Source: Mariannaea sp. PMI_226 (taxonomy: Eukaryota > Ascomycota > Sordariomycetes > Hypocreales > Nectriaceae). From it: a stretch of DNA of 64,000 nucleotides. Positions 1 to 64,000 of the stretch are shown here, in pieces. The translations under genes were made by a program, and so were the position numbers. The stretch's first letter is position 1. Each line of letters begins with the position of its first letter. Below the pieces are notes generated by a model. It did no database searches. It was not told the origin of the DNA and saw only the letters and a program-made list of their open reading frames with translations. The stretch is taken from assembly GCA_024336345.1 (NCBI GenBank), contig JANFOG010000010.1:1426001-1490000 (forward strand), written 5' to 3'.

Positions 1-1610
1 AGAGATGGAGCCATCATCTCGCACGAACCCCCTATTATTAGTTGTAGTAGGCTATTAGTAAAATACTCATTAAATGACAAAAGAAAGAAAAGGGGAACAA
101 AAGAAAAATACGGTTTAATCCATTTTATACGTACCAGTCTTGAAGGTCCTGTGAAGCACGCGAGATGGCCTCTGGATTTGGGGCATCAATCCAATCCATG
201 TCGACGACTCTGTTGTTGCCGCTAGCCAGTAGCCTTAGGACTGCTGCATGAACTGACGAACAGCGGATAGCTGGCTCCGTTGAAAGGGCCATGCGATCAA
301 AGTCTTGCTTGCTATAGAGTCTATAGCAAACACCATCTCTTGTTCGACCCGCTCGGCCTGTGCGTTGCCTTGCTGAGGCCTGAGAGATTGGCAGCACCGA
401 GAGCATCTCCATAGCAAGGCGAGGACAGTATATCATCTGCCTCGATAGGCCGGTATCGACAACATAGACGACATTGTCGATCGTGAGGCTGGTCTCTGCA
501 ATATTTGTAGAGACAATACATTTGCGGTTTGGGCCGGAGGAGTGCAGGGCCCGCTTCTGTTCACCAGCAGCCATTGTCGCGTGGAGAGGGAAGACGTCGA
601 GATTCTTGGCGATCTCCTGTACCATCTCGCAGACTTGACTGATTTCACCTTCACCAGGAAGAAAGACGAGGATATTCCCCGGCCCATGATTCTGGTGGAT
701 GTGCTGCACGGTATTGGCAGCCAAAACGCTGCAGTGTGACGAGGCCTGCCCCGACGCTATGTAGCGGACATCGACCTGGTAGTTGCGCTGTATATAAGGA
801 GGTCACATTAACAGGCAAGTCTATATTATATAAGGTGAAGCAAAGGTTTAAACTTACGCCTTCAATGTGGACCAAGGGGCAATTGTTGAAGTAGTCTTGA
901 AACAACTTCGCATCCACCGTGGCCGACATGATGATGACCTATTATAATCAGGGTTAGATAGGTCCATACGACTAAGTAATCAAATGAAGTAATAAAAGAG
1001 GGGGGGGGGGGGTGTCAAGGGAGCATACCTTTAGATCCTTTCGACGGCAAAGGATCTGCTTCAACAGCGCCATGAGCATATCTATTTCGACGGTTCGCTC
1101 ATGCGCTTCGTCGATGAGGATGCAGGCGTACTCCAACAGGTCTTTATCTGAGACCTGCTTGGCAAGGAGAACGCCTTCCGTCAAATAGGCAAGCCGAGTT
1201 TTCTTCCCATTGCTGTCGACTTGCCTATCGCCACCAATCTGGTAGCCAATCTCCTCGCCCAACGCAACTCCCATCTCCTGAGCGACACGTTGGGCGAGGT
1301 TGGTTGCGGCTAACCGCCGCGGTTGGGTGCAGGCAATGCGTAGGCCGCTTGCATATTCGTCGTAAACCAGCATCTGGGGGAGCTGGGTCGACTTGCCTGA
1401 CCCGGTTTCGCTCGATAGAACGAAGACCTGATTCTGGTGATATACATCAAGTATTTCACCAAACTTTTTGTAGACCGGTAACTTGCGTCGGTCTACAAGA
1501 ATCTTTTCATGACTGGTAGGCCACGCCTTGCCAGTCAGCGGATTGGTTGTGGCGTCTTCGAGACGCTTGATTTGGGCCATAGTGACCTGGTTGCGAATGA
1601 TGGACTCCAT
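1..1610 (-). CDS. Prp43-like DEAH-box RNA helicase, 3' end beyond window
   Basis: Likely CDS complement(join(<1..31,135..787,858..938,1029..1610)). It is an ATP-dependent RNA helicase of the DEAH/RHA class. Visible motifs are Walker A SETGSGKST (about residues 67-75), Ia TQPRRLAA (95-102), DEAH (167-170), SAT (199-201), NIAETSLTI (about 316-324) and QRTGRAGR (about 362-369). The N-terminal NPLTGK is the segment found before the core in Prp43. All introns have GT-AG ends, and the last has a CTAAT branch site. The terminal exon fragment (reads WGFVRDDGSIS across the junction) resembles the start of the winged-helix region, so the ratchet and OB-fold lie outside the window. The IGYQIGGDRQ segment replaces the usual Prp43 text, suggesting an accessory paralogue rather than the core splicing/ribosome factor. 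An intron holds a G-run near 1001-1013. The start was chosen as the first in-frame ATG after an AT-rich leader. Confidence 0.85.
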
Positions 1611-1688
1611 TATATCGATTTATATTGAAGTCTTGAGAAAGTAAAATAGTTGAATTTTTTTTAAATAAAAAAAGCCGGAGCTGGTAAC

Positions 1689-1754
1689 GTTGTGTGTGTG
1701 TGCGTGTGCGTGTGCGTGTGTGTGTGTGAGTGTGTGTGTGAGTGTGAGTGTGAA
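1689..1754. repeat. TG-rich microsatellite
   Basis: Imperfect GT dinucleotide array with interspersed GTGC and GTGA units, lying just upstream of the helicase gene. The rest of 1611-2102 is AT-rich leader sequence with no gene that I can support; it separates two divergently transcribed genes. Confidence 0.85.
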
Positions 1755-2102
1755 AGTTTATAGAAATATAAGGTCGTGTCAAAGCCGTGTTTTTTTTTCT
1801 TATCAGATTGTAGTTTGAAGGTAATTGTGACCAATTAAAGCAAATAGATGTATTTTCAATAAAAAATAGTCGGTGATAGGTAGATAACATAGCCCTCATC
1901 TAATTTACAAACAGCAAAAACCTCATCAAACGAGGCTCACAACCAACGCAGCTTCCACCACAACAATACTCAGTCCACAACGCTGTTCGCAAAAACTTTT
2001 TCAAATACCGTTACAAAATCGCCCAAAAGACAAGGTTTGTTATTTGCTCAAGCCCTCCGTTACCCTCAGAAATACGGAACGATGGCTAACTGATCTAGCA
2101 AG

Positions 2103-2772
2103 ATGACACGTTACGACGAGCAGTTTGAGAGCCAACTCGCATACATGCGAAGCCAGCGACAACTCCTAGTCGCTAAAAAAATCCCTTTCGAGTTTACCTG
2201 CTCAGAATTTGAGCAAGCTTGCTGCACCAAGCTCAGCAAGCCACAAACCGTCAAGTTCTTCTGGCGGAAGGTGGAGAAGCCTTGGCACAAGCATCGTGGT
2301 TGGGTGATGCTTGGGTTTCGGCTACGGTCTGATTGCAGACTAGCTGAGGAGGAGCTCAAATCCTTTGAGTTCCATGGCCAAGCGATAACAATCGAAAGGG
2401 CAAGCAGGGTGGCTGTGAGTAGCACCTATTCGGGTTGACAACATCTGCTAACTAAATGCAAACTATCTACAGTTTAAACCGCTCAGCTTGAGAACGGCTC
2501 CCCCCGCCGCCCCCACTGGTGCCCCCGCCGCCGACGCTGCCCCCGTCGCTCCCGCCGCCGTTCCTGCCTCTGCCGCTCCCGACACTGTCCCCGACACTGC
2601 TCCTGCTGCTGTTGCTCCCGGCCCCGTCTCTCCCGGCCCCGTCTCTCCCGGTCCCGCCTCTCCCACCGCCGCCTCCCCCACTGCCGCCACCACCACCGCT
2701 GAGGAAGAGGTCGACACTCTACAGTGGGATGGCGCAGATGAAGAGTTTGATCCCGACGAGATCTACGTTTAA
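2103..2772 (+). CDS. RRM-like protein with Ala/Pro-rich tail (paralogue 1)
   Basis: CDS join(2103..2414,2473..2772), 203 aa. The first 104 residues resemble a divergent RNA recognition motif: an RNP2-like strand (QLLVAKKIPFEF), an RNP1-like strand (HRGWVMLGF), then the helix-strand AEEELKSFEFHGQAITIERA. The second exon encodes a low-complexity Ala/Pro/Thr/Ser tail, with VSPGPVSPGPASPT-type repeats, ending in an acidic segment (EEEVDTLQWDG...DPDEIYV). A second copy of the gene lies at 12969-13677 with a first exon of exactly the same length (312 nt) and an intron at the same codon and phase, so the two are true paralogues. RNA binding is inferred from the fold resemblance only. The structured repeat follows 149 nt after the stop. 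I do not recognise a named family. Confidence 0.7.
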
Positions 2773-2879
2773 GATAAGGCACGTATGATGGCGAGTCAGT
2801 CACCCATAATGTTTCTCCTGACATGGGATACCTATGAGTCTATTGTCTGACTTGCGATGAAAGAAAAATTGAAAACAAA

Positions 2880-2910
2880 CAAACACACACACACACACAC
2901 ACATACACAC
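2880..2910. repeat. CA-rich microsatellite
   Basis: AC dinucleotide run in the 3' flank of RRM-like gene 1, immediately before structured-repeat copy 1. Copies 2 and 3 of that repeat are also preceded by A-rich or CA-rich sequence. Confidence 0.8.
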
Positions 2911-2920
2911 AAAACAAGAA

Positions 2921-3098
2921 GGCGAAAGCCTATCTTACCTGAATAGATGGGGGAAACCTCACTCTATTTTTTCTCTTAATCTGGGTTGCTCCCAGTCACT
3001 TTATGGGTTGAAGATTCCTTGGGCTTCGGCCCTAAAGGTCGTATGACGCTAGCGTCTGGTATCCCTCCGGGGACGTGTGTTCGAATCACACTACGATA
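2921..3098 (+). repeat. Structured tRNA-like 3' element, copy 1
   Basis: Follows the stop of RRM-like gene 1 in the same orientation. In order: hairpin AGGC-GAAA-GCCT; a second GAAA-loop hairpin whose arms are AATAGATGGGG and CCTCACTCTATT; a U-rich stretch; a UUCG hairpin GGGC-TTCG-GCCC (3021-3032); then a tRNA-like cruciform. In the cruciform GTCGTA can pair with TACGAT as an acceptor-like stem, with small hairpins GACGC/GCGTC and TCCC/GGGA, and a perfect T-arm GTGTG-TTCGAAT-CACAC (3075-3091) containing a TFIIIC B-box. It lacks a normal D arm and anticodon arm, so it is not an ordinary tRNA. Three more copies occur at 9702, 11214 (minus) and 13754. Confidence 0.75.
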
Positions 3099-5652
3099 AA
3101 TGGTATTTTCATCCCACTGTGCAGGATACCCCGTCTCTATTATCCCCTCTAGGCATGCGATACAAAGGTTCTTGATGGTACGTTACCCTAATATACGCTA
3201 GGTTTTAGCAACTGACCATTTTATCACGTTCGAGGAACCACGAACGTAGAGGCGCGATACTAGGTTTTTTTTTTGGCCACAGTCATAAGGTTAGTGGCGA
3301 CGTGTAATTCCCGTTCAGGTTCGTATCTCCTCCATCCATCTTGACGTATACATACTTATCTAACTTGCACGCACTTTTCTGGATTGGATCATCAATCTGT
3401 ATGATTGGATCCCTTTGGGTTAAGTGGGAATGCAAGTATGGATAATTCCAATTCTTGCCTTTCAAAACCTGGGGCAGAACCCAACTCTAATTTACAAAGC
3501 TTTTTGAGACAGTTCCTCTATGGGAGTGTCAGTTGTCTCAAAGGCGTCTCTCCCCAGAGCTGGCGAAATCGATTGAGCTCCGCACTGAGGTTGGCGCTGA
3601 GGTTTCAAGGTTCGTACCCATTAGCAAGAGGAGTAGCTGTTTGCAGCAAGTCATATTTTAACCAGTTCTTAGGGTTCCCTTCGTCTTTGAACGAATTTTT
3701 CCCGTTCTCATTCATGTTCATTCAAGTTACGCAACATGCATAGAGGTGACGTGAATCTATGAACTGTTGTACGATAGAAAGAGCGGCAATAGGAGGAAGC
3801 AACAGTACGAACCAGTCATTTTGCTGGTATCAGTGAAATGGATCGATGAGGTGGGAAATGCAACGAAACAATAGTGCAGGGTTGCTCAGTCACGGAAGGC
3901 AGAAATACAGAAACCAGATGATAGAAAAGGCATTATAAAACAGTGGTATCTTTGATCATTTCCGTCGTACTGATATGTTCCGTGGTGCTGGTACTAGTCT
4001 CCGACCCAATACAACAAAGAATGCTACCCACAGTCGTCTCATCTGTTTTCTCAATTCGATTACAGCTTTGCATTGGTCAAGGGTCCCTACACTCTTGCGC
4101 TCTGTAGTCTCTCTATCATACGCTCCTTCCTCACCAGCGGACGCGCTGCCCGACCGGGCGCGTTCGTGGCAGATCACGCTAACCCAAAACCTGCTCCTGA
4201 GTCGCTTCACAAGTAACACGAAATAAATGGAAACTCGCGCCATCGGAGTAGAAAAGAAGCCTGTAAATATAAATCAAATAATGTTACTATCTATTGTAGA
4301 AAGAGACGAGTATCTCTTGCTAAATCTGCAGAGCCCCCTTACTCACCTTGACAACATTGAAGTTGAGGATCACCAACATTAAATTGAGCGGCGCCTTGGA
4401 CGTGAATGGCAAAAATGCAAACCTGGTGTGAGTGATTGATTTTCTTATTGGGTGCATTTGACAATCAGTCGCCCCAATTTTCAAAACAAGCGGTAATTGG
4501 TTCTTTTTGCCGCGTTCACCGCCTTGAGTGATTGCCTCTTGTGGGCTGGTGGGGTTGGTGGGGCTGTTCCCTACGGGGCTGGAAGACATCCTCCGGACCA
4601 TCCCGCGTGGACCCAGTGTCCCCAGCATTTTGACTTCATTCCTCGAGATGCAAAGTGTTTCTGTAAATAAAATAACGTCCGCGTCGCACGATGAGTCTTC
4701 TGTAGTACAAAACAAAACGTATTTTAGCACATATGCTCAGACTAAATTTTAGAAGCTTTTTCATGAATTCAAATTGCATGTGCATTGCTTGCGACTCATT
4801 CAATAACGGCCATTCCAGCGTCGTGAGAATTACCACTTTGATTACCCTAAAGCTACGTCGTCACCTCGTCCCGTGCTGGACCTGTGTGGGCAACGCTCTC
4901 AGGCGGTAATAAACACTTACCGTATTAGACTTGCTATGCACGGTCCCCAACCCCAAGAGATTACGTGTAAACAAGGCAACGGGACGTCAATAAACACATG
5001 CACCGTGGATGGACCTAGTTTGTGTGCATTCAGGCTCGTTACAAGGCCGGTCCTCCGTAGTCATGAAGATTGTACCAATGGAGATGGACATGGGCATAAT
5101 CCCATCAATACTCGATACAACCAGCTTTTGGAAGAGCGAATCTGTCGTTGAGCGACCAGATACGAGTATTAGTCAACATCCATCGACGAACACACAATTG
5201 CTTTTCGTTCTCTTGTAGGCTGTGGGCGAATACTTGCAGGACAAGAGGGAATACTTTGTCAACTGCTTGACCTCAATCTTATTGGCATTTATAGATCTCA
5301 TCAATTGCATACCTCCCATTCTAAGTGATGTTGCCAATCCGTAGGCATTAAGAAGTCCATCCTTAGGTTGGATGATACCCAGCGACAAGTTCAGGACAGT
5401 TCACGATATACGTCATCGCATCGTCCATGGGACATTGGGTTCAAGATCTGGAATCGTGTCGATCCCGCTGGTCTGTCCAACAATATTTAATTTCTCCAAT
5501 TACAGAAATTGATAGACAATGCAGACAGCACACTCCTTTCAGTGCTCGAGTTGGTATGTCGGTTGGAACATGAAGGGCGAGCTGGATGTGGCTTGATGAA
5601 CTTTACGATATATAAACCTGTTTTTTTTACACTCTTTCAACGCTTTAAAGCA
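3099..5652. other. No supported gene
   Basis: About 2.5 kb with only short open frames. A 112-codon frame at 3405-3743 and a 136-codon frame at 4320-4730 (minus) show no recognisable domain, splice structure or codon pattern that would make me call them genes. Confidence 0.5.
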
Positions 5653-5735
5653 GGTCCTTTGGCGCAATGGCTAGCGCATTGCTTTCCGGATTAGGAAACT
5701 GGCAAAGGTTCTAGGTTCGAGTCCTAGGAGGATCG
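5653..5735 (+). tRNA. tRNA-Arg(CCG), with 10-nt intron
   Basis: Full cloverleaf. The acceptor GGTCCTT pairs with GAGGATC, the D stem is GCGC/GCGC, the anticodon stem is TTGCT/GGCAA, the loop reads TT-CCG-G, and the T arm is CTAGG-TTCGAGT-CCTAG. The length of 83 nt equals a 73-nt tRNA plus a 10-nt intron after position 37, the canonical intron site. A T-rich Pol III terminator follows directly (TTTCTTTTT). The anticodon reads CGG codons. Confidence 0.9.
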
Positions 5736-7115
5736 TTTCTTTTTGTTATTCCCTGCTTTTTGATGTTATTCCCGGCTCTTTGTGTGTGGTGTTGATATGT
5801 TGGAGGTTGGAGTGGAAATTGTGGGGCAATGTGGCGCAGGCTGTGGCGGTGGAGCTTATCGCCCCACTATCAATGCGATAGCTGCTGAGTCAGCATTGGA
5901 GCTTATCTCCTCAACGACTGGTTCACAAGATAAACCACCAGTCCGTTCAATCACGCTATAGTCGATATATGTGCAGAATGGGCTGCAATGCGCCTGAACT
6001 TGTGGTCGGATTTTTTCAATGAATTGCCCAAGTTGGATAGTTTGATTCATCTAATGGACAATTCAATTGCTGAGTTGCTGCCTGCTCAAATTACACGACC
6101 TTGTGTGTAGGTCCCGACTTCCCTCAATTTCCTGGCCCAATTTCGGATACGCGCACTGACTCTGAGACCCAGCATTTAGTTGAAGACGAACACTTGGACC
6201 AAGCCGGCCCGTCCCTGTAAGGCTAAGAGACAGGTCGTCACTGCCATTTGCGAAACGGAAAAGAAGATGTAGGCAGTGTAAGTAGTCTGGGATGGGCTTT
6301 ACGAATGGGTTTTTAGCGCAAATGTGAGCAAGGATGATTGGGAGGGAGGAAATGCCTCGAGGAATAGATTGGAGACATCTACGCCTGGGACGTTGGGAAG
6401 AATGGGCGAAGCGGGCAGCAAAATCTGCCTGATGAAGAGTGTTGACCGTCAAGACAAAGATGACGATGGAGTGGGAACACTATATGCTTTCGCGCCTCTC
6501 TAGTAAATAAAAAACATCAATCAAGCATAGAGGTGAAGAGCACACACTTCGTGGGCATTAATTGTGCATCCCGTTCAATCGGTCTTGTGAGGATGTAATG
6601 TTTGGCAACGGTCAATGCACGACAATGAGGTTGAAAACTCAATGAAATCGCAACGCCTCATATATTAATGGTCCCGCGACAGCCTCAACGAAATATTTCC
6701 ACGAATAATCCACTGTACTCTCTTTTGACAGTCACCAATCACCAGAATCGGTCTGCTCCATGATTGCCTGAGCTACTTGAGCTGCCTGAGGCTATCGCCG
6801 ATAAGCTTGCCCTTTGAGGCGGGCACGACACCTTGGCTCCTTCCCAAAGTTGCGATTAGGGCAATCACTTACAAAATGTTGGCCTTATAAGGTATTCCAC
6901 GACGCACAAGTTTCCAAAATGTTATGTACGTACTGCTGTCAAAATCAGATTTGTCAAAGAGTTCCTCATCACAGAAAGAACACCAAAGATTCCACAAAAG
7001 ACTTCATCAAAAGACTTTTTTTTATTTTAAAACCAATTATCCAGGTTCATACTTCTTTCCCATTGTGACAGCTTATACTTTACTTACATTTCAGCAAGCA
7101 ATTTCGGCAAACGCA
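5736..7115. other. No supported gene
   Basis: Intergenic. A 129-codon frame on the minus strand (6063-6452) and a broken plus-strand frame over 6080-6440 could be an old coding relic, but nothing recognisable remains. Confidence 0.45.
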
Positions 7116-9646
7116 ATGGCTCCTCAACAGCGAACCAATGGCGGGCGTCAAGATGCCCAGAAGTCAGGAAGGGCCGGCAGAGCAACTGCCACAAGTAAGT
7201 TTCGGCATTTAATAATAGTATATTATTACCAACTAATAGTCAATTAGAAACCCCATTGTCGGATATATCCGGCAATATTACGTCGGCCAAGTCCTCAAAG
7301 CGAACGATTGAGGACTTCTTCAAGGGCCAAGCTACCAAGAAGCGGCGCCAAGATGGCCCAGAACCGACCACCCCCTCTGCAACAGAGGAACCCCAGGCCA
7401 GCACCGAAAGCCTGGTTGACGAGGATGACGACTGGGCGGAGGACCCAGACACCCCCCGGGACGTGGACGAGGACCTGGGTTCCAGCGCCGAATTGGAACA
7501 ACCAGTTACCGAGGAGAATGGCTGGATCCGAATTGGTCCACAGCCAGCCGGCCTGGGGCATGACATTCACTCCGCCCCGATGTCAAAGGCCAACTCCCTG
7601 CTCAAAAGAAAGCTCCGAATAAGTGGCCAAAACAGTGATGCCAAAGTCCCTGGCACCGATTCGGCCAGTGTGGAAGAGGGCTGTCAAAGGCTAATGCGGG
7701 AGCTGGTGGCCACATTGACGGAGCACACCAACGGCTCCGTCAAGCGCCTGTGCGACTACACGGGCCGAGAAATGAGCTGGGCCCCGGGGCCAAAAACGGT
7801 GTCACTCGAAGCCGTATATCCCTTTGTTTCCTAGGATGGATCATTGCGGTATCACGCGGCCCCGAACGCTCACCTTGTCATGAATGGCTTGAACATGGTG
7901 AAGCGCCGATACCCTATCGCCATCCTTCCCCTGCTGGCCGTTATCCTCAACGCCAATGTCGACACGCAGCAATCGACAATCGCCTGGGCCTTCAACGCAT
8001 TGTGCAACACGGCCAGTTTGCACTATTCCTTCAAGACGGTAGTCTCAGTCAAGGCTACTCGTTTCAAGAACTGGGCGGCATGGGACGAGGCGAAGCAAAG
8101 GGCTATGCTGGAGGCCCTGCGAACAGTTCGAAAGACGCCAACTGTGGATGAGGTATTGTCAACACCAGACCAGCTATTTCGAGTCGATGCCGCTCCCACC
8201 CAGATACGCCAATCATCGTTAATTGACGGTGAAAATTCGCGATGGGAGAGACAATATCCAGTTCTCCTGCGGATCGCGGCTAGATATGAACTCAATAGGA
8301 ACGACTTTGAGTTCTATCTTACTATCCCATTGACAGGGTTAAACAAGCGGGTATTCTACCCGTTCCATGTGCTGTCAAGACCTCAAGCGCAGACAATTGG
8401 ATGGAATTGGTACCATCTCTCTAGGCTCGCCGCTCGGATGCTCAATACAATGCGAAAGAAGTGCAATAAGCACGCAGAAGCAGCGGGCCTTGGGGACAAG
8501 GGCATGAACGAGATCCGCCTTGTCTACTGGATGGTAGCCCACTTCAGCAGCCAGATCCAAACAATCAAGAAGGACATGCCGACCGCCACCCGCGAAGAGA
8601 TCCGGTTCCAGATCCTCGATAGATGGGGCCTGCCTATTGTACCCTGGGTCCAGAATGTGCTTTGCGCTTCCCTTTGCAAAGGGCCCGATCATGGTATCGC
8701 CATGCAATTTGGGATCACCGAGCCGGTCGGCCTAGAGTCTTTCGATCCCGTGAGGCACATTGACCTCAGCAAATGTACGATTACGATCGACACCATCGCG
8801 ACCAACATGGGGATGTGGAACCATCACCGGGACTCCTGGCCACAAATCCGGGAAATCCTCCGTGCCGTCCCGCTTCGCCATCCCCTGTGGCGGATCGACG
8901 ACTGCGCTGGCAACAATATCTGGGGTGCTATGGCGGACCCAACAATCAATCCTACGGTACCGGTCGCGGAATTCGACGTGCCACTGGTGCCGATTGACGC
9001 ATGGTTCCAGAGCTCCGTGCTCCGCCCACGATGCGAGCCCTGCAACGTGGAATTCCAGAACCTCGGTCTGTTGGTGCAGCACTGCCGATGCACCCACAGC
9101 TCCGTTGCCACTCCGATGCAGGAGCCAACCAGTTCCGAGCAAGACGACATTGACGCGAAGTACTGGAGGGACGGATTCACTTGCTCCTGGCCTGATTGCG
9201 ATCGGGTTATGGGCAGCCGTCAACAGCTCGAAAGACACATGCGAATGCATACCAACGATCGAAGATTTCGATGTGACTGGCCGGGTTGTGATTATGCGAC
9301 GGTGGACTCGAGCCACTTGACCACACACAAGAGAATCCACACTCGAGACCAACGATTTGCATGCGACTCACCAGGCTGTGACTATGTCGCGACGAATGCA
9401 CAACGTCTGGCCGACCACAAGATAAGTCACACCCAAGACAAGCCTTGGGCTTGTGACTACCCAGGCTGCGACAAGAAGTACGCTCGGAATGCTGAGCTCA
9501 CCAAACACAAGAAGTCGCATACTGGGCAGGCGGAGTTTCGTTGTGATGAGCCAGGTTGCAATATGGTATGCACTCAGGCTGGAAATCTAAGGAGGCACAA
9601 GGATAGGAGGCATCCGGGTTGGAGGGAAAGGGAGACGACCAAGTAA
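7116..9646 (+). CDS. C2H2 zinc-finger protein with PIP-box-like N terminus, one in-frame TAG
   Basis: Best model join(7116..7194,7248..9646), 825 residues if the single in-frame TAG at 7832-7834 is read through or is an error. The 53-nt intron has GTAAGT, CTAAT and TTAG. The N terminus has KRTIEDFFKG, like a non-canonical PCNA-interacting box, followed by KKRR, then an acidic disordered stretch. The middle (about 240-640) is a conserved-looking globular region that I do not recognise. The C terminus has a degenerate CxxC...H finger, then five TFIIIA-type C2H2 fingers with CxxxxC spacing (for example CDWPGCDYATVDSSHLTTH) and a basic end. A DNA-binding nuclear role is inferred from the fingers. 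Both sides of the TAG are in one frame, so an indel does not explain it. The structured repeat begins 56 nt after the stop. Confidence 0.7.
7832..7834 (+). other. In-frame TAG inside the zinc-finger ORF
   Basis: Splits an otherwise continuous frame after about 220 codons. The possible GT...CCTAG introns that would remove it in frame are only 21 or 36 nt and lack a branch site. CAG to TAG mutation, or UAG to UGG A-to-I mRNA editing as known in Sordariomycete sexual tissue, are alternatives. Confidence 0.8.
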
Positions 9647-9668
9647 TGGTCTACGCCCATACAGACAC

Positions 9669-9696
<28 letters not shown>
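9669..9696. repeat. A homopolymer, 28 nt
   Basis: Run of A directly between the zinc-finger stop codon and structured-repeat copy 2. Confidence 0.9.
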
Positions 9697-9701
<5 letters not shown>

Positions 9702-9909
9702 GGCGAAAGCTGACTTTATTCGGGTAGATGGGGGAAACCTCAATCTATTTACCGCTTGATCTGGGTTCTTCCCTTTGCTTTTATTTGGGTTATCCTTTTG
9801 CTTGATATGGGTCGATCTCTTTGCCTTGTGGTTGATGAATCCCTTGGTCGGGGCAGCATTTGGGCTGATCTCCTCTTGGGGAGAGTGGGTTCGACACCCA
9901 ACCCGTGCC
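9702..9909 (+). repeat. Structured tRNA-like 3' element, copy 2
   Basis: Begins 56 nt after the zinc-finger gene stop. It has the GGC-GAAA-GCT hairpin, the GGTAGATGGGG / CCTCAATCTATT hairpin with GAAA loop, U-rich units of the type TTTTATTTGGGTT, then the segment CTTGGTCGGGGCAGCATT, a TCTCC/GGAGA hairpin and a T-arm-like GTGGG-TTCGACA-CCCA ending in CGTGCC. The 3' half is close to copy 4 and different from copies 1 and 3, so there are two subtypes. Confidence 0.75.
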
Positions 9910-11000
9910 TAACTGTACAAGCTTTTGGTGTCGAGTCGTTGAGAAATATATTGGCTAACGTATGTTTGTGATTAGGGATGTTCACGGGAGTAAAATCGCC
10001 AACCCACATTAGAGTCATCGTCAGTGGTTGATCCAAAGAGATCTTCCATAGCCTTTTATCAACGGCTTTGATAGCGATTCTCGAGCATAAGGAGCGCCTC
10101 CGTGGGGCTTAATCTTACAGATCCCATACCTCTTCCATCTATCCCTGGCGATGATCCCAACTCGACGAAACCTATTCACCATCGGTAGGCTTGGATTTGT
10201 CTAAAGATTTATTGTAATTTGCACATCAACCCAACTCTCGCGACAGACCCTAGACCTTCGTATGGAGTATTCTACTACGCTCACTACTATCCCCCCTGCC
10301 GCTACTGTTGCTACTGCCCCTCTACCTTTGCTCATGCCTAACAGGGGCTGTGGTCGTTGCTGACGACTTCCTTCTGACGACTGCGATAGGACTAGGTAAC
10401 GTAACTTGGACGGGCTGAAGGCGGCTCGGATAACGACAAAGCGTGAGTAACGGTGAATTGTTGGGTTCCGGATACTAAGCAGCTAAATATCCTCACCAAT
10501 CTCGACGTACGTGCTTGCTGGACCTCTACCTGAGAAATTCATGAGTCAGTCTAATGTTACATATAAACGACTGAAGAATCTTTTACTGACCTGAGTGGGG
10601 ATTCTGAAGCACATAAACTTCATTTATTAATACTAGGATATCCATGGCTCTTTCCCATGTGTAAGTAAATATCCAAAAGAGTCAAATCATGATATACCAA
10701 CACTTACTTTATATTAATATGTACTTACTTCGGCCTCCACTTACCTGCTTTCTGAAATCAAGTTGTAGAACGAATTCGTCGCGCATGCGTCTTACCTGGA
10801 GCTCTAGCCTCTGCAAACTCACAGGTTCTCTTGGAGAGAGCGCTTTAGCATAATGCTGGTAGGTTAATAATTAGTCATGAGGAGAGCCACAGGGCCGATT
10901 TGGATGAAGCCCATTCATCCCAGCTCCACGACAACTGCCACCAAAGAAGGTGAAACTAGGACTATACCTTGTAAACTAGAATGGTTTCATGGTAATCATT
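9910..11000. other. No supported gene
   Basis: About 1.1 kb between the two convergent structured-repeat copies (copy 2 plus, copy 3 minus). No ORF, tRNA or repeat was recognised. Confidence 0.5.
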
Positions 11001-11214
11001 GATCGTTGTAGGAATCGAACCTACTTCCTATAAAGGAATACCAGTCCGACCTGAGGGCCGTAGCCCAAGGATTTTCAACCATCAAGCGAAGGGGATGAAC
11101 CCAAATAAAAGCAAATGGGATGAACCCAAAGAAAAGCAAAAGGGAAGAACCCAAATTAAGAGATGAAATAGATTGAGGTTTCCCCCATCTATCCAAATAA
11201 AGTTGGCTTTCGCC
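11001..11214 (-). repeat. Structured tRNA-like 3' element, copy 3
   Basis: On the minus strand, downstream of the minus-strand gene 12475-11398. It carries GGC-GAAA-GCC; the GATAGATGGGG / CCTCAATCTATT hairpin with GAAA loop; three U-rich units of about 27 nt (TTTGCTTTTATTTGGGTT-like); a UACG hairpin GGGC-TACG-GCCC; an acceptor-like GGTCG/CGATC pair; hairpin TTCCT/AGGAA; and a perfect T arm GTAGG-TTCGATT-CCTAC. The UNCG loop and the T stem differ in sequence from copy 1 but stay paired. Confidence 0.75.
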
Positions 11215-11250
11215 TCCTTCTCCCCCTCTCTCTCCTTTTTTTTTTATTTT

Positions 11251-12475
11251 TTATTTTTTTATTTTTTTATTATTTTTGCGTGTGTGTGTATGTGTTTGTG
11301 TGTTCGTGTAGATAATGGACAGGACTGCGTGGGACTCACATGGGCGAGGTTCCAGTGAGATTAGTACGCAGCGGAATGGATGCCATTTAATACTCACCCT
11401 CACGAGTTCCTGGCCAAGCCAAAGAGGTACGTTCCGTTGTGGGTGCCTTATTCGGCCTTCCAACGCGTCCATGGAGGAGCTCGTACAGGGGAAGGGGCGG
11501 TATAGGGCGGGGTGGCAGATTGTGTGCCTCAACGGCTGGTTGAACCGTCTCTACAGCCTCACCAGACTCGTTGACGAAATCGACTGGCGCCATACGATCC
11601 GTGGACCATTCCTCCCTCTTTACTTTGTCCTTGGGGATTAGACGGCCACAGGCTTGCCAGTGTGTGAATTGATCGTAGCCACCCCAGCCAAGACCTACAT
11701 CCGGCGGACGATCATGTTGTGGGACATGCCCAGTCGATGTGGCCGAACGGCAATCGGATACTTGATCCCAGCGGTCCGGGGTCGCATAGGACGCCGATTG
11801 AGCCTTCGTCGCAGGGTCCGATCCATCTTTGCCGATTAGGTCGCCTGGTTTCCATGTGCCATCAGTCCAAGCACGGCTGACAAGTTCGTTGCCACGCGCG
11901 AGATAGCGTCCTGTGTCCGCCAAAGGTTTGTCGGTAGACACGACGTCTCTTGGGCGTTGAGCTCGTGGCCGTGTATCTCGATAGCCCCTGTGTACGTCGA
12001 GAGCAGGTGGTGGAGGGTACTAGATTTCCCACCCTTGGGTCTCGAGACTGGCTACCTCTGCGACCGGGACGACAATATACTCGACTTGCTGCAAGGAGTC
12101 ACCGACTACCTTGCACATAACCATTCCGCGGTGTTTCGACTTTTTGGACGGGCTGGTAGGGACTTCCCGGCTCATAGTGACGAACTCGGTATCAATCTCA
12201 TGCTTGAGTTTGATTGAACCACGGGCATGGAGGCTGGCCAACATGCGAGGTTGGAATCTGGTTGCACCAGATGAGTCCGTAATGACTCGGTGGCATGGTG
12301 CGCCAATGGAGTCAAAGTACGCCTCGTACTTGGGCCAGTCAGCGAGGTGTCGATGGAGGTTGCTTCCAGGATCGTCCTTGTCCTCCTCCCACCTCTTGGG
12401 GATGGCAAAAGAATCACCAGACAAGTTGAGCGACTCCATGGATTCGGTCAACTGCGCGTCAGATTGACGGGACAT
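11251..12475 (-). CDS. Unknown protein, one in-frame TAG
   Basis: Frame opens at ATG 12475 and runs 151 codons to TAG (12022-12020), then continues open in the same frame for about 207 more codons to a GTGAGT splice site after 11398 or a stop at 11387. A possible 73-nt intron (11325-11397, CTAAT branch) joins to a CA/A-rich exon ending at 11251, though that exon may be untranslated. The N-terminal half is acidic and Ser-rich (TESMESLNLSGDSFAIPKR), then has a compact region with SKKSKHRGMVMCKVVGDS. The C-terminal half is rich in Gly, Trp and Pro. I recognise no domain. Either the product is 151 aa with a long 3' UTR, or a ~360-aa protein is interrupted by the TAG. It is divergent from RRM-like gene 2 across 493 bp. 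Confidence 0.45.
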
Positions 12476-12968
12476 TCTGTGTTCATAACAGTTAGTTTAT
12501 TTAACTTTTTTCTTTTTCGAAACGCTGGTTTAAGTGGGGTATTGGGGATATAACTTGCGTGACTATTGTCGGTATATCTTTGTATATTTGAATGTATTTG
12601 AAAGAAAGCTGTGTGCTTGATTTGAAAAGCTGGGAGTATGCTTTGGAGATAATGTGGTTGTGTTGTTGTGGTGTTGTTAGAATGGGTTTGTTGACCTCAC
12701 TACACTGTGGCGTTTGTCATCTTAAAAGTATGGTTTGGAGCCAATCAGAAATAAAGAAATTGGCTTGAGGGAACCAAAAAAAATATAATATAAATTGATA
12801 GCAAACCTCCTGATCACAACAAACTTCTGCCAAACAACCACGCTCATTTCAACGCAGTTAAACACAAACAATTTTCAAAACACCACCACGCCATCATATC
12901 AAAAGGCTTTTTGCTCAAGATCGCTACGGCCCCCTTGAATAGACAAAGGCTGACTTATTAAAAACGAG
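12476..12968. promoter_or_regulatory. Divergent intergenic region
   Basis: Spacer between the unknown minus-strand gene and RRM-like gene 2, AT-rich with CA-rich leaders. The end resembles the leader of RRM-like gene 1: both contain a TTTGCTCAAG segment about 50-60 nt before the ATG, which fits a duplicated 5' flank. Confidence 0.45.
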
Positions 12969-13677
12969 ATGTCTAAGTACGACGCGGAATTCGAGAGCAA
13001 GATCTCGAAACATCGAAGGCGTCAGCAACTACTCGTTGCTAGAAGCCTCCACTTCAGAGCTTCGAAATCGGATTTCGAAGCTTTATGCCGGTCCAAGCTC
13101 AGTGAGCCGGAGACCGTTCAGTTCTTCTGGCAGCCGCCAATGCACCCTTGGCACATGCACCGGGGTTGGGCTATGCTTGCATTCACCAGCCGGCCCCATC
13201 GCAGTCAGGCGGAAGAGGAACTCAAGGACTTGGAGCTCCGCGGTCGCAAAATCGAAATCGTGCAAGCAAAAAGGCGTATTGTAAGTATCAAATATCTCAT
13301 TCTATTGGCACTACTAATACGAAGCGCAGTATGCCCCGTCTACGCAGTCTGTCGCTCCGACCACTGCCTCGACCACCACCGCCCCCTCCACTGCCGCCCC
13401 CTCCACCATGGCTACTACTCTCGTGGCAGCCGTCTCTAGCTACCACACTGAGGCTACCGCAAAACGGCCTCGTGCAGACGACGGCGATTCTGACTTCTTC
13501 CGGGCTCCTAAACGCCCCAAATCTGTCACCGTTGCCGCCAATCCAGCGACAATCACGGCCGTTCCTGAGGCTCATGCGAAACGGCCTCGCGCAGACGAGA
13601 ACGGCTCCGACTCTTCCCGGGCTCCCAAACGCCTCAAATCTTTCGTCATTGATTTGACTTCAAGTGATGACGAGTAA
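12969..13677 (+). CDS. RRM-like protein with NLS-like repeats and SIM-like C terminus (paralogue 2)
   Basis: CDS join(12969..13280,13330..13677), 219 aa. Exon 1 (104 codons) aligns without gaps to RRM-like gene 1 (MSKYDAEFESK, RRRQQLLVAR, HRGWAMLAF, AEEELKDLELRGRKIEIVQA), and the 49-nt intron sits at the identical phase-0 position. The tail differs completely: a Thr/Ser/Ala linker, then two copies of a 25-residue unit (AKRPRAD...RAPKRxKS) that look like nuclear localisation signals, ending in VIDLTSSDDE, a textbook SUMO-interaction-like motif (hydrophobic core followed by acidic/Ser residues). A nuclear RNA-associated role is inferred. The structured repeat starts 77 nt downstream. Confidence 0.72.
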
Positions 13678-13753
13678 GGTATTTACCGATGCTCTCAATC
13701 TCACATCAGCCATCAGCCACCACGGAAATACCTTTCAAATCTCCTCGTGCAGA

Positions 13754-13971
13754 TAGTCGAAAGACTACAGTCTCACATTTCTATAGATGGGGGAAACCCC
13801 AATCTATTTCATCTCTTAGTTAGGGTTTTTCTCTTTTGCTTTTATATGGGTTTTTCCCTTTTGCTTTTATTTGGGTTTTTCCTTTCTCTTGATGGTTTAA
13901 ATCCCTTGGTCGGGGCAGCATTCGGGCTGGTCTCCTCTCGGGGAGAGTGGGTTCGACTCCCACCTCGTGCC
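13754..13971 (+). repeat. Structured tRNA-like 3' element, copy 4
   Basis: Downstream of RRM-like gene 2. The first hairpin is TAGTC-GAAA-GACTA, so the stem sequence is completely changed relative to copies 1-3 while pairing and the GAAA loop are kept. The second hairpin is TATAGATGGGG / CCCCAATCTATT, where one G-U pair of the other copies has become G-C. U-rich units (TTTTGCTTTTATTTGGG) follow, then CTTGGTCGGGGCAGCATT, TCTCC/GGAGA and a perfect T arm GTGGG-TTCGACT-CCCAC with a B-box. Confidence 0.78.
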
Positions 13972-15544
13972 TTTCTTCAAGCTTGCCTTGGAGCTGAACT
14001 AACAGTTGATTAGATGCTAACCAGTACCTCAATAGTGCCTTATCAGCTACGCTTGAGCGGAAATGAAAACTATGGACAGGCGACGACAGAGAGGGAGATT
14101 TCTTGTTGGTGAGTTATTCTTATCAATATGTACAGTACGTTGTTGCCGATGCTCTATATATCCAGCCATCTGCTGCTACACATGCTAACATTCCTCATCA
14201 CCTCTGTCAGGCCTTCAGCATAAGTGCAGACGAATTTGTATCAGAATAACGTTCCCTTGCAGTCGGATTCTATCACATAGTTCCTTGTCTCAGAAAGCTT
14301 CTGGCAGCTTTCTAGGCTCTTGGTACGCTTTCCCTTCTCCAAACTACTACCTTTACTGATATTTTTACATAGGGTCTTGGTTTCACACTAGCGATACCAA
14401 AAGTGTTCAAATACCCGAACTGGTCCAACTCGTGTCCATAACAACAGAGAGCCCAAGATATCCTCATATTTAGACATCGACTTTCCTTCCCAAGAAACTC
14501 TAGAGACCGCAGACACAGAACGCGGTCCGCCAGCAGGGCTGCCCGTTACCAGCCCAACACTGCTATGTTACCCAAGCACATGGCACGATTAGTCTAGAGG
14601 GACTTGCCATGGGAGGCATTTACAAAGTCGGTTACATCCTCCCTCGCAAAGAATAGCCCTGGGCCTACGTTACAAGCCTGGCTGATGACAAGGTGGGCAG
14701 CCGAGCTGGTGGCTCCTAATGAGACGTAAGCGGATGAGGATATACCGACGGCCACGTGAAAGACCTTTTCAAATGCACAAGCATGAAGCGATGTGGGCAG
14801 AGTCACTCAAGACCGATCTCTCTTCTCTTCCCTATGCACTCAATGCAGTGTGATGGCATATTTGCGTCTGGGCTGGGTGGGCGTGGGGCAGATATTGTGT
14901 ATTTATTTTTGTTTGTTCCTCTTGCTCACATGCAGCGGTCAGTACAACGCACAATTTCAATTATATCATATTCAATGCAAAGATACTTTGATCGGATAAA
15001 TTTAAAGCAATAAACACTGTTCAGTTCGCGGGTTCGTGATGGGTGAAGCGGGCACTTGATGACGGGTTTGGAAGGACTGTGTTGTTTTATCGAGTTCACT
15101 TCATTGGAAGAATATGCTGCCCGACTCGCAATGCACATTTGAGTATTTTGAATGGACTCCCGCATTTTATTCTCGGCCTGATAAAACAGCGACGAATGAT
15201 GGGCAGGCAAGGCACCGACCGTGATCACATTCACTCTATGTCACTTTTGCCCCAACTTTGTGATTTGGACCTTGCTACATGAGCTGAGATGCCTTTTGAC
15301 CAAATGATTCCCTTAATTTCTATGTTAATTTAGCTGCTTGGCTTCACACGTTTTTCTTTTCCTTTTTCTTCTTCTTTCTTTCGGGTTTACGGTGCGGCCC
15401 CTCCCGACCTGCTGTCGCGACTCATTCAAAGACTCCCCTGCTCATCACGAACCTGGTTGCTGGTGAGGGGTTTCGGGTGTAGCATTTCCTCCCACGTTTC
15501 TTCCCAACAAGGCCTCTTGTTGATTCCTTTCAACTTGCTAATCC
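13972..15544. other. No supported gene
   Basis: Gene-poor stretch with only short frames. No repeat or RNA gene was recognised. Confidence 0.45.
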
Positions 15545-15990
15545 ACCGCACGGGTCGATTGCAATCTGGTTGTAAGGATTAATACGTGAGCAACGCGACG
15601 CTTCTCCGCCAGAGTATCGTGAGCCCTGCTGAGATCCACGGCGATGTTCAATTATCGCAGCATTTGCAGTCTTTACTCGACTTTCATAACCATTTCTAGG
15701 TAGACCACCTCCTACGATACCAGCATCTACTTTTAGCGATAGAAGCATTTTCTCCCCGAATTGCCCGCGGACCCAAGCGCAGTCCATGATGCCAAAGTGG
15801 CGATGACACAATATTAGCACATTGACAACATGTGGAATGGAGCTCGGAGTGCAACTTCAACCACCGACTGGCTTTCGACTATGCTTTCTTCTGTCATTCG
15901 CATCTCAATCACTCCAGAGACCAAGTGACTGGCCCGAAATGAGCCAAGGCAGTGCATATTCAACTCGACCCATTCAATAACCCAAAGTGT
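15545..15990 (-). pseudogene. Gene relic, arm 1 of a diverged inverted repeat
   Basis: Read on the minus strand this matches the plus strand at 17040-17521 in several blocks in the same order: CCAAACACT..GGGT/TATTGAAT, GAGCTCCATTCCACATGTTG, AATTCGGGGAGAAA..CTTCTATC, GATGCTGG.ATCGT.GGAGG.GGTCT, TGGATCTCAG and GTTGCTCACGTA. Part of this copy is open (for example NQTLWVIEWVELNMHCLGSF), with stops further on. No family was recognised; it is probably a decayed gene fragment. Confidence 0.55.
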
Positions 15991-17039
15991 TTGGTTCGCT
16001 GTGAGTGTCTTGTCCCAACGCTGCACAGAGTTTGACGTTGACAATATCCGCTTCCAGAAATTTTCCTTTCACTTGACCGTCAGAAATATTTTCGCAGGGC
16101 CAAAAAATTCATTAATTGGCACCCATAGTCCCCCTCACGCCATCTGCCATACATAACTCGTTTCCGCGATGTAGGCAGCTATAGATTAAAGTAGAATCAT
16201 CCCGGAACCCAAACTTTGGCCATATTCAGTCAATAGAGGCAGCAACCAAATGTTTGTAAAAAGAAAAGCTTGCTGTCATATCCAGCGACTATTAAATCTT
16301 TTGTTTAGGTTCCTCAGTGTTCTCTTCTTGAACGAGGAGGTGATTGGTGAACTCTCTTAGTCCCCGAATCACAACCATCAGCGGGCATCTGTAACACAAA
16401 TAGGTCGCGGCTACGCGCGTGAAGGACCGATAAACGACATCTCCCGTCAATTTTTCAGGCCAGCACTCCCTGGTAGCTTATCATATTTGCAGATAGGCCA
16501 CATTTCTCCTCGAAATCTATCTTTGCTGTATTGGATAAAGGCTATTTTAATCGCTCACGTGTCGAATTTTCCGTAAAATATTGCCCGCTTCCGAGGATCG
16601 CAAGCACACTCCTCTCTTGATAGCACACAACAAAGACATCAAAGGCCAACAATAACACAAGCAACACGACTGATCCTTCCTCACGGCCATCTTATTAGAC
16701 GAGCCTCAGTTTAGCATTCAGTTGAGCTAGGCAGTATGGCGGATCTGTCCGTCCACTTGACATTGAGTTTCTGAATAGCCAAGTTCCTCTACTGGCTTCT
16801 CATATGTATTCTCAGAAACCGATGAACGTGCTTTTATATACAGAAACTAGACTCTGCTCGAAGAATTATTGGTACAGGACCGGCCCCATCTGCGTTGGCT
16901 CTAGCTTGAGCAGCGGGACATGGGAGTCAAGTTATCCATTCCGAAATCTAGAGTGTTATGGTGATCAGTTAAGACTATTGATAGGTGTGATTATAATGTA
17001 TTACATAAATGTCCCTCTTGATATATGCGTTATATGAGA

Positions 17040-17521
17040 ACAGTAAACCAAACACTGGAGGGTATTGAATGAATCGAACTGGGTGTGCATTGTCTTGTTT
17101 CATTTCCGGCCTATGTGGCTGGATCACTTAATTTCTAGAGTGACCGAGAGCAAATAATAGAAGAAAAGATAGTCAAAGGCTATATGGAGGGCTAAGTTGC
17201 TTATAAACTCTGAGCTCCATTCCACATGTTGCCAATATGCCAGTATTATGTTATCGCCACACTAGTGTAATTGTCATGATGAACTGTGCTTGACTCCGTG
17301 AGCAGCTCGGGGAGAAATACTTCTATCACGAAAACTAGATGCTGGAATCGTGGGAGGCGGTCTCTCCGGGGGTGGGTGGTTACTAGGGTCGGGAACCAAG
17401 ACTGTAGATGCTATGTTATTCAACAATGGGTGGATCTCAGTGGGCTTGTCAAAGTCTGATGGGGAAGGGTTGCTCACGTACTAATTCTTGTAAATACATA
17501 ACGATCGAAACACCTCGTCAT
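17040..17521 (+). pseudogene. Gene relic, arm 2 of a diverged inverted repeat
   Basis: Homologue of 15545-15990 in opposite orientation. Many differences are C/T or G/A transitions (for example GGTCTCTGGAG against AATTTCTAGAG), giving stops in the corresponding frame, which is consistent with RIP-like mutation. About 1.05 kb separates the arms; that spacer (15991-17039) has no supported gene. Confidence 0.55.
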
Positions 17522-19821
17522 CGTTTTTATCCAACCCAACTACACACAGGCTTGTCGATATCTGAGGTCTCGTTGACTTCACCTCTAAATTTACAGCTCC
17601 TCGGGGACTTCTTCTCTCCATTTCCGTTGTCTGTAAGATATTCTGACTGATATGCCAAGATTCAGGTACCATGATCCATATTTGTTTAATTGAGCAACTT
17701 TCCAGATCTGGTTTCCACCAAAGATCGGCTGCAAAGCTCATATGACCTTTTGCCCAACACCCCTGGTCGTTGCCTTGGCTCACGGATCAATCCTGTCGTC
17801 GCAATATTTGGGAAAGAATCCGGACCATACTTGAGCAATGAAGCAGGATATATCACTGTTTGTTTTCATGGCCGCAAAGGTGCATTTTCTGAGCAGTTTC
17901 TTCATTTTCCTTAGAAATAAAGGCTAAAAATCGCTTTTTAAGGTGGCGCACTGTGTTGTGGTAACGAATTAATGGCTGCTGACAGTAGCTAGGTAGGATA
18001 AAAGAGTACCTTATTCCTCTACCTAAAACTAAAGCTTATAGCATTCAGGGATTTTGCTCATTTCATGATGAGGAAGGACGATAATGCCCATTCGGCCGAT
18101 AGACCAAAGAGATCGAGCAATAATGGAAATGATCGCATTATTCTGTTGCCTCATACCCATTTATAGCGGTTTCCTATCGCAAATTTCAAGATACTACAAG
18201 GGGCTTTCTCAATTAAAACCCTAGCGAATAGGCAATTATCCATTCGCCCTACTGCAACTAACCCCCCCTCTTTGTAACACTCTGATCGGTTTCCAATGGA
18301 TAAACCAGGTCGCGATAGGTTTATATTGGTAATACAATTGGGGCATGATACTCAACAATAGCAGAGGTGTCATTTTTGGGTGTTACGTCTAGTCATGCGC
18401 AAGCATTATGGAAACCAAATTTGTATTGAAAGCCAAGTTACTAAGTAATCTAACATATATTCCTCCTTCATAGGGAAGCAGTAAAGAAGAAAATATAATA
18501 GTAACAATGCAAACAGTTTAAAAACAAATTGTTTTGTCTTTTTTTTATTCTTTTTTTTTTATTATTTGTGCTTTTTCATCTGATTGTGATGACATCCCAC
18601 CTGTGGAGCAGTTCGTCTCTAAGCCTGGTTCACACCTTGTCCCTGGATTGATCCTGCTGCCCGACCGCATATATGGTTCATACTCACATTTCTCAGGCTA
18701 TTACCAGGGACTCAAAATAGGCAGGCCCGACAACTGTTCACTGAATCCATTTTCGTTTGCTTTTGGCTGTGCTTTTTTAAAGGAAAAAGCGCCTCAGTCT
18801 GCCTCGCTCAGAGTAACTTCTCTAAGCCTTTTTTCCCTGGTGTCATTGCCATTTCAGCCGGTTCCATCAGTCGACCTTGAGCTTTTCGCAAATATGCCTT
18901 CCTGCTGTGCCTGAAAAGGACATAACTTCATAAGGCTATCTGCATTCGTTAGTGTCTGGTCGGGAATTAGGACGCTGAAGGCACAGCCCTTGCCAGCAAC
19001 AGCTGGGGCGACAATCGTGCCGTCATACCCGAACTCGAGGACCCTGGCTGCTATCCTCCAATCATAGAAGTGATAGCATTCCAGGGTAGTAATTTTAATC
19101 CAAATAGCTCAAAATTGAACCAGTCGCCAACGCCCTTGAGAGGTAGCAACTACTATGTACATATGATATCTAGTGGTACGGCGTGATTCGCGCTCTTCAC
19201 CATCCAAATTCTCATGCTTGTTGCACGTAGAACCCTCACAAATCGAGGTTGTGCATGGGTTGGTTTTGCCTCTACGTATGTCTACAGATAAGGCTCGGCA
19301 AATTGGCTAGGCATTTATTAGATGAATCCTGGCTTCATATGCAACCTGTTGTCATAGTGCTGTCTCTCGATCGGCGACCTGAGACAAAAAACGAGAGATG
19401 CAGCAGATATCAGCGGCCAACCCTGCTCCGAACAGGATACAAGGGATGGCGGTTAAATGCATAGTAATTCCGCACTTTCCGTAGATTTTCCATCAGAACG
19501 GAATAAGGACAAGTACGCAATCGTATCATTTCTCCCCTATCAACCCTGTCCACAGTACGGATTAAGCGATTAAATAGGCTAGTTACTGAGTTATTGTGTG
19601 TATGCGGGAACCTAACTTCCCCATTTAATCCGAAGACCCTGGTCGAATCTATCTCTAGAAGACGGTCATATATGTGCCCCCCCTCCCTCCCCTTTTCTAC
19701 TATGGTTGTGTTGAACTATTGGAGAACACCTACTTCCGCTTCTGCCCGTCAATCTCCCGGATAACAACAGAATTACCATCATCAAGTATTTCAGAAACAA
19801 CATTTGGTACAGCAATAAACG
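17522..19821. other. No intact gene; possible small relic near 18840-19070 (minus)
   Basis: Mostly AT-rich. On the minus strand about 19070 to 18850, an open stretch reads DWRIAARVLEFGYDGTIVAP... for some 65 codons to a stop. It looks protein-like but has no start, partner exon or recognised domain. Confidence 0.35.
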
Positions 19822-20522
19822 ATGAAAATCTCCATTTTCAGCAGCCTCCTTATTGTCAACATTTTAGGAGTGACGGCTGTTGACACCATTGAACAAGATG
19901 TTGCAAACATCCCAGAGTGTTCCTTTGCGGAGTTGAAAAAGGCGTTGAAATCAGAGAATTGCGGTTCAACCGATGTGGAATGCATGTGCGGGCATCTGGA
20001 TGCAATTGCTGGTGCTGTCATTCCAAACGTGGAACACCAGTGTGGTCTTGGTGAGCCTTTAATTTCTAGTCCACTATCCTTTCTACTCACAAAAAACGGC
20101 CTCCATCTTTTACATAAACTCGTCCCGAGATAACGGCGATTTAAACTAACCGTGCGATAGACTTTGCTCAATCTTTTGGATCCATGTGCGGCATCTGGGC
20201 AATTTTTGATTCAACAGCCAGCCACTATGCGGAGGCCACCAGTATCCTCGCCAAAGACCTTGATGGCGACAGCTCTGAGCCCTCCGCAACTAAAAAGGCT
20301 GTTGATTCTACTACTTCCGCAACCCAGTCTTCTGCCATCGAGTCATCTGCTCCCGAGTCCGCTGCCACCGAGTCTGCTGCCACGCCGTCTGCGTCCGTCT
20401 CGACTGCCGGTGCCACAACAACCTCGAGCAACCTAGCAGCCATGCCCACTGTGAACAAGATGATGGCTGGCTTTGTTGGTCTTGTTGGAGGAGCGGCAGC
20501 ATTGGGAGGGGGATTGATTTGA
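19822..20522 (+). CDS. CFEM-like GPI-anchored cell-surface protein
   Basis: CDS join(19822..20050,20161..20522), 196 aa. It has a signal peptide (MKISIFSSLLIVNILGVTA) and then a CFEM-type cysteine region: IPEC, NCGSTDVECMC, QCG and SMC, split by the 110-nt intron. The canonical domain has eight Cys; only six are present. The Cys normally four residues after the first and the one before the QCG Cys are missing, while the Asp of the STD turn (an axial haem ligand in Csa2-type CFEM proteins) is kept. A Ser/Thr/Ala-rich stalk follows, and the C terminus is a GPI-signal-like hydrophobic tail (GFVGLVGGAAALGGGLI). It is probably a wall or plasma-membrane mannoprotein. Haem or iron binding is possible but not certain with the altered Cys pattern. 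Confidence 0.8.
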
Positions 20523-21370
20523 GAATGGATTGATAAACAAGGGACAACTGTGTGGGAGGGGATGACAATGTTTAGCGAGGTGCAATGGTGAAATAGTGAC
20601 AAATGGGATCGGATGAAGTAAAACGGCATCAGGTTCTCAGCCAGTTGGTGAAGTAATAATTTCGGTGTGCAGTTATGGTGAGGTCGTTGGATACCTTTCA
20701 CTGGAGCAGTTGTAAGTAGAGTAAATATTGGCCCGATTATTTTGTACATACAGGAGTCCGTTCATCAAAGTTAGGATTGCATTATGCTTTAACTCAATGT
20801 GTTGCGATTTTAGTCTTCATATCTTGTTCTATGCCATATCGCAATAGCTTAAGACCGCAGCACCTAGATAATACACAACCCGATAAAGTTCTCCGTAACA
20901 GTTTGCCTTACGCTCTCATTTCGTCAAGTCTTGGACAATCGACAGCGATAATGTCTGAACCTATGCGTTTTGAATGGTACATTCATTCTATAGCGCTTCA
21001 TACTTATAATTAATAGAATATTGCTAAGAAAATACGAAAAAGAAACCTCCAATAAGCTTTGACATTCTATACAGCCACATCTTATTGCTGTTCGTGGAAT
21101 ACTAAGGTCCAATAAAAAACAACCCACTATTAGAAATAAAAGATGCGGGAGAGAGTCGCCACAGTTGAGTTAAGAGGGAAAACTACAACTCCGAGAGAGC
21201 AGGAGCTATAGGGAATTAAATTGGTCATGAACAAAGGTAACAAATACATCTGAGCTAAGTACATGTTATGTCAGGTTAAATTCCATATCATACCTAGGTG
21301 AAATAACATGAGGTCTGCATTCTAAGTACCTACACAATAACGATCTCGCCACAATATATTGGTAACTTAC
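20523..21370. other. No supported gene
   Basis: 3' flank of the CFEM gene and AT-rich intergenic sequence. Confidence 0.5.
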
Positions 21371-22135
21371 CTACTTCAGCACAAACTCCACACTGCTTTC
21401 ACAGAACCCAACCACAAAGCCTCGATGCTGAAGGTCTAAAACCTGGATCTTGGAGATATCAAGCCATGCCATTACTCTCTCCATTATGCCGTCAGTGTGA
21501 TACGCAACTGGGGATTTAATAATGTCAAAGATGTCTTCCGCTTCTTCGAGGACTTCGTCTCGACAGACGATCGTGTCTCTGTCGATAATTCTGTCGGCTT
21601 CATCTGCGGACGGATCCAGCAGGGGGTCAAGTCCGTTCTTGAGTCGATTCTCGAGCATCCTCCGGCTCTCCCTGTCGTATTCGCTCATCTCCTCTTCGCT
21701 CAGTCTTAGAGGGGGTTCAGGGTCTATTTGTTCGTTGCCGTTTCCGGCCATTCTCTATCGATCTCCTGTCAAGTCGAAACCCAACTGCGCCTCTATGACT
21801 AGTAGGTCTTTGATCTTCTTGCTGGTGAGGATGGGCTCATTAACGTCTTTGATATTGATGAAGAAGTTACCCTGATGTCTTTCCTAAATGAGGATGGCTG
21901 GCTCCAAATGCTTATACATATGTAGTGACTTAATGATTCGACCTGCCTCATTCATCCCATTTGAGTTGAGGTGTGATGCCTGCCCAAACGCGAGCAGCGT
22001 GTGTGCAGGCAGTACACACACCTTGCCCGTTTCGTCCCAAAGACCTCTACAGACAATAGCTTGTTCTCGGATTTCCTTATATCCTCCCCAAGTCAAAGAA
22101 TTCGGGGAATGATGACGACTCCGACAGGTGATCAT
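21371..22135 (-). pseudogene. Unknown ORF interrupted by two in-frame TAGs
   Basis: One frame of 255 codons from ATG 22135 to the stop at 21371, broken only by TAG at 21886-21884 and 21757-21755. Either stop becomes Gln if TAG is restored to CAG (local text then reads AILI-Q-ERHQ and GDR-Q-RMAG). The 3' 126 codons also form an ORF from ATG 21751: an acidic, Arg/Glu/Asp-rich protein (LSEEEMSEYDRESRRMLENR). The family is not recognised. It overlaps the start of the plus-strand relic at 22109 by about 27 nt. Confidence 0.45.
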
Positions 22136-23306
22136 GGCCAAAACGAACCCGTCGTCCAGAAAGAGAGCAAGAAGATTGGCAAGATCAAATACAAAAACGA
22201 TGAAGGCAAAATGGTTGCGGTGGATTCGATGTCCAAGGTACCGATCATCATGGACACAAGATATAGCAAGGAGAAAAAGATTATGGCATCGGAAGAGGTA
22301 ATGGATTTACTCAAGAACAGGTGGACATCGGGGCAATTTAGCCACCGAGTCGCACGACAGCGGCATAAAGCACTGGTGAAGTCGAACCCGAACGTCCATG
22401 GGGAGGAGCACCACATATTCCAGAGTTCCTTTGTCCATTTGTTCAAGGCAATCAGGCTCAATCCCAATATGGGCACAATCTTCGTCGACAGACAAGCTTA
22501 CAGTGTCGTCGGAATGTTTCATGACAGGAGTTGGGTATAATTCTTCCGGATGAAGCACGACTTTGCCGACAAGGTGGACGATCCAGACTTTGATCAACGA
22601 AAGAAGACTGCAGCGCAACTGCACAAACCTCGTTCTAAAGAGCCCAGAGCTCTGATCAAAGACATGAAAAACAGAATGGGCCACTGCGTTAGTGAGATTA
22701 CTGCCAAAGTATGCGAGGATCTGGGGGATAGCAGCCTCACACTAGACCTGATAGAAGGCTCTGTACGTTTCTACTAGGTGAGTTACCATGAGAGAGGTCA
22801 GTTGCTTACATGGGATAAATTTAGGAATATTTGGAACCTTGTCCCTTCGCAGCAATAGCAACAGCGTTAGCGTGGGTAATGAAGGGGTTAGGTTGGGTCA
22901 GGACATGTCTTGTCTCTCTCTCGACCATCAACCACCTCTCTTCAATCTTCCAAGTCGGTTTCTGTAAGCCTTGACCAACACAATTCGTGTACCCTGTACT
23001 ACTTTAGTCGGGCGTCGACCGAGGAGATAATTGGAAGGTCAAGGGAAATCATGATGAGAGAAACTCATTTGCTCACACAGAGGCTGCCCAAGTTCACACA
23101 AATAAGCATGCTGTTCATAGCGAATGTGCTGCCGCTGCTGCTGCTGCGAATGCTGCATTTGTCGCGATCCCTCGTGTTATGAACGGCAGAACATTTCTAC
23201 ACGAATCGGAGGATATGCAGCAAGGATGGGCTCACCAAGAAAACTTCGCCGTGAAGGCTGGTGTAGAAGATGCCAAAACTTACAGAGGCGCCAGGTATGA
23301 GTGAGC
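22109..23306 (+). pseudogene. Decayed multi-exon gene with C-to-T-type stops
   Basis: Frame from ATG 22109 reads through TAA 22538-22540 (SWV-*-FFRMKH) and TAG 22775-22777 (VRFY-*), where a GTGAGT...TTTAG intron joins in frame to EYLEPCPFAAIATALAWVMK. It continues past TGA and TAG stops near 22964 and 23007 to SGVDRGDNWKVKGNHDE and MNGRTFLHESEDMQQGWAH, ending at a stop near 23306. A further protein-like scrap (INIDGEDYIEYPVPTKPSF) follows at about 23350-23400. All four stops can derive from CAA, CAG or CGA. No family was recognised; a hydrophobic segment is present. Confidence 0.45.
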
Positions 23307-23519
23307 GTAAGGCAACAGGGGCTTTCTTGGAAAGCTAGTCTCACAGGGCACTATTATCAATATTGACGGTGAGGACTACATTGAGTACCCCGTTCCCACT
23401 AAGCCATCGTTCACGCCCGCCACAATAATCTTGTCTCACACAAACACACACGAGAATTTGTGGTGTAATGAAATTCGGTTCGTTGCACGTTATGTTATGC
23501 CCAAACGATTTGCTGCCTG

Positions 23520-24199
23520 AACCTTGTGCATAAGATATCTGGACTTCTCGTAAATAGTCTCAATGAAATGGGTCCTCCCAAGCTCTGATAAAAATCCAGC
23601 GGAAGAAGAGTTACATAAAAAATATGGGACTAGGGAGGGTATCGAGACCCTTCTCAGATTCGCCTATGTCTACTTCCTCCCGTCCATACGGTCCCCGTTC
23701 GTTGACCCCATATAACAGTACTCTGTATTCATCTCTGCCTGGATAACGCATCTCTTCGATTAGACATGGTCAAAATTTTAGTCAAGTTTTTGATGAAGAA
23801 ATTTAATATTTCAGAAACTTGTATGCCTTGGAGGCAGTGAAGTCTTAATCGGATCTTTGGGGAGAGTCAAGGGTGTGCGTGCCCGTCCCAAGCCGAAGCC
23901 GCCGGGGACATCCTCAAGGGAGCCTAGGCAATCGTTGGGCATCTAACCATAGACAGGCTCTGATCGAACAATTGGTGACTTTCAAAGAGATAACAAGGAA
24001 TTATTCATTGCCTGTTTAAATGTAGAGACAGTAATGGTTGAACAGGGTTGGGGAAGGGGGGGTCCAGTACGAGTTCCAATGACGTAGATTTAGGAGTAGC
24101 CATATTGCCTCATTCGGCTAATGCAGCGCAACGATGAGATATGCACGCTCGTTTGTGAACAGTAATTTAATCTAGCCACGGATTTGTATTCCAAATTCT
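23520..24199. other. No supported gene
   Basis: No open frame, repeat or RNA gene recognised. Confidence 0.5.
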
Positions 24200-24562
24200 C
24201 TAGGCACCAGCGTCACCAGCCTCCTTCACCTCCTTCACGTCATCAATGTTTTCCTTTGGTTCATCGTTATAAATTCTCTTGCTCCAGTGCATGGAATATA
24301 GCGTCTTGTTCCATCGCTTCGTTCCAATTTTGAAATCAAAATGGCCCCCAGAGACACTTGTTGGCGCTCGACCTTCTTCGGTCTCATTGTATTCTATCTT
24401 GTCCCACTCGTCGTCATTTCCAACAATAGCCATCACAGATCCTGAATCTCAGCAGCTTGCAGTCAGTAGGCAAGAACCTTTAGGTTTCTGAGATGACATG
24501 CCTTGTTCATCTTGCCCTTCTTTAGCCACACTGCATTTCTTCCCATTATTTGTTGTTGACAT
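24200..24562 (-). CDS. Small hypothetical protein
   Basis: Tentative CDS complement(join(24200..24441,24478..24562)), 108 aa. The two open segments come together in frame through a GT-AG interval, but that intron is only 36 nt with a weak donor (GTTCTT). The product is hydrophilic with no signal peptide or known domain: VGNDDEWDKIEYNETEEGR, then HFDFKIGTKRWNKTLYSMHW and an acidic end. The downstream exon alone also forms a 78-codon ORF. It may be a small gene or a remnant. Confidence 0.35.
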
Positions 24563-25467
24563 TGTTGTAGCAGGTGGAGTATTCAACGATTGGGTGTATC
24601 ATATGAATTTGGCTCGTCAGACTCGGCAGCCTTTGATGTCGTCCCCATTGCAGGAACTAGCTCATCTTAAATACTTTCCTAGGGTCAGATCCACTTAACT
24701 GTGCCACTCCCAGGCATATGTCAACGTGCTTGCGGTCCTACCATTCTAGGAGTCTACAAGGGAGAGCGGGAGTTCGGGAAGTCTGGGGAGGTGGACACAA
24801 TTCACGCTGATGAGGATGGGTGCATCTCCTGGTTGTATACGTACTGTTTGTCTTTTGGGTATACCCTTCAGACCTACAGGTAAATTCTCAAATCTGTCCA
24901 CCGCAGGTGGTACTATCTTTGCTCAAAGCCTTACACACCTCTGATTGAAGAATGACTTGCAAATTTCCGGCGCTACAATTGGGCTTCATTATATGTGCTA
25001 CAAGATTCATACTATATTAGCAAAAGTCCTGTTCATCGTACAGGAAATCCACAATATATATAGTTTTGCTTCTCGATAAAAACATAACATCTCCTCACGC
25101 CTCACTAGAACACTCCACGATCCAATTCAGGTGAAAACCCCATTGAATCTCCAGAGCGTTAGTTTGAGTTGGTTACGATCCTCCACATATCAACCCCTTG
25201 GCCTGGGTCCGCGCAACTCAGCGACATCACGTACACCTCTCTACGGTCGAGGAAACATGTGAGTATGATGCATATGATATTACATTACATACATGATCTA
25301 GTTTGAGAGGCTGTTCACGGGTATATAAACGTTGGAATATCCCATGGCTAAATAGATGCAAACCAACTCTTCAAGCTCACTTCCAACTTGGTTTTCTACT
25401 TGTTCTCCCTGCCTTCAAACGTACCAATCAATACACTATTTAACTCAATCACACCCGCAAATTCAAC
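24563..25467. other. No supported gene; promoter of the secreted-protein gene at the right end
   Basis: A TATATAAAC sequence near 25322 lies about 140 nt before the ATG at 25468 and may be the core promoter of that gene. Nothing else was recognised. Confidence 0.4.
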
Positions 25468-25994
25468 ATGAAAGTGAGGCATAGGAAAGGCTCAGATCTC
25501 TTCAAATAGTCCAGCTTATATATGGACTTAGTTTTCACTCAATCTCATCGCCCTGGCTTTCATTGCAATCAATTCGGTCTCCAGTGCGCCGGACATGGAA
25601 GTTAAAGATGTCATTAGAGATGCGGACAGCTTACCTGTTGGCACCGGCCCTCTTGTAGCTAGAAACAACGAAGAGTGGACATTGGTTGTCTTTGATGCAA
25701 AGTCCAACCGCCAGCAGTGCGGTGGTAACGAGAATTTCCAACGTAGCAGCAGCAGCGGTAGTGCTTGTGTCGCCCTTCCCGACATTGATTCTTGTTCTGA
25801 GGTCAGTGTCGGTTTCAACCTGGAGGGGGTGGGGGACAAGGCAGTGATTACAAAGTACACCGGATTGGGTGAGTTTATCTTCGTCTTGGGCTCTGAAGGG
25901 AGAAAGGGGTCGATTCCCTCCTGAGGCACCCCGAGGTTCTAGTGAACGCAATACAGAATCCTGTCTGTTCTTAGGTAGTCCCAAGTTTCTTTGA
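25468..25994 (+). CDS. Small secreted Cys-containing protein with 6-nt first coding exon
   Basis: CDS join(25468..25473,25532..25868,25957..25994), 126 aa. Coding exon 1 is only ATGAAA. Joining it to exon 2 through a 58-nt GT-AG intron creates a signal peptide, MKFSLNLIALAFIAI..VSSA, which neither exon has alone. The mature part is about 105 aa with four Cys (QQC, SACV, DSC, ESC) and no known domain. If the third exon is not used the frame ends at 25923 with one Cys fewer. Size, secretion and even Cys number fit a candidate effector or small extracellular protein; function is unknown. Confidence 0.6.
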
Positions 25995-27989
25995 ACGGGC
26001 CGCTATAATTATTATTGAGCATGGAAGCATGTTATTTGCAAAGTTCAATCGCAATTAGACCCATGGGCTATTTTCTTTTTTCAAATCCTGTCCTCTCTAA
26101 GTAATACCACCATAAGGGAGGTGTTTTGTTACAGATGTGTGGTGTAATTATAGCACATTGTGTGAGAGCTGATTGAATTTTTTTTCTGAATCAACCGTCA
26201 AACCAAAGAGCCAACAACCGCCCTTGGAGGTTGCTCTCTGATCAGGATGTGGGTACAGAGGAGATACCGTGGCCATCCGGACATGACGGCTGCTATCATT
26301 TTGTTTCTATTCATGTGCCATGGAAAGAGAGACCCTCAGGATTTACAAAATACGTGTAGCACGAAACACGCATCAGCTTTCGTGACCCCATCAGCCATGA
26401 CAACTGCGTGGCGAAGGAATAGGGCAAACTCAAGTATCTCGTCAAATGGAAGTCATCACCAAAATGTGAGCCCAGATGGGAACCCCGAACTAAAAGCTTT
26501 GCCCGCATACAATTCCTACCTCTTAGTAGATTACTGGAAAGAGTATCACACTCGGATCTAGGTAGCAACATATATGCGGAAGAGGAAGGAAGCAGCCTGA
26601 AGTTCAACAAAGGCGACCGTAGAAATGTAGAGATCTCTCTCTGGATAACCGCAAACAGATATCAGCTAAAAAAACGTTTACCACGCGCCAGTCCAACCTA
26701 AGAGCTACACCACAGAACAATTGGTCAGCTTCAAACCATCAGCCAATTGCACCATAGCAAGAGACTCCAATCCCTGACATCGTCATGATGGAAACGTTGG
26801 CGACGACATTCCGAGAATGGGAAGCGATCCATGATCTGATGTATATTGGGGCTGGCCATGTACTGGATCAAGGTATCTAAGTTATCCTTCCCAAACGCCC
26901 TGTTTAGCCTAGCTGGGATAGATGATACTGTCCACGCTGGAGCTGAAAGGAAATGTATCTTCGACGAAAATTCTCGCAAGACGGCGTGGGATAGCTAATG
27001 ACATACAGTCGCTATCTCAAAAACGAAGCTTGAAGCAAAGATAGTTGTATCGGGCGCCGACAACCCAGTTACAACCTCGGCAAGTCCCACGGCGACCGGG
27101 TTTGATTCGATTGCGATACAAATAGCCAACTTAGCAATGCTCGCTCTTACTCAAAACCTGCTGGAGTACAATCACAGAAGTGGCGCGCATGCTATTCCAG
27201 GTAGGTCTGGAAATCGGGGCACCATCGCTCGCCACCTCGGACCATAGCGGGAGGGGTATGATACTTTGCTCGCGCCCGAACTGAAGCTAGGCCCGCATCG
27301 GTCATTTTCACGGCCGTTTGGCGAGCTCTTGGCGAGCTCTTGGCTCCTGTCCGGATCAATAGGATGGATATCCTGGGCGGATATCGGAGGTACAGGCAAT
27401 CGGCGTTCATGCTACCATTGGGTTCATCTACACATGCCGGACGTGTTGCATGTGCGCCAAGTACCGCCCAATTCCTAAATGCCATTCATCGTCAGCGTCT
27501 GGGACATTGCGGAGAAGCCAAAAAAGAGAGTTAGGCTTATTGTCATTCTCATTCATGATAAACTTATCCACGGGTTCCAACATCCACAACTTGACGCAAA
27601 ACAAGAAAATTCATCCATTACCTTCTTTCTATCAAAATTTTTTTCTTTCAAATATAGGCAATTCTCTTGATCAACAGAAGAATTCGCTCATCAACTTCCC
27701 CAGTCTGGTCTGGGGTGGTGGCATCATTAGTGTCTTGGCAACTCCGCAAGAAAGCAACTCGGTCAAGAGGTCTATGCACAATGACCAAAGTTTGAGGCAT
27801 CTTCAGTTGAATGTGGCGTGGCATACCCCTCACCATGATCGTGGACTTGGGGGGGGGGTCCGTTAACCTTAAGTAGATGCTTAAATTGTGCATGTTCGCG
27901 CCGCCCAAGCTGATGATGGTCTTACCATATTTCAACAGCTTGCAATCAGGTTGCTGATTCAAAATTGTCAATCCTCACTTCCGGTATAA
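25995..27989. other. No supported gene
   Basis: About 2 kb. Frames at 26247-26561 (+), 27192-27485 (-) and 27450-27866 (+) are shorter than 140 codons, overlap one another in several frames and carry no recognisable motif. Confidence 0.45.
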
Positions 27990-29487
27990 ATGTTCCTTAG
28001 ACAACTTGCAGTGGTGGGCGGCCTTGTCGTCGCTACGGCCGCCGAGACCATCCATGGAGTCGTCATCTTCAGTCGTCACGGAGATCGTGAGTCATTCCCT
28101 CCCATTTCGATCGTACCGCTCATTGTTCTGTTTCTAATGTAAACGTGTAAGGGACCACAAAGTGGTACGGAGCTCAGGCCTTGACAAGCCTGGGTGCGGA
28201 ACAGAATTACCAAGTCGGCAGCAGCTATCGCACCAGATACTTGTCTGCTGACTCGCCTCAACGTATCCTCGGAATCTCTGAGGACAAGTATGTCTCATCT
28301 CAGATCTTCGCCAGCGCCCCAGACCAGGGCATTTTGATGAATACTGCCACTGCTTTCCTTCAAGGCTTTTACCCGCCCTTGGGCGAGGTCGCTCCAGAAA
28401 TTGCTAGCCAGACTCTCAACAATGGAACCAACAGTACCAGCCCTATTGACGGGTATCAATATGTTGTTTTGCATGGCATCAACGATAACTCTCCTGACAC
28501 AATTTGGATCAAAGGCGATGATGCCTGTCCCGCCTATAGGAATGCTTCCAAGTCTTTCACGAAGAGCCAGGTGTTCCAGGAACGACTTAATGCCACCAGC
28601 GACTTTTACGCTGGGTTTTACGACGTTCTTTCCGATGGAGTCTATAACCTGAAGCCAGAAAACATGACCTACGAGAATGCTTACGGCATCTTTGATCTCG
28701 TGAATGTTGCTCGCATTCATAATAAGACCTCGCCTGCCCGCAATGTCTCTGACGAAGACTTATTCCAACTGCGCACGCTCGCCGACTCTGCCGAGCTCGA
28801 CCTCAACTGGAATTCCTCACAGGATGCACGCTCGATTGGTGCAAACTTCTGTCAGGCGCTGTTCTCACTCAGCTCAACCAGACGGTCACAACCAAGGGCC
28901 AGCTAAAGTTCACTCTTCTTGCCGGCAGCTACGACACCTTCCTCGCGTTCTTCGGTGTCGCGGGACTTCTAGACGTGTCGCCCGACTTTCACGGCTTACC
29001 TGAGTATGCTTCCACCATGGTGTTTGAGCTCTTTAGCGACGACACGGATGAATTCCCTAACCAAGATGATCTGAGGGTGCGCTGGATGTTCAAGAATGGT
29101 ACTTCTGGAGAACTTACAAATTTTCCTCTGTTTGGCACCAATGAAGATGCCCTTTCCTGGTCTCATTTCGTCAGTGAGATGAAGGAGCGAGCGATCCTGG
29201 ATGTCGGTGACTGGTGCAAGCAATGTTCAGCATCTGAAGTGTTTTGCGCAGCTTATGAGGATGACACGAGTGGAGGGGAAGAGAACGAGAGCTCTGAGGG
29301 CGGTAAGGGCGGTGATGGTATGTCGAACGCCGTTGCTGGTGTCATTGGTGCTATGGTGACGTTGGGTGTTATTGGCATCATCGGTGCTGCATTCTTTTTC
29401 CTGGCAAAGAGGCGCAAGACGGGCGATCGTGAGGAGAAGAATAGCGTGAGGAGTGGCAGTACTGATGCGAATGCAAATCCCGTTTAA
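27990..29487 (+). CDS. Membrane-anchored histidine acid phosphatase (single-base frameshift)
   Basis: Exons 27990..28086 and 28152..29487; 477 aa once one missing base is restored. It is a branch-2 histidine phosphatase that hydrolyses phosphomonoesters through a phospho-His. The signal peptide MFLRQLAVVGGLVVATA is followed by the catalytic RHGDRTTKWYG, split by the intron within the last Arg codon. The C terminus is a Gly/Glu/Ser stalk, a transmembrane helix (AVAGVIGAMVTLGVIGIIGA) and a basic cytosolic tail, so the enzyme faces outside. Near 28843 the frame shifts: DARSIGA continues as KLLSGAVLTQLNQT only if the AAA of GCAAACTT is AAAA. Restoring that base makes the total length divisible by three. 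Multiple N-glycosylation sequons are present. Confidence 0.85.
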
Positions 29488-30538
29488 GTAAATGAGGCTA
29501 CAGTAGTAGGATGGAGGACAAGATTGATTGCGAATAATGCCGCTTGCTAGGATAGTGATTGATTATCAACAAGATAGTTTGAAAGGAGGACAATCATGAT
29601 ATGAAAAAAAAGAAAAGAAAAATTCGTTGCGCAGAGCCGGGCTTATAATTGTCATAAAACTAAATTCTAGTTGTTTGAGAAATACCGTGCCGTGTCCAAC
29701 CTTGAGGACGAGGTGTATACGCGCAAGGTGAAGAAAAAAAACCCCAATCCAAGTGTCAAGGAAACGTAGGGTTAAGAAAGGTAGTGGGCAACTAAGTATG
29801 AATGGTGTCAGACGCGTCAAGAGCATCGTGACGGGCGTCATCATGTGGCTTTGAGACAGGGGTAACAAGGCAAAAACCGCCCGTATGACAACAATAACAA
29901 CATCACAGAGACCATCAACAATAAAGGAACACAGATCATTTGATCAATTGAATATCCTCATTTTGATGCCTCAAGCATCGTCTGTTTCGCGTGAATTCTG
30001 CTCCCCCCGGTCGTGTTGTCCGAGACTGATATTGGCCGGGATGCGAGTCCAACAAACAGGCAAACTTCGATGGTTTCCATCAACTATTCGTGACTGGGGC
30101 ATCACATTCACGAAGATGGATATTCGTGGGTGGGAGGTTCCATTCGCGAATAGGGGATCTTATATAGGGGGTTGGGTCGTGGGCCAGCCATCTCGGAAGA
30201 GGCGTGTACAGCGTATACGGCGTATACGGCGTATACAGCGTGTAGAGCATGTCTTAGATGCCCGAATGTAGTAATGGGCTATCTAGTTAGTAAAGATCGC
30301 TATTCAATGTATTGTATTAAATCTTCAAGACTCAACTTTTTTTTTTTTTTTTGCATTGTTTGAGAACATAGGCCTCGATGGGGCGACGTGAACAAATCTC
30401 AAGGTATATATCTAGAAGGAGGTCTGCCGTCTGGTCTAATCATACCATCAAAACCACGAGACCATTGATCGGCCACTTTCATTTCACCAACTCTCGGTTT
30501 GTGGCGCTTGATTGTCGGTATTCTCACACGAACCCGCC
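29488..30538. other. No supported gene
   Basis: 3' flank of the phosphatase plus intergenic sequence. A 128-codon frame at 29885-30271 consists partly of the 9-bp minisatellite and is not convincing. Confidence 0.45.
30202..30246. repeat. 9-bp minisatellite, 5 copies
   Basis: Five tandem copies of GCGTATACG with variants GCGTGTACA, GCGTATACA and GCGTGTAGA. The unit contains the palindrome GTATAC. Confidence 0.9.
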
Positions 30539-30922
30539 ATGGGGGGTAAGGCAACTCAACAGACTGCCCTGGCAGAACACGTCGCCGGCCAGTGTAATAC
30601 GCCATTGAGCAAGCCGGCCCATAGCCTGTCTAGCAACAATGTCCTAAGGGAACTTCAAGTAAATCCGTCACGGGGCTTGACAGTTGTGGAAGCTGCCCAG
30701 AGATTGCTCGAGAATGGCCCCAATCAATTGAAGGAAAGGAAGGGTGTGCAGCCCATAACCATCTTCATTGAGCAAATCTTCAATGCTATGACTCTGGTAA
30801 GCTTCTTACACACTACACATTTAAGAGATGGATCACTGTGATTAACCTGCGTTTTGCTTGCCCAGGTGCTCATCCTGGCATTGGCCGCAATAGGAAAAAA
30901 AAGAAGCTATGAAGAAAAATGA
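30539..30922 (+). pseudogene. N-terminal fragment of an ENA-type P-type cation ATPase
   Basis: Two exons, 30539..30796 and 30866..30922, joined by a GT-AG intron. They encode a Cation_ATPase_N-like region: PAHSLSSNNVLRELQVNP, RGLTVVEAAQRLLENGPNQL, GVQPITIFIEQIFNAMTL and VLILALAA. This is the start of an ENA1-type Na+/K+ efflux ATPase. The frame then runs into an A-rich stretch and stops after about 104 residues. The phosphorylation (DKTGT) and nucleotide-binding domains are not found downstream, so this is a truncated remnant. Confidence 0.65.
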
Positions 30923-33216
30923 TGCGACTCAGATCTGGAGAAACGGAGTAATACACAGCTCTATCTCATCCTGCCTCAGCCTCCGCCCTATGGAGAAGAA
31001 AAAAAAAAGCTGCAGGTAAGCACACGGCATGGATCATTAACTTATTTACCTTCGAGCATTTTCGCCAGGCTTTAATGGACATAACCTATCACGCATGACA
31101 TGTGTACAGCCCCTGCATCTCCCCACTTCAGAGAAGTATTTTGTTTGCGGGTAGACCTCGGGGCTTGGAATAAGGCAGCAGAATAAAGTATACAGTCAGG
31201 GCCACCTTGGTCAGCCATTCGGGGACCACTATCCAAGGGGCTGGGTTGTTTGAAGTTGAGTGTCTCACTCTGATTTGTGGAACAGACATGATGGATGGGT
31301 CTTCGTACAGTCGTACATCGGAGCGGCCGAGATAGACTGCGTTCCTTTGCTGCAAGCCGTAAGCCCTATAGTGTCTGGGTTTGTTTACTGTGCTCTCACC
31401 GTAATATGGCGGAGCCCCAGGTGCAGACTGAGTCTGAGTACCAACGACGGCTTCGTCCGTGCAACCACCACGACCGGGGGCTTTTTCGGCCTGATCCTTG
31501 TTACTTCGCATGCGGCAGATGGCAATGATGACGCTTTTCATCTCGACACCTCAACTTGTTCGACATTGATTGTGTGGATGTCGCTTTCCAAAGCAAGCTC
31601 TGTTGTATTCGTTGCAATGTACATATCAATTGAGCAACCCCATATGTCTTTGGGGCCAGTCTACCTTCTGGTAGTTTTTGAACATCAGAGCTTGTTTCCT
31701 TGTTTCGATAGGAGTGCAGATATTTTCAATCTACCTTCATTGAAAACAGCGGCGCTTGTGGTCTTATATTGCGCACTGTCGGCCGGAGTTTTGGTGTCGA
31801 TGAAGCGTCGACTGTTCCCGCCATTCCTCGCATTCCCATCATAGAGAAAGTGCACAATCTGAAAATTCTTAACCTTAAAAAGGATTGCTGATTAGGAACT
31901 CCCATGCCAGAGACTAGAACGATATTTTCGAACCTTTTGATGTAGTGAGACTACAGTAGTCTAGCGTATCTTTGGGGAATCGATCACGTTGTTACACTCA
32001 GATCTTCCTGGGGAAGATAGAATTGCCCAACTGGGTATGCTGCCAACTCTTGAGAGACGGAAAATGGTATTTCGGATCCTGAAGCCAGGTTCTTCTCAAT
32101 ATACAAGTCAGAAGAGAAAGTAAGTGATAAATATGCAGGTTTATAGCAAGAAAAAGTTACAGAAGCCACTGCAAATCATAATTCATCTGATATCAACTTC
32201 TCGAAACGCAACGTCTACATTCATTTCGCAAAATGAACGCGAAAATAACAGGCTGCGTTTTCTAAATACTCAAAGAAGCCTTTTCTTTTAATTTACACAG
32301 CTCTTCCAATTTTCTTGATCTTGACGACTCTCTCTCCAACTACGGCTGTCATGAATCTGATTGAACGACTCCTCGGCAGCTTCACGTTACTATTTAAAGC
32401 GTACCCCCCCCCCCCCCCCCCCCCCAAGGATATTCTTTTTAACTGTAAGCTGCCATTCCTTGTAGCTGATGTCTATCTGGAAAGGGCTAAGCCATCCGCT
32501 GAATTAGATAAAAGTCACCAAACAATACATGATACGCCGACGTTTCAGTATCGACTACCCGGCAATCCTACTTACTACAGAGCTTCCTCTTAGATAATGA
32601 CAAAGCTGCTGGCACCCCCGACTGGTCCCTGGACACAGCCCTGTCCGAAAAACGCAGTGGCACTGTCGACATTCTTGTCCGCAAGTACAACTGCACCCTG
32701 ATAGCTCTGAGTGTCTCCCGCATCCTTCGTAGCTGAGAAGTAATGGCCTTTTGGGCTGACGGTACGAGGCTCTCTATGCACTGGGAATAGAAACTCACGT
32801 AAAAGTCCGTTCCCGTAAAAGTGCTAGTGAGGGACTGGGGTGAGCAACACGATGTATCTTAACGCTTATTTCAAACTCAGACCCCTTTCATGAAAGTTCC
32901 TCTAGCTTGGAACAGGGAGCAAATAGGTTCATATTTGTCCTGCCAAATGACAGCCTACGTTGGGCGGTTAATAGAAGGCGGGGTATATTTAGCAGCTCCC
33001 AAGCAATATTGGTAGTTAAGAGTAAAGTGGATGCAAGACAGGCCATGCAACTATGGTAATGTATCTAGATATAATATGTGACTTGAAATAGCCATCATTA
33101 TTGCTGGCAAAAAGTGCAAATTAATCCACAGGCAACAACGCGGCGGACCTCCGAGTGTCTCATGAAACGTCCCTAACTATGAACGCTTGGGATAACGCTT
33201 GCCAAAGGAAACGACC
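30923..33216. other. No supported gene; long hydrophobic frame at 31260-31844
   Basis: A 194-codon plus-strand frame (31260-31844) has hydrophobic stretches and a second frame overlaps it on the minus strand (31128-31541). Neither shows a recognisable domain, and I could not join either to the ATPase remnant. Confidence 0.4.
32404..32425. repeat. C homopolymer, 22 nt
   Basis: Uninterrupted run of C (G on the other strand). Its length is likely unreliable in the assembly. Confidence 0.9.
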
Positions 33217-34315
33217 TCATCGGCAAGTCAATAGTGAGCTACCTACTTCCCTTTCAATCTTTCTCATGACTTGCACCGCCTCCCTGGCAGCCATTCGTGT
33301 CTCTCCACTCAAACAAGACTCGTCTTTGCCCAGACCCTCTAGCCGATCTAGCCAGAAACCCCACCGGCGTAAGCACATAGTAGGCGGGCCGGTATACAGA
33401 GGACCCCCTTCAACATAGTTTGCTGTGTCCTCTACCGGCACATCTGTGTAGCCAATGTTATCTCGCGCCCACCAAAGGAGGCGTTTGGCGCCATGCAAGA
33501 TCCATGGACAGGCAGTCTTCACCCTCAGATCAGATATACCCGTCTCCTCCTCCTCCTCCTCCTCAAGCCCTGCGCGCAGGGCATCCATGGCCATGGCATA
33601 GGGCCACAAACTTCCGCTTTGAGGCACTGAGCTAAGAAGTTGTTGATGTTTTGCCATATCTCGATTCTCTGTGGAGTGACTATTTGCGCTCGTGGAAGAG
33701 ATGATTCGAAGGCTGGGTCTTTTCACCAGATAAAGTGTTAATCAGATGGAGCATTATCCATCGAGTACTAGGGAGCGTAGAAACATACCTCTCCAGTTCA
33801 TATCTATGCAATCGCCAAGAAGAGGAGAGTCTCCCCAGACACGCTTTCAAACCTGTCCGTCAGCGTGCATGGTCAGGAAATAGGCGGTAGCAACCAGGCT
33901 GATGGATACTAACCTTTCCCCACAACTCTCCCTTTGCCACCCGCCGGACATTTTCTGCGACGCTGATGAGTCGTCCTTGTATTTCACTTGTAACGCCGGG
34001 ACTCTGGGCGATATCGAGCATGAGTACCCAGACCTGCCATAGATAATCCTCGGCTTCTTTCTTCTCTTCAAGAGGAGGACAGAAAAAATCAAGCTGGTAA
34101 GCCGCCTCTGCGGCAGTTTCCAATGTGGCAGGACGCATCGCATGGCTGAACGCGTTGAGTATGGCCACATCTTGGTCGGTAAGACTTCTGTCGCGGATCA
34201 ACTCCAAATCAAATAAACTGTTGGCGTCCCTCGCCAACGTCTTGTCCATGGTGGCAGAATCGTGCTCAGCCAATGTTATTGAGGGGTCTTGTTCGAGAAC
34301 GGTATGCACTGTCAT
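33217..34315 (-). CDS. DUF3632-type fungal protein (single-base frameshift)
   Basis: Exons complement(33217..33718, 33789..33843, 33914..34315); 319 aa when one base is restored. It resembles the fungal DUF3632 family of unknown function: EDYLWQVWVLMLDIAQ, then RVWGDSPLLGDCIDMNWR (exon 2) and EIWQNINNFLAQC...PYAMAMDALRAGLEEE. Exon 3 starts in one frame (DPAFESSLPRAQIVTPQRIE) and must shift near 33607 to the frame of PYAMAMDAL. TGTGGCCCTATG with one more C gives continuous text, and total length then divides by three. A poly-Glu run is encoded by a GAG repeat (33547-33564). The ATG at 34315 was chosen because homology-like text starts there; a longer upstream frame exists. Confidence 0.65.
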
Positions 34316-35660
34316 TATAGATCCCGGGACTGAATTTCCAGAGCTGCAACGTACCAACCCAAACAGACAGAGAGATAGAATGGAGACGAAGACAAACCTG
34401 GAAATTGCGCAAGAAGGGTACCTCCGAGTGAACTGAGCCTCCGCGAGAAAAGCCACGTGACGTCTGTTTCAAGGTGTCTTGTCGCCTTTCTACAACGCCG
34501 GCAACCGAAACGAGTTTGATGTTGCATACCACGACCCGAAAGCACCCCCCAGAGGGCCACGAGACGGAAGGCCGCATCCGAGAACCCCTTACAGCCTGGC
34601 ATCCTACCATGAGGCTCCTACTTACACTGACACGTCCAAGTTCAGGCGTTCCAAAATTATGGGGTGTTATTTATAGCATGCTGGACATGCGAACAGGACA
34701 TGCGCGATCAAGGATTAGTCTTGTTTAGTAGTTTTCATATTTTTTTAAAATTGTTCGAAAATCTTTTCACATTGACTTCTGTGATTCTACCGTTGCATAC
34801 TTTCCTGACCATTTGCAAGCTATTGAAAGAGAAAGTAATGTTAAAAGGAGGTAGGAGTGCAAAAATAGCTACATAACTACCTTGAGCAACAAAAGATTTA
34901 TTCATTTGGCACACTAGGATCATACCTCCCCATGGCTAATTTATAATTTTCAAGGGTTAGTATTTATTATGCACTCAGTATTTTTATTGAGGTTTTGTGC
35001 TAAGAAGCCTAATAATGAAATCATAGAAAAGAAAAATCACGCCGTACGAGGATACAGGTCTTATAACCAAGAACAAGCCTCAGAACCATTTTCCTATTTC
35101 CCATTTGACGAGCCCAATGTACTCACTTCTCCTGTGGCGTACCCTCACAACTCGGTTCAAGCGCACGCGATAATGCATCAGCCGACTTGCTGTGACGTCA
35201 GGGTCACAAGGAAGTATCGCGCGGTTTTGCTTACATACTGGGTGCGCCCATCAAGACTTTGGTAGCCGCAGAAGCTTTGTTCAAGTAGAGTCTTGTAGTG
35301 ATTTGCGGTCTGATGCAAGACCGCAGGCCAGGTCGTGCAGTCTTGGCACAGCCTTGCTGGAGTTAGCAATTGAGGGGCCCAAAAGGTGAATAATAGTCAG
35401 GAAAGAGGAGGGCTTTTAGCTTTGGCTGTATGTATATACCCATGAGCTACTTGACACGTTAATCGACCTTAATATCAAATATGTCGACTGTGGGAGCCTA
35501 CGACAGGTTATGCTTTGTTCACTGTGTGCATTACACAAGCAGGCTTCCCGCGTAGGGACATGCACTCAATGACGATTAAAATTTCCTCTTCATACTACAG
35601 AATCACTATCTGCGCCAAGATCAAAATTAAAGTGACGAATGTAAAGTGTTGAGAATGCCA
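34316..35660. other. No supported gene
   Basis: Intergenic between the DUF3632-type gene and the 3' end of the MFS gene. No repeat or RNA gene was recognised. Confidence 0.5.
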
Positions 35661-37739
35661 TTACGCATCGCCTTTGCCACGGCGGTGTTTTGCGACCAGC
35701 TGCTCAACCGGAGCATCGACGTGGTAATCCATTGCCTTCCTCATGTCTCCAATGAAGAAGCATACCAAACACGCCAAAGCACCAAACGGCGCTGCGATGA
35801 TGAAAACTACACGAAGACCGTCAGAGTATGCCTGTTTGAGAGCTGCGACACCGGCGCCGATAATGGCCGGAGTCACTCCTGGAACAGCCTCTAGAGCGGC
35901 TTTATTATTGCTCGTTAAGGCGCCAATAAATGAGGGTATCGATGAAGTCGGGAGACCTGCTTTCGCAGCTGCATTTGCAACGTAGTCGGGGATGTAGCCG
36001 CTTAATCGAGAGTTGAGAGCCGCCGAGTATATAGCGGTAAATACCGTAGCAGACACAGCTCGAGCACTTGTGGTAGCAGCTGTGGCTGTGGCCATGAGAT
36101 GATGAGGTGTCGAAAGCTGCACACCTGCAACAATAAGGATCAAGGGTGCGCCGAACCCAGCACCCGACAGAGCAGAAAAAATGAGGGCCCGCGTGGAATC
36201 AGAAGGTTGGATAGTCGCCAACCCTACCGTACCAGCAGTGTAGATGAGGAAACCCACGAATAAGGGAGATCGGATTGTTCGAAGCTTAGTGCTCGCATAC
36301 CCGTAGACTACGGTACTCAGAGCAGAGGCAATCCAAAATGGTAACAGCCTGACTACGAGTAGAAGTGGATCGCTTTCGAATAGCATGCCAGTCCTGCATG
36401 ATAGGGAGGAAAGTCAGCAAAGAAACCGGGAGGGTTGGACATGAACTGTAGAACTTACATGATGGGGTAGAAGAGAATGTAAGCAAACAGCATAACGCCT
36501 TCGATCAAAATTAGGCTGACACAAACAGCAAAGGTACGACCACGATCTTTGCCTCCACGGAACAAATCGTGGTGCAGAATTCCTGTTTTTGTGCCTTTCC
36601 ATTGATACAGGCCAAAGCCAGCGAGGATAACAAGGCCAATGACGAGGGTAGCGAGCACAGTAGCAGAAGTCCATGAAAATATCTCGCCGCCCAGGTTCAG
36701 TGCCACCAGGAATAGTGTCAGTCCTGTAGTCAATAGTGCTGTCCCAGGAAGATCAAGGCGTCCCAGCTTCTGCCAGAATGACAGGTTATCGAGTTCAGTG
36801 TGTCGCTTTGGTGGCTGGTATCCGATCCAGATAAATACTACCGTGGCTCCCCAAAGGCCCATCTGAAGCCACTAGTAACTACATGTTAGCTTCTTTTACC
36901 TTCTCGATGTATGCTTGTTTGCTTACAAAAAAATTCCTCCACCCTGTGTGCACGTTATTTTTCGTCAGGGCGCCGATCACGATAGGCCCTAGACATGCTC
37001 CAATACCAGCGGCAATGTTTATGCAGGATTGGACGACTACACAACCGGTTAGTCAGTACTTATCGTTCGCACGTATTCATTCCTACACTGTACTCCTAAG
37101 GAAGAATAATGGACATGGGGGAAACAAAGCTTACTGGGTCGCCATCTTCTGGGAACAATCTCGCTAGGAACGGAGTATGCCAAAGGAACAGTGGCAAATC
37201 CAAAGCCGATCAATGTCTGCGATGCGATGAGGCGATAAATGTCCTTCGATCCCGGTGCAATAGCAGCACCAATAAATGAGAGGGTACAGCATCCAACCAG
37301 CAACGTCTTTCTGGCCTGAAATGCGTCCGACGTGGACGAGATGACCGGACCAACAACAGCTTGAACAAGTGACAGAGCGTTTGGTACCCATGTTTGCCTT
37401 TTTGGGTCATGAAGATCCTGCCCAATGTAGGTCAACTAAATACAACATGCAAAGTCGAGGATTGATTAGCTTGGATCGCAAAATGGGTAGAAAATAGAAC
37501 AAGGGTTGTTGACATACCACAGCTGGTGGACCTTGTAGGGCTACCACCTGCACAAAGTTCAAGAGAAACATAGCAGCCAGTGCGAAGTAGGTCCGAGCAT
37601 GCAGCTCTGGCTCCTCTTCTTCATTGACATAATTGTAATTGCTTACAGCTGGCGGTGCCGTCTCTACGTGGACCGCTTCTTCGGGAGACTTGTCGTGGTC
37701 GTCGTGGCTGATGCCTTGACTTTCAGATGAGGGACCCAT
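35661..37739 (-). CDS. MFS transporter, TRI12/DHA2-like efflux pump
   Basis: CDS complement(join(35661..36393,36459..36871,36927..37036,37135..37435,37518..37739)), 592 aa, all GT-AG introns in phase. It is a polytopic plasma-membrane drug/toxin:H+ antiporter of the fungal trichothecene-efflux-pump (TRI12) type. The N-terminal cytosolic region is acidic. TM1 begins TYFALAAMFLLNFVQVVALQ. Then come the VPNALSLVQAVVGPVIS motif, ASQTLIGFGFATVPLAYSVPSEIVP, and in the C half LLPFWIASALSTVVYGYAS and a final helix RVVFIIAAPFGALACLVCFF. The substrate cannot be read from sequence; no biosynthetic cluster is adjacent. The start is a clear ATG with a hydrophilic leader. Confidence 0.85.
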
Positions 37740-39426
37740 TGCGTGTGCACTTGGGGAATTTTTGTTATAGATGAATACTTGGGACGGTACTCTATGATTC
37801 GGTATCTAGTCCATTGCGCGAGTCCGAAGTCTGACCTTTGATGTCAATTAGGGTCATTTGATATCCTTTATAGGCAATGAGCTGCTGCTCTTGAGCCCAT
37901 CAAGCGCCCAAACTACGGTCAAGCAGGCTTCCCCAGAATATGCCCCGCCGACGCCAATTTAATAGCCTCTATATCTTGGGATTTTGCGGGGATGGAAGCA
38001 AGCCACAAGCCCCGCAAGTTGACAGATGAAGGCAAGCCGCCGGTACAGGCCCCGCATTCTGGCGGATGCGATTCCTAGAATCCTATAGCCTCAGAGACAC
38101 GCACATAGGCCCTTTTTATTACTTGAAGGTGTACGAGTCCATATTGTCTCCGAAGGGATGCATGCTGACTCTAGAGGACGGTGGGACCATTTGTTTCCCA
38201 TATAAAATGGAGCGGAGACTATCACCCGCGTGCTCTAATGCGTCGGAAATGACGATAAGTAGCCACCATAGTTGGCAGTTGTGCACTTTTAACTCTGTAG
38301 CAAGACCAGGAAGAGTGTTATATTTCTTTTGTGAGTATTATTAAGAAAGCCTAATCGATCTTTTCTCAGTGTCGCTGGCTTCAGAAAGGTGTTGTGAGAA
38401 ACTCAGCCGCTTCAAGCGAGTTGTGACTCAGTGAAAGCCGAAATAGCTCCTAGGTGGCTACAGTTAGTCGTACAAGATTTCACTACGAAGTATGATCAAA
38501 TGGGTATAGGGAATTGCCTTTTTACTCCAATGAGTTAGATAAAAAATCTATCGGCTGGTAATCACGGTATGCGAATCGGCTTCGTCTCCTCTACTTTCCG
38601 AAGGAAATCTCCCATCCAGTCTCTGATGGCATGGAAATTCTACACAACAGTCCCGCGACCGCCCAAAGGTCTCTCATTCCATAGATTCATAGTTTTTGTG
38701 ATCGTGATATGCTCTGTGAGTATGATGCCAAGTGGTCCGTTTCAATCCAGCTTGGCTATTTCCCTCTGGTCAAACGGCTCAAAGGCCACATTAAACTACA
38801 CTTCAAGTCACGGTCACGTACTGCTCATGTATGGCAAGCGGCGAGTCGATCACAAGGCAAGAGGAGTGTTTATCTTAACTTTCTCAACCTCTTTGTATGA
38901 GAATTATCATATGAGACTTTTCGATAGAATAGCCGTACTCTATTACGCATATCAGATCTGGGCACTTAATAACAAAAGGAAATGAGTCAGTGAGAAATAG
39001 GATACTCTAGTAAGAGTTGTTTCAGATTTCTCGAGGCTATGCTCTCCTGGAACCCCAAGAGAGCAGACCTATGATGATGCGAAAGTAGATTTGGGTCAAC
39101 CAAGTTGTATGGAAAGCTAAGGCGCTAAACAGACTATTTATGAGTATCGAGTGCATTCCATTACCTACTATCTATTGTAATGAGACATCTATAGCAGGGT
39201 GTGACTGGGTGACTGCTAAATGTTGTTTGTGCCGGGTATAATCGCCCAAACAACTCTAGGTCAAGGTTTTCCTGCACGGGCCATACCGGGTGATATTTTT
39301 CTCACCTACCTTGCGTGTTTCAACCGGTAGACTAAAGTTGGTCATATTTGGCAACCTCCTCACCTGTCTGATACGCCTTGCCAATCAGTCGATCCCCTAT
39401 CCTCGCCTCCGAGTGAACACGATCCA
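37740..39426. other. No supported gene
   Basis: Contains a 138-codon plus-strand frame (38569-38985) with no recognisable motif. Otherwise nothing is seen. Confidence 0.45.
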
Positions 39427-41098
39427 TTAACTAGAAATATGAGGGCAAAACCCTTGTTGGTGCTTGGATGAGATCCATATCTGCAGGCACGAGAGGTGAG
39501 TTTGAAATCATACTCATAGCGGTAAAGAAAGCAACTTACCCTGGCTTCTCCCTTGTTGGGAGGGCTTACGAAGCCACCTGCCTTGCCTACTTTCGCTGTT
39601 GAGCAGCTTAGGAGGTCAACAATCATGGTCCCGGGGGTGAAATTCGACGCAGCAACCTTGAGGCTGGCAGTTGTCCCATCAACACCAACGTTCGATACAA
39701 CCACTACAAGAGGACCACGCTGCAGAGCCATATTCTCCTGCGAGGTGCCAAGAATTTGCACCTTCGAGGAGAAATATGCGGCTTTACCGGTAATACTGGA
39801 AGCAACGGCTCTAATTTTGTGCAGTTTAGAGATGTACTGATAGAGCGGCGCCTTTGTGTCATATTTACTGGTCCACATTGGTTCCCGATTGACTGGGTCG
39901 GCAGCACCAGTAAAGCGTTGTTCAAATCCATAATAAACGACTGGAATTCCAGAAGTAAACATCAAGAAGGCAACAGCATTCTTATCTCGGATAACATCGT
40001 CTCCATCTCTACTAGCCAATCTGGGTTGGTCATGGTTGTCAAGAAAGTTAGTGAGTGCGTTGACGTCAGAGAATGCTGCTTCCTCGGTCTTGATGGTGGC
40101 GGCGAGGTAGTCAAAGGTCGTTCGACCCATGAACGTATCAACAAGGACGAACCAAAGCGGGTAGTTGATCGCACTATCCAGAGGGCCTTGGTATTGTTGG
40201 ACATAAGCAACGCTTTCATTTAACGCCTCTCCCGTCACGAAAACTCCAACAGCGTCCTGAAACTTTGCAAGGTATTGCTTGGGAATGTGTCGAGCGGTGT
40301 CAAGCCGGATACCATCAACATTGTACGTTTTAACAATGTCCACGACACTGCCAACCATGGCGTCAAATACTGTGGAGTTGGCCACATCCACGTCAGCGAG
40401 CGCGGGAGGCGGTGTCGTAACCAGCCAGCAATCTTCAATAGAAGTTTGATTCGCATAGTCGATGTCGCATGGTGGATTAAAAGACGCCTTGTTTCCAAAA
40501 GGCGAAGGGAAGGCGCTGTAATCTACAGCTTTTGGGGTCTGGTTTGCCGCGAGATGGTTGATAACAATGTCAACCATCAGTGACATTCCCCGTTTATGAA
40601 GCGCAGCTGAGAGACTCTTTAGATCATCCGGAGTGCCAAAGTGCGGATTAAGCTTGTAGGGATTGTTGCCCCAGTCTGGCATGAGTATTAGCTTGCGATC
40701 TTTACCCAAGCTGCCATATTGACTCGTCACTCACATCCATGGTAGGCATATCCCCAAGTTGTATTCCCTTCGATATTGTGAATGCTGTAAACGGCTTTAG
40801 TCAAGAGACTACATGTTTTCCAGGATGTCTTAGCTTACACGGGGGAAATCCAAACAGCCTCAAAGCCCATTCCTTGAATGTAATCAAGCTTCCGCTCCAG
40901 ACCTTTCCAAGTGCCACCACAATAGGATCGGATCCAGCAATCAGGCGCTGTTAACCCAGTTGTGGCAAACCGATCAGTTAAAACCTGATAGATGGACAGT
41001 TCGCGCCATTCTGCTGCTGTCTTTGCATTAGACGGAGTGAACGCCAAGGCCGATAAAAGCAAATGTAAGTAATAAGAGATTTTGGCAGAACCCATCAT
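39427..41098 (-). CDS. Secreted GH13 alpha-amylase
   Basis: CDS complement(join(39427..39480,39540..40675,40735..40784,40839..41098)), 499 aa. It hydrolyses alpha-1,4-glucan outside the cell. The signal peptide [20 protein letters not shown] ends near SNA. The catalytic barrel starts [15 protein letters not shown]. The sugar-binding region reads WISPVIHNIEGN...[16 protein letters not shown] across two splice junctions. The nucleophile Asp lies in GIRLDTARH (about 229), the acid/base Glu in FVTGEALNE (about 253) and the transition-state Asp in [10 protein letters not shown] (about 319), matching the TAKA-amylase order and spacing. DIVINHLA is conserved region I. There is no starch-binding domain. 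Length and introns fit a complete gene ending [10 protein letters not shown]. Confidence 0.9.
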
Positions 41099-41177
41099 GG
41101 CAAAAGATATTTTGAGGATCTGATAGGGATAAACTCAAATGAAACGAAAAGCTCCCAAGTGAGAGAGTTGACGTAGG

Positions 41178-41184
41178 TATTTAT
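41178..41184 (-). promoter_or_regulatory. TATA-like box of the alpha-amylase gene
   Basis: ATAAATA on the minus strand about 80 nt before the ATG at 41098. Confidence 0.4.
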
Positions 41185-41349
41185 GTATTATTTAGGCTTC
41201 CTGTAGGTAGGGCCATAAGCCTTGTGAGTTGGCACCATGTATGTAATTATTCCTCGTCACCAAGGTTCCCAGGTACAACATTGCCAGAGAACAGCTCCAT
41301 TTCCTTGTACATCGACTATGATGCCACTGCTCGGCACCATTACGGGCCT

Positions 41350-41391
41350 CGGTGGCTTTGCGGCGTTTTGCCCCAAAGTGCGGGGGCGGGG
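41350..41391. promoter_or_regulatory. AmyR-like CGG-N8-CGG site and paired CreA-like GCGGGG sites
   Basis: CGG-N8-CGG lies at 41350-41363, the spacing described for the Aspergillus amylolytic regulator AmyR. Two abutting GCGGGG (SYGGRG) boxes lie at 41380-41391, the consensus of the carbon-catabolite repressor CreA/CRE1, which prefers paired sites. They lie about 250-295 bp upstream of the alpha-amylase ATG. This fits induction by starch products and repression by glucose; it is inference from motif and position. Confidence 0.45.
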
Positions 41392-42574
41392 GAGGACACC
41401 GTCATACAGTCACGTAGTATTAAATAAAATAACCCAAATTCAAACGGTATGGCAATTATATAGTACATGCAAACACCGTTGGAGCCTCAAACAGACACCC
41501 AACTCGTATCCCAGCCAAACAGTAAACACTGTTTACATATAATGGGATTGTTGTATAAGACTCGCATTTAAAAACAGGAAATGGACACTGACGTTGTATC
41601 TGCAAGTTAGTTAGCAAGATATGAGAAGTCCAACGCTGATTGCATGACATGACCCTGAAAGCACTGCAACTTTGCCCACTTTCGCAAGTGCATTGCAGAT
41701 CCATCCTCAACAAAACAACAGCATGGGTGTTTATTACAAATAGGTGAGGAGCATCACTAGAGCCAGTATTTGGCATTACTTGATGTTATTCTAACTGAAA
41801 ATGTACATAAAAGTCATGATCAGCCATGTTCGTCTTCCAGGAGGGACAAAGAACCCTTTTCCGAGTCATTCATCAAGACCATTTTACGTCGTAAATAGCT
41901 AACAAGTAGCCAGCGAGAACGGATTGTGCTACCGTATGCAGTCCAACTACATGAGTTTCAGAGTTTGTTGACGTTAGAAATTACAAAAAGGCACCACGGG
42001 GCCGTTACTGGTGGGTTGAGTTAGTCGGCATCCGGCAGTTTATTCCCCCGCCTTTCTGACAGGAAACGTGGGGGAAGCTGTCACTACGGTCCACTCGTAA
42101 GATAAACCCAACGGATAATTCCGTGGAAATGATAGTAACGTGCCGGCCACAAAGAAGTTATCAAAGTCAAGGGTAAAACTAACTTAGGTTATGTTGAGAA
42201 ACGTGCCCGAAAAGGGGGGGTTTCATGGGATAATGTACAGATTACAGGCGAGGAAATCATGGGATGAATTGGTGGGACGATAAAACAAACTCCTGTGAGT
42301 GATGTTGAAAATTGTCTCTTGAAGAAGGCGTGCTCCCATTTCCTCATTTACCAACAAGCATCTCGCCCGCAACGCTCGCAGCTTGTACGTAAGTCCACAT
42401 CCCTAATTGCACGGGGGAGAAATGGCATTTTCCCCCCGCTCCCAAAGTCGTCGCAAGTCTGAAGTTCCGTGTGCCGACCCGACCAATCTATGGAACACTC
42501 CGTGGAAAACTCTGTGCAACACCTGCGAAAAACATTGAGGGCCGTTTAGTACATCAAATGCAGTCGTAGAAATG

Positions 42575-42616
<42 letters not shown>

Positions 42617-43237
42617 AGTCTCTCTAAGAATCTGGAAAAGTTCTGCCGAGACTGGATTATCGCCCACGAACAAAACCGTAAGGCTTCGGGTCGCACCCAA
42701 ACGCGATCGACAGGAACGAGAATCCGCGAGTAGATACAACCGCGCATTGGGGATTCATCTTGTCTGTGCTTACCGAGCCACACCCACCTTACAGAATCCT
42801 TCCCCTATGAGACATGTGGCGCAGGTGGCTTATACTATGTCGAATGCCGAAAGCTGGGAAACGGTTTGCACGCCACTGGACCTCTGATTACAGTCTGAAT
42901 GAGACAGGTGCCCATTAACTCTACAAAGCGAGCTCTAAGCACTCTGGTTCTACATCTCCTAGAGGCGGTGCCATTACTGTAGGTGCAGGAATCGGATGAC
43001 ATCCCGAGACTATTACCAACGTCTAAGGCGGCTTCTTGACCACCCACCACCTCCCCGAGGCAGATGCACAGTAATAAGTATCCTACAGTATGTCCCAGTC
43101 CTATCCGTCAGCAAAGTGTTAATCCAGCAATAAACTGCTTTGGAAATGTGAGGTTTCAGACATTAAAGTAACGTTAGTCATTGCGACTTTTTTTTCTCAT
43201 TCATACTTTCGCTTATTGACTGCAAAAACAAAACACT
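41392..43237. other. No supported gene
   Basis: Intergenic. Holds a 39-nt A homopolymer (42575-42613); no gene was recognised. Confidence 0.5.
42575..42613. repeat. A homopolymer, 39 nt
   Basis: Uninterrupted A run. Confidence 0.9.
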
Positions 43238-44856
43238 CTACTCATCATCAAGATTTCCGATTGTAACCATCTTGAGATTCTGGTACTCGGAAATGCCGTA
43301 CTTGCTGCCCTCGATTCCCAATCCGCTCTCCTTGATGCCACCAAACGGTGACTCGACAGCCGTCATGATGCCAGTGTTGACTCCCACCATGCCAGTCTCC
43401 AAAGCCTTGGCTACTCTCATCACACGTCCGATGTTCTTGGAATAAAAGTATCCAGCCAGACCAAACTCGGTGTCGTTGGCGAGCTCGATGACCTCCTTCT
43501 CTGACTTGAAGGAGAAGATGGCGGCAAGAGGGCCGAATGTCTCGTCAGTGGCAACGTCCATCTCCTTGGTCGCATTCGTGATGACAGTTGGCTCAAAGAA
43601 GAAGCCCTTGCCCTCAGGAGCCTTGCCACCAGCTCGAAGGACACCGCCTTTTGAAATGGCATCCTTGACCTGCTCATCGACCTTGCGCACCGCTGCGGCG
43701 TTGACCAGTGGTCCATGTGTGGTGGTCGACTCGATACCCTTGCCGAGCTTCATCGCGTTCACTCGGGCAACCAACTTGTTGGCGAAAGGTTCCACGACGG
43801 CTTCTTGGACATAGATGCGGTTGGCACACTTTTGTATCAGTTAGTTCTTGTTTTATGGTCGATTGTGTCCCGGTGTAGAGAAGCTTAACTTACCACACAT
43901 GTCTGACCAGAGCAGCGGAACTTGCAGTTCAACACGCCTTCAACAGCAAGGTCGAGGTTCGCGTCATCAAACACGATGAATGGAGCGTTACCACCCAGCT
44001 CCATGCTGACCTTCTTCATTGTGCCGGCAGCGAGCTTAGTGAGCATCTTTCCAACACCCGTAGATCCAGTGAAGCTGAGCTTCTGAATCTTGTTATTGGT
44101 TGCCAGCTCAGTCGCGGCCTGTCGGTTCTTTGTAGGGACGACGTGAATGACGGAGGCGGGGATACCGGCCTGGAGGGCCAGCTTGGCAAGGGCAATCGCG
44201 CTGAAGGGGGTCTCGCTGGGCGGCTTGATGACGACGGCACAGCCAGCAGCGAAGGCGGGCGCAATCTTTCGAGTAATCATGGCGGCAGGAAAGTTCCAGG
44301 GGGTGATGATGCCGCATACGCCGACGGGTTCCTTGAAGGTCATGACGGTGGTGTTCTTGAAGGAGGATGGGATCGTGTCGCCGTAGCTGCGTGTGGCTTC
44401 TTCGGCGAACCATGAGGCGTATGATGCGGAGATGGTGACTTCGGCTCGTGCTTCTGCGAGAGTCTTTCCATTCTCAAGAGAGAGGAGGATAGACACTTTT
44501 TTTTCCCAACTCGTTAGTTTGTGCGTTGATTATAGTAATGAGCACGTATAGCATTGGGGGAGCCTCACAGTCGTCAATGTTTTCCATGATGAGCTCATAC
44601 CATTTCCTCAGCATGATACCTCGCTCCTTGGCGGTGGTGGATGTGGAAAACTCCTTGAAGCCAACTTGGGCATTGTCGATGGCTTCAATAAAGTCCTCGA
44701 GGTCGAAGTCGGCGCATTCGTGAAGTACCTCTCCGGATGAAGGCTCGTAGACGGGGAATGTTTTGCCACCTTTGGCGTTCTTCCACTGACCGGCGACAAG
44801 ACCTCGGGAGTCGAGCAGGTCGGTGTTCTTGATGGAATTTCCACGGCGCCGGCCAT
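43238..44856 (-). CDS. Succinate-semialdehyde-type aldehyde dehydrogenase (single-base frameshift near start)
   Basis: Exons complement(43238..43828, 43894..44495, 44569..44856); 493 aa with one restored base. It is an NAD(P)-dependent ALDH oxidising succinate semialdehyde to succinate, the last GABA-shunt step. Motifs: CGIITPWNFPAAMITRK, KPPSETPFSAIAL, LSFTGSTGVGK, the catalytic Glu in SMELGGNAP, the catalytic Cys in RCSGQTCVCANR, and DETFGPLAAIF. The frame from ATG 44856 (MAGAVEI) does not meet the frame of SIKNTDLLDSRGLVAGQW. One additional T in the TT of GAAATTCC joins them and makes exon 1 end in the phase exon 2 requires. It is divergent from the amine oxidase gene. Confidence 0.85.
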
Positions 44857-45753
44857 GATGAATTATGTGTAGTGATGGAATAGCAAGTCTCGATATGGAG
44901 AAGGGTGTGTCGGTACAAGGCAGCGTGTATTTAAGAAAGCGAAGAAAATAACCATATGCGAGGGGGGGGATAACAAAAGAAGGAGGTAGTCTGAGCAAAG
45001 TCAATATGATCTCAAAAACGGAAGAAAAGGAAAGAAAACAAAACAAATGAATGGACTTCCCGTCAGTTTATCAAGATGTTCTACCTTCGCAAGCTGGTCC
45101 CCCGCTTTCATGACCAGACGCTGTCTCTCACTGTCCTCTCTCACCCAAATTTCCCAATCAAGCTTAACAGAGCATTTTTCTCCCACACTACCCCTCGCGG
45201 CTCGTGCTTGCACAGCACTAAGACAGGATTGATCCGAGACCGGCTCATGGAGAGAGACAGATCTACGGTTTGGGTCCCGACCATGCATTGCAGGGTGTCA
45301 TGATGGCGCCGCACGGTTGGGGTAAGTGACGTGCTGGGATCCAATGAATATGGGGGCGGCTCTCATTGTTTTTTTCCCTATCCCGGTTGGTGAGAAGCGG
45401 TGACATGATGAATCGTTCAATGGACCTCCTCCCAGGTGACCCCTTCGGCAGCGCAAGTTACTAATTAATTCCTCCTCACTGCTCGTGTACCTGTGCTATG
45501 CTACCGATGGGCGAAAGCTCGCTGTGGGGTTCGGGAAACAATTCCGACGAGCGCGATCCAGTTGTCATGACCATATTTAGGATCCGGGATGGCAGCCTTT
45601 CAATTGCTTTTCAATTATCCCATCTATTTGGCTGCGCTTGTTGATCTAAATACTAAAAGTCTAGAAATCTGAAGACTTTGCAAAGCTTTCAATTCCACCA
45701 CCAATTCCACCGCCAATTCCTCCTTCAAACTCCCAGCATCATACCTTAGCAAC
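44857..45753. promoter_or_regulatory. Shared divergent promoter of the dehydrogenase and amine-oxidase genes
   Basis: 897 bp between two start codons pointing away from each other. It contains an everted CCG-N4-CGG at 45234-45243 that a Zn2Cys6 dimer could bind, and GATAAC near 44967, a GATA-factor type site. These short motifs occur often by chance. The arrangement suggests co-regulation. Confidence 0.4.
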
Positions 45754-47324
45754 ATGTTCGACGTTGTCGTTGTTGGCGCCGGCCTCAGTGGTCTCCAGGC
45801 TGCCTACTCCGCCCAACAGTCTGGCCTCTCCGTCGTCGTTGTCGAGGCCAGAGACCGCGTTGGTGGAAAGACTTGGAGTGTGCCTTTGGCTTCTGGTCGA
45901 GGCTTTGCCGACCTCGGCGCCGCCTGGATTAACAACAGAACTCAGAAGCGCATGGGCAAGTATGTGAAGCAATTCGACCTTGCGACGGTGACGCAGCGAT
46001 TGGAGGGAACCGCCATCATGCAGCTGTCCAAGGATGAGAGACTCGAGTTTCCCTTTTGGAATTACCCCAGATGTAAGTTGGTTTTTTTTTTTTTGTTTGG
46101 CTGCTGCTCGGGCTTTTTGAAGCTAATTCTGCCACTCAAACTATTAGTTCCTGGCTGAGGAAAAGGCCGATCTCGAGAGAATCCACGATCACATCCAGGC
46201 TGCTTCTTTGACTGCAGGTCCCCCTCTGGTCGAGGACGACAAGGTCTCTTTGGACCAGTACGTTCGCAATCTCGGCGCTCTCCCAAAGACGGTCCAGATG
46301 ATCAACCTTTGGGTCAGAGTCATGCACGGTGTTGAATCAACTCAGGAGTCGGCTGCTTTCTTAATCGATTACTGCCGTCGCAACTTGGGTCTTTTCTCCA
46401 TTCGCGCTGATGATCAGACTGGTGGCAACTACCAGCGATTCCAGGGAGGTGAGTTATGAAGCAATTGAGCTGCGACTTTTCCTTGCCATTTCCATTCTGT
46501 TTTTCTTTTCTTTTCTTTTCCTTCTCTTCGATATTTATCGAAAACAGTAGCTAATCCTCCTGCAAAAATAAAGGCTCCCAGCAAATTGCCAACGGCATCG
46601 CCGAATTGATCGGACACAGCAACATCCACCTCTCCCAGCCCGTCGCGTCCATCGAGAACCACAAGACTCACACCGTCGTCATCACCACCCACGGCCAAAA
46701 GTACACTGCCAAGAAGGCCATCATTTCCATCCCCAGCGCTATGCTCAAGTCGCTCAACTTCTCCCCCGCCCTCCCCGCTCCCGTGCGCGAGGTTACCGAC
46801 TCCTCCAGGCTCGGACACTACAATAAGGCCATCGTCTGCTACGACAAGCCCTGGTGGCGAGACCTTGGCTTCAACGGCTTTTTCATGAGTTACCATGGCC
46901 CCATCGCGCTGGCTCGCGATACCAGCGTCGATGAGAAGCGCCACTACTCCCTCACCTGCTTCGTCAATGGTGACTTTGGCGAGACCTGGAGCAAGCTGTA
47001 CCCCCACGAGCGTCGTCGCCAGGTCATTGAGCAGCTGACCACCGTCTTCAACGTCGGCGCCGACTCTGAGGTCTACCGCCCCATTGAGGTCTTTGACCAG
47101 ATCTGGAAGCATGAGCCCTTCAGCCAGGGCGCTTTGGCTCCCATCGCCGAGCTTGGCCACTACACCGAGTATGTTCCGTCTACGGCAAGCCCGTCGGAAA
47201 CCTGCACTTCGTTGGAACTGAGTACTCTACCGAGTGGAAGGGTTACATGGAGGGCGCTCTTTGCTCCGGTGAGCAGGGTGCCAAGGAGGTTGTTGAGGCT
47301 CTCGCTCCTTCACCCAAACTGTAA
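45754..47324 (+). CDS. FAD-dependent amine oxidase, MAO type (two single-base indels)
   Basis: Exons 45754..46072, 46148..46448, 46574..47324; 456 aa after correction. It oxidises a primary amine to the aldehyde with H2O2 and NH3. The Rossmann motif VVVVGAGLSGLQAA and EARDRVGGKTW are at the N terminus; AIISIPSAML and CYDKPWWRDLGFNGFFMSY are in the substrate domain; HFVGTEYSTEWKGYMEGAL is the FAD-contacting C-terminal motif. Two indels: one T too many in CCCTTTTGG near 46054 (correction gives FPFGITPD and the right splice phase), and one G too few in TATGTTCC near 47173 (correction gives EYGSVYGKP leading to HFVGTEYSTEW). No peroxisomal SKL end: it ends PSPKL. The putative substrate is an aliphatic amine or polyamine. 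Confidence 0.85.
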
Positions 47325-47500
47325 GAATAATGGTATCAATATTTGTTTTGACTAATAGCGGCATGAATGAAAGGTTTAAAATTTTCAGAATACATAATCG
47401 TCATGTTTTAAAATTTATATAGAACATAGGTAGGGCATTGGCAAGAAAATGGATAATACATTTGGCATCAGTCTAAAATAAAGAATTTTGTGTTCATTAG

Positions 47501-49244
47501 TTACATTACAAAGACCTGTGGCTCGGGAAGTATCGCTGGCCAGTCCTTGTTTGACTTGCGAGCCCAGATCGTCTTGAGCAACTCCAACGCTCTCAGAATG
47601 TTCCCGAATCCGTTGCGTTGATGCTGTCGCCGAAGGAACTGCTCGAATATGGCTCGGTGCTCCAATGAGCAACTCTCCAAGGCCGCGATGAAGACTGGCC
47701 AAACAAGCACGTTTTCTCCCAACGAGCCTTCGGTGAATGACTGCACCGTAGCGATAAACCTATCCAGGACGCCCCTCGAGGCAGTGCTTGATCCTCCTGC
47801 CAACACGCGATCAAGATATATATCAAACGCTTGCTGGCGCAAATCGGCAATCGTCTTGAAGGTGGAAGATTGTGTTGGGTGCAGTTGGTCGTAGTAGTGA
47901 AGGCAATCGAAACTATCGCTGCCATGATAGATGATGGCGTGTAACCCGGCATCTTGGCTCAGTAATGGGGCCGCATACACTCGCATCCTAGAGAGTATTA
48001 GCAAAAGGAAATATCAGGGCAGCATCGGAAAAAGAGATTAAAAAAAAAAAAAGGCGTTCTTACTTGCGTATCTGTCGGAGAAAGAAGTTGCCCGTCTCGC
48101 CTCCATCGAGAAACTTGCTCTCACCACCGACCGCCTTGAGAGCAGATTCGAGCATTTGAAATATAATAGGGAAGTCGGAGCAGCCATTAATCATGACAGC
48201 CACTAAGAGTATAACGATGGTTAAAATCACCGCTTGTTTGGTTTTATGGTCACATTCGACCAGGTCGCGGCGCTGCTGCAGCTCTCGAATCGCTCGGCCG
48301 TAGAGTTTCTGTGGATCGACGACGTGCTCGCCCGCGCCTCTGCTGGCGAGGTGAAATGCGGATGCGGAGAGGACGGCGTTCATAATGAGGTCATCTGCCC
48401 ATGCCATGGGGAGAACTAGATGGCGCCAACCGTTGTGGTCATCATCCATGACCACCATTTCTGGGGCGATGTGCTCTGAGACTATCATCAATCAACTCAA
48501 CATGACATGTTCGCCGAATACTGGGTTCCAGTGACAGAGATGCTTACAGTATGTAAGGAGGTATTCCCTCCAGGGTTCCATTGGAGAGGGAGATGATTTT
48601 GGTATTGCTCCCATGAGCGATTCAATTATGCGACCATCTTCGGGTGTTGATCGGCGTTGAGTAACGCACTGAATAGATTCGTTGGTTGAATCGTCGTTCT
48701 TGGAAGAGCTTGGGGTTGACGCGCTCAAGGCTAAGGATAATTCGGGTTCTTGATCAGATACCTCTTTTTCTGTATTGCCCTTGGTGGCAGGAGATTGACT
48801 CCATTCAGTGCTGTCTTGGGTGCTGTCTTGGGTGATGTCTTGGATGCTGTCTTGGATGCTGTCTGCAGGATAATTATCCGGCATCGTATTAAGCATCCCC
48901 TCCGAGAGGAAAGATGAAAAGCCATCTTTTGATGAGATCATTAGCGAGCCCCTCTTCCTTCTGACTGCTTTGCCAGCAGGAGGCAGGCCATCACGAAATC
49001 GAAACTTGACCTCGAAGCCACTGCATCCCAACCCTCGAGAAACACATTTCTGGCAGCTAGGCCTCGTCCCATCACAGTCGATACGGCGCTGAGAGCACTC
49101 ATAACAGCCTGGCTCGCTTCCTCGTTAGCATCATGACAACATGACAAGTCCCCCCCAACTGCCTTTGCAAGGGGATCTCCTATTTCCCCTGACCAGGTAC
49201 CCACCTTTCACCTTGGGCACATATGGACGCTTTCTACGGGCCAT
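47501..49244 (-). CDS. Zn(II)2Cys6 transcription factor
   Basis: CDS complement(join(47501..47987,48064..48481,48548..49112,49212..49244)), 500 aa. Exon 1 encodes a basic start (MARRKRPYVPK). Joining to exon 2 gives PGCYECSQRRIDCDGTRPSC, QKC and SRGLGC, the six-Cys binuclear cluster with C-x2-C-x6-C-x6-C-x2-C-x6-C spacing. The intron has CTAAC 13 nt before its AG. A Ser/Asp/Gln-rich region with a short QDS repeat precedes the fungal-specific transcription-factor region (FSEHIAPEMVVMDDDHNGW, then LVLPMAWADDLIMNAVLSASAFH). It converges on the amine oxidase gene with 176 bp between stops and is the likely local regulator of the amine-oxidase/dehydrogenase pair (inference from position). Confidence 0.85.
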
Positions 49245-50993
49245 TATGCGTCGCGCGTACAATCTCCATATTCGACGACAGCTCACAACGCGGCGTTGCT
49301 CGTCCCAAGACAGAGCGAAGACGAGAGAACAGAACAGGAAAGAGAATGCAAATGGGTATGTTGCAGGGTCTGAGGGGGAGATATGGAGCCCACCGTCTAG
49401 AAGATTGGAACAAATCCACGTTTCCCTCACAGTTTTCCTACCCCGCGTGACAATGGACCCCCGCTTCCCCAGCAAATTCGCCTCCAAATTCTTGTGCTAT
49501 TCTAGATAGGGAAATTTTAATGAGAGCACCCTAGACCGGGCTACGAGACGCGATTCATGCAACAGCCGGGGTATGACAGTTTATTGGGTGCTTTGCCGGT
49601 CATAAAAGTACTTTGACTCATGGCATCAAAGGTACTTTGCAGTGTTTCTCATCGCTTCACTCGAAGAATCACATTGGCTCTCCTTCTCAGAAACAGTTCC
49701 CAGATGTCCTCGCAGCATACGAATTGAAGTGGCTATTGATTACAACACAAGTCGCAAGCTCTTATGGCTGAGCAACAGAAATAGACTGCGCATTCCTTTT
49801 TTGCATTAGCTGGTGGTGAGGCCTCGACAAGAAGTGCGCTCATGGGTAGGCATTCAATGTTACACAATGTTGATTATTCCAGTTAATAGAGCCTTGATCT
49901 GATGTTCCGACGATCCCACACACAAGACGATGCAGACGTTGAGATAGAAATAAAGAATGTGTTTATCAAAGCGGCTTCAGTATTTCCTATCACCGCCATG
50001 CAGTGCATTCGTTCTTAGAGAGAGTCAGAACATATCACATTAGGTCTTCTCTCATCCAGGAGCCTCGGATCTGACCGAGCATTTTGCGGCTGTCTATGTC
50101 TTCTCAACGATATCCCTGCTAAATCATTGATGCTCACTGGCATGAAATACAAAAATACAGAAGAAAAAGCCGTTAGGTTGACAGATGTTTGTAGGGCAAC
50201 TGAGCCAAGTTAATGGCACCGGCCCGCTACCTGGTACCGCTCCGCCTTAGGATGATACCCTAGTGACTATGAGATACATAGGTGCTCTCAAAGTATATTA
50301 ATGAAAGTGACAAGTTGAGGTGGGTTTGATCAATCCCGACCCCCAAACATCGGGGCTAGGCGCCAATGATTTCCTGGAAGATTTATTTCATCCGTCTTCC
50401 TCAAAAAGTCTAGAGATTCTAATTGGCTTTGGCGTGATAGCATAGCCCAAATCCCTTTCACTCGGATATGACATTTGCCCTCATGCCGCTTGCTGCATTG
50501 CCATGATGTATGACTACAACGACGATGGCCCCCGTCTAGGAATACAGGTCCCAATCTTCACAGAGTGAGAGAAGACGATATTGTTTATTTTTTCTTCATT
50601 TGGATTACGGATTTCATTGGAGAGTCCGATATTGCCGCACAAATGACGCCATCGCTATCGCGCGTTGTGCTGATGATTCAACAAAGGACATGTTTGTGTT
50701 GCGGCAGGCGAGTGACCTTTTTTCCTCACTACGTTAGAATTTTCATGAAGACTATGCGGGAATAGAGAAGAAATCGATGGCAAGTTGGGCTCATCCTTGA
50801 TGATATGATGGTTGGCGGTTGGAGGTGAGGCTCTGGGCCGTTGGACACCCTTGCATAAGCCACGCGCGGCTCGCTTGCAGGCTTGCAGGTCCTGGCCAGA
50901 AATATGATAGCTCGTGGAACACATAAGTAACTAACGATAGATAATAGAACACGAGAAGAGGTGAGGTAGCAAAAAAATAACTGCAAAAGATAA
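49245..50993. other. No supported gene
   Basis: Upstream region of the Zn2Cys6 gene. A 122-codon plus-strand frame at 49141-49509 is antisense to its first exon and is not a gene I support. Confidence 0.5.
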
Positions 50994-51118
50994 TGGACTT
51001 ACGGGGGATCGAACCCCGGACCTTTCACTTGTTCATGATGTATTACTGACTCCTGTGCTAGAAGCTTCAGGAGCCTACAAGATGCGAAGCGAAAATCATA
51101 CCACTAGACCACAAGCCC
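50994..51118 (-). tRNA. tRNA-Ala(CGC), with ~52-nt intron
   Basis: Acceptor GGGCTTG pairs with TAAGTCC and includes G3-U70, the alanine identity pair; the discriminator is A. Anticodon stem TTCGC/GTGAA, loop TT-CGC-A, T arm CGGGG-TTCGATC-CCCCG. The 125-nt span exceeds a 73-nt tRNA by 52 nt, placed at the canonical position after base 37. The intron contains a stem CTCCTG/CAGGAG. Confidence 0.9.
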
Positions 51119-52271
51119 GGTTATTGTTGACGTCATTTCAAAGAAAAGCACATAAGAAGTCTCCCGCGGACATCTGCTCTTACTGGACAGGCACCTCAGC
51201 CTTCACAACAATGTTTCGCCACCTCTATTCGTGATAACTAGCGCCGTTGCTTCTAGTACTTGAGTTAGTATACCGAGCGTACTTGAGGTGAGGTTGTCAG
51301 AGCAGGTGCTGGTTGGAAAGAATGCATCGACCTCCATTGATGGAATGAAGCAAGCTGAGTGTACGCATCAAGCGAGGCACGAGACCAGCTTTAGCATATA
51401 CATGAGAGGTCGACAACGATTGGAAGAGACTCAAGTTAGATGTGAGCACATCAAAATTTGACAACCTAGGCGATCCACGCGATCACTCCAGAGATACTTG
51501 ATCACCATTCATAATCATATTGAAAGATGCCTCGACAAAGCACTAGAAAATTAGGCTACGCGGGCTTGGACGTGAGTCGACATAGCTCTCTACTGAGTCT
51601 AAATATCGTACCCAGGCCCAACAGAAATCATAGTATTGTGGTAGCAGTGAGCCTCGGGAGCGTATGAGAAATCTACTAACGATGGGGATACGGGTTGGAG
51701 GCGCACACACAACACGTTGTCTGACTCTAAGGTCGTACAATCACGGATAGAGAAGAGTTACAATATGTCCCAGTGTTATACCGCATATTGTTGACGTTAC
51801 GCAGCGGCGGAAACGATTGACTGTTTTCGCTTCCTCAGGTGAAGTTTGCAGATTACCGGTTCATAGTGAATGTTTGTCACTATCGGTATAAGGCCGGCAC
51901 TTGACTTGGACATCTCGAGAGATTGTAGTCAAATGAAATGAAGTCCATACGTCAATTCATGGTTGAAAGTGGAAGTAAAAGGATGATGCAAGTACATGCA
52001 ATGAAAAGTACTGGGGCATGAGACAAAAAGATAATTCAGCATAACATCGCTGTGATATATGGCTTTGGCGTAAATCTTGCTAGCATATGCTGAGAAGATC
52101 GGGGAAGACGCGATATGAGTTTGGAGTGACTAGACTGATAGCGCAAAAATTAATTGGATTTAATCAATTATTGCCAGTAAAAAAAAGATATTTGAACCTG
52201 TCGAATGAAGAAGAAAAGGAGTGGCAGGAAATACCAAAATGCTCAAAAAATAAATCAGCTTAATGCTGTGT
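51119..52271. other. No supported gene
   Basis: Spacer between the two tRNA-Ala genes. No ORF above 65 codons was recognised as a gene. Confidence 0.5.
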
Positions 52272-52368
52272 TGGACTTACGGGGGATCGAACCCCGGACC
52301 TTTCACTTGTTCATTGAGTATCAAAGACACTATGCGAAGCGAAAATCATACCACTAGACCACAAGCCC
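52272..52368 (-). tRNA. tRNA-Ala(CGC), with ~24-nt intron
   Basis: Mature part appears identical to the gene at 50994-51118 (G3-U70, anticodon CGC, same arms), but the intron is about 24 nt and shares only its last bases (ATGAACAA) with the longer one. Confidence 0.9.
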
Positions 52369-53948
52369 GATGATTGTTGACTCCTGTCCACTAAATAATA
52401 TCTATATGGTACAAACCTTGCGCAAATTCTCACCGACAGCTAGAGGGGTCAATTTTACGACTCTGATAGCCTTGATATTTTGCTACGGTGAATAGGAATG
52501 TAATGATTTGTACCTCAATATCCTGACAGGCTATGGCGCTACAACGACACGATTCAAACTCAACCGAAAAGGGTTCTACACTTCATCCTACTGTTCGATT
52601 TCATTTGGAAGGGCAAGGGCCTTGGCGCGTGCTTGTTTTCTTATCTCGCATCGTAAACAACCGACAAGTGTAAAACCAACAAAGGGCTAACTAATCTGTG
52701 GCCATTTGACGCCTTGCCTGCAGATATTGGGATGTTACCTTTGCAACTGCGAAATTGAAAGCCCAAAGAAATCAGCGCCCAAAATACATTAACATTGATT
52801 TTATCGTGCCCATAGCGATTGAAGAGCGTAACTTCTTGCAATTGAGACATGCCAATGAACATACCCTATAGAAGGTTTTGGTCAAACGCGGTGGGTATTC
52901 CTTTTCCTTTCGGCTGTTTCGCGCACGGATCTATGATTATTAGGTGCTCTGTAGTGACCTGTTTTCCTTACCAGCCTCCCCAGACGACAATGAAGCGCGA
53001 CTAAGCACCTCATTCTACCCAGTTCAACCAGTCAACCTTTCTCCCTTTACGGAGCATTATCACAGCATTTTCAATATTCAACCAATTGATTGCATCATTT
53101 GACTATCCGTTTCATGTTATCAACTTCAATCTCATCTGGTTGCTACATAGCGTTTACTCCGGCTCTCAATTACCAGTCACACTTCATTGCACCAGGTTCA
53201 CTGGTGCCGTGACCTGCCATTTAACGTCGCGGAGCGGCACACCTCGTTACGCGCCAAATATTTATTGGTCTACGGAGTATATAGTTACATAATTTTGCAA
53301 ATACCAACATGATGAAGGCACTGGCGACATGCAGAGTCTACTACTATGTGCAATACCGCAAGCCCCCTGCCTGTCCACGATCACAATCCCAACCGTCGCT
53401 CCCAACGATAGGCTATCTAATCGGCAATGTTTCCACACCTTCAGTATCTAATCAATGACAGCCAAACGCGGTGGTGCCACGACGCGCATCAAGCTCCTTG
53501 TCTTCGGACGCAAGCAAGGTAATAATCTCGATGATCTTATCATCTGCACTAAGCGGTCTTCGTGCGTGATTTACAGAGAGTTGCGATGTGATGGCAATAC
53601 ACACCATGTCCTGTGCGAATTGGATAATGCTTGCCATGACCGTTCGCTTGGCCAAGGTCGGCCGCATCCTCTAGCGTTCAGCTCTGTTTGCCTCGTTCCC
53701 CCACTCTCATGCAATACCACCCTCAGCCGCCGGGCGTAGCAAGGCAGCTGGCCACTTCGACTTCGCCTCATTGACGAAAGATGGCTTCGATTCATTTATT
53801 GGGGCTACCGCCCCATCGTGATACAGTGTTTTTACTGCCAAGCCTACCATGCCTGCTTGTCAAAAATAACTAGCACCGCCAAAGACTCTGGAGAAACTTG
53901 ACAAGAAGCTCTGAAAACGACTCTCGTGAGCTCGGGGGCGCTGTCAGC
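52369..53948. other. No supported gene
   Basis: Intergenic. Frames at 53086-53292 and 53455-53739 are short and unrecognised. Confidence 0.5.
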
Positions 53949-56479
53949 ATGTCTCGCGCAAACCCTGGAGAACCAGTGTATATCCCATCCGTGGATGTTC
54001 TGCAGCTCTCACATAAACACCAATACCTAATTTGGGCCAGTCAAATCAAGAAAAAATTATGCGGCGTCGGCATCGTTGAGACTCCAGACGGTCAGCTACA
54101 CCTTTTGACAGCTAAAGAAGCTTTACGTGAAAAGCGAACAACAGTATCGAATGCCAGACGAGCTGAAGGGATAGCACTACGCATTCTTCTTCTCTATCTT
54201 GCACCTAGTCTCTTCAACTCGGGAGACCTCACCTATACCTACTCACCCTGGAAACTCTGGAAAAGTATCGCTGCCTGGGCGAAGTCGCCCGGACCTGCCA
54301 CCTGTGTCGTCTGCGGTAACATCCGCAAGGTCAAGCGGTCCAATAAGTTCGATCTTGAACTTGCTCGCAAACCTGCAGTTGAATTCCACAAGGCTTGGCA
54401 ATGGGGATGTCATCTGTGCCGCATGATCCTCGACGCCGCAGAAGCTTTCTCACCTGCTTTCTGCGAGGACCTCTCAGAAAAGATCATCACCATTATGGGA
54501 GTTCCGCACCCTATTAAACCACTGCCCCTGACGGTGGAATATCAAGTAAATAACTCGACCTCTTGGCAGACAGCGTCTTTCACGCTTGACATCTACGATG
54601 AGAGTAAGTAGGATGCAACAGCCCGGCCATCGACTGACTCGTTGGTCAGAACGTAGGGCCCTATACTGATAGATAATGTTGAAAGCCCAAGTGTCATCAA
54701 TCGATGCCCTCAATGGCAACCAAAGGTTGGCTCAGAGCTCAGATGGACTGCCTGATGAGACCATCTCCTGGATTCAACAGAAGCGTAAGGACTGTGAATG
54801 TCGAGGTCTCAGCTTAGACTTTGTGCCGCATAGGCTCGTTCACGTCGGCATGGATGGAGATGTGCCTTTCTTGGTCGAAAATCAGCCCCCATCTACACCT
54901 TACTGCGCTCTAAGCTATTGCTGGGGGAATGGTCCGCATTCGCTTCTTACAACTCGAGCCTCACTCCAAGATCACTTACAAGCAATCGAACTATCTTCCA
55001 TGCCGCAGGTAGGGCAGCCATTTGAATTTGAATATGCTGGTTTTCTCAAACAGCTGATCAATGAACAAATAGACAATTCGCGACGCGGTAATTGTCTGTC
55101 GCAAGCTCAACATATCTTACCTCTGGGTTGATGCTCTCTGCATTGTTCAAGACGCAATAAATAGCGGAGACTGGGCCCAGCAATGCGCTCAGATGCGGGA
55201 AATCTATTCTAGTGCCGATCTTGTTCTTGCAGTCCATTCGTGTGCTGACTCCCATGAGGGGTTTCTGAGAAAGACTGCAAATGACTCGGCCCGTCGTTTC
55301 CCAATCGAAACAACTCACTTAGACGGGACAACAGACCGAAAAGTGGTCCAAGAAAACAAGCCGGGTCTTCACAATGACCAGACTTATCTGCAGACGAAGA
55401 CACCTCTATCAAACCGAGCTTGGACCTTGCAAGAAACGGTCTTGGCCAGGAGAATCTTGCATTGGACAACGTCTCACTTGGTCTGGGAGTGCGAGGATGG
55501 CATCGAGTGTGAGTGTGGACAATCCTACAAGCGGGGATTTGACATCCTTTCTTTGCATCGTGCAGGTTCAGTCTCTACATGGCATAAGCTTGTAGAGACT
55601 TACTCCCATCGCTGCTTGACTAAGCCATCTGACAAACTCATTGCAATGGCTGGTTTGGTTTCCATCATATCGTCTCGATACTGTCTCAAGCCATCTAAAT
55701 ATTTGGGTGGCCTGTGGCTTGACCACCTGCCCAAAGACCTGCTATGGTATGTTTGCGGAGATGGACCTCATAAAAGAATTGCATCATACAGGGCACCGAG
55801 TTGGACATGGGCTTCCATTGACGGAGGGATCAAGTTTGTTTCATTTGACCAGTGGCCCTCGTACCAGTTCAAAGCTTCCGTTTCCATCTTGGAGGCGAGG
55901 TGCGATCCCAAGGCTACAGATCCATTCGGCCAGCTGGTGGATGGCTTTATTCTTCTCGTCGGCAAGCTTGCTGAGGTATGCATGGTATCTCTTAGTCAGA
56001 ACTTCAGGAAATCGCGTGGGGAGTATAGTGGCCGAGACGGACGACCGTGCCGAACACACGACGGTCGCACAACCCTAGTTAGAAGAGACTCGCAGCAAGT
56101 TTTTGAGGTGCTCTGCGACGAACCAGATTACGTGGGATTTTATGGAGATGAGGAAGATAGGACATGTTGGCTTGAAGGCAAGTGCCAGAACCTGCCGGAA
56201 GTTTGCAGTTGTGAGGATGTGCAAGAAGCATCCAAGTTCTACTGTCTCGAGATCGGTGAGCTGACACCATATGTGGAAAAAGAGCGAGGGGGTGAATCCG
56301 ATGATGAAGCTTCATTAAAGAAGTTCCAAAGCAAACTGACGTGGTGGATGGTGCTTCGAAGGTCGTCGAGGAGGGAGGAGGCTTTTGAGCGAGTTGGGAT
56401 TGGGTATCGGATCAGCTCAGGGCGTGATCAGTGTCGTTTGTTCCAGGGATGCACGCCGCAGCAGGTGTGTCTAGTTTGA
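53949..56479 (+). CDS. HET-domain protein (possible single-base indel)
   Basis: Exons 53949..54603, 54673..55008, 55073..56479. It belongs to the heterokaryon-incompatibility family, which acts in non-self recognition and regulated cell death in fungi. HET signature blocks: PYCALSYCWGNGPHSLL, then after the second intron ISYLWVDALCIVQD and CAQMREIYSSADLV, and SNRAWTLQETVLARRILHW. The N-terminal part has two CxxC pairs (CVVCGNIRK, CHLCRMIL), a zinc-binding-like module often found before HET. The spliced exons do not sum to a multiple of three. Reading from exon 1 goes NNVESPSVINR before a stop, while SSDGLPDETISW is in another frame, so one extra base near 54680-54755 or a different splice site is likely. 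Confidence 0.75.
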
Positions 56480-57505
56480 GGCTTAAAACAGGCCGCGAGG
56501 ACATCAAAAGGGGCGTTGGTTCTATCAGAAGCATCTTGGGCAATTAGTCTAAATATGACGGGCTGTTGAGTGAAGCCCCGTGATTCTGCAAATATCCGAA
56601 CGCTACAGCCGTCATCAGCAAAGGCTCAACACTCTGTCCGTCACGAGAAACGGTGGATGAACCATCGCGGAAGGCGTCTTCATTTCCGATTGGCGTTGAA
56701 ACGACTCTATGACGCAGCCATACAGGATGAGAAATGCAGTGTTTCGTTGCATTTAGCTGACTACCTGTACAGTATACATACGTGTCTTTGCCCCCGCATC
56801 CACCCCCCCTCTTCCCAACACAGCTCCAAGCAGATACGTACATCTTGATGGTCGCTACGGGATCTCAAGTAGAATGCCACTGCAAGCCCCAACCTTTGTA
56901 CCCCTCTAGCTTCGCCTCGTGCGGGCGCGCCAAGGCTTTCAATAGCAACTCGCTGGTTGGATCGAGCCGGAAGAATTTCAAACTCTCATCCCAGTAATCT
57001 CGGTATGGCCGCTGCGGCTGCGTATGTTTAAGTTCAGCCACCCCAGAGCCGTGACCCTGAGATCTGCAATACATGCCCTCCATTATGGCGCATGGATGTC
57101 ACCTCCCGTTCACAAATGATCACTCTCGATCGCGTAGGCGAAAGCTTACCGTAGGATGAAAAGAATGTGGAAGAGCCGTTGAGGGGGGGGGGAGACCCAA
57201 GAAACTGGAACCTACAAAAATCCCCGATCCAGCTCCAAAATAAAAAGTCCTTTGCGTGTATGCGACACCCCAAGCTTTACTTTTTGACCTTTGTGAAATC
57301 ACCGGTTTCAATGTGGGAAATGCCTCCCCTCTCCCAATAGCAGCGTCTCCTGTATCGCCTCCAACTATTCGCATTGGCGGTAGCCTCCTGCTAACATTTA
57401 GAATCACTAGCTGCCTCTCGCGTACCCGTTCAGAAATTCGCCAGTTGCGATGGCGAGACGATATCTTCTCATACAAACCAGCTCCCGATCGTGGCGGTGG
57501 TAGCA
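56480..57505. other. No supported gene
   Basis: Upstream flank of the rhodopsin-domain gene. ORFs here are short and in conflicting frames. Confidence 0.5.
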
Positions 57506-59203
57506 ATGTGGAATTGGACAGGACCAGATTCCAATAGCCCTCCTCCTCCAGGTGTCGTGCCCAATTTCGACAACCCGGTCGATGTTGCGTGGACTCGCAA
57601 TGTGGCAATAATGATTGTCTGCGACGCACTGGTCACAATATTCTTCATTATCCGGGTGTATGTCAAAATCCACATTAGCCATAGGATTTTGGCAGAAGAC
57701 TGTGAGTAATGTGCTTCGGATACAAGATCAATGCGGCAAGACGGACGGCTTACCGTGCTTCTAGATACCTGCGTCACTGCCTTCGTGAGTATGGATATGA
57801 CAGATGATTTGTCACATCAGCCCGTTAACAATAATAGTGTTTGATAATGGTGTACACTACAACTGTTTTCATGAGTACGCTTCACCTCATCTCGAGCATG
57901 CTGTTGATTGAAATATTAATTGGTTGCGATTCCAGTGGCACACTATGGAGAAGGATATAATGCATGGGAAATACGGAGACAAGAGTACTACCATTTATTG
58001 GAGGTACGTTTTCCCTCGTCGATTACGGCGGTACGACACTGATTGATTGATCCGGAAGTGGTTATACATCAACACTGTTGTATATTGTCCAGCTGCGTAC
58101 TTTACCAAGGTTACCATCCTCCTACTCATGGCCCGGGTTTTCGCTGTCGAAGAAAAGCTCTCAAAGGCCATTTACTTCTTCATATGGGCCTTGCTCATCG
58201 CGTATACTCCCATACAGCTCATCAAGATGTTTGTCTGCATACCCATCCCGTCACTATGGGATCCGAGAGTACGCCATGTGCGCTGCGTGGACCAGCGTAG
58301 AGTCTTCTTCGGCGACTCAGCTGTAGCAATACTAACAGACACCATTATCCTTCTGGTTCCGATCGTCCCAATATGGAGGTTGCACATGCCGTTACGGAAG
58401 AAGATTAAAATTGTGGCTCTGCTCAGTGCCGGTGGAGTTGCTACTGGTATCACCATCTATCGAACCTACAAAATAGCCTTGTTTGTTCATTCGGATAATC
58501 TCACCGTAGATTATGTGGACATCGATATATTGGCGTGAGTAGACTTCAACTTGCAAGCACCGTCCTCGGTGCAAGAAGCAACGCAAGGCAGCCTTGATGC
58601 TGACTGGTGAGGATGAACAGTTGCATTGAGCTTACCATCGGATTTGTTTGCGCCTGTCTGCCATCCTTGAATATTATAATAGAGAAATGTTGTAGCGGGA
58701 GACGAAGCCAACGCGACCAACAAAGCGCCAGCTCGTGGCCACGAAGAAAGGGTTTCTTGCAACGCAATAGAACCACTGGAGCAACGCCATTTAATGCGCC
58801 GAGTGACTTGCCTAGGTCTACCGCTGATGAGAGTCCGACTACGGTGGCTAATTTTGACACGGAACTGGCAATGCTTGGGAGCGAGCCTGGGGAACCAGCT
58901 CCCAGAAAGCCAGAGGGACAAGTGATCCGGCCAGTTTCAGCAAAGTGCCGACGAATAAGTTCCTCTGAGGGCCGTAGTGAGGGATGGCTATCGCTCTCTA
59001 AATTAGCGAGTGAGCATCACCAAAATTCAGAATATGTTATGAGGGCGGTGGAGAGATCGAGACTCGTTCGGGAGCAAGGGCCAGAGGCACATTGGTGTCC
59101 GGTTTGGGATGGGCCCCGAGACGAACAGGAGCCAACAGCAAGGCGTACGGAATGTTCTCCAGCACCAGCTTCAAGCAATCGACTAGACAGCATCCTGAAT
59201 TAG
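57506..59203 (+). CDS. Fungal rhodopsin-domain (SAT4/Pth11-type) integral membrane protein
   Basis: CDS join(57506..57701,57765..57784,57838..57874,57936..58003,58059..58534,58621..59203), 459 aa. The six exons, two of them only 20 and 37 nt, splice in phase to a seven-helix domain: NVAIMIVCDALVTIFFIIRVYVK, VTAF-x-LIMVYTTTVFM, HYGEGYNAWEI, TVVYCPAAYFTKVTILLLMA, FFIWALLIAYTPIQLI, SAVAILTDTIILLVPIVPIW and CIELTIGFVCACLPSLNII. The pattern (Y/W-rich loop 2, PIP-W motif, CxP in the last helix) is that of the Rhodopsin_dom_fungal family. The ~180-residue cytosolic tail is Ser/Arg-rich. Some family members act as surface sensors in pathogens; a ligand cannot be inferred. The ATG at 57506 was preferred over an upstream GTG. 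Confidence 0.82.
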
Positions 59204-59974
59204 ATAGAGGGAATTTAACTATGTTACTTTGTCGTCCCCTTTGGCTCGTGTTTGCGCTATGTAGCCAATTGAGTTGTCGCTCTATTTTTGCGAGTCATCA
59301 GTTAGGTATCAAGGCAGAGCTACAAATACTGGTATCAATAATTAAGTAATTAGGTAAAAGTGGTGTTACCATCGTTTGGCATCCTTGTCACGACAGAGAC
59401 AGGCCAATTAGGAGCTGTAGCCGGAGGTAGACAAACTACCCAGGAAACAAAATCACTCTAACGCGTGTTTTCAAGACTCGTGCAATTGCATTTATAGTCT
59501 CCCTAGGCATCTACATCAAAGAGATCAAGTGTCCCCCAGCCCTGCCAGACTCATAGTCGTGAATATTTCATTAACGTAGTTGGGTGCTTGTAAATATGAC
59601 ACACGTACTTATTAGGACCCATGTTTGTTTGGCCTAGCATCCGGGCCTTCCGCTTAGTGATCGACGTGCGAGACAATTTCAACTATGGACTCGCTCGTTT
59701 CTAGGCAGAAATTAGCCGAATCAACCAAGGGCAAAGCCCGTCGGAGCTTAACCAGTGTTATCTGACTCATTCGCGTAAATAAAGCATGTTAGGCCAATGC
59801 GGAAACCCGACGGAGACCGATTTGCTCCTTGATCATGCTACGGAGTGTCCTATTATGTCCTAGTAAGGGATTGAAGGACCCTGCCCCTCCATACAGCATT
59901 TCGTATTTAGATCTGATAAAAACTTGGCGCTTTCTTTATCAGATCCTCTCGATATACGTGCAGATTTCCTCGCA
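59204..59974. other. No supported gene
   Basis: Intergenic and promoter region of the next MFS gene. Confidence 0.5.
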
Positions 59975-61579
59975 ATGGCTTCCAAGCAGGCCAATCTTGC
60001 GCCGACAGACGGCATGGCCATAACCTCAGCTCCTGATATTGAGATGGCACCCATTGCACAACCTGCATCGAAGGATTGTCAGATCCAAGAATCAGACCCG
60101 TTTCTGGTAGCATTCAACCCTGAATTTGATGCTGAGAACCCCAAAGATTGGCCGACAAGCCGGAAGTGGGCAGTCACTGACGTTATTTCCGCCACCGGCT
60201 TCAATCGCATCATGGTGTCTACCATCATGGCGCCGGCGCTATCAACAATTGCTCGCGAATTGGACATGAACTCCGCAGAGTCCACAATGGCCCTGTCCAT
60301 CTACCTGCTGGCTACTGCATTTGGACCTCTGGTGATTGGCCCTCTGTCGGAGATGTACGGGAGGGAGCGCATCCTGCACGCTTCTAATGTGTGGTTTCTT
60401 ATCTGGAACATTGCCTGTGGCTTCGCCAATTCCAAGGGCCTCCTGATTGCATCGCGCTTCTTAGCCGGCTTCGGCGCGAGCTCAGTGTATGCACTATCTG
60501 GTGGTGTTCTCAGCGACGTGTGGACTCCCGAACAACGTGGGCAGTCGCTTGGCATGTATCTGCTCATTCCTTTGCTAGGAGCTGCTGTTGGTACTGCAAC
60601 CCCGTGAGGCCGTACTCGGCTTTTCTTTTTTCCTGCACAAGCTAACATCTCTACAGGTCCAATCATTGGGGGCTTCATGGCGGCTCGCACTACTTGGAGA
60701 TGGATGTTTTGGGCAACGTCTATCTTCCAGGCTGTGATGATATTTGTGTCCTTCACTACGTTTCGTGAGACATATGCACCGACCATACTTCAACGTCGAG
60801 CTAAAAGACTTCGGAAAGAGACTGGCAATGACCAGTACAAGACTATGGGGGAGCGACAACACGGTCATCAAGCCGTTCTATCGACACTTGGACGTACTCT
60901 CACACGACCTCTTCGACTGCTCATGTTCCACCCCATCATTCAAGTAACCTCGATAATCTCAGGGTTCTACTACGGAATTCTTTACATCATTTTGTCGACG
61001 TTTTCCGACCTTTGGGTTAATCAGTATCATCAATCGGTCGAGATCAGTGGCCTTCACTACATTGCATGCGCCCTTGGAGAGATCGCGGGCTCGCAAATCG
61101 GAGGGCGGCTACTGGATTCGCTTTTCAGGCGTATGCATGATGCAAGGCCTCCTTCTTCCAGCGGCGAAACACATGTGCCCGAGTATCGCATCCCCCTGAT
61201 CTTTCCAGGGGCTCTGTTGGCACCTCTTGGCCTTTTGTTGTATGGATGGAGCGGAGAATACAAACTGCATTGGATTATCGTGGATATAGGAATATTCCTA
61301 GCCATGTTTGCAATGCAAGTTGCCGGAATGCCGCTTACTGCCTACGTGATGGACACATATTCCGACCACACGAGCAGTGCGACGGCAGCAACGCAGTTTC
61401 TAAAGAGCCTCACAGCATTTCTGTTCCCATTATTTGCGCCGAAAATGTTTAGTGCTCTTGGGTATGGTTGGGGAAGCAGTGCCATGGCTTTTGCAGGGCT
61501 TCTCTTTGGTTTCCCTGCGCCTCTTATTATGTGGTACTATGGCTCGAGGCTGAGAGCAAAGGCCCAGAATAGCTACTAA
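59975..61579 (+). CDS. MFS transporter, DHA1 drug:H+ antiporter type
   Basis: CDS join(59975..60590,60657..61579), 512 aa. Cytosolic N terminus, then NPKDWPTSRKW, the typical DHA1 entry. A motif resembling GxLADrxGRR appears as GPLSEMYGRERIL between TM2 and TM3; motif C-like text spans the splice junction as LLGAAVGPIIGGFM. A central loop (FRETY...RAKRLRKETG) is followed by the C-terminal six helices, including VAGMPLTAYVMDTY and GYGWGSSAMAF. The RETYAPTIL segment is shared with polyamine/fluconazole-type exporters. The intron donor is G|GTACTG. It probably exports toxic compounds or polyamines; substrate unknown. Confidence 0.85.
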
Positions 61580-62437
61580 GCTCAGTCTCAAAAGAGGCAC
61601 TGCATATATTCCGGGAAAAAAACGAGTTGATATTTTTTTTTTTTTGGGACGGTCAAAGGAAGCACGTATATGCTCACCATAAACGCATCTTTGTAGTACT
61701 AAGAAACTCGCTTTATTCCATTCGGCACTTGTATAACACTCATCGCCGAATTCGCAGTCACTTTGTTCCATATGCCATGGCCAACATGTTAATACCGAGT
61801 GGATGCGTATGAAGGTTGAGAATCCCTAAGCGGTTTTCTAAGAGTTCGTATTGGCGTAACGCCCCTCCAGTTGATGACAAGCACTCTTGATCCAATGAAC
61901 CTAATGCGAATTGAACAAACGGGATATCTTGAAAGGGTATGGCATTTCCATAGCCAAAGAGTGGTCACTTTCGGTAAGTCTAGAATTGATCACGGACGAA
62001 ACAGAGCCATTTCTGAAATTCAGCCATGTTTTGGACTTTGGGCTTCAATGAGCCGCGCGCAACAAACTGGAGAGGAATGACGATATTGAAGCCTTGTCAG
62101 GTCAGGGGCTAAATGCTGTTGAAGAAGCCTGAGCGAAATCTATTATATGGATATTGGATGTCACGATCAATAATCGGGAGGAAAAAATAGGACCAGACAG
62201 CTCATTGACTCTTATGTTGTCGCCAAAGGATGTGACAAAACAGGCTCTAGCCTTATCGGATGTATCCTAAATTCATATTCCATTTAGTGATGGACTAAGC
62301 CTGAATCAGTATACCGCCACGCATTGATTCCCCTGGGCTTCATTATAAGCGGCCCAAGAATATACGAGACTAAGCTAGGCGGTGGGTTGAACCATGTCGT
62401 CCCCACGGGGAGAAACGCCAAAGTTGCTATTGCATCA
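61580..62437. other. No supported gene
   Basis: 3' flank of the MFS gene and intergenic sequence with a T-run at 61630-61645. Confidence 0.5.
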
Positions 62438-62821
62438 TTATGCAACGTCCAAAGTCCATTCAGAATGAGATGAGCTGCCCTTCATGACTTAGGTGATCGT
62501 CGACCATTCGGCCCAATTCCGACAACCTCAGGCTGTGGAGAATGCTTACCCCTCTTCCTGAGCCTCCCAAATAGCGCCTAGAAACAGGGCGGCGATGCCA
62601 AACAGAGACAGGCCCCAGGTCGCAGAGTACGACGTTGTATTTCCCCAACCAGGCGCGCCAATAAAATACCATGTACCGAAGCGCACCGTAACGGGGAGAA
62701 TGCAAACCCCAGTGATCAACCAAATGTTGGATGCGGAGATGGCTGGGGAAGTCTCAAAACTAGAGACACATTAGGCAGGCGAATAATCCGGAGTGATCGG
62801 GCCGTGAGAAAAGGTTTCCAT
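62438..62821 (-). CDS. Small two-helix membrane protein, 5' end unresolved
   Basis: A protein-like exon (about 62756 down to 62550) encodes SPAISASNIWLITGVC, ILPVTVRFGTWYF and YSATWGLSLFGIAALFLGAI: two likely membrane helices. It joins via GTAAGC...GGGCAG to a short last exon (62438..62474) ending SEWTLDVA. The upstream ATG at 62821 is in frame but separated by TAA 62773-62771. However, CTAATGTGTCTCTAG just before the exon looks like an intron 3' end, so the true first exon may lie further upstream. No family was recognised. Confidence 0.4.
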
Positions 62822-63101
62822 TGTGTAGGTCCTACTCCGTATGTCATTGAAGCGCATAGAGTTGGTTGGTTGACCTATATATAAGAAAACCAAAAACGGA
62901 GACGAGAAGCTCTTGAGCTTCCGAGATTCGGATTGACGAAGAGAATTCCTACTCTGGTTAAGAAGTCCCATCATGCCAGGCTCATGGTTGTAGGAAACAT
63001 AGAATGTAAACTGTTTATATATAGCCCATCGCTCCCTCAGTTCACAGCGGAGTCTGCAACTCTTGGGCTTCACCGGGTTTTTGACTGACAATTCATACAA
63101 T

Positions 63102-64000
63102 ATGTGGAATCTTCGTGGAGGCCTTTTCTCGGCATTCTTGGCCGTTTCCTCAGTCACGGCCAGCCCAGCAAATGGCCCAGACAAGGACGGAAAATACTGG
63201 CTTCACAGTGAAGGAATTTCTGCGTCCTTCATTCGTTACGGTGCTTCCATCTCCAACCTTCTCATCAAGGACCAGTACGGCATTCAGAGAGATATTGTTG
63301 GTGGCTTTGATAATGCCACCTACTATAAGAAGGACAAGCAACATCCCCATTTCGGAGGTGTGCCTGGCAGGTATGCCAACCGTATCAAGAACAGCACGTT
63401 CGTGATCGATGGTAAGACCTATCATGTGACACCCAACGAGAACAACGGGGCCGATACACTCCATGGTGGGCCAGATGGCTGGGATTGGCGCGACTTTGAC
63501 GTTGTCTCTTACACCAAGAACAGCATTACCTTCTCTATTACTGATCCCAGCGGTAAGGAAGGGTTCCCTGGCGAGGTCGTATCCCACATTACTTATGTCG
63601 TGGATGGCTGGGACTGGTACTTCAGGATGACGGCCAAGTCTCTTACCAAGAAGACCCCCATCATGCTCAGCAGTCACACGTACTGGAACCTAGATGGCTT
63701 CTCGAACAACGAGACCAACACCATCTTCAACCACACTTTCCACATGCCATACGGTGGACAGCGAGTTGGTGTCGATAATATCCTAATCCCTACCGGTGAC
63801 ATTTTGGCCAATGCCAAGGGCTCAGTGAATGATTTCTGGAGCAGGCCCAAGCAGGTTGGCTCCTCATTCAACGACCCAGCGCTGAAGGGCAACTGCGGAT
63901 ATGGCTGCACTGGCTATGGTAAGTCTTACGCCCAAGCGATGAACCATCTCTCGTCTCTCTCCAGGAACCCCAACGCTAATACAGTGCTAGATACTTGCTA
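63102..64000 (+). CDS. Secreted aldose 1-epimerase (galactose mutarotase), 3' end beyond window
   Basis: CDS join(63102..63918,63991..>64000). It interconverts alpha and beta anomers of hexoses. The signal peptide MWNLRGGLFSAFLAVSSVTA is followed by the galactose-mutarotase-like beta-sandwich: ASFIRYGASISNLLIKD, PHFGGVPGRYANRI (Arg in the sugar site), NNGADTLHGGPDGWDWRDF (His of the conserved HGG) and SSHTYWNLDGF (second catalytic-region His). The catalytic Glu near the C terminus is outside the window. A GTAAGT...GCTAG intron precedes the final visible codons. N-glycosylation sequons and the signal peptide indicate an extracellular form. It runs divergently from the small membrane-protein gene. 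Confidence 0.85.
   Translation, partial: MWNLRGGLFSAFLAVSSVTASPANGPDKDGKYWLHSEGISASFIRYGASISNLLIKDQYGIQRDIVGGFDNATYYKKDKQHPHFGGVPGRYANRIKNSTFVIDGKTYHVTPNENNGADTLHGGPDGWDWRDFDVVSYTKNSITFSITDPSGKEGFPGEVVSHITYVVDGWDWYFRMTAKSLTKKTPIMLSSHTYWNLDGFSNNETNTIFNHTFHMPYGGQRVGVDNILIPTGDILANAKGSVNDFWSRPKQVGSSFNDPALKGNCGYGCTGYGKSYAQAMNHLSSLSRNPNANTVLDTC

What the first reader, a model, noticed from the sequence alone, without database searches (positions are those of the whole stretch)
2921..13971. Four neighbouring genes share one structured, tRNA-like 3' element
Copies at 2921-3098 (+), 9702-9909 (+), 11001-11214 (-) and 13754-13971 (+) each lie downstream of, and in the same orientation as, a different gene, starting within about 150 nt of the stop: RRM-like 1, C2H2 protein, unknown protein, RRM-like 2. 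No other gene in the window has it. Pairing is supported by sequence change with structure kept: hairpin 1 is AGGC/GCCT, GGC/GCC or TAGTC/GACTA, always with GAAA; hairpin 2 changes G-U to G-C in copy 4; the UNCG hairpin is UUCG or UACG; the T stems differ (GTGTG, GTAGG, GTGGG) but pair. The genes are not all homologous, so the element looks like a selected or mobilised 3' module defining a gene set.
Basis: partly seen in the sequence, partly recalled or inferred. Interest (0 to 1): 0.88.

Follow-up and report, generated by a model that had tools for sequence, protein, structure and literature searches.

The report
Shared tRNA-like tail of clustered genes
In one small gene cluster of a filamentous fungus, five genes of four different families are each followed by a copy of the same folded RNA element that ends in a tRNA look-alike, which suggests an RNA tag, not yet tested, that handles their messages together.

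Summary
The window is from Mariannaea sp. PMI_226 (Hypocreales). Besides the four reported copies, two lie just left of the window (c5, c6). All six known copies sit in one 20-kb stretch of the 42-Mb genome (DNA and pattern searches, not a covariance-model scan). Five are in sense, 51-168 nt after a stop codon: DEAH helicase, two RRM paralogues, a C2H2 protein and an unknown protein of Hypocreales. c6 has no recognised gene. The element has two hairpins, a tandem array and a 3' tRNA-like cloverleaf with a tiny anticodon arm. Fold is kept while sequence changes: c1's cloverleaf is about 50% identical to the common type; a model built without c3 finds c3 at E 1.5e-5. No Rfam family reaches its cut-off. 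Likeliest: a selected 3'-UTR or 3'-end RNA module of an accessory cluster, whose tRNA-like end recruits tRNA-processing or tRNA-binding proteins, with the cluster's own RRM proteins as candidate readers. Transcription, processing and binding are untested. A SINE-like origin and separate small-RNA genes are rivals; scarcity, orientation and lack of clear target-site duplications speak against the first.

The parts
2918..3098 (+). copy c1 of the element, 145 nt after the RRM-like 1 stop
2920..2931 (+). c1 hairpin 1, AGGC GAAA GCCT
2944..2966 (+). c1 hairpin 2 with GAAA loop
3021..3032 (+). c1 UUCG hairpin (GGGC UUCG GCCC), only in c1 and c3
3037..3097 (+). c1 tRNA-like cloverleaf: acceptor GTCGTA/TACGAT, D-like GACG/CGTC, short anticodon-like arm, T arm GTGTG/CACAC
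   Evidence: minimum-energy fold is the cloverleaf
9698..9909 (+). copy c2, 51 nt after the C2H2 stop; preceded by a run of 28 A
9702..9711 (+). c2 hairpin 1, GGC GAAA GCT
9725..9747 (+). c2 hairpin 2
9754..9828 (+). c2 degenerate 23-24-nt tandem array
9846..9909 (+). c2 cloverleaf, type B
11001..11218 (-). copy c3, 168 nt after the unknown-protein stop
11205..11214 (-). c3 hairpin 1, GGC GAAA GCC
11169..11191 (-). c3 hairpin 2
11084..11156 (-). c3 25-nt tandem array, 2.9 copies
11055..11066 (-). c3 UACG hairpin (GGGC UACG GCCC), only in c1 and c3
11001..11051 (-). c3 tRNA-like part without D arm, T arm GTAGG/CCTAC, acceptor GGTCG/CGATC; its minimum-energy fold is a different one that pairs the T loop
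13752..13971 (+). copy c4, 74 nt after the RRM-like 2 stop
13754..13767 (+). c4 hairpin 1, TAGTC GAAA GACTA
13784..13806 (+). c4 hairpin 2 (G-U to G-C change)
13823..13882 (+). c4 25-nt tandem array, 2.4 copies
13908..13971 (+). c4 cloverleaf, type B (an alternative fold is slightly better)
1..1610 (-). 5' part of a DEAH helicase gene whose modelled stop is at C2:1425163, left of the window, followed after 140 nt by copy c5 (C2:1425022-1424757)
2103..2772 (+). RRM-like 1 gene, two exons as modelled here
7844..9646 (+). C2H2 zinc-finger protein ORF (TTG at 7844; true start may lie further 5')
11387..12475 (-). unknown protein; relatives with a named host are all Hypocreales; one in-frame TAG
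12969..13677 (+). RRM-like 2 gene (219-aa product identical to P0001), two exons

Best explanation
The element is a cis-acting structured RNA module carried in the 3' untranslated part, or forming the 3' end, of the messages of one accessory gene cluster in a hypocrealean fungus. Shown: a shared architecture (hairpin 1 and hairpin 2 with GNRA loops in c1-c5, tandem array with U-rich spacers, cloverleaf with tRNA-like acceptor and T arm), sense position 51-168 nt after five stop codons, and change of sequence with pairing kept. Inferred: it is transcribed with the gene. The cloverleaf has an invariant T-loop start (TTCGA) and an acceptor stem next to the T arm but only a 4-6-nt anticodon-like loop, so it is unlikely to decode; it most likely works as a substrate or ligand of proteins that read the top half of a tRNA (RNase P, RNase Z, CCA-adding enzyme, export or elongation factors). 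It would thereby define or protect the 3' end or give these messages a common fate. The cluster's own RRM proteins and helicase are candidate readers, which would make it a self-regulated RNA regulon.
For: Six copies share the 3' module; five are in sense 51-168 nt after a stop. c3 is recovered by a model not trained on it. In MAFFT alignment A5 (5 copies, c3 left out) 92.3% of 104 cells pair, against at most 60.6% when partners are slid, and 5 pairs change on both sides against 1.0 in shuffles. The cloverleaf of c1 is 49-57% identical to the others while its minimum-energy fold is the cloverleaf. Hairpin 1+2 regions fold better than the shuffle mean in 6 of 6 (z -1.66 to -4.65). Homology among c2, c4 and c5 stops at or within about 10 nt of the cloverleaf's end. 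RRM-like 2 has an RRM-type predicted fold (195 PDB matches at E <= 0.001, most of the 50 rows shown naming RRM proteins; PDB sequence profile of both paralogues, best E 0.0037) and RRM-like 1 is 48% identical to it; one gene is a DEAH helicase with helicase and OB domains. A partial Clonostachys record begins with an RRM-like tail joined to the unknown protein (P0007; E 6e-7 for the pair with RRM-like 1), so these two families are neighbours, or merged by gene prediction, in another genus.
Against: No transcript data: that the element is in the mRNA is inferred. c6 has no recognised gene. Cloverleaf energies alone are not better than shuffles (z 0.05 to -1.94); c3, c4 and c6 have a lower-energy alternative in which the T loop is paired with the D side. 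In one search the number of further pair types (8) is not above shuffles (mean 8.8). R3 finds c1 and c3 only at E 0.029 and 0.19. R2 did not find the hairpins of c6 at E 10. Mini-hairpins in the array are above shuffles in c6 (6 of 300 as high) and weakly in c3 (22) and c1 (34), not in c2 (104), c4 (198) or c5 (177). No other species could be examined for the element.
Confidence: 0.58

Rival explanations
1. A short non-autonomous mobile element (SINE-like, tRNA-related) that inserted or was copied repeatedly inside this region and landed downstream of genes.
For: tRNA-like part with a B-box-like T arm; type B resembles own tRNAs more than shuffles do (best 15.5-18.5 against shuffled maxima 10-12); mosaic relations between copies; other diverged local duplications nearby; copies linked to genes of different families.
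Against: Six known copies, all within 20 kb of 42 Mb; 5 of 6 in sense just after a stop; no convincing target-site duplication (longest shared string of at least 4 nt between the 20-nt flanks: none in c1-c3, 5, 4 and 7 nt in c4-c6; shuffled 95% point 6); in a SINE the tRNA part is 5' and the tail 3' (recalled), here the cloverleaf is last.
Confidence: 0.17
2. Separate small-RNA genes (RNA polymerase III or other) that happen to sit after these genes.
For: B-box-like GGTTCGANNCC in five of six copies (box definition recalled); weak tRNA-Sec match at c6 (18.3 bits, cut-off 47).
Against: c1 changes the box to TGTTCGANNCA while the T stem stays paired; no run of five or more T in the 20 nt after any of the six (flanks; runs of four in c1 and c2); ARAGORN and Rfam at its cut-offs find none of the four window copies; distance and sense relative to genes unexplained.
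Confidence: 0.12
3. Leftover of local segmental duplication with no function.
For: RRM-like 1 and 2 are paralogues (48%) and the area holds other diverged duplicates.
Against: Apart from 54 nt after c4/c6 and the RRM genes themselves, the flanks of the copies show no homology to each other; three of the genes show no similarity to the rest; the fold is kept at about 50% identity in c1.
Confidence: 0.1

Closest known systems
mascRNA / MALAT1-type 3' tRNA-like structure (PMC9976931, passages seen; further details recalled)
   Same: Near-cloverleaf without a usable anticodon loop, at the 3' side of a longer transcript; U-rich stretches upstream (recalled)
   Different: There one mammalian lncRNA; here six copies, five after different protein-coding genes of a fungus; two upstream hairpins and a tandem array; processing not shown
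Viral 3' tRNA-like structures (TYMV type; PMC9976931, passages seen)
   Same: tRNA-like fold at the 3' end of an RNA; in multipartite viruses shared by several RNAs (recalled)
   Different: Acceptor here is a plain helix, with a bulged U in type B, and no pseudoknot is needed to form it; chromosomal genes with introns; no significant viral Pfam match among the proteins scanned
tRNA-like structures in mRNAs of aminoacyl-tRNA synthetases (PMC9976931, passages seen)
   Same: tRNA mimicry within messages used for regulation
   Different: The first ones described there lie in 5' UTRs and mimic the anticodon; here 3', and the anticodon arm is minimal
tRNA-derived SINEs (recalled)
   Same: tRNA-like sequence plus a non-tRNA body and tandem repeats
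   Different: Six known copies in one locus, order reversed, no clear target-site duplications

Membership tests
Nuclear tRNA gene (Rfam RF00005) | score above the family's gathering cut-off | tested here: not met
   no RF00005 match at c1-c6 even at E 10; best related hit is tRNA-Sec, 18.3 bits at c6, cut-off 47
Nuclear tRNA gene (Rfam RF00005) | 7-nt anticodon loop | tested here: not met
   loops of 4 to 6 nt in the folds and alignments shown
mascRNA-like 3' tRNA-like structure | cloverleaf with acceptor and T arm, no usable anticodon loop | tested here: met
   c3 lacks the D arm, and c3, c4, c6 have a lower-energy alternative
mascRNA-like 3' tRNA-like structure | match to the mascRNA Rfam family (its presence in Rfam is recalled) | tested here: not met
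mascRNA-like 3' tRNA-like structure | cut by RNase P and RNase Z to make the 3' end | not testable with these tools
   needs RNA
SINE retroposon | many dispersed copies | tested here: not met
SINE retroposon | target-site duplications | tested here: inconclusive
   only c6 (7 nt) is above the shuffled 95% point of 6
Polymerase III gene | A and B boxes and a T-run terminator | tested here: not met
   B box altered in c1, no run of 5 T after any copy; A box not scored; box definitions recalled
Viral 3' tRNA-like structure | acceptor formed with a pseudoknot | tested here: not met
   acceptor is a simple helix; pseudoknots elsewhere not examined

The most novel reading that the evidence does not exclude
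A fungal gene cluster uses its own genome-encoded message ends: each gene carries a 3' module ending in a decoy tRNA that is cut by tRNA enzymes, so that the messages end in, or just before, a tRNA-like cap instead of an ordinary poly(A) tail (the run of 28 A before c2 and the A-rich stretches before c1 and c3 standing in for one), and the cluster's two RRM proteins and helicase read the module, making the cluster a self-contained RNA regulon.
Probability: 0.2. Interest if true: 0.88.

Novelty: new variant of a known kind. Interest (0 to 1): 0.67.

Why it matters
Cellular tRNA-like structures at the 3' side of transcripts are known from few RNAs (recalled). A chromosomal gene cluster in which five genes from four families share one would be a new way to give messages a common fate, and it comes with candidate readers (RRM proteins, helicase) encoded in the same cluster. 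The prediction is cheap to test with fungal RNA-seq.

Tried and rejected
Isotype parentage: with 18 distinct sequences the type B cloverleaf looked like tRNA-Lys. With 34 distinct tRNAs, tRNA-Arg scored higher than Lys for 4 of 4 type B copies, and after shuffling all but the T arm and what follows, the Lys score was reached in 42, 158, 74 and 44 of 500 shuffles (c2, c4, c5, c6), so the Lys lead was dropped. c1 scored 11.0 (tRNA-His) against shuffled maxima of 12.5 and 10.0; c3 9.5 against 10.0: not convincing. The set is partial: one search scored 63 of 1269 candidates.

Mini-hairpins of the array looked regular by eye, but are not above shuffles in c2, c4 or c5; kept for c6, weak for c3 and c1.

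Weak hairpin-model rows: L006:5752 (E 4.7) was read and shows no element; L008 (E 0.56) was not followed up; L010:8847 (E 4.9) lies inside c5. The weak hit of R1 and R3 at L007 is a tRNA-Gln gene.

A broken fragment of the C2H2 gene at C2:1387.1-1387.6 kb was checked for an element: none found.

Structure of the unknown protein: low confidence (mean pLDDT 43.3), no fold search made. Pattern scans of viral and prokaryote contigs gave 0 matches, little to learn for a fungal element.

Weak Rfam rows overlapping the element were taken as chance: CrcZ at 9667-9782 (+) and 11107-11279 (-), 14.1 and 13.0 bits against a cut-off of 95, and MIR847 at 11103-11264 (+), 18 against 184.

Literature: some searches ran; I saw their listings and found no such fungal element in them; passages of PMC9976931 and PMC6416283 (nothing on point) were seen. 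Searches failed or timed out, so absence from print is not established.
Full report
What is there. The window is C2:1426001-1490000 of a 42.2-Mb genome in 25 contigs. The RRM-like 2 protein is identical to a record of Mariannaea sp. PMI_226 on a contig of the same length as C2 (1,673,392), so the organism is that fungus (Hypocreales, Nectriaceae). Searching the genome with c4 gives five places, all between C2:1420554 and 1439972 (c1 is not among them). Searches with c1, with hairpin 2 allowing three mismatches (five places, control pattern 0), with a T-arm/acceptor pattern and with c6 add no place outside this 20-kb interval, apart from three one-mismatch hits that look like chance (seven hits in all, four of them copies; the reversed control pattern gave six). 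The search tool scores only its best candidates and refuses covariance models on this genome, so diverged copies elsewhere are not excluded. Two copies lie left of the window: c5 (C2:1425022-1424757, minus) and c6 (C2:1420892-1420557, minus).

Position relative to genes. c1 to c5 follow RRM-like 1, the C2H2 protein, the unknown protein, RRM-like 2 and the DEAH helicase in sense, 145, 51, 168, 74 and 140 nt after the stop (c4 corrected by one base; the helicase stop rests on my exon model). c6 has no recognisable gene upstream among the ORFs listed, and none of the seven protein pieces of the cluster matches there. Under random placement and strand the chance of 5 of 6 within 170 nt is about 2e-8 to 2e-7, or 1e-6 to 6e-6 if the RRM pair counts once (this ignores other dependence). 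Models R1, R2 and R3 over 114 kb on both strands show the element after no other gene.

Architecture. From 5' to 3': hairpin 1 (GAAA loop in c1-c4, GCAA in c5, CAAC in c6); hairpin 2 (loop GAAA in c1-c4, GCAA in c5; c6 has GACTG...CAGTC where the others have TAGAT...ATCTA or a near form, aligned by eye and not found by R2); a tandem array with period 25-26 nt in c3, c4, c5, 23-24 in c2 and 20-22 in c6, about one unit in c1 by eye; then the cloverleaf. Type B (c2, c4, c5, c6) has acceptor GGYCGGG/CYCGuGCC with a bulged U, D-like arm CAGC/GCTG, a short anticodon-like arm and a T arm. c1 and c3 have an extra UUCG or UACG hairpin before it; c1 has GTCGTA/TACGAT and GACG/CGTC; c3 lacks the D arm. 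The T loop starts TTCGA in 6 of 6. Homology between c4, c2 and c5 ends at or within about 10 nt of the end of the cloverleaf; c4 and c6 share 54 nt more.

Is the structure real? For: on MAFFT alignment A5 (c1, c2, c4, c5, c6), 92.3% of 104 cells pair, against 44-61% with partners slid by 1-3 columns; five pairs change on both sides against 1.0 in shuffles (0 of 500 as high), and the covariation score is reached in 5 of 500. Model R1, trained without c3, finds c3 at E 1.5e-5. c1's minimum-energy fold is the cloverleaf, and c2 and c5 fold close to it, although c1 is only 49-57% identical to the others in this part. Hairpin 1+2 regions are more stable than the shuffle mean in 6 of 6 (z -2.60, -2.49, -3.04, -3.22, -1.66, -4.65 for c1-c6). 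Against: cloverleaf energies alone are ordinary (z 0.05 to -1.94); c3, c4 and c6 have a lower-energy fold that pairs the T loop with the D side, which could be a switch or a sign that the cloverleaf is not the working form there; the number of further pair types is not above shuffles (8 against 8.8); R3 finds c1 and c3 only at E 0.029 and 0.19, below an antisense match on c6; mini-hairpins in the array are above shuffles in c6 and weakly in c3 and c1, not in c2, c4 or c5. My hand alignment (184 of 190 cells paired, 15 double changes) was made to pair, with c6 and c3 left out of one helix each, and is illustrative.

The genes. RRM-like 1 and 2 are the only two of their kind found in this genome (48% identical; the next match, on C21, has E 0.19). 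Pfam has no match above its cut-off, but a profile against PDB sequences hits mainly RRM proteins (37 matches at E <= 10, best E 0.0037), and the predicted model of RRM-like 2 (block means 65-94 over residues 1-100, overall mean pLDDT 65.7, pTM 0.43) matches RRM structures (195 matches at E <= 0.001). In a word-based search of 5.8 billion proteins RRM-like 2 has one relative besides its own record, in Paramyrothecium foliicola. The unknown protein has nine relatives besides its own record; six have a named host, all Hypocreales (lineages); one copy was found in this genome, with an in-frame TAG where relatives read on. A partial Clonostachys record joins an RRM-like tail to this unknown protein, so these two families are neighbours, or were merged by gene prediction, in a second genus. 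The C2H2 protein has a 43% paralogue on contig C19 and a broken 87-92% identical fragment about 46 kb upstream, without an element. Hence an accessory, locally duplicated cluster with three likely RNA-binding or RNA-remodelling proteins among five.

How it may work. The part of a tRNA that processing and transport proteins read, acceptor plus T arm, is kept; the decoding part is not. This points to tRNA mimicry for processing or binding rather than decoding, as in mascRNA, which lacks a conserved anticodon loop (PMC9976931, passages seen). The conserved 5' hairpins and the U-rich array are natural sites for the cluster's RRM proteins. A-rich sequence precedes the element in c1-c3 (40, 67 and 44% A; run of 28 A in c2), but not in c4 (27%) and c5 (14%, T-rich), so a genome-encoded tail is only a possibility. 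All steps after 'structured element in sense after the stop' are inference.

Relation to known families. No Rfam family reaches its cut-off at any copy (for c5 and c6 only the E-value search was run). At E 10 the tRNA-related hit is tRNA-Sec at c6, 18.3 bits against 47; rows for CrcZ and MIR847 far below their cut-offs overlap c2 and c3 and are taken as chance. It works like, at most, a cellular 3' tRNA-like structure; it is not a member of the mascRNA family by Rfam. It is not recognised as a nuclear tRNA, has no clear polymerase III terminator, and is not seen as a dispersed SINE. No particular tRNA can be named as its parent.

Limits. 

Noticed in passing
12475-11387 (-), TAG near 12022: The unknown-protein gene has an in-frame TAG where relatives such as P0004 and P0005 read W; either a 45-nt intron (GTGGG...ACAG) or a broken gene. 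The public model P0003 starts later and splices around it.
   Followed up: partly
L007:1149-1614 region, C2:1387.1-1387.6 kb (-): Internally deleted fragment of the C2H2 gene, 87-91% identical in three blocks, with no element found by it.
   Followed up: yes
13908-13971, 11001-11051 (-), c6: In c3, c4 and c6 the lowest-energy fold pairs the D side with the T loop instead of forming the cloverleaf; a two-state switch is conceivable.
   Followed up: partly
15574-16002 and 17040-17489: Diverged inverted repeat (460 nt, 69%) with about 1 kb between the arms; a DNA search of the genome showed no other copy.
   Followed up: partly
17502-17863 and L010:5295-5648: Segment duplicated within the region (74% over 367 nt, no open frame seen in the aligned translations), one copy about 400 nt from c6; conserved for no known reason.
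   Followed up: partly
5653-5735: An ordinary intron-containing tRNA gene (called Arg(CCG)) lies inside the cluster between RRM-like 1 and the C2H2 gene.
   Followed up: no
P0001 residues 209-219: RRM-like 2 ends in FVIDLTSSDDE, which looks like a SUMO-interacting motif (recalled), after two basic repeats.
   Followed up: no
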